This document shows positions 1 to 21,706 of a DNA stretch of 21,706 nucleotides, piece after piece. Origin of the DNA: a virus; IMG/VR virus record IMGVR_UViG_3300048835_000662, positions 1 through 21,706 of that record. One strand, written 5' to 3'. Numbering within the stretch: the stretch's first letter is position 1; every line of letters starts with the position of its first letter. Position numbers and translations under genes: made by a program. The notes beneath the pieces were generated by a model. The model was not told where the DNA came from, made no database searches, and worked only from the letters and a program-made list of their open reading frames with translations.

Positions 1-14
1 TCGTCCCCAAAAGC

Positions 15-3000
15 ATGAGCGAACAGGACGCCCGCATCACGCTGGTCAACGGGTTCTTCAGTGAGTGCCTGCCGCGCATCCGCCGCGTGCTCGACGTGCC
101 GGTTCCCCACCTCACCGATGACGGCAAGCTCGTCTATCCGAAACCGGGGTATGACGAACGGTTCGAAACCTGGCTCAACCCGCACGCGCCACAACTCAAG
201 ACGATGGGCCACAGCGAGGCCCTGCGCTGGCTGCTCCAGGATCTCTTCGGTCTGCCCGAGCATGGCGGGTTCTGGTGGCATGACGAACAATCGCGCATTC
301 ATGCCCTGGCCCGGTTCATCACCCCGTTCTGCCGCGGACTGATGGGCTGGCGGCGCACTCCCCTCTGGATCTTCGACGGCAACCGCGAAGGCTGCGGCAA
401 GGACACCTGCGCCGACCTCACCCACATCGCCTACACCGGCCGGTCGATCATCTGCGCCCCGCTCTCCAAGGAATGCGACGATGAAATGCGCAAACGCATC
501 ACCTCCGCGCTGATGGCCGGCAGCCGTTTCTTCCACCTGGCCAACATGAAGGGGCACGTCCGCTATGCCTCGCTCGAAGCAGCCACCGACAACTCGGGCG
601 TTTGGGAGGACCGCCGCCTCGGCGTGAGTGAAACGCTCACCCTGCCCAACGAAACCGAATTCTCGTTCTCCGCCAACAACGCCACCTGGGAGCCGGACAT
701 CGAACGCCGCTGCCGCCGCATCCGTCTGCGATTCTCGCCCGACGACATCAACGGCCACCGCTACCGCCATATCGACATCAAGGGCTGGGTCCGCCGCCAC
801 CGCTCGGAACTTCTATCAGCCGTCTCCGCGCTGGTTTCCGAATGGGTGCGCCGGGGGTGCCCGCCTGGGCCGTCGCCATTCACCTCGTTCCCGGAATGGG
901 GGCAGGTGGTCGGCGGTATTCTCCATTGCGCCGGGTTGCCCGACCCGTGCCTGCCGCATGAAGACAGCCAGTCGTCCGGCGACCAGGCCACCAAGGCGAT
1001 GCGGGATTTCTTCATTCTGGCTTTCGATCACTTCGGCGACACCATGATTCGCAAGCCGGATTTCCAACAGTTCGTTCAACAAAACGAAGAGATTCATGAG
1101 CTGTTCGACTGGATCGATTTCGCCAGTCGGCAGGGCCAAACCAAGTTCGGCAAGCTCGTCGTGAAGTTCGACAAACGCGAACTCGGCGGCATCACGTTCC
1201 GCATCAAACAGTCGTCAAAGAACCGCGCCGATTACCGATTTTTCCGCGAGGGTGAAGGAGAACTCCCCACACGTCCCATCGAGCCATCTTCCGAGCCAAA
1301 CACGCGGGGACATGGTGACATTTGGGGACATTCTCATACGGCTTATATAAGAGAAATAAATGACGATGAAAAAAATAAAAAACAGAGTGCATTAAATGAT
1401 CTCTATATAGGTGATAGGCAAACGTCCCCAAATATCCCCATGTCCCCGCGAGGAGTTTTCTGCTCCCTCCGCGCCGACCTCGACAGCATCGCCCTCGACC
1501 TCAAGGACGCCAGCCGCATCGCACTGGACATCGAAACCTACGGTGAACGCAAGGGCGACGGACTTGACCCATGGAAGGGCGACATCCGCCTGCTCACCCT
1601 CTGCCGTCACGGTGGCACCATCTGGACCATCGACCTCCGGGCCGTCGGGTATGATCTCGGCCCGCTCAAGCCGATCCTCGAAGAGGCGGGCATCGTCGCC
1701 CACAACGCCAAGTTCGACCTGCTCTGGTTGCGGGTGAAGTGCGGGCTGATTGCCAAGCGCGTCCACTGCACACTCACCGCCGCCCGTCTGCTAGTGGCCG
1801 GCACCAAACCCGGCAACGACCTCGACAAATGCCTGGAACGATACCTCGGCATCGCCCCCGCCGCCGATCACAGCCGCTCCGATTGGGCGTCCATGCTGCT
1901 CACCGATGACCAGCTCGCCTACGCGGCCCGCGACGTGGCCTATCTCCACGACCTGCTCGGCACCATGGAAAGCGAGTTGGAGGCGGCCGGTCTGGACACC
2001 GTGTGGGCGCTCGAAAGCAACCTCCTGCCATGCGTGGTGGGGATGGAAGCCACGGGGATTCATCTGGATCGCGGCAAACTCGAATCCATCGCCGCCGAAG
2101 CCGACCGCCTCGCCCAACAGGCCGCCGATGATCTGCGCACGGCGCTTGGCAACCCGGCGATCAACCCGGGCAGTCCCGGCCAGGTTCTTGCCGCCCTCCG
2201 CGCCAAAGGCCTCAAACTCGAATCCACCGCCGAGGAGGCGCTCAAAGCCGCGGACGACGGACACCTGGTTCCCCTGGTGCTGGCATTCCGCGAGGCGAGC
2301 AAACGCGCCCAGCAGGCGGAATCACTGGTCGGGCACATTCAGAAAGACGGCCGTATCCACGGACGCTTCGAACCACTCGGCACCGCCACCGGTCGCTTCT
2401 CATCAAAGGAGCCGAACCTCCAGAACATCGGTCGGGGTGAGATGCGGGAAGCGTTCACCGCACCCGAGGGCAAACGCCTCATCGTCGCCGACTACTCGCA
2501 GATCGAATTGCGTGCGGCTGCGGCCATCGCGGGCGAAACCAAGATGATCGACGCCTACAAGTCCGGTGCCGATCTCCACAAGCTCACCGCCGCCACCGTG
2601 CTCGACAAACCCGAGGATCAGGTGACGAAATCGGATAGACAGTTGGCAAAGGCGGTGAACTTCGGCCTCATCTACGGCCAATCCGCCCCGGGCCTCGTTA
2701 GATACGCCGCCACCTCCTACGGCGTGACGATGGAGGAAGAAGAAGCGTTTGCAATCCGCACCACGTTCTTCCGCACCTACTCGCGTCTCCGCCAGTGGCA
2801 CGGCACCAGCCACAATCAGGCAGAATCGGGCGTCACCGAAGTCCGCACGCGCACCGGCCGCCGCCGACTGATTCCGACAACCGCCAGCGAGTGGGAACGC
2901 TTCACCGCGCTGGTCAACACCCCGGTCCAGGGCGGCACCGCCGACGGCATGAAACACGCCCTCATTCTGATCCACGACCGGCTGCCAAAATCCGCCCGCA

Positions 3001-3167
3001 TCGTCTCCACCGTCCATGACGAGGTGGTCGTCGAGTGCCGCGAGGAATCCGCCGACGAGTGCCGGGAAATCATCACGACCGCAATGGTCGAAGCCATGGC
3101 CGCCCTCTTCCCCGAGGTGCCGGTCGAAGTTGAAGCGAATGTCTGCACCACCTGGGCCGAAAAATGA
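15..3167 (+). CDS. Primase-helicase-type ATPase fused to DNA polymerase I core (possibly 5' partial)
   Basis: Two enzymes sit in one 1050-aa reading frame. The N-terminal half resembles the helicase part of phage primase-helicases: a P-loop variant GNREGCGKDT at residues 122-131 (Asp where Ser/Thr is usual), then a sensor-like SANN and an Arg-rich RRCRRIRLR stretch. After a linker at about 430-480 comes a family A polymerase lacking the 5'-3' exonuclease. Its DnaQ-type proofreading domain shows D505/E507, N564/D568 and Y636/D640. Polymerase motif A has D826 and E831, motif B has R875, K879, F883 and Y887, and motif C is HDE at 1001-1003, so all catalytic residues are present. The likely role is phage genome replication, combining unwinding and synthesis. 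The frame is open to the left window edge, so a primase domain may lie upstream and the ATG at 15 may be internal. It heads an operon and overlaps the next gene by ATGA. Confidence 0.88.
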   Translation: MSEQDARITLVNGFFSECLPRIRRVLDVPVPHLTDDGKLVYPKPGYDERFETWLNPHAPQLKTMGHSEALRWLLQDLFGLPEHGGFWWHDEQSRIHALARFITPFCRGLMGWRRTPLWIFDGNREGCGKDTCADLTHIAYTGRSIICAPLSKECDDEMRKRITSALMAGSRFFHLANMKGHVRYASLEAATDNSGVWEDRRLGVSETLTLPNETEFSFSANNATWEPDIERRCRRIRLRFSPDDINGHRYRHIDIKGWVRRHRSELLSAVSALVSEWVRRGCPPGPSPFTSFPEWGQVVGGILHCAGLPDPCLPHEDSQSSGDQATKAMRDFFILAFDHFGDTMIRKPDFQQFVQQNEEIHELFDWIDFASRQGQTKFGKLVVKFDKRELGGITFRIKQSSKNRADYRFFREGEGELPTRPIEPSSEPNTRGHGDIWGHSHTAYIREINDDEKNKKQSALNDLYIGDRQTSPNIPMSPRGVFCSLRADLDSIALDLKDASRIALDIETYGERKGDGLDPWKGDIRLLTLCRHGGTIWTIDLRAVGYDLGPLKPILEEAGIVAHNAKFDLLWLRVKCGLIAKRVHCTLTAARLLVAGTKPGNDLDKCLERYLGIAPAADHSRSDWASMLLTDDQLAYAARDVAYLHDLLGTMESELEAAGLDTVWALESNLLPCVVGMEATGIHLDRGKLESIAAEADRLAQQAADDLRTALGNPAINPGSPGQVLAALRAKGLKLESTAEEALKAADDGHLVPLVLAFREASKRAQQAESLVGHIQKDGRIHGRFEPLGTATGRFSSKEPNLQNIGRGEMREAFTAPEGKRLIVADYSQIELRAAAAIAGETKMIDAYKSGADLHKLTAATVLDKPEDQVTKSDRQLAKAVNFGLIYGQSAPGLVRYAATSYGVTMEEEEAFAIRTTFFRTYSRLRQWHGTSHNQAESGVTEVRTRTGRRRLIPTTASEWERFTALVNTPVQGGTADGMKHALILIHDRLPKSARIVSTVHDEVVVECREESADECREIITTAMVEAMAALFPEVPVEVEANVCTTWAEK
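1303..1450. repeat. Intragenic inverted repeat with iteron-like heptamers flanking an AT-rich core
   Basis: Arms at 1303-1332 and 1421-1450 are reverse complements at 27 of 30 positions. Each arm contains three GGGGACA-type heptamers: 1306, 1314 and 1324 on the left, and their complements at 1423, 1433 and 1441 on the right, with mirrored 8/10-base spacing. The 88 bases between are strongly AT-rich with several A-runs, in a gene otherwise near 60% GC. The block remains in frame and encodes a hydrophilic linker between the helicase and polymerase halves. Iterons beside an AT-rich stretch inside a replication gene are the layout of lambdoid origins, so a phage origin is a reasonable inference. 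An in-frame insertion of a small inverted-repeat element is the alternative. Confidence 0.6.
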
Positions 3168-3727
3168 ACTCCGACGACTACTCACGCAAACAGAAGGCCC
3201 GCGACGCCGAATACGAACGCGAATACCGGGCGTGGATCGATTCCCTGCCGCCTGACGAACGCCGCAAACTCGAAGCCCAGGGACTCGCGTCCCCTTCCCT
3301 CGCGCACCACGGCAACGGCTCCGCCAAGGGTGATGCCGCCGACAGCCCGCTCATGCGCGAGGGTGACGACCCGGCACTGATTCCAGATCCAGAGCCGGAG
3401 CCCGCCAACGAAACCTGCGACAGCGAATCCGTCCATAGTGCGATCCGCCGCGTGGTGGCCGAAATCCTCTGTCACGACAACGCCCGCCTCACCGCAGAGT
3501 GCATCGCCCTGGTCAGCGGCCTTTCCTACACCGGCTCGTCGATGACCGAAATCGCCAAACGCCACGGAGTCACCCGGGCCGCGGTTTCCAAACGATGCGT
3601 CGAGCTAACGGAACTGCTCGATCTTCCACCATCCCGCGCCATGCGCTCGTTGACAGCCCGCAAGCGGTATCGCGACGCCCGAATCCGATCCACCCGATCC
3701 CATGAACGCACCCATCCTTCTTCCTAA
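3164..3727 (+). CDS. Helix-turn-helix phage protein, unknown function
   Basis: The gene encodes 187 aa and starts within the stop codon of the polymerase gene (ATGA), so translation is probably coupled. Residues 1-95 are charged, Pro/Asp-rich and look disordered. Residues about 125-152 (MTEIAKRHGVTRAAVSKRC) have the spacing of a helix-turn-helix resembling sigma region 4 or a small-terminase-type DNA-binding helix pair, followed by a short basic tail. A DNA-binding regulator or replication accessory protein is inferred from this and from the operon position. No named family was recognised. Confidence 0.7.
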   Translation: MNSDDYSRKQKARDAEYEREYRAWIDSLPPDERRKLEAQGLASPSLAHHGNGSAKGDAADSPLMREGDDPALIPDPEPEPANETCDSESVHSAIRRVVAEILCHDNARLTAECIALVSGLSYTGSSMTEIAKRHGVTRAAVSKRCVELTELLDLPPSRAMRSLTARKRYRDARIRSTRSHERTHPSS

Positions 3728-4355
3728 TCCCAAGGTCAGCATCAGCCCGGTCGGCATGCAGATCACCAGCGAACTGAGTTTCGAGGAGTGGAGCGAACTT
3801 GCCAACTCTATCGGCCAGGCCGCCCGCTCCATCGGATTCATCATCGGCGACTGGCTCGTCTATGGCCAAAGTCTGTTCGGCACCGACGGCTTCCCCGACA
3901 AGAGAGTGGATTCCGCATCCTATCAGCTCGCCATCGCAGCAACCGGTCTCGACCTCTCCACTCTGCAAAACTACGCCTATGTTTCGCGCAACATTCCGTA
4001 TTCGCTGCGCACCGAACGACTCTCGTGGGAACACCACCGACTGGTTGCTAAACTCCCCGAAGGCGACCAGAGGGATTGGATCGAAGCATGCGTGGCGGAA
4101 GAGGATGCCGGACGCCGGATGTCCACTCGCCGCCTGCGCAAATCGCTCAACCTTGGCCGCGTCGCCACCGACAAGGATCTCGAACCCGACGACTCCGACA
4201 AGGGCATCGAAAACCACATCCCATTCGTGAACCGCCTCGTCGTCTGGTGGAAACGGATGCAGGCAGACCGATTTCTGTCCGACGCCACCGACGAACAACG
4301 TGCCGCCATCAAACGCGACCTCGAACCAGTCATCTCCATCTACAACCAACTCTAA
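3702..4355 (+). CDS. Conserved-looking phage protein, possible DNA-binding/partition-like
   Basis: This is a 217-aa protein overlapping the 3' end of the HTH gene by 26 bases. It has no signal peptide or membrane segment. The middle (about 70-145) contains a TGLDLSTLQNYAYVSR segment, then LSWEHHRLVAKLP and MSTRRLRKSL. This arrangement recalls the helical regions of plasmid and phage partition or regulator proteins in which a Trp/His-rich helix precedes an LR-rich one. That similarity is from memory and weak, so function is unassigned. Its place between an HTH gene and small membrane proteins in a replication operon suggests an early phage role. Confidence 0.65.
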   Translation: MNAPILLPNPKVSISPVGMQITSELSFEEWSELANSIGQAARSIGFIIGDWLVYGQSLFGTDGFPDKRVDSASYQLAIAATGLDLSTLQNYAYVSRNIPYSLRTERLSWEHHRLVAKLPEGDQRDWIEACVAEEDAGRRMSTRRLRKSLNLGRVATDKDLEPDDSDKGIENHIPFVNRLVVWWKRMQADRFLSDATDEQRAAIKRDLEPVISIYNQL

Positions 4356-4371
4356 CCATATCCAAACCACC

Positions 4372-4536
4372 ATGCAGACATTCTTCACCATCATCGGGTT
4401 GGCCGCTTGCACAGCAGCAGCAACGCTCGCCGTCATCAAGTCCATCGAAACCGTCTGGTTCTTCCAGGAGTTCCGCAAGGAAGTCACCAAAACGCTCGAC
4501 CGCATCGAAGAACGCCTCCGCAACATCAAGCCATGA
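4372..4536 (+). CDS. Small single-pass membrane protein A (54 aa)
   Basis: The ATG at 4372 opens a 54-aa protein. Residues about 3-24 are one hydrophobic membrane segment (FFTIIGLAACTAAATLAVI), followed by a short charged amphipathic tail ending RIEERLRNIKP. The longer upstream frame overlaps the preceding gene and looks non-coding. The stop overlaps the next start by ATGA. The tail is nearly identical to that of the next gene, which argues that both are real and arose by duplication. Size and topology would allow a holin-like or membrane-anchoring role, but it is not beside the endolysin and no function is claimed. Confidence 0.6.
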   Translation: MQTFFTIIGLAACTAAATLAVIKSIETVWFFQEFRKEVTKTLDRIEERLRNIKP

Positions 4537-4720
4537 ACCTGCTCACTGACATCCTCACCTTCGTCGGCTTCATCGCCATCACCTTCGGCGCGGCCGGCAC
4601 GATCTCGAAATGGCTCAAGGCCAGCGACGAGCGCAAACGCACCCTCGCCGATCACAACGCCTCGGTAATGGCCACGCTCCGCCGCATTGAAGAATCCCTC
4701 CGCAACCTCAAGCCATGAAC
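4501..4720 (+). repeat. Direct repeat marking duplicated gene ends (4501-4538 and 4683-4720)
   Basis: The last 11 codons of the two small membrane-protein genes, plus the overlapping start of the gene that follows each, match at 34 of 38 bases. The repeat unit therefore includes the translational coupling ATGA and the first codon after it, consistent with tandem duplication of a coupled small gene. Confidence 0.7.
4533..4718 (+). CDS. Small single-pass membrane protein B (61 aa)
   Basis: The ATG at 4533 lies in the stop of membrane protein A. The 61-aa product has a hydrophobic segment at about 4-25 (LTDILTFVGFIAITFGAAG), then a basic and probably helical cytoplasmic tail ending RIEESLRNLKP, matching the end of protein A. 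It is joined to the following gene by another ATGA overlap. It is probably a paralogue of A, and the pair may form a hetero-oligomer in the membrane (inference). Function is unknown. Confidence 0.62.
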   Translation: MNLLTDILTFVGFIAITFGAAGTISKWLKASDERKRTLADHNASVMATLRRIEESLRNLKP

Positions 4721-4957
4721 ACCAAACCCGCCGAATGCCAAGCCGCTGTCGATGCGGTGAAGGAACTCCTCGACGCCCACTTCGATGAAGCCGAGGACAG
4801 CGCCGATGACGGAAAGTTCAGCCTCGGGTTCCGCGTGACTTTTGACCGCTCGCACTCGCCCACCAAGCTCAAGGTGACGTGCCGCGTGTCCAAAGTGATC
4901 ACCGACGAAATCGAGTGTTCCATCGACGATCCTGACCAAGCGAAATTGCCCCTCTGA
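4715..4957 (+). CDS. Small acidic phage protein, unknown function (80 aa)
   Basis: An 80-aa soluble, Asp/Glu-rich protein starting inside the stop of membrane protein B. The first third is predicted helical (AVDAVKELLDAHFDEAED). The rest alternates like a beta-sheet (FSLGFRVTFDRS, KLKVTCRVSKV). No motif is recognised. Its stop overlaps the start of the nuclease gene by one base, so it may be expressed in step with that nuclease. Small acidic proteins of this kind can be DNA mimics or cofactors, but nothing here proves it. Confidence 0.62.
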   Translation: MNTKPAECQAAVDAVKELLDAHFDEAEDSADDGKFSLGFRVTFDRSHSPTKLKVTCRVSKVITDEIECSIDDPDQAKLPL

Positions 4958-5328
4958 TGCCGACCCGCCCGCGCATGGTGTTCCGGGGTGCCAAACCGCC
5001 AAGCAGGCTGGAGAAGCACTTTGAACTGCTGTGGCGGGCGCTGGATGGTCCGCCATTGGAAAAGGAGTTCCGATTTCATCTGACCCGTCGCTGGCGAGCC
5101 GACTTCGCCCACCTGGAATCCCGCACCCTGATCGAAATCGAAGGCGGCATCTACGTGAACGGCCGTCACAACCGCGGGGCGGGATTCGCCGCAGACCTGG
5201 AAAAATACCTCGAAGCGTCGTTGGCCGGATGGCGCGTCGTCCGCCTTGGCCCAAACGAGCTGACGGCAGAGAACCTCAACAGACTGGTGGTTTTGGTCGG
5301 GGGTGCTGGATCTTGCGCACCTGCTTGA
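4957..5328 (+). CDS. Small PD-(D/E)xK-like endonuclease
   Basis: A 123-aa protein with the layout of small phage restriction-like nucleases (DUF559, Vsr-like or VRR-type). An N-terminal helix is followed by RRWRADFAHLE, with an Asp in the usual metal-binding place, then LIEIEGG giving the ExE step on the next strand, a His/Gly-rich loop (GRHNRG), and a helix ending with Lys before WRVVRLGPNEL. Such enzymes resolve branched DNA or cut host or phage DNA. A replication and recombination role fits the operon. The last roughly 15 residues (VVLVGGAGSCAPA) overlap the convergent orphan gene and look unlike a family C-terminus, so the true end may have been altered by recombination here. Confidence 0.68.
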   Translation: MPTRPRMVFRGAKPPSRLEKHFELLWRALDGPPLEKEFRFHLTRRWRADFAHLESRTLIEIEGGIYVNGRHNRGAGFAADLEKYLEASLAGWRVVRLGPNELTAENLNRLVVLVGGAGSCAPA

Positions 5329-5839
5329 TCTCGTAAACATACTCCGTGGGTCTGACGTAGCGAATGGCAGCGTCCCACAACGGATTCGTTCGATCTGAGA
5401 GATTGTTTGCAAGCGCCTTGATCTCAGGCGGTGCATCATCAAGGAAGTAATCACCGAGGCTTCTCGTTTTCTCGTAAAACACGCCGGTGATCCGAAATTT
5501 CACGGGAACCACCTTTTTTGCTTTCTGCTGTTGGATGTCCATGTGAGCGGTTTCCCATGTGATAGCCCGCACCATCTGATGATACCTCTGCTCATCAAAT
5601 CTGCCATCGACTGTGAATGCCGATTCAGGCGGATAGTTTGGATGAAGCTTCCTTTTGTAGAGGCCGCACATGACGAACCGGAAGTGCAGCTTATCCGGTG
5701 ATTCTTCAAATCGACGGCAACCAAGCACATCCACCCAATGGCCCTTAGCTTGGCCTACGTGCTTCTTTACAAAAAGAACCGCGAATGCCTCTTCTGTGTT
5801 GGCATACTTCAGGTATCTTTTGAGCAGGTCTGCGTTCAT
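5276..5839 (-). CDS. Orphan hypothetical protein on opposite strand
   Basis: No family was recognised. With the ATG at 5839 the protein is 187 aa (MNADLLKRYLKYANTEEAF). In-frame ATGs further up (5848, 5896, 5911) add a Cys-rich stretch that looks non-coding, so I chose the later start. The protein is soluble, rich in aromatic and basic residues, and has no signal peptide or membrane segment. It converges on and overlaps the nuclease gene by 53 bases. Base composition is visibly less GC-rich than the phage genes on either side, suggesting a transferred cargo gene at the left end of the accessory island. Confidence 0.55.
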   Translation of the reverse strand: MNADLLKRYLKYANTEEAFAVLFVKKHVGQAKGHWVDVLGCRRFEESPDKLHFRFVMCGLYKRKLHPNYPPESAFTVDGRFDEQRYHQMVRAITWETAHMDIQQQKAKKVVPVKFRITGVFYEKTRSLGDYFLDDAPPEIKALANNLSDRTNPLWDAAIRYVRPTEYVYEIKQVRKIQHPRPKPPVC

Positions 5840-5885
5840 TGTGCCCATCACCAAAGCACAACCAACACATGCCCGTCGAGCCGTT

Positions 5886-5910
5886 TGCTGAATCATCGGG
5901 CACTTCAGCA
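5886..5910. promoter_or_regulatory. Hairpin/inverted repeat upstream of orphan gene
   Basis: TGCTGAA at 5886-5892 and TTCAGCA at 5904-5910 are perfect inverted copies with an 11-base loop; one further pair extends the stem to 8. The repeat lies 47 bases upstream of the chosen start of the minus-strand gene and 60 bases before the epimerase start, without a T-run. An operator for the divergent pair is possible; a terminator is less likely. Confidence 0.3.
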
Positions 5911-5969
5911 ACCGCCATGGATTCGGCTTTCCGGCTCAATGCCAGGCCGGTTGACTCCCGGCGCGGGGC

Positions 5970-6848
5970 ATGGATTCAAAACCGCTCTCCGTCCTTGTCA
6001 CCGGTTCCTCGGGTTTCATCGGCACCCATGTCGTCCGCCAGCTCCACGAGGCGGGACACAAGGTGATGGCCCTCGATCAGATGCCACCGAAGGAACCGCT
6101 TCCCGTCGGCGTCCGGATTTACGCCTGCGACATTCGCCAGGGAATGCTGCCCAACGGTGGCTTCGATGCCGTCGTCCATCTGGCCGCGCTCGCCGGTGTC
6201 CGCCCCTCGATGGACCGCCAGATGGATTACGAAATCACCAACGTCGTCGGCACTCTCCGCCTTCTGGATCACTGTCGCCGCTTCGGCACGCCCCATTTCG
6301 TGTTCGCCTCGTCGTCCAGCGTCTATGGACCGAACACACCGCTGCCGGCCGAGGAATCGGCAACGCCCGACCCGTGCAGCCCCTACGCGCTGACCAAACT
6401 CCACGGCGAGCACTGGGGCCGACTCTACTCCCGCCTCCACGGTCTGCGTTTCCTCGCGTTGCGGTTCTTCTCCGTCTGGGGTCCCGGCCAGCGCCCAGAC
6501 CTTGCCCTGGAAGCGTTCCGCCGCCGGATTGAAGCAGGCAAACCCGTCGTCATCAACGGCGACGGCAGTCAACGCCGCGACCTCACCCATGTTTCCGACG
6601 TTGCCCGGGCGGTCGAACTGGCGCTTCACTGGCCTGGTCCCGGATCGGCCGTCCTGAACGTCGGCACCGGCAAAAACCACTCCGTCATGGACATGCTGGC
6701 AGCCGCCACGAAAACCGTAGCGCCACTGGTGGAGCACCAAGCGCCCCATCCGGCGGACGTTCCGGAAACCCTCGCGTCGATCAGGGCCGTCGGGGTGGAA
6801 CTCGGCTGGCAGCCCCGGATTGCCTTCCCGGACGGGCCGGTTTCCTGA
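5970..6848 (+). CDS. NAD-dependent sugar-nucleotide epimerase/dehydratase (C-terminus probably frameshifted)
   Basis: An extended short-chain dehydrogenase of 292 aa. The NAD-binding TGSSGFIGTH is at 11-20, an Asp at the end of the second strand (ALDQM) at about 36, the catalytic Ser in the FASSSSVYG segment at 114-117, and the YALTK pair is Y139/K143. A GDGSQRRDLTHVSDVA segment near 190-205 is typical of UDP-glucuronate or UDP-glucose 4-epimerases. It probably interconverts a nucleotide sugar for surface polysaccharide or glycan synthesis in the cytosol. The frame ends abruptly at AFPDGPVS. The +2 frame continues AGFLTFVAHGF, resembling the expected final helix, so a one-base indel near 6831-6840 may have trimmed the protein. 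Within a phage it would be a cargo (moron) gene. Confidence 0.85.
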   Translation: MDSKPLSVLVTGSSGFIGTHVVRQLHEAGHKVMALDQMPPKEPLPVGVRIYACDIRQGMLPNGGFDAVVHLAALAGVRPSMDRQMDYEITNVVGTLRLLDHCRRFGTPHFVFASSSSVYGPNTPLPAEESATPDPCSPYALTKLHGEHWGRLYSRLHGLRFLALRFFSVWGPGQRPDLALEAFRRRIEAGKPVVINGDGSQRRDLTHVSDVARAVELALHWPGPGSAVLNVGTGKNHSVMDMLAAATKTVAPLVEHQAPHPADVPETLASIRAVGVELGWQPRIAFPDGPVS

Positions 6849-6890
6849 CCTTCGTGGCCCACGGTTTCGCCGCCCGAAAAACCCGCCCCG

Positions 6891-7066
6891 CTTTACACTT
6901 TTTGGGGGTTTACTTTACTGACTTTACACCTCCGGAAATCCCGGATTTCTGCTAGATCTGGATTTCTCAATCATCCTATTCCATTGTTTTTCAATTGCTT
7001 GCGAGTCTTTACTGGCAGTCTCCGCCCCCGATTTCGTCTATCAGAACACTCAAAAAAAGTGTAAAG
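6891..7066. repeat. CTTTAC(AC) repeat cluster with 13-bp inverted pair
   Basis: CTTTACAC occurs at 6891-6898 and 6922-6929, a TTTACTTTAC doublet lies at 6909-6918, CTTTAC recurs at 7007-7012, and the complement GTGTAAAG is at 7059-7066. The outermost copies form a perfect 13-base inverted pair (6891-6903 and 7054-7066) around an AT-rich segment. This could be a set of protein-binding sites, for example iterons of an origin or operators. Confidence 0.5.
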
Positions 7067-7206
7067 TTGAAAAAGGCACCTTTCATAGGATTTGGATGGG
7101 GGTGGGGAGACCCGAGGACTTTGTCACCCTCGTAAATAGATTTCCTGTTCACGGTCAACGGGTTGCGAGCACTTCAAACGCTTGTTTTGTCACCATTTCT
7201 GCTAGA
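6945..7206 (+). repeat. 12-bp direct repeat ATTTCTGCTAGA (6945-6956 and 7195-7206)
   Basis: Two identical 12-base copies are 250 bases apart. The second copy continues to form a near-palindrome ATTTCT-GCT-AGAAAT at 7195-7209. It might be a recombination footprint or a protein-binding site. Its meaning is unknown. Confidence 0.35.
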
Positions 7207-7478
7207 AATCTAGTGGTCTGAAGCCAAGTGCATGCCTGAAATCTCCGGTGCCTGCCCCGACATTCCTCGTTGTGTTCATTTGCCTGCGTCAAGCCAACCC
7301 AAGGCCGCACAACTGATCCAGCGGGATTTTCGACAATTGAAATGCGAATGCTTCGCTCTTACCGACCTCTTCGTGTTCCAAAAAGCCAACGATCGGAACC
7401 AGCCGATATCAGTTGTAGAAGACTTCTTGAAATTCCAGCCATCCAATCCATCAATCATACTGAAATAAACCTGCAATA

Positions 7479-7574
7479 GCCTGATAATCAATACCAGCCA
7501 GATCCAAAATTCCGACTTGCGACGGAGCTATTCGATTTGATAGTGTCCTTCGCTGAACTAATAGACTGTTCGGC
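7479..7574 (+). other. Putative degraded attC site upstream of cassette 1
   Basis: It ends in the core GTTCGGC (7568-7574). The left box at 7479-7488 is only loosely complementary. An inner stem GCGACGGA (from about 7520) pairs with TCCTTCGC (near 7546) with one mismatch. This is weaker than the three downstream sites; it might be an attC of a decayed cassette or an attI-like boundary. Confidence 0.35.
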
Positions 7575-7594
7575 AGAATTTCCGAATCACGAAA

Positions 7595-7936
7595 ATGAAC
7601 TCTCTTGTACCCAAGCTAGCAACCGCATTCTCAGTCCTTGTCTTCACAAACTGTTCTTCGGTTTGGATTCAGGAACCACCTGTAAAGGCGAAGGATGGAT
7701 CAAAGATTGTAACAACTGCGTTCCATAAGCAATACAGGCGCGATTCACTTCGAATTGATCGAACGCGCGGAGATGGAGCCAAATCCTTTTATCTAATCAA
7801 AAGGCTGCCAAGTGAATTCGATGATTATTCGGTGATTCGCGCGACTAGCGAATCTGTAATGATCCGACTGAAAGATTCGACTGGAAGAACAATCGAGGAT
7901 CTTGATATCGCTTTCTCTGAATTTACGAATAGATAG
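7595..7936 (+). CDS. Cassette 1: small putative lipoprotein, unknown function
   Basis: A 113-aa protein with an N-terminal signal segment (residues 1-19) ending at Cys20 in VFTNCSS. The residue before Cys is Asn, unusual for a lipobox, so lipid attachment is likely but not certain. The mature part is short, basic and beta-rich, with no recognised domain. The gene starts 27 bases after the GTTCGGC core and is followed at once by an attC-like site, as expected of an integron cassette. Its GC content is clearly lower than that of the phage genes. Confidence 0.68.
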   Translation: MNSLVPKLATAFSVLVFTNCSSVWIQEPPVKAKDGSKIVTTAFHKQYRRDSLRIDRTRGDGAKSFYLIKRLPSEFDDYSVIRATSESVMIRLKDSTGRTIEDLDIAFSEFTNR

Positions 7937-7938
7937 AA

Positions 7939-8032
7939 GCCGAACAAGAATAGATGTCAACAGCCCAACAGATCTTCATTCGCTAGACAAGCTCATCGCT
8001 TTGACGCGGTGACATCACATCAAACGTTCGCC
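7939..8032 (+). other. attC-like recombination site 1
   Basis: The left outer box GCCGAACAAG at 7939-7948 pairs with GTTCGCC at 8026-8032 at six of seven core bases. The inner arms GATGTCA (7953-7959) and TGACATC (8010-8016) are perfect complements. About 50 bases lie between the inner arms. This is the R''-L''-L'-R' order of a cassette recombination site. Confidence 0.65.
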
Positions 8033-8040
8033 CAAACCAA

Positions 8041-8526
8041 ATGCAGTCAGTGAAGTTTCTCGCAATTGCCGCGTTTCTAATGGTGGTTGGATGTGGGACC
8101 GCGCCTGAGTCGCCGATTCCTGACCCGACTCGCCAGCCATGGCGTGATTCCGGGAAGTATAGGGAGGCAGCCAAGGCTGGCGATAGGGAGGCTTTGAGCA
8201 AGACCTTTGCCGCGGCCAAAGATCAATTGATGCTGCCCTACGTCAACGGAGGAGAGGATGCAGAGGGCATGTCAGAGAATATGAAGGAGGTATTGACGAG
8301 TCTTGGCGATGATCAGTTTTCCGAAGCGCTTGTTCGTGAGGATCCAGAGACACGAAGCGCCGTGCGCGAATTCTTGTGGGATGACGAAGTTCGAGGAGGA
8401 TTCCCCCGGTCATTCCGGATTCTCGTGGCCGCCCCGGATGTTGAGTGGCCATCGGACAAGGCCCTACAGAGGTCTTATTTGGAGAGCGGACAGGAACCAC
8501 CGATAGACGAACCCTGGGGAAGATGA
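8041..8526 (+). CDS. Cassette 2: lipoprotein, unknown function
   Basis: A 161-aa protein with a clear lipoprotein signal: basic start, hydrophobic core and lipobox MVVGC with Cys18, then GTAPESP. The mature part (about 50-160) is helical and acidic with no recognised family; segments EAAKAGDREALSKTFAAAKD and REDPETRSAVREFLWDD may form helical repeats. It is probably anchored in a cell membrane. It starts 15 bases after a GTTCGCC core and is followed by the best-formed attC-like site of the array. Confidence 0.72.
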   Translation: MQSVKFLAIAAFLMVVGCGTAPESPIPDPTRQPWRDSGKYREAAKAGDREALSKTFAAAKDQLMLPYVNGGEDAEGMSENMKEVLTSLGDDQFSEALVREDPETRSAVREFLWDDEVRGGFPRSFRILVAAPDVEWPSDKALQRSYLESGQEPPIDEPWGR

Positions 8527-8531
8527 AAAAC

Positions 8532-8620
8532 GGCGAACAAGACACTCCCTCCAACGGCGGGCTTCGTCCTTCTTTGAATTCGGGCTTCCATTCCCGCCGT
8601 GGATGGCCTATTCGTTCGGC
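8532..8620 (+). other. attC-like recombination site 2 (with extrahelical base)
   Basis: The outer boxes are GGCGAACAAG (8532-8541) and GTTCGGC (8614-8620). The inner arms CCAACGGCGGG (8551-8561) and CCCGCCGTGG (8593-8602) pair fully except for one unpaired A in the left arm. A single extrahelical base in that arm is the feature that orients strand choice in known attC sites. The loop is about 31 bases. This is the strongest evidence that the array is a true cassette array. Confidence 0.78.
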
Positions 8621-8637
8621 AGAAATACTAAAAACCT

Positions 8638-9039
8638 ATGAAACATGTAATCTCAGTTTGCGTCATCCTCGCCACGACACTCGTGGCGTTCGCCCAACTC
8701 GAAAGGAACAAGGGTCTATCACTCCACATGCTGCCAGATCGCGTTGCCAAGATAAGCAACCAAAGCGGAGGATTCACCGTATCGGCACCTGCCCCGAAAG
8801 AGGGTGCTTCAGCGATGGACGCCAACAAGATCATGGAATATTTTCAAGGTCTTCCCGACAAGTTAAAGAAGAATGGAATCTGGATCGTTTATACCCACCC
8901 ATCTTCCTACTCTGACAAGGAGAAGACGCAGCTCAAGAATTTGATCGATGAATGCAAGAAGAAGTCGATTCCGATCTTCACTTGTCGCGCGTCGGAGCTG
9001 GATAAGAACAAGTGGAAGGCTGGAGGCTTGATCGAATAG
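8638..9039 (+). CDS. Cassette 3: secreted small protein, unknown function
   Basis: A 133-aa protein with a Sec signal peptide (residues about 1-19, ending VAFAQ). The mature C-terminal half (about 65-133) alternates strands and helices: IWIVYTHPSSYSDKEK, LKNLIDECKKKSIPIFTCRASEL. This looks like a small alpha/beta fold. I did not recognise a named family. Lys-rich and lower in GC than the phage genes. It starts 24 bases after GTTCGGC and is followed by an attC-like site. Confidence 0.7.
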   Translation: MKHVISVCVILATTLVAFAQLERNKGLSLHMLPDRVAKISNQSGGFTVSAPAPKEGASAMDANKIMEYFQGLPDKLKKNGIWIVYTHPSSYSDKEKTQLKNLIDECKKKSIPIFTCRASELDKNKWKAGGLIE

Positions 9040-9050
9040 CCTATCAAGTT

Positions 9051-9177
9051 GCCGACAAGACGAGACACAGAAACCCCTATCAGCCGCCCTGTTTGCATGT
9101 TCTTCCGTGATTCCAACCTCAACCCCGTGATCGACGCCCGACCCGCTGATTGGGTTGCGTGCTCTTTTACGTTCGCC
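9051..9177 (+). other. attC-like recombination site 3
   Basis: The left box GCCGACAAG (9051-9059) is followed by arm AACCCCTATCAGC (9072-9084). That pairs with GCTGATTGGGTT (9145-9156) apart from a small internal bulge with one extra base on the left, and GTTCGCC closes the site at 9171-9177. Its length of about 127 bases is at the upper part of the usual range. Confidence 0.62.
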
Positions 9178-9183
9178 AGAAAA

Positions 9184-9402
9184 ATGAAAACCAAACTAAT
9201 TGCCGTGCTCTTTTCTCTTCTCGCAGTGGCGGTATCATCGGCAGGTAGGCGAGTGAGCGTGTCCATTCGCGGGCGAGTTCGAGTCCCACTTCCTTGCCGT
9301 TCACGTCCTCGATGGCGGCGGGATGGGCAACGAGTGTGCGAGCAATCAGGTTCACCAGACTCGTCTTGCCGATGCCGGGAGCGCCGGACACGAGCAACTT
9401 GA
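9184..9402 (+). pseudogene. Cassette 4: signal peptide only, truncated at the phage junction
   Basis: The ATG at 9184 lies 13 bases after the GTTCGCC core and opens with a textbook Sec signal (MKTKLIAVLFSLLAVAVSS, then AG). From about 9241 the frame runs through the antisense of the phage AAA+ ATPase gene and becomes an Arg-rich nonsense tail that stops at 9402. Only the first 20 or so codons therefore belong to the cassette; the mature protein has been lost in the recombination that joined the array to the phage. Confidence 0.65.
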
Positions 9403-9538
9403 GCGGTTGATCCGGGTTCGCCCGAAGACGCCCGGCCTTCCGCATCAGGACGTCCGCCACCTTGCCCGCCTGCCCCACGAAATCCGCAGGACAGGACGGG
9501 ACAAAGCAGGTGGGCGCAACCGGTGGCTTACGCGGCAT
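9241..9538 (-). pseudogene. AAA+ ATPase, truncated after the P-loop region
   Basis: Starting at ATG 9538 (a GTG at 9541 is also possible), the protein has a Pro-rich lead, FVGQAGKVAD, and a perfect Walker A GAPGIGKT at about 52-59, like clamp-loader and Holliday-junction-type AAA+ ATPases. Homology-like sequence stops after TRSLAYLP at about 9241. From there the frame is antisense of a cassette signal peptide (MIPPLREEKRA), and it ends at 9167. Walker B, the sensors and the Arg finger are all absent, so it cannot be a working ATPase. It is the last gene of the long minus-strand operon and overlaps the small gene before it. Confidence 0.75.
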
Positions 9539-9698
9539 CACTGGCCGCCTTTCCGGCGCGGGTGGTGAGGATCAGGTCGGCAATGGCCATCGCTCCTTTC
9601 CGATAGAGCACCACGGCTAACAAATCGCCGTCCACGTAGATTCCCCAATAGCGGGTCGCGTAGCCATCGGGTTTCCGGTAGCGTTTGACCTCGATCAT
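9528..9698 (-). CDS. Small phage protein, unknown function (56 aa)
   Basis: Starting at ATG 9698 the product is 56 aa and beta-rich (MIEVKRYRKPDGYATRYWG, then IYVDGDLLAVVLYRKGA) with a helical end. This start shares an ATGA overlap with the upstream gene's stop, as throughout the operon, and has an AGGAGG ten bases upstream. An earlier ATG at 9707 would be only one base from that AGGAGG, so 9698 is preferred. The aromatic, strongly patterned sequence argues for a real gene despite its size. No function is recognised. Confidence 0.65.
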   Translation of the reverse strand: MIEVKRYRKPDGYATRYWGIYVDGDLLAVVLYRKGAMAIADLILTTRAGKAASDAA

Positions 9699-10195
9699 GA
9701 CGCCCATCCCTCCTTTCTGGCACGGGTGTTCAACTCGCGGAGGCCAAGGCTGTATTTGGCGGCGGTCTTGGCCGGATCCCCGTAGCGGCGGAAGTGGCGT
9801 TTCACCAGATTCCAGTCCGGCTCGGGCGGTGTGTCCGTCAGGATGGCGAGCGGATCGAATCGGGCGGGAGGTTCCGGCTGCTCGGGCGTTTGTTCCAGCG
9901 CGGCCAGTCGGCGGAGGATCGGTTTCAGGCGTTCCATCACCAGAGCCTCAACGTCAGCGGGCACGGGTGTTTGAATCGGCGCTCCGCCGGCCAACTCGGC
10001 AATCCTGGCGTCCACGATCTCGCGGATCAGATCGACGGGGATTTCGGTGATGGAATACACGATACCACTCAGGCTTTCGAGACCGAGCAGCTTCTTCATT
10101 TCCCGGCGTGCATCGCGGGGGCTGTCCGCTTGGAGACGATCATCGAAGACGATGTCATTGCCGCGACTGGCGATCAGTTTGTAGGTGCGTTTCAT
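9695..10195 (-). CDS. Phage protein with C-terminal HTH-like segment
   Basis: A 166-aa protein. The first 60 residues form a small beta/alpha domain (KLIASRGNDIVFDDRLQ, RREMKKLLGLESLSG). A variable Pro/Glu-rich middle follows. The end (about 128-166: WNLVKRHFRRYGDPAKTAAKY, then LGLRELNTRARKEGW) resembles the helix-turn-helix of small-terminase or transposase-like DNA-binding proteins. Both ends carry ATGA overlaps with neighbours. A DNA-binding accessory role is inferred; no named family is assigned. Confidence 0.62.
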   Translation of the reverse strand: MKRTYKLIASRGNDIVFDDRLQADSPRDARREMKKLLGLESLSGIVYSITEIPVDLIREIVDARIAELAGGAPIQTPVPADVEALVMERLKPILRRLAALEQTPEQPEPPARFDPLAILTDTPPEPDWNLVKRHFRRYGDPAKTAAKYSLGLRELNTRARKEGWAS

Positions 10196-10497
10196 GGTTT
10201 TGCTTTCTTTCGGTTGGTCATGCGTTGCAGGGCTTCATCGACATCAGGACGGCGAAATCTCACGCACCGCCCGATTTTGATGTAGGGAATGAGTCCGGCC
10301 ATCCTCCAGCAGTAGAGGTTGCGTTTGCAGGTCTTCAGATATGCGCAGGCTTGTTGCTCGGTGAGGAGGGGTTCCATTTCTATCACTTTGGGTTCATGGC
10401 GAGTGACGGCCGCCTGCTCAACAACTGACTCACGGGTTTTGACAGGGAAAACCCCGCCCCATCCGGTGCTGTTGTGAAAGTGAATGACGGCTTTCAT
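10192..10497 (-). CDS. Excisionase/MerR-like helix-turn-helix protein
   Basis: A 101-aa protein starting at ATG 10497, chosen because it overlaps the upstream stop by ATGA; a longer frame to 10530 also exists. The C-terminal half (about 42-95: LTEQQACAYLKTCKRNLYCW, MAGLIPYIKIGRCVRFRRPDVDEAL) matches the HTH_17 or excisionase fold: a helix pair, then a basic wing (KIGRCVRFRR) and a final helix. Such proteins bend DNA or regulate phage excision. The first 40 residues are unusual for this family, so an inner start near 10377 (MEPLLTEQQ) is possible. Confidence 0.72.
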   Translation of the reverse strand: MKAVIHFHNSTGWGGVFPVKTRESVVEQAAVTRHEPKVIEMEPLLTEQQACAYLKTCKRNLYCWRMAGLIPYIKIGRCVRFRRPDVDEALQRMTNRKKAKP

Positions 10498-10913
10498 GGC
10501 TGGTCGGTGTTGAAGCATTCTTCCGCCCATTCGCGGGCGGCCTGGGTGATGGTGGCGACGAACTTATGCGGATCGGCCGCCAGTGGGTTGTTGCCCATCA
10601 GGTCGTGGAAGCTGTTGAGCGCCGAAGTCACGGCGGCTTCCAAGAGGATCTCGGGGTCGTCGAGTTCCAGCGCGGTTTCCCAATAGCCGATCCGCTCGCG
10701 CAGCACCGGATACTTGCGGGCGTCCGGCAGCGGTTCCTGGCGCAAGGGGCCGTTCTGATAGCTCTTGCGGCCAATCGTTGCGATGGCGGGGATGAAGTCC
10801 CGGCCCTTGGCGCTCGCCCACAACAAGGCATGGGCGTCGATCTCAAAGGCGGGTTCGAATGTGCGGTTCACGGGGTCACCGATCTGCACGACGGGTTTGG
10901 TCATGGTCTTCAT
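10494..10913 (-). CDS. Hypothetical phage protein (139 aa)
   Basis: A soluble protein with no signal, membrane segment or recognised motif. The N-terminal third is beta-rich (VVQIGDPVNRTFEPAFEID), then mainly helical (ALELDDPEILLEAAVTSAL and HKFVATITQAAREWAEE). The ATG at 10913 is used; M4 at 10904 is an alternative. It is coupled to the excisionase-like gene by ATGA and lies 51 bases after the amidotransferase gene, probably in the same transcript. Confidence 0.6.
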   Translation of the reverse strand: MKTMTKPVVQIGDPVNRTFEPAFEIDAHALLWASAKGRDFIPAIATIGRKSYQNGPLRQEPLPDARKYPVLRERIGYWETALELDDPEILLEAAVTSALNSFHDLMGNNPLAADPHKFVATITQAAREWAEECFNTDQP

Positions 10914-10964
10914 GGTGTCTGTTTTTGGTTCATGGTTTCGTTGGAGTGGGCACGTGCGGTGGAC

Positions 10965-11591
10965 TCAGGTGTCCGGGTTGCCGCAGGTGTCCGGGAGATC
11001 GAGAAAGGGCTTGGGGCGGCGCTTGGAGTGGGAAGGGGCGGGAGCTTTCAACAAATGGGCGAAGTTGAGATTGCTCGCCCTCATGCCGCGCCAGTCGCTC
11101 CAGTCGCCGTAGAGTTCGGTGAAGTCGCGGTCGAAGAACACCCAGCGGCCGGGAAGCCGGTCCAGGACGTCCGGGCCGCAGAGATCGACCATGGACGCGA
11201 CAACGCGGCTGTCGGAAAGCAGGCCGTCGGGAATGCGGTTCCGTGGCATTCGCCGCAGGGTTTCCCGCCACTGCCCCCAAGTGCCGTTGTGAAACAGGAC
11301 GGCGCGAGCCTGGCCGGAAAGGCGGGTGTTGGCTTTGGCGGAAACCGGGAATGGATGGCACAGCTTCGGCGTCACCTCCCCCACGCTCGCCCAGCGGAAA
11401 TGAATCACGATCTCACCCGATAGTCCGGCGATCAGCGGTTCGATTCCTCCTGGTTCGATTCCCTTGAACCATCTCACCACTCCATCTTCCCGCCATGCCA
11501 CACCGGCACCGTGGGGATTCGCCTCATGGCAGGCGGCGATGGTGGCGCTGTCAGGGCGCACGTTCTCAGGGCATACAAGGATCACACACAT
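10965..11591 (-). CDS. Class II glutamine amidotransferase-like (Ntn hydrolase)
   Basis: A 208-aa protein that begins MCVILV, so Met removal exposes Cys2 as the nucleophile of class II (Ntn) glutaminases. Family features follow in order: NPHGAGVAW at about 25-33, IHFRWASVGEV near 63-73, HPFPVS near 83, and LFHNGTWGQW near 99-108. The enzyme would hydrolyse glutamine and pass ammonia to a partner, and no synthetase domain is fused. The neighbouring amidoligase, transcribed just before it, is the obvious acceptor. The last 35 residues are Pro/Lys-rich and probably disordered. Confidence 0.75.
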   Translation of the reverse strand: MCVILVCPENVRPDSATIAACHEANPHGAGVAWREDGVVRWFKGIEPGGIEPLIAGLSGEIVIHFRWASVGEVTPKLCHPFPVSAKANTRLSGQARAVLFHNGTWGQWRETLRRMPRNRIPDGLLSDSRVVASMVDLCGPDVLDRLPGRWVFFDRDFTELYGDWSDWRGMRASNLNFAHLLKAPAPSHSKRRPKPFLDLPDTCGNPDT

Positions 11592-11617
11592 GGCTTTGGA
11601 TTTCGGTTAGGGGACTT

Positions 11618-12691
11618 TTAGAGATTGGCGGAGGGGAAGCGTTCATCGAAGCGGCGGCACATCCGTTCGGCGACTTTCCGATAGGTCTTGAACTCGGAGT
11701 GAAGGGGGCCGAACAAACCCAGTGCGACTTCGCGCTTGCTGCCGGTCCATCCGAGGTAATCCCAGAGAAAGCGCAGGGCGCTGGTGGCGGTGGCCGTGCG
11801 TTTCGCCTGCGCCTTGTTTTTCGAAAAACTGCCGAGGCATTCGATTTCGGCGGCGCGGCGGCAGAGCCCCAACACCGTGGCGAGGTGGTGGAGCAACTTC
11901 TGGCTGTTGAGCGTTCCGGCAAACACCCGGAATTCGATCACACCGTGGGAAAAGAGTTTTTTGAAGTTCACCATTCCCCGTCCGCAGCGGGTGGCGGTGT
12001 CGGCTTTCACGGTGAGATTGGTGGTCGTCTCCATCCGCTTGACCAAGTTGCCCACCTCGTCGCCGAGCATGTGGCTGTAGCGGTTCAGGTGGCGTCCGGT
12101 GCCCGTCTGGCCGTAGAGGCTCATGGCGTGCCACCGGGCGATGTGCGCGAGCTTGCGGGCAAATTCGCTCAATGCCTGCGGCTCGTTGGAACCGATGATG
12201 GACTCCACGCCCACGGTGATGTGGCAGCCGCACGAGCCGTTCACGTTCGCCCCGATGGCGTTGGCCCACTCGACGAATTGAAGCAGGTGCTCGACGCCCT
12301 CGCTGCCTTTGAGGATGGGCGAGACAAACTCGCAGGCCTTGCTTCCTGGATGGACGAGAATGGAACCGTCGCGCTCGGCCTTCCAGTAGTTGCCGTGAAA
12401 GGTGGGTGCGCTAAGGCGCTGGTTGGTTGCGGTCTCAATGCCCTCGACGACGGAAGTGCCGAAGTGATATGCGCCTACTCCGACATCGGACGCGGCAGGG
12501 ATGGTAGTTTCGAGTTCAACTCCGAAGGTGATGGATTCGGCTTTGGGATCTTGCGGTTTCATCTGTGGATCTGGATGGGGATCTGGTGCCGGTTGGCGCA
12601 GGTTGTCCGCGTTCCGACATCCTCCTTCCTGCCAGCCATCCGCGTCGTTTGTCGCGCGCCATCCGCACGCCAGTTCGCACCAAATTTTCAC
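11618..12691 (-). CDS. Putative amidoligase (glutamine-synthetase-like COOH-NH2 ligase)
   Basis: A 357-aa protein. Residues 1-30 have a Cys-containing lead (CELACG, EGGC) that may bind a metal. The catalytic domain has the amidoligase_2 pattern: FGVELETT at 57-63 with E59/E61, the YWKAERDGSI segment at 102-111 with D108, CEFVSPIL at 120-127 with E121, CGCHITVG with H157, and a late IEFRVFAGTLN strand. Such enzymes form amide bonds between a carboxylate and an amine using ATP, on peptides, proteins or small metabolites. It sits directly upstream of a glutamine amidotransferase (26-base gap), a pairing known for this family. The substrate cannot be read from sequence. Confidence 0.72.
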   Translation of the reverse strand: MKIWCELACGWRATNDADGWQEGGCRNADNLRQPAPDPHPDPQMKPQDPKAESITFGVELETTIPAASDVGVGAYHFGTSVVEGIETATNQRLSAPTFHGNYWKAERDGSILVHPGSKACEFVSPILKGSEGVEHLLQFVEWANAIGANVNGSCGCHITVGVESIIGSNEPQALSEFARKLAHIARWHAMSLYGQTGTGRHLNRYSHMLGDEVGNLVKRMETTTNLTVKADTATRCGRGMVNFKKLFSHGVIEFRVFAGTLNSQKLLHHLATVLGLCRRAAEIECLGSFSKNKAQAKRTATATSALRFLWDYLGWTGSKREVALGLFGPLHSEFKTYRKVAERMCRRFDERFPSANL

Positions 12692-12925
12692 ACCATTTGA
12701 TGGCGTTGGATGCCGTTGGCATGCGGATTGAACAGGCCATCAACAGGCCATGGAATGACCGCAAAACCAGCACCCTCTGGAGTGCCGCGTAATCAGCCGT
12801 AGGGACACGCTGCCCCCGCACAAGGGATGGCAATATGGTCGGCCCTCACATCCACATTCCGCGTGTGTTAGTCTGCCGTTAGGCGCGGAAAAGCACCGTT
12901 GGCATGCGGATTGAACGGAGTGGCA
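12692..12925. promoter_or_regulatory. Intergenic region with a 21-bp direct repeat (12713-12733, 12896-12916)
   Basis: The 234-base gap upstream of the amidoligase gene has two exact 21-base copies containing GGCATGCGGATTGAAC, 183 bases apart. One copy lies 22 bases before the amidoligase start; the other lies ten bases past the end of the preceding gene. A shorter tandem repeat of AGGCCAT follows the first copy. It is the only sizeable gap in the minus operon, so a second promoter or operators are plausible, but no clear -35/-10 pair was seen. Confidence 0.45.
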
Positions 12926-13204
12926 TCAGTATTCTGACGGCAGCAACAGGGTCGTCACGCTCCGATCCCATTCAGTGATGATGTAGATCGATCCGCCCGG
13001 CGTGGAGAAGCGGCTCAGCAGGCGGGTGCCGTCTTTCAGCGAGTGCTCATTCGCCTCCTTGTCTTCGGCGCAGAGTTCATCGCCCCAATCGCCGCAGTGG
13101 TGACGACGGAGGTATTTCGTCAGGTCCACGTCCAGCGCAAGCGCTCCGGGTGTGGCGTAAATCTTCCCCAGCGCGAAGCGGGGTTGCATCAGGTGTATGC
13201 CCAT
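12926..13204 (-). CDS. Conserved small protein of plasmids/phages, unknown function (92 aa)
   Basis: A 92-aa protein recognised as a small family widespread on plasmids and phages, often mislabelled as a restriction subunit. Key stretches are FALGKIYATPGALAL at the start, HHCGDWGDELCAEDKEANE in the middle, LKDGTRLLSRF, and the final IYIITEWDRSVTTLLLPSEY. The fold is compact alpha/beta, with no catalytic residue I can name. An inner start at 13189 (MQPRFALG) matches the usual family start better than the ATG at 13204. It is often found among DNA-metabolism cargo genes, as here. Confidence 0.7.
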   Translation of the reverse strand: MGIHLMQPRFALGKIYATPGALALDVDLTKYLRRHHCGDWGDELCAEDKEANEHSLKDGTRLLSRFSTPGGSIYIITEWDRSVTTLLLPSEY

Positions 13205-13228
13205 GGGGATCTCGGGGTTGGTGGTTTA

Positions 13229-13786
13229 TCAGGAATCGATCAGGTCGTCGAACAGTCCGGGGATGAAGGGATTCAGGGCGTCCTGCTCGGCGCGGAAGAA
13301 CTCAGCTTTGGTTTTCCCCATCTTGCGGCCCTGCGGCGTATGGCGGTCGTAGGCGTAGTCGGGGATCGGGATGTATTCGCCCGCCTGTTCGAGTTCGTCG
13401 GTCAGGGTTTCCGGTTCGAGTCCAGCCTGTTGGTCATAGACGAAGTTTTGCAGGTGGTCGGGATCGCGGCTCTTCTTGGCGAGGCTGAGCAGGATCACCG
13501 CCTTGGAAATGAAGATGCGGCCTTTCGGTGCCTTCGCCGGACTGTTGCGATTGATCTCGGTGTAGCTGTCGTGCAGCGCTTTCACCTCCGCCGTGAGAAT
13601 CCCCCAGCAGTCTTCCGCGCTCACGGTGAGCAGTCTCCGCCAGACATACTGGCCGAATCCGCTCGCCCAAAGTTCTAGTGCCCAATAACCGGCCAACTTT
13701 GCGTCACCGCGCCGGATCGCCTTCTGCATCGCGCTAGACACTGCCGGGAAGCTGTATCCGCGCTTGGTGTGTAAGTGATAACTCAT
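13229..13786 (-). CDS. Stand-alone protein resembling the C-terminal domain of MgsA/RarA-type AAA+ ATPases
   Basis: A 185-aa protein. Residues 10-75 (SAMQKAIRRGDAKLAGYWAL, then ELWASGFGQYVWRRLLTVSAEDC) match the helical segment in MgsA/RarA C-terminal domains, in which pairs of helices around a RRGD motif and a following S(A/S)ED mediate oligomerisation. KAVILLSLAKKSRDPDHL follows. The ATPase core is missing altogether. It may bind a clamp-loader-like complex, or work with the AAA+ protein encoded later in the operon, which is now truncated. The match is from memory of the family pattern. Confidence 0.55.
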   Translation of the reverse strand: MSYHLHTKRGYSFPAVSSAMQKAIRRGDAKLAGYWALELWASGFGQYVWRRLLTVSAEDCWGILTAEVKALHDSYTEINRNSPAKAPKGRIFISKAVILLSLAKKSRDPDHLQNFVYDQQAGLEPETLTDELEQAGEYIPIPDYAYDRHTPQGRKMGKTKAEFFRAEQDALNPFIPGLFDDLIDS

Positions 13787-13843
13787 CGTCAGTTAGCTTG
13801 TCAGTTTGGCACACGAGGTGAAAGCAGTATTGGACGCCATTTG

Positions 13844-14635
13844 TCACAGCTTCACCGATTGGCGGCGTGGGGCATCCATCGCCACGCGGTCCTGGCTCTT
13901 GTAGGTTTCGAGGCGGATGTGGGCCTTCCACTTGCGCTTGAGGTATCGCTTCTCGGTGGCGATGCGTTCCTCGCTGCGGAACAGGCTGTTGCCGCCGAGG
14001 TTCTTGTCGCGCTCCTGGACAAAGCAGAATCGCGCCTCGTTCCAGACGAGACGATTGTCCATGAGTTCCTGGAGCGTGGCGTCGATGTCGCACTTGCACT
14101 TGAGCAGCTCGTCCCACTTCGGCACGCCGCCTTTTTCATCGCGCACCACGCCGACCGCACCGCCGACCCAGTGGTTCACACCGAACGGATCGTTGCGTTG
14201 CAGAAGCCGCGGATCGCTCCGCTGGTGCCAGCCGAACAACCGAGCCCCTGCTCCACGTGCACACCACGCCGAGTTTTCGAGCATTGCAATGGTTTCGGCC
14301 ACGGAGAGTTTCCGGCAACGAAGGCTCACCATGCAAACGCACGCGGAAATATCGTCGTCGAGCATCACGATGGCGTCATCGGTGAAGTGCTTGAGCACCC
14401 AGTTCCGCACGGCGCTGATGCCGGCGATCTCGTCAGGGATGGTTTCGATTTCCAGCCCGGTGTGGCGGTAATGCTCAGCCTCGCTTGCGGGAACGAGCAG
14501 CGTCGCCGTCGGGAACAGCTTGTGACTGGTGATCGAGCGGCTTCGACTCCGCGACAGGATCACCAGGCGGAGTTTCAAGGGGCGGAATTCCGGCCATGCT
14601 GGCGCGGCGGCAGAGTTCAATGAGTCGTTTTCCAT
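13844..14635 (-). CDS. GT-A-like glycosyltransferase (phage type)
   Basis: A protein of about 263 aa from ATG 14635; the frame is open to 14689, and a TTG at 14578 starts just before the conserved part. Features in order: first strand RLVILSRSRS, a second strand ATLLVPASEAEHY, IETIPDEIAGISAVRNWVL, and the metal-binding LDDD after AIVML (about 92-95), as in GT-A fold enzymes with a DxD motif. The later part has HWVGGAVGVV and a helical tail. It resembles glycosyltransferases that phages use to decorate modified DNA bases (TAGT-like). The acceptor is unproven. It overlaps the end of the ParB-like gene by about 160 bases. Confidence 0.65.
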   Translation of the reverse strand: MENDSLNSAAAPAWPEFRPLKLRLVILSRSRSRSITSHKLFPTATLLVPASEAEHYRHTGLEIETIPDEIAGISAVRNWVLKHFTDDAIVMLDDDISACVCMVSLRCRKLSVAETIAMLENSAWCARGAGARLFGWHQRSDPRLLQRNDPFGVNHWVGGAVGVVRDEKGGVPKWDELLKCKCDIDATLQELMDNRLVWNEARFCFVQERDKNLGGNSLFRSEERIATEKRYLKRKWKAHIRLETYKSQDRVAMDAPRRQSVKL

Positions 14636-15266
14636 GGAGCACACGGCCAATGCCGATTTTTTTGGTTCTGCGGGTGATCGAGTAGTCAACCTCGCGCACC
14701 CCCATGAGTTGAAGCACCTGCATCCAGTCGCGCAGGTCGTGGAACATGAACACGAGGTAGTCGTGGGTCTCGAATGCCTGACATTCCATCCGGGGGATCG
14801 TTTCGAGTTCGTCCTCCGGATTGGCCTCGTCGTCCATCAGCTTGCGGATCTCGTCCTCCATGAAGCCGGTCAGTTCGATGTCGAAGTCGGGATCGGCGTC
14901 GACGATGGATTTGAGCACCCTCCGCAGGTCGTCTTCATCGAGTTCGGCGAGTTCAGATAGACGGTTGTCCGCAAGCAAGTCGGCGAGTTCCTCCGCTTCG
15001 CTGGCATAGTCCTGTTCATCCACGGGGATCGTTTCGCAGCCGATCAAGAGCGCGGCTTCCAGGCGGCCGTGACCGCGGACGATCAGCCCCGAGCGTTTCG
15101 AGACGGTGACCGGATTGCGCCAACCCTGCTCCTGGATGATCGAGGCGAGAAGCTGAATCTGGTGAGCGCTGTGCCGGTTCGGGTTGACCGGGTTGGGTTT
15201 CAGCGTGTTCGGATCAACGAGGCGGGTGTGGGCGCAATGCACGGGAATGCTCATGGCCAATGCCAA
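14475..15266 (-). CDS. ParB-like nuclease/CTPase-domain protein
   Basis: A 263-aa protein. The N-terminal ParB/sulfiredoxin domain has LVDPNTLKPNPVNPNRHS, then LLASIIQEQGWRNPVTV, and the signature GHGRLEAAL at 65-73, followed by PVDEQDYASEAEELADLLADNR. A middle helical segment (DDLRRVLKSIVDADPDFD) precedes a second conserved-looking domain ending KKIGIGRVLHGKRLIEL. This two-part form occurs in phage ParB proteins beside DNA-modification genes rather than in chromosome-partition ParBs. It may bind or sense DNA. It is the first gene of the minus operon; M5 at 15254 is an alternative start. The last 40 residues overlap the glycosyltransferase gene and look disordered. Confidence 0.75.
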   Translation of the reverse strand: MALAMSIPVHCAHTRLVDPNTLKPNPVNPNRHSAHQIQLLASIIQEQGWRNPVTVSKRSGLIVRGHGRLEAALLIGCETIPVDEQDYASEAEELADLLADNRLSELAELDEDDLRRVLKSIVDADPDFDIELTGFMEDEIRKLMDDEANPEDELETIPRMECQAFETHDYLVFMFHDLRDWMQVLQLMGVREVDYSITRRTKKIGIGRVLHGKRLIELCRRASMAGIPPLETPPGDPVAESKPLDHQSQAVPDGDAARSRKRG

Positions 15267-15334
15267 CCCGTCAACCTTGACACAACATCAGACGATACTC
15301 ACGTTTATCGGGACACCGATCAAAATGTGATGCG

Positions 15335-15898
15335 ATGAACGACGACCAACTGCATCTCGAAATCCAACGAGGCACACTCGAAAAGGGTCTCAAATTGCTT
15401 GCCAAGACGGTCTCCAGACGAAAAGGCGAGGAGGCGGTCTTGTCGTTCGATGGCGCGAACATCCACATCGAAGTGGGCGGAGGTTCCATCGCGGTTGCTG
15501 CGAAGGGAACATCCAACTGCCAGGTTCGTGTTTCGGGCAGATCGATTCTGAACCTCGCAACAGTGCTTCCCTCCACACATACGATTGTGATGAAGCTCGC
15601 AAACGGCCACCTCTTCATCAACAAACTTGCCCTCAAGTGCATCTCGCAGCCTCAATGGTCAAAAATCCTGGATCTACCGGTGAACCTCGCAGGCCCTAAT
15701 GCTGTGGCGGCACTGTTGAACGAATCGCAAGAAGACATCGAAGCGTCTGGCCTTGGCAAAATGACCGGCGAGTTGGATGATGATTTGCGGGAAGCGGCCA
15801 AGCTCCTCTCGAAGTATGGTGTCCTCAAATCTGATCTGCAAAAGCTGATTCAAACGAAACTGACCGAGGGAACGCCTGATCTGTTCGATCACAAATGA
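15335..15898 (+). CDS. Unknown protein with a sliding-clamp-like domain pattern
   Basis: A 187-aa protein that begins 68 bases from the divergent ParB-like gene. The first 105 residues run strand, helix (GTLEKGLKLLAKTV), strands (EAVLSFDGANIHIEVGGG, SIAVAAKG), strand, helix (RSILNLATVLP), strands. This resembles one repeat of a beta clamp or PCNA. The remainder is helical. It ends TPDLFDHK, a DLF that recalls a clamp-binding peptide. One domain would need to oligomerise to form a ring. The match is a fold-level impression only, and a DNA-metabolism role is inferred. It heads the packaging-module strand. Confidence 0.45.
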   Translation: MNDDQLHLEIQRGTLEKGLKLLAKTVSRRKGEEAVLSFDGANIHIEVGGGSIAVAAKGTSNCQVRVSGRSILNLATVLPSTHTIVMKLANGHLFINKLALKCISQPQWSKILDLPVNLAGPNAVAALLNESQEDIEASGLGKMTGELDDDLREAAKLLSKYGVLKSDLQKLIQTKLTEGTPDLFDHK

Positions 15899-15924
15899 CC
15901 GGTTGACGCCGCCGCAAGCGGCAG

Positions 15925-16524
15925 ATGGACGCCGTATCCCCCGACATCGCCAAAAAGCTGCTTTCCCGCGACTTCGCAAACCTCGTGGGTCGCGTGCAGA
16001 AGGGCGGCAAGTTGACCCGTGCCGAGCGGGCCATGTTGCAGACATTGGCCACGGGAAGTGGAGCAGCCCCGGCAACCGCGGCATCCTACGTCGAACTCGC
16101 AGCCATCCTGGGAGCCAGCCGCCAGACGCTCAACACCTGGAAAAAGCGCAAGGACGCGCCAAAACCCGCCGCCAATGGACTGCATGACGTGGCCGCCTGG
16201 CGGGAATTCATGCGCCGAAACGATCTCAAGGGCAGCGAGGTGGCAGAACCCGGCGACATCGAATCGTCGCTCAAGGCCCGCAAGCTGTTAGCGGAAGTCG
16301 AGGAACGGGAACTACGGCTTGGCATCCGACGCGGTGACTATGTGGCCGTCGAGGAAGTCCGGCAGGCATGGACCGAGTTCGTGGCGCAGGCAACATCGAT
16401 GCTTCGCAAGAAATTTGAACAGGAGTTGCCGCCAATTCTATCAGGACTCGACGCCACCGGCATTCAGGAGGAAGCCCGCCGCGCCATTGACGAGGTGTTG
16501 ACGATACTCCATCAGGGCGAATGA
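15925..16524 (+). CDS. Terminase small subunit (Nu1/phage HTH type)
   Basis: A 199-aa protein. An N-terminal helical region is followed by an HTH at about 53-75 (YVELAAILGASRQTLNTWKK) like Nu1 of lambda and other small terminases, which recognise the packaging site on phage DNA. It then has acidic and coiled segments (LKARKLLAEVEERELRLGIRRGDYVAVEEV) matching the family's oligomerisation helices, where R(R/L)G-[DE]Y is common. It sits immediately before the large terminase with an ATGA overlap, which supports the assignment. Length is usual for this type. Confidence 0.82.
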   Translation: MDAVSPDIAKKLLSRDFANLVGRVQKGGKLTRAERAMLQTLATGSGAAPATAASYVELAAILGASRQTLNTWKKRKDAPKPAANGLHDVAAWREFMRRNDLKGSEVAEPGDIESSLKARKLLAEVEERELRLGIRRGDYVAVEEVRQAWTEFVAQATSMLRKKFEQELPPILSGLDATGIQEEARRAIDEVLTILHQGE

Positions 16525-18341
16525 AAACCGTCGAACCCGCACGCAGGAAACTCGAACGCATCTGGCGGAATGCCTGGCGTCCACCGGATCGTCGTCCCCC
16601 GTGGGCATGGTGCGAGGAACACATCACCTCGATTCCATACTCTCCCATCCCAGGTCGCTTTCGTTCGGCCAATTCACCTTGGATGCGTGAACCGATGGAA
16701 GCTTTGGTCGATCCCAGAATCCGGATCGTGAGCATCATCGCCGCGATCCAGAGCGGCAAAACCAGCGTCGGGGAACTCGGCCTCGCCCACATCATCGCCA
16801 ACCACCCCGGCCCGACCCTGTGGCTCGACCAGACAGATGACGACGCCAAAGACCAGAGTGAGAGCCGCTTGCAAAAGCTGTTCGACGAATGTCAGCCCGT
16901 CCGCGCCTTCTATCCCGCGAACCGGCACAAGAAGCGCGTCGCCACCGTTCACTTCGCCAATGGCATGACGCTTTGGGTGCTGGGGGCGCACAACAAAACC
17001 AATCTTCAGCGTCGTTCCATTCGCTGGTTGATCGGCGATGAAACATGGCGTTGGCCGACCGGTCACATGGCCGAAGCCGAAGCCCGTGTCACAGCGTTCG
17101 GTTGGTTGGGCAAATGCCTGTTCATGAGCCAGGGCGGCGAGGATGACGACGACACCCACCGCAAACATGAAGCAACCGACATGCGGGTGTGGACGTTTGA
17201 GTGTCCGCATTGCCACCAGCGCCAACCCTTCAAATGGGAGCAAGTCGAGTGGAGCAAAGACGCCCGCGACGAAACCGGCGAGTGGGATTTCCAGAAAGTC
17301 CGCGATACCACCTCGATGCGTTGCGCGTCCTGCAATCACTACTTCGAGGACAGCGACCGCACCCGCCGCGAACTGAATCTATCGGGCCGCTACGTCGTCA
17401 CCAACCCGAACGCACCCAAGGAAAACACCGGATTCCACTGGAATGCCATGTGCGCAATGAGCTGGGGCCGGCTGGCCGAACTCTACCTCCGCGCCAAGGC
17501 CGCCGCACGCAAGGGCGACGTGAGTTTGATCCAGCAGTTCTACCAGAAACGTCTGGCGTTGGCCTGGCGCGAGTATCTGGAAGACTACAAACTGGACATC
17601 GTCCCGGGCGGCTACCTCAAAGGCGAAACCTGGGACGGCGAGGCGGGCGTGGATGCCCATGGGCGATTGGTCCCGGCCGGCGAACCGTGCGCGTGTCCGC
17701 TGCGCATCCTGACGGTGGATTGCCAGATGGATCACTTGTGGCTCATTGTCCGCGCATGGGCCGAGGACGGATCCAGTCGGTTGATCTGGAACGAGCGGGT
17801 GCTGAGCTTCAACGACGTGGAGAACGTCCAGGAACGCTTTGGCATCCATCCGAATCTGGTGTTTGTCGATGCCGGTTACGCTACCTATGACGTCTATCGC
17901 GAATGCGCGGCCCACGGATGGACAGCCCTCAAGGGCGATAAACGGCCGACCTTCACCCACAAGGTCAAGGGCCGGAAGTCGGTGGAACGGTTCTATTCGC
18001 CACGTCGCAAAGTGGTGTTGGGCCGGGGACAAACCTGCTCGGTGTTCTACTGGTCCAACCTCAACATCAAGGACACTCTCGCCCGCCTGCGCCGAAATCA
18101 AAACCCGGACGACGGCCCGGTTTGGGAAGTGCCCGACGACATCGACGACGAATACCTCGCCCAAATGGAAAGCGAGCACCGGATCAAAAAAGGCGGCCGG
18201 TGGATGTGGGAGCAAATCGGATCACGGCCGAACCATTACATGGATAACGAGTCCATGCAGGTCGCCGCCGCCACCATGCTCAAGATCGTGGGTCGGGAGG
18301 CGGCATCCTCGCCAGTTGACACCCCGGAAGAGGAGCCATGA
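16521..18341 (+). CDS. Terminase large subunit, GpA family
   Basis: A 606-aa packaging motor that cuts and translocates phage DNA into proheads. The ATPase half has a variant Walker A AAIQSGKT at 74-81 and Walker B IRWLIGDE with D173/E174. A zinc ribbon follows (C228-x2-C231 and C268-x2-C271), which is typical of GpA-type terminases. The nuclease half has RNase H-like acids: D400 in LTVDCQMDH and D450 in VFVDAGY. The family usually runs near 600-650 aa, so it is full-length. It couples to the small subunit and the lipoprotein gene by ATGA overlaps. Confidence 0.93.
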   Translation: MKTVEPARRKLERIWRNAWRPPDRRPPWAWCEEHITSIPYSPIPGRFRSANSPWMREPMEALVDPRIRIVSIIAAIQSGKTSVGELGLAHIIANHPGPTLWLDQTDDDAKDQSESRLQKLFDECQPVRAFYPANRHKKRVATVHFANGMTLWVLGAHNKTNLQRRSIRWLIGDETWRWPTGHMAEAEARVTAFGWLGKCLFMSQGGEDDDDTHRKHEATDMRVWTFECPHCHQRQPFKWEQVEWSKDARDETGEWDFQKVRDTTSMRCASCNHYFEDSDRTRRELNLSGRYVVTNPNAPKENTGFHWNAMCAMSWGRLAELYLRAKAAARKGDVSLIQQFYQKRLALAWREYLEDYKLDIVPGGYLKGETWDGEAGVDAHGRLVPAGEPCACPLRILTVDCQMDHLWLIVRAWAEDGSSRLIWNERVLSFNDVENVQERFGIHPNLVFVDAGYATYDVYRECAAHGWTALKGDKRPTFTHKVKGRKSVERFYSPRRKVVLGRGQTCSVFYWSNLNIKDTLARLRRNQNPDDGPVWEVPDDIDDEYLAQMESEHRIKKGGRWMWEQIGSRPNHYMDNESMQVAAATMLKIVGREAASSPVDTPEEEP

Positions 18342-18493
18342 GAAAAGAAATCCTCCTTGCCGCCCTGTCGCTCCTGCTGCCGTCCTGCGTCACTCCTCCG
18401 ATCACCGGTCGCCTATCAACCCGCGACGGCGTCATCAAGGTCCACCCGGACGGCCGCTTTGAAATCATCGTCGAACCCCACACCTCGAAGTAA
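18338..18493 (+). CDS. Small lipoprotein (51 aa), possible lysis accessory
   Basis: The ATG lies inside the terminase stop (ATGA). The 51-aa product has a lipoprotein signal: MRKEILLAALSLLLPSC with Cys17 after LPS, which fits a lipobox. The mature 34 residues are Pro/Val-rich. It ends three bases before the endolysin gene. Outer-membrane spanins (Rz1) have this size and signal, but the usual inner-membrane partner is not present, so the spanin idea is only a suggestion. Confidence 0.6.
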   Translation: MRKEILLAALSLLLPSCVTPPITGRLSTRDGVIKVHPDGRFEIIVEPHTSK

Positions 18494-18496
18494 GCC

Positions 18497-18937
18497 ATGG
18501 ACATCGACCATCGATCCGCGGTGAACATCGCCACGCTAATTCCAGCCGCGCAAATCAAAGCCCGCGAGTGGCTGTCCAAGTGCCTGTGGAAAGGCATCAA
18601 CGTGAAAATCATCTGCGGCACCCGCACCTACCAGGAACAGGCGAGGTTGTATGCGAAAGGGCGCACGGCACCGGGGCCGAAGGTCACCAATGCCCAGCCC
18701 GGATACTCGTGGCACAACTTCGGCGTGGCCTGGGATTTTGTCGTATTCGATGGCAAGGGCCAACCGCACTGGGAAAGCCCGCTGATGGCAAGCTGCGGTA
18801 GGATCGCCGAATCCTTCGGGCTCGAATGGGGCGGACGTTGGAAGAACTTTCCAGACATTCCGCATATTCAGATCAAAACCGAATGCACGCTGGCCGAAGC
18901 ACGCCAACGTGTGAAAGACGGCAAGTGGTGGGCGTGA
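18497..18937 (+). CDS. M15-family peptidase, phage endolysin
   Basis: A 146-aa zinc peptidase of the D-Ala-D-Ala/L-Ala-D-Glu carboxypeptidase fold used by phages to degrade peptidoglycan at lysis. It has R43 in CGTRTYQEQ, the SWHNFGVAWD motif giving zinc ligands H73 and D80, and a third ligand H123 in IPHIQI. Length matches short phage endolysins without a cell-wall-binding domain. No signal peptide is seen, so a holin would be needed to release it. Unusually it sits between the terminase and head-joining genes. Confidence 0.87.
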   Translation: MDIDHRSAVNIATLIPAAQIKAREWLSKCLWKGINVKIICGTRTYQEQARLYAKGRTAPGPKVTNAQPGYSWHNFGVAWDFVVFDGKGQPHWESPLMASCGRIAESFGLEWGGRWKNFPDIPHIQIKTECTLAEARQRVKDGKWWA

Positions 18938-19116
18938 GAACGATTACAAAGATCAATCTCCGGCAATAAATCCACAGGGAGCGGAAGGTGAGCCGGTGAA
19001 ACCAAGACGGATCATGACGCCATTGGTCCTACGCAGTTTCGGGTTACACATATTCACCCGGCCCTGGGAGCGGCCAGACATTTGATACCACGGCCCGTTG
19101 ACAACTGCAATCATTC

Positions 19117-19377
19117 ATGGCCCGCGGACTCTTTATCACCGGATTCACAGTTTCAGAGGTGCTCGCCATCCAGCGGCGGGCAAAGGAACTCATTCTCGAA
19201 GGCAAGACCATCATGAACTGGAACGACGCGGACACTTCCACCGCCAAGCAGTTCACAATGCCAGTCGATCAGGTGCTTGAGGAATGCGGCCACGCGCTCC
19301 GTGTGCTCGATCCGGCCACCTACGGAAAACCCCGCATCGCCGTCGCCTCCTTCATCTCTGGCTACCTCCCGAAATGA
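19117..19377 (+). CDS. gpW-like head-tail joining protein
   Basis: An 86-aa protein with the small gpW pattern: a helix (VSEVLAIQRRAKELILEG), then a strand pair (IMNWNDADTSTAKQFTM), then a long helix (VDQVLEECGHALRVLDP), just before the portal. In lambda the gpW protein joins head and tail at the connector. Similar small proteins precede GpB-type portals. The ATG at 19117 follows a 179-base gap in which I saw no gene or clear promoter. It is coupled to the portal by ATGA. Confidence 0.65.
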   Translation: MARGLFITGFTVSEVLAIQRRAKELILEGKTIMNWNDADTSTAKQFTMPVDQVLEECGHALRVLDPATYGKPRIAVASFISGYLPK

Positions 19378-20816
19378 CCAGCCTCAAACAAATCGCCATG
19401 CGTTGGCTGCCGCCCGTCCTCGTGCCGAAGGCGTGGGGATCTCCGTTCGAGGCAGCCAACTGGTCGCCCCGCCGTGGCAGCGTGCCAGGAGCCTCGCCCA
19501 CTGATGCCCGCAACGAACTCACGCCTGGTGTTCGCACCGAGTTGGTTCGCAAGTCGCGCTACCTTCACAAGAACAGCGGATTCATGCGGGAACTAGTCGC
19601 CAACATGGCGATCTATTCAACCGGCGATGGCATCCGCGTCCAGGCACAATCATCCAAGCCGGAATGGAACCGTGCCGCCGAAGCGTATTTTTCCCTGTGG
19701 TCCGCCCGCTGCGAGGTGACGCGCCGGTTTTCGTTCGAGGAATGCCAGGCGCTGGTCTGTCGCGGCATGGACATCGACGGCGAATACTTCATTCACAAAA
19801 CCCGCGATGCCGAGGGTGAACCACGCATCCAGTTGATCGAGTCCCATCGCATCGGTGACGAGTTCGGCTCGAAGGACACCATCGACGGCGTGGGTCTCGA
19901 TGCCTGGGGCGCACCGATCTTCTATCGAGTGCGGGAAGACAACGGCAAGGGGCGTGATCTGCCGGCCCCGGCGATTCTTCACATCCATGAACCGGAATGG
20001 GCGGGCGGCGTTCGTTCGCATCCGACGATTCAGCATTCCATCAACCACGTCCTCGACGAAATGGAGTTGCTGGCACTGGAAAAACATGCGGTGAAGGACA
20101 ATGCCGACGTGTCGCGCATCCTCAAAACAGCACGCGGCGAACTGGATGACAACGGTGATTTCGTGGTCGGTGGGGCGACCGGCGGAGCTGAATCCAGCGA
20201 TCCGGTTTCGCTCCAACGCATTGTCGGCGGCAAATTGATCGCTCTCAAACCCGACGAATCCCTCGACAGCTTCCAGTCGAATCGCCCATCGCCCACGTTC
20301 ACTGGCTTCCTGGAACACCTGCGGCGTGATTCAGCGCTCGGCATGATTCCTTTCGAGTTCGCGGCAGATTCCAGCAAGATCGGCGGCGCGGGCGTGCGTT
20401 TGATCGTGGCCAAGGCGGATCGTCGGTTCTCATTCCGCCAGATGATTCTCGAACGTCGATTGATCCGCCCGGTATGGGCCTATGTGATTGGCGACGCGAT
20501 TTCACGCGGACTTCTGCCGCCCATCGAAGGATGGTGGAAGATCAGTTCCGTTCCGCCCAAGCGTGTGACAGTGGACGCCGGACGTGAAGCCCAACAGAAC
20601 CGCGCCGACGTGGAGATGGGCCTCAAAACTCTATCTGACCACTTCCAGGAACTCGGTGCCGACTTCGGCGAGGAGATCGAACGCCGCGCCAGCGATGCGA
20701 AGCTCATCCTCGAAACCGCCCTCAAATACGGCGTGCCGGTCGAAATGCTCTGGAAGCCATCAGGCTCGGCGTTGACACCGGCAACCGGGCGTGAATCCGG
20801 TGCTCCTGCAAAATAA
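19374..20816 (+). CDS. Portal protein, lambda GpB-like family
   Basis: A 480-aa portal from ATG 19374, chosen because it overlaps the gpW stop by ATGA; the longer frame to 19284 reads Arg/Pro-rich nonsense. It has the GpB family layout: ARNELTPGVRTELVRKSRYLHKN near the start, MDIDGEYF and the QLIESHRIGDEF core near 130-170, a Gly-rich region, HLRRDSALGMIPFEFA at about 320-335, and a C-terminal wing DVEMGLKTLSDHFQELG. It forms the dodecameric ring at the portal vertex for DNA passage. Length is near that of other GpB proteins. Confidence 0.85.
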   Translation: MTSLKQIAMRWLPPVLVPKAWGSPFEAANWSPRRGSVPGASPTDARNELTPGVRTELVRKSRYLHKNSGFMRELVANMAIYSTGDGIRVQAQSSKPEWNRAAEAYFSLWSARCEVTRRFSFEECQALVCRGMDIDGEYFIHKTRDAEGEPRIQLIESHRIGDEFGSKDTIDGVGLDAWGAPIFYRVREDNGKGRDLPAPAILHIHEPEWAGGVRSHPTIQHSINHVLDEMELLALEKHAVKDNADVSRILKTARGELDDNGDFVVGGATGGAESSDPVSLQRIVGGKLIALKPDESLDSFQSNRPSPTFTGFLEHLRRDSALGMIPFEFAADSSKIGGAGVRLIVAKADRRFSFRQMILERRLIRPVWAYVIGDAISRGLLPPIEGWWKISSVPPKRVTVDAGREAQQNRADVEMGLKTLSDHFQELGADFGEEIERRASDAKLILETALKYGVPVEMLWKPSGSALTPATGRESGAPAK

Positions 20817-21706
20817 AGAGTGGTTGATCCAGCCCGATGCCCTGCGTGCTATGGCCGCCGACGTGCGGTCGTTCGTGGATCGCGGTGGATCCCTTCCCCA
20901 GCACCAGCCGTCCAGTTCCCTGCTCTCCATCGAGGACGGCGTCGGTGTGGTCGCCATCGAAGGTCCGATCCTCCGCAAGCCAGATCTGTTCGCCCGCGTG
21001 TTTTTCGGTGCCACCAGTTCCGAGGACATCGGCGCGGCCCTCCGTGAAGCCGGTTCGCGTGACGACATCAAGGCGGTGTTTCTCAACATCGACTCTCCAG
21101 GCGGCACCGTGGCCGGCACTCCGGAACTTGCCGCTGCCGTCTCTTCGCTCAACAAGCAAAAGCCTGTCTATGCGTTCTCCTCCGGTCTGATGGCATCCGC
21201 CGCTTACTGGGTTGCGAGCCAAGCCAGCGCCATCTACGCCACCCCGTCGGCCCAAGTTGGATCCATCGGCGTGGTGCAAGCGGTGATCGACAACAGCACC
21301 GCCCTCGATAAGGCGGGCATCAAGGTCGAGGTCTTCTCGGTCGGCAAATACAAGGCGATGGGCGCACCGGGCACCCCGCTCACCGACGACCAGCGGGAAC
21401 TCATCAACTCCAACCTCGCGGAAATCGCCGGGGAGTTCCATGCGGCGGTGTTGGCCAAGGGGCGATCAATCCCGGCCGAGGCCATGGAAGGCCAGACCTT
21501 CAGCGGCAAACAGGCCCAACGCTATAACCTCGCGGGCATGGTCCCGGATCGTGCCGAAGCCATGCGCCGACTGCGCGTCTATCACGCCTCGGTTGACACG
21601 GGCGCACGGTCAATGGACACCACCATCGAAGACCAACTCGCAGAAGCCCGCACCCGGATCGATACCATCCAGCGGGATTACCAAGCCCAGGCCGAACTTC
21701 TCAACG
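20791..21706 (+). CDS. S49-family prohead protease (SppA/ClpP fold), partial at window end
   Basis: A frame from GTG 20791 (GTG 20800 and ATG 20851 are alternatives) runs off the right edge with 305 codons seen. It has the S49 core: VFLNIDSPGG, then SGLMASAAYW with catalytic Ser136, and a GKYKAMG segment at about 185-191 carrying the Lys of the dyad, then QVGSIGVV. It cleaves scaffold and capsid during head maturation, as the lambda gpC does. From an internal in-frame ATG at 21613 (codon 275) the sequence becomes a coiled helix (DQLAEARTRIDTIQRDYQAQ), a possible fused scaffold domain. It overlaps the portal stop by 26 bases. Confidence 0.83.
   Translation, partial: MNPVLLQNKEWLIQPDALRAMAADVRSFVDRGGSLPQHQPSSSLLSIEDGVGVVAIEGPILRKPDLFARVFFGATSSEDIGAALREAGSRDDIKAVFLNIDSPGGTVAGTPELAAAVSSLNKQKPVYAFSSGLMASAAYWVASQASAIYATPSAQVGSIGVVQAVIDNSTALDKAGIKVEVFSVGKYKAMGAPGTPLTDDQRELINSNLAEIAGEFHAAVLAKGRSIPAEAMEGQTFSGKQAQRYNLAGMVPDRAEAMRRLRVYHASVDTGARSMDTTIEDQLAEARTRIDTIQRDYQAQAELLN

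Follow-up and report, generated by a model that had tools for sequence, protein, structure and literature searches.

Here, we describe an inverted array of short repeats that is translated in frame within a phage replication gene and that very probably serves a Verrucomicrobia phage as its replication origin, or as the core of one, lying inside the gene of its own initiator. The array occupies positions 1303-1450 of virus record IMGVR_UViG_3300048835_000662, which was analysed as a single stretch of 21.7 kb (the window) and has relatives in Verrucomicrobia contigs, mostly those of Akkermansiaceae. A sequence-only reading had put a candidate origin at this place, and the proposal fits all of the sequence evidence assembled below. 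The features concerned are these:

15-3164, plus strand: ORF encoding helicase, exonuclease and polymerase, the 3′ two thirds of the gene (ORF call, Pfam)
about 15-1250, plus strand: predicted D5/SF3-like helicase part (AlphaFold2 model and fold match)
984-1244 (aa 324-410), plus strand: predicted C-terminal winged helix of the helicase (secondary structure of the AlphaFold2 model)
aa 372-384, plus strand: putative recognition helix of the winged helix, in which residues 375 and 376 co-vary with the iteron (co-variation)
1303-1450, no strand: whole element, candidate replication origin, in frame (inverted repeat, spacer GC, paired change)
1304-1331, plus strand: left arm, with GGGGACA at 1306-1312, GGTGACA at 1314-1320 and GGGGACA at 1324-1330 (start-to-start 8 and 10 bp)
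1332-1421, no strand: AT-rich spacer of 90 nt, 30% GC, candidate unwinding element
1422-1449, minus strand: right arm, read on that strand as GGGGACA at 1441-1447, GGGGATA at 1433-1439 and GGGGACG at 1423-1429
aa 488-656, plus strand: DNA_pol_A_exo1, 3′-5′ exonuclease (Pfam)
aa 689-1049, plus strand: DNA_pol_A, family A DNA polymerase (Pfam)

The gene is the first ORF of the window, with a reading frame open from base 3 to 3164 that passes through the element without any shift. It is cut by the left end of the window; in relatives it starts approximately 420 codons earlier, and the additional N-terminal residues contain a Prim-Pol domain (present, for example, in the full-length relative L004), so that the complete protein would be a primase-helicase-exonuclease-polymerase of approximately 1470 residues. 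The helicase part is not recognised in a Pfam search of the ORF. An AlphaFold2 model of it (mean pLDDT 82) has an AAA+ core followed by a C-terminal winged helix that stops just upstream of the linker, and its best fold match is PriRep1 of SaPI5 (7ola: Z 12.4, rmsd 5.6 over 303; 7om0: Z 12.2), with mpox E5/vaccinia D5, AsfvPrimPol and the C-terminal region of the NrS-1 primase-polymerase among the other top matches. The fold predicted for the helicase part is thus that of D5 and SaPI5 PriRep1, ending in a winged helix, and the encoded protein combines Prim-Pol (seen in the full-length relatives), helicase and winged helix (the latter two by model and fold match). Elsewhere, the phage carries an NAD-dependent epimerase gene of the UDP-sugar epimerase type (5970-6845, plus strand), and the stretches 10968-12691 and 13847-14689 (both minus strand) contain GATase_6 adjoining Amidoligase_2 and, nearby, a TET-associated glycosyltransferase (TAGT), possibly a set for DNA or cell-wall modification.

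The element lies between the helicase and the exonuclease-polymerase parts of this one ORF. In the core register (arms 1304-1331 and 1422-1449) the arms match at 25 of 28 positions, and longer arms (1303-1349 and 1404-1450) show a 79% match over 47 nt. Among all 28-nt inverted repeats of the window whose arms lie 50-130 nt apart, this one ranks first – the runner-up elsewhere scores 20 – and the best inverted repeat in each of 30 Markov-simulated windows reaches 19-21 of 28. With a spacer GC of 0.30 vs 0.63 for the gene, the initial description of mirrored repeats around an AT-rich core, in frame within a GC-rich replication gene, is confirmed. Its account of the repeats as triplets of GGGGACA-type heptamers holds for the mirrored arrangement and its location, but exact GGGGACA accounts for only three of the six arm units, the other three being variants. 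The heptamer itself is not in excess in the window (4 copies vs 3.6 expected), and it is the mirrored arrangement, not the heptamer count, that exceeds chance.

The gene is carried by six relatives from viral contigs and 16 from bacterial assemblies, and the element is found at the same place in all 17 relatives whose sequence covers both arms. The spacer measures 90 nt in all but two of the 18 genomes, which have 89 nt, and its GC content ranges from 0.30 to 0.51, vs 0.59-0.67 for the gene. The arms change in sequence yet stay mirrored, with the left arm matching its own right arm at 25.3 of 28 positions and the arms of other genomes at 19.0 (0 of 100,000 permutations). Changes on both sides occur in 17 of the 28 pairs, and 70 cells are changed on both sides vs 20 expected from shuffles, a signal that is lost when the partner is moved by one base. 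Synonymous recoding of the observed peptides never reproduces the observed symmetry (0 of 20,000 recodings in each of 16 genomes), and the linker is the least conserved part of the protein, with a mean identity of 48% for the left-arm peptide and 33% for the loop, compared with 80% for the helicase. In unrelated phages the motif is read in other frames, giving GGP, WGT or GD. The encoded peptide does not explain the arm symmetry, and the earlier suggestion that the DNA rather than the peptide is under selection is borne out; conservation of the peptide with loss of the repeats among relatives, which had been named as the contrary case, is the reverse of what is found.

In two assemblies (L048 and L050) the reading frame of the gene is interrupted, for L050 inside the spacer, although the arms are mirrored at 28 of 28 positions; the breaks may represent assembly error or a split gene. 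The shift in GC skew that an origin here had been expected to produce did not materialise, as skew does not change sign at the element in three relatives examined whole, and in a fourth genome (a prophage region) the minimum lies 3.4 kb from the element and the skew follows gene strand. GC skew neither supports nor excludes the origin reading.

The sequence of the repeats varies among relatives together with the protein. Judged by the first unit, the iterons are GGGACAT, GGGACGT, GGGACTT or GGGATGT, and when all helicase columns (about 420) are scanned against C or T at unit base 5, residue 376 is the sole column that separates the iteron types perfectly. It belongs to helix 372-384, which is number three in the winged helix. 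All seven genomes with GGGATGT have Ile at this position, all nine with GGGACAT or GGGACGT have Thr, and both with GGGACTT have Met; among those with Thr376, CA is accompanied by Gln at residue 375 and CG by Leu. When columns 375 and 376 are removed before the tree is built, there are six changes of residue 376 and six of the iteron along it, and all five supported independent pairs agree, for which the sign test alone gives p = 0.06. Of 5000 random labellings with at least five changes, 21 have a column that separates them perfectly, and the two genomes that lay outside the search also fit (L048 with Gln-Thr and GGGACAT, and L050 with Leu-Met and GGGACTT). The recognition helix of the enzyme has changed in step with its iteron sites; because the column scan is post hoc, the residue-376 code is a strong lead, not proof. 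On this evidence, the helicase's own winged helix can be proposed as the protein that binds the element.

The element has counterparts among known origins. The analogy with lambdoid origins drawn in the sequence-only reading extends to the architecture only: as with oriO in lambda gene O, iterons and an AT-rich stretch lie inside the initiator gene. In lambda, host DnaB is recruited by a stand-alone initiator, O, and the oriO iterons are direct repeats on one side of the AT-rich part; unlike lambda O, the window protein is a D5-type helicase fused to a polymerase, and not a lambda O homologue with a DnaB loader. The repA origin of N15, PY54 and phiKO2 lies within the 3′ part of a primase-helicase gene, the position that the window element also has, and no comparable inverted triplets were found near the repA 3′ end of N15 and PY54. 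With an initiator of the Prim-Pol/D5-type helicase class, the closer precedents are pRN1, BPP-1/BIP-1 and the SaPI origins.

In pRN1, replication depends on a 100-nt stem-loop that follows orf904; it is functional when moved, and function is lost when the stem is broken and regained with a compensating change (Berkner et al. 2014, PMC4234260). The same authors describe a like structure in phage BIP-1, propose that replication proteins of this kind assemble at stem-loops, and describe pRN1 as being without iterons (PMC4234260). The phage sequence read for our own comparison was that of BPP-1. The arms of the pRN1 stem-loop consist of two GGACA units 9 bp apart, and those of the BPP-1 stem-loop of two exact AAACGAGGC units, also 9 bp apart (L095 3085-3184 and L096 1108-1211 for pRN1 and BPP-1), so that both stem-loops are mirrored iteron arrays too. 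The window element shares with pRN1, BIP-1 and BPP-1 a protein with Prim-Pol, helicase and winged helix, an inverted repeat with an AT-rich spacer at the helicase 3′ end, and a sequence that is poorly kept while its symmetry is kept. It differs in lying within the coding region with three units per arm, rather than outside the gene with two as in pRN1 and BPP-1, and in its 90 nt spacer, vs about 58 to 73 nt. Moreover, unlike in pRN1, there is no stop codon before the element and the gene continues for approximately 570 codons past it, into the DNA polymerase. Being in a coding region upstream of a fused polymerase, the element is a variant of the pRN1 type and not a plain member.

The helicases of SaPI and SCCmec elements (SaPI5 PriRep1, Cch2) recognise, through their C-terminal domain, iterons directly downstream of their own gene, and deletion of the SCCmec inverted repeats leaves Cch2 binding unaffected (PMC7581432). 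The window protein resembles them as a D5-type helicase with a putative C-terminal DNA-binding domain, SaPI5 PriRep1 being the closest solved fold. Short repeated sites are likewise present, and their co-change with the recognition helix supports recognition by the helicase C-terminal domain; the SaPI and SCCmec origins follow the gene, unlike the window element, which lies within it.

Similar arrays are present in other phages. Blind pattern searches of viral contigs, in which two mirrored pairs of either GGGGAC or GGTGAC were required, yielded 24 and 27 stretches, and a scrambled pattern of equal composition yielded one; a match in a collagen-like coding repeat (L023) was discarded as chance. 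Where a gene could be assigned, most of the arrays are located within the 3′ end of a replication primase-helicase or just past it, and these enzymes belong to different families: Toprim_3/DUF7146 (L033, L021), Prim-Pol (L020), VapE (L057, L078), DUF927 with a Cch helix-turn-helix (L013), DUF5906 (L059, L073), Prim-Pol with DUF3987 (L071), and the PHROG families of the window's own helicase (L015, L022, L029, L030, L060, L061). In some of these other phages the array is located downstream of the stop codon. When VapE-type genes were picked blind to the motif, an inverted repeat of at least 17/20 was found near the 3′ end in 19 of 77, vs 1 of 77 inside the gene and 3 of 71 further downstream, and the arms are tandem units, most of them 8-10 bp apart.

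The spacers are not all alike. In L033 (8600-8888) and its relatives, which are of the Toprim type, the spacer contains a GC-rich alternating purine-pyrimidine run (CACATGCGCATGCGCGCACACGCGCACG) and is not AT-rich, so an AT-rich spacer is not general. In a group of related phages (L055, L058/L075, L062/L080 and L072/L076), long GGTGAC palindromes lie beside an exonuclease-type gene and enclose a second palindrome, GGTATCC, in their core, and three of these phages carry two of the long palindromes on one contig; these may be operators or paired origins, and perhaps a different thing altogether. Mirrored GGTGAC arrays are also found in short intergenic stretches near terminase-like genes, and not near a recognised helicase, in L065, L067, L069, L077 and L079.

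Several other explanations of the window element need to be weighed against an origin. An mRNA hairpin steering translation between the helicase and polymerase parts – by pausing, frameshifting, separate initiation or cleavage – would keep its stem through paired changes, and the single strand is indeed predicted to fold into a strong stem (z -7.8), with textbook paired change in the arms. However, an RNA stem drifting by single steps should favour G-U, and the absence of any such preference among the stem mismatches (G-T 6, A-C 9, other 29) argues against it, as do the open frame, the tandem units that change in step with a DNA-recognition helix, and the arrays that lie past a stop codon in other phages. 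Rfam and tRNA searches with the element found nothing, and the RNA stem was set aside as improbable. About equally improbable is that the repeats serve autoregulation or some other DNA transaction of the same protein, as an operator, a partition/incompatibility locus or a terminus. Binding by the encoded winged helix would then be identical, and iterons often double in copy control, as in iteron plasmids. Against this, the arrays are located inside or after the 3′ end of the gene and not at a promoter, and the mirrored clusters flank a long AT-rich spacer. In addition, pRN1 depends for its replication on a stem-loop of like build, which keeps its function at a new position (PMC4234260).

We regard two further explanations as having very little chance of being correct. 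A palindromic stretch that is AT-rich and in frame within a GC-rich gene could be a mobile element (MITE, REP or a Rickettsia-type palindromic insert), but its position is constant in all relatives with a near-invariant spacer length, and no second copy was found in phage contigs or in four host assemblies (3.5-7 Mb), where leftover matches have E of about 0.1 or weaker; MITE and REP elements were rejected on this absence of dispersed copies. A low-complexity protein linker with codon bias that is symmetric by accident agrees with the poor peptide conservation, but this reading was rejected too, given the recoding null excluded in 16 of 16 genomes and the paired change.

A replication origin thus remains the preferred reading, and from the sequences we infer binding, melting, ring loading, priming and origin function. 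The winged helix of the Prim-Pol/D5-type helicase would bind the GGGA[C/T]NT iterons, and oppositely oriented helicase rings would be loaded at the two mirrored three-site clusters, one on each side of the spacer. The AT-rich spacer would then melt, its exposed strands would be primed by the Prim-Pol domain, and the family A polymerase that forms the downstream part of the fusion could extend the primers. Mirrored sites that are read by a protein do not on their own call for the middle unit to pair with its partner position by position; such pairing fits a hairpin or cruciform role and homogenisation by template switching equally well.

Beyond this phage, we lean towards the view that helicases of the Prim-Pol/D5/VapE family, in phages of bacteria as well as in plasmids of archaea, share a common and as yet unnamed type of origin, in which tandem 8-10 bp iterons form mirrored clusters of two or three on the two sides of a spacer of about 60-130 nt. 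Such origins would be located at the 3′ end of the initiator gene, either within it or just past it, would be rewritten together with one or two recognition-helix residues, and in this Verrucomicrobia lineage would be translated as a linker. Two separate literatures, one on the stem-loop origins of pRN1 and BIP-1 and one on the iteron origins of SaPI and SCCmec, would be joined under one build. What is unusual here is a probable origin translated inside a fused primase-helicase-polymerase gene, together with what appears to be a readable recognition code, and the element offers an example of a coding stretch selected for its DNA symmetry and not its peptide. The Thr/Met/Ile376 rule makes initiator-origin specificity open to direct test with natural protein and DNA variants and, with iterons apparently rewritten along with recognition-helix residues, origin sites could be predicted from protein sequence. 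For these uncultured phages, known from sequence alone, the analysis provides both a candidate origin and its putative reader.
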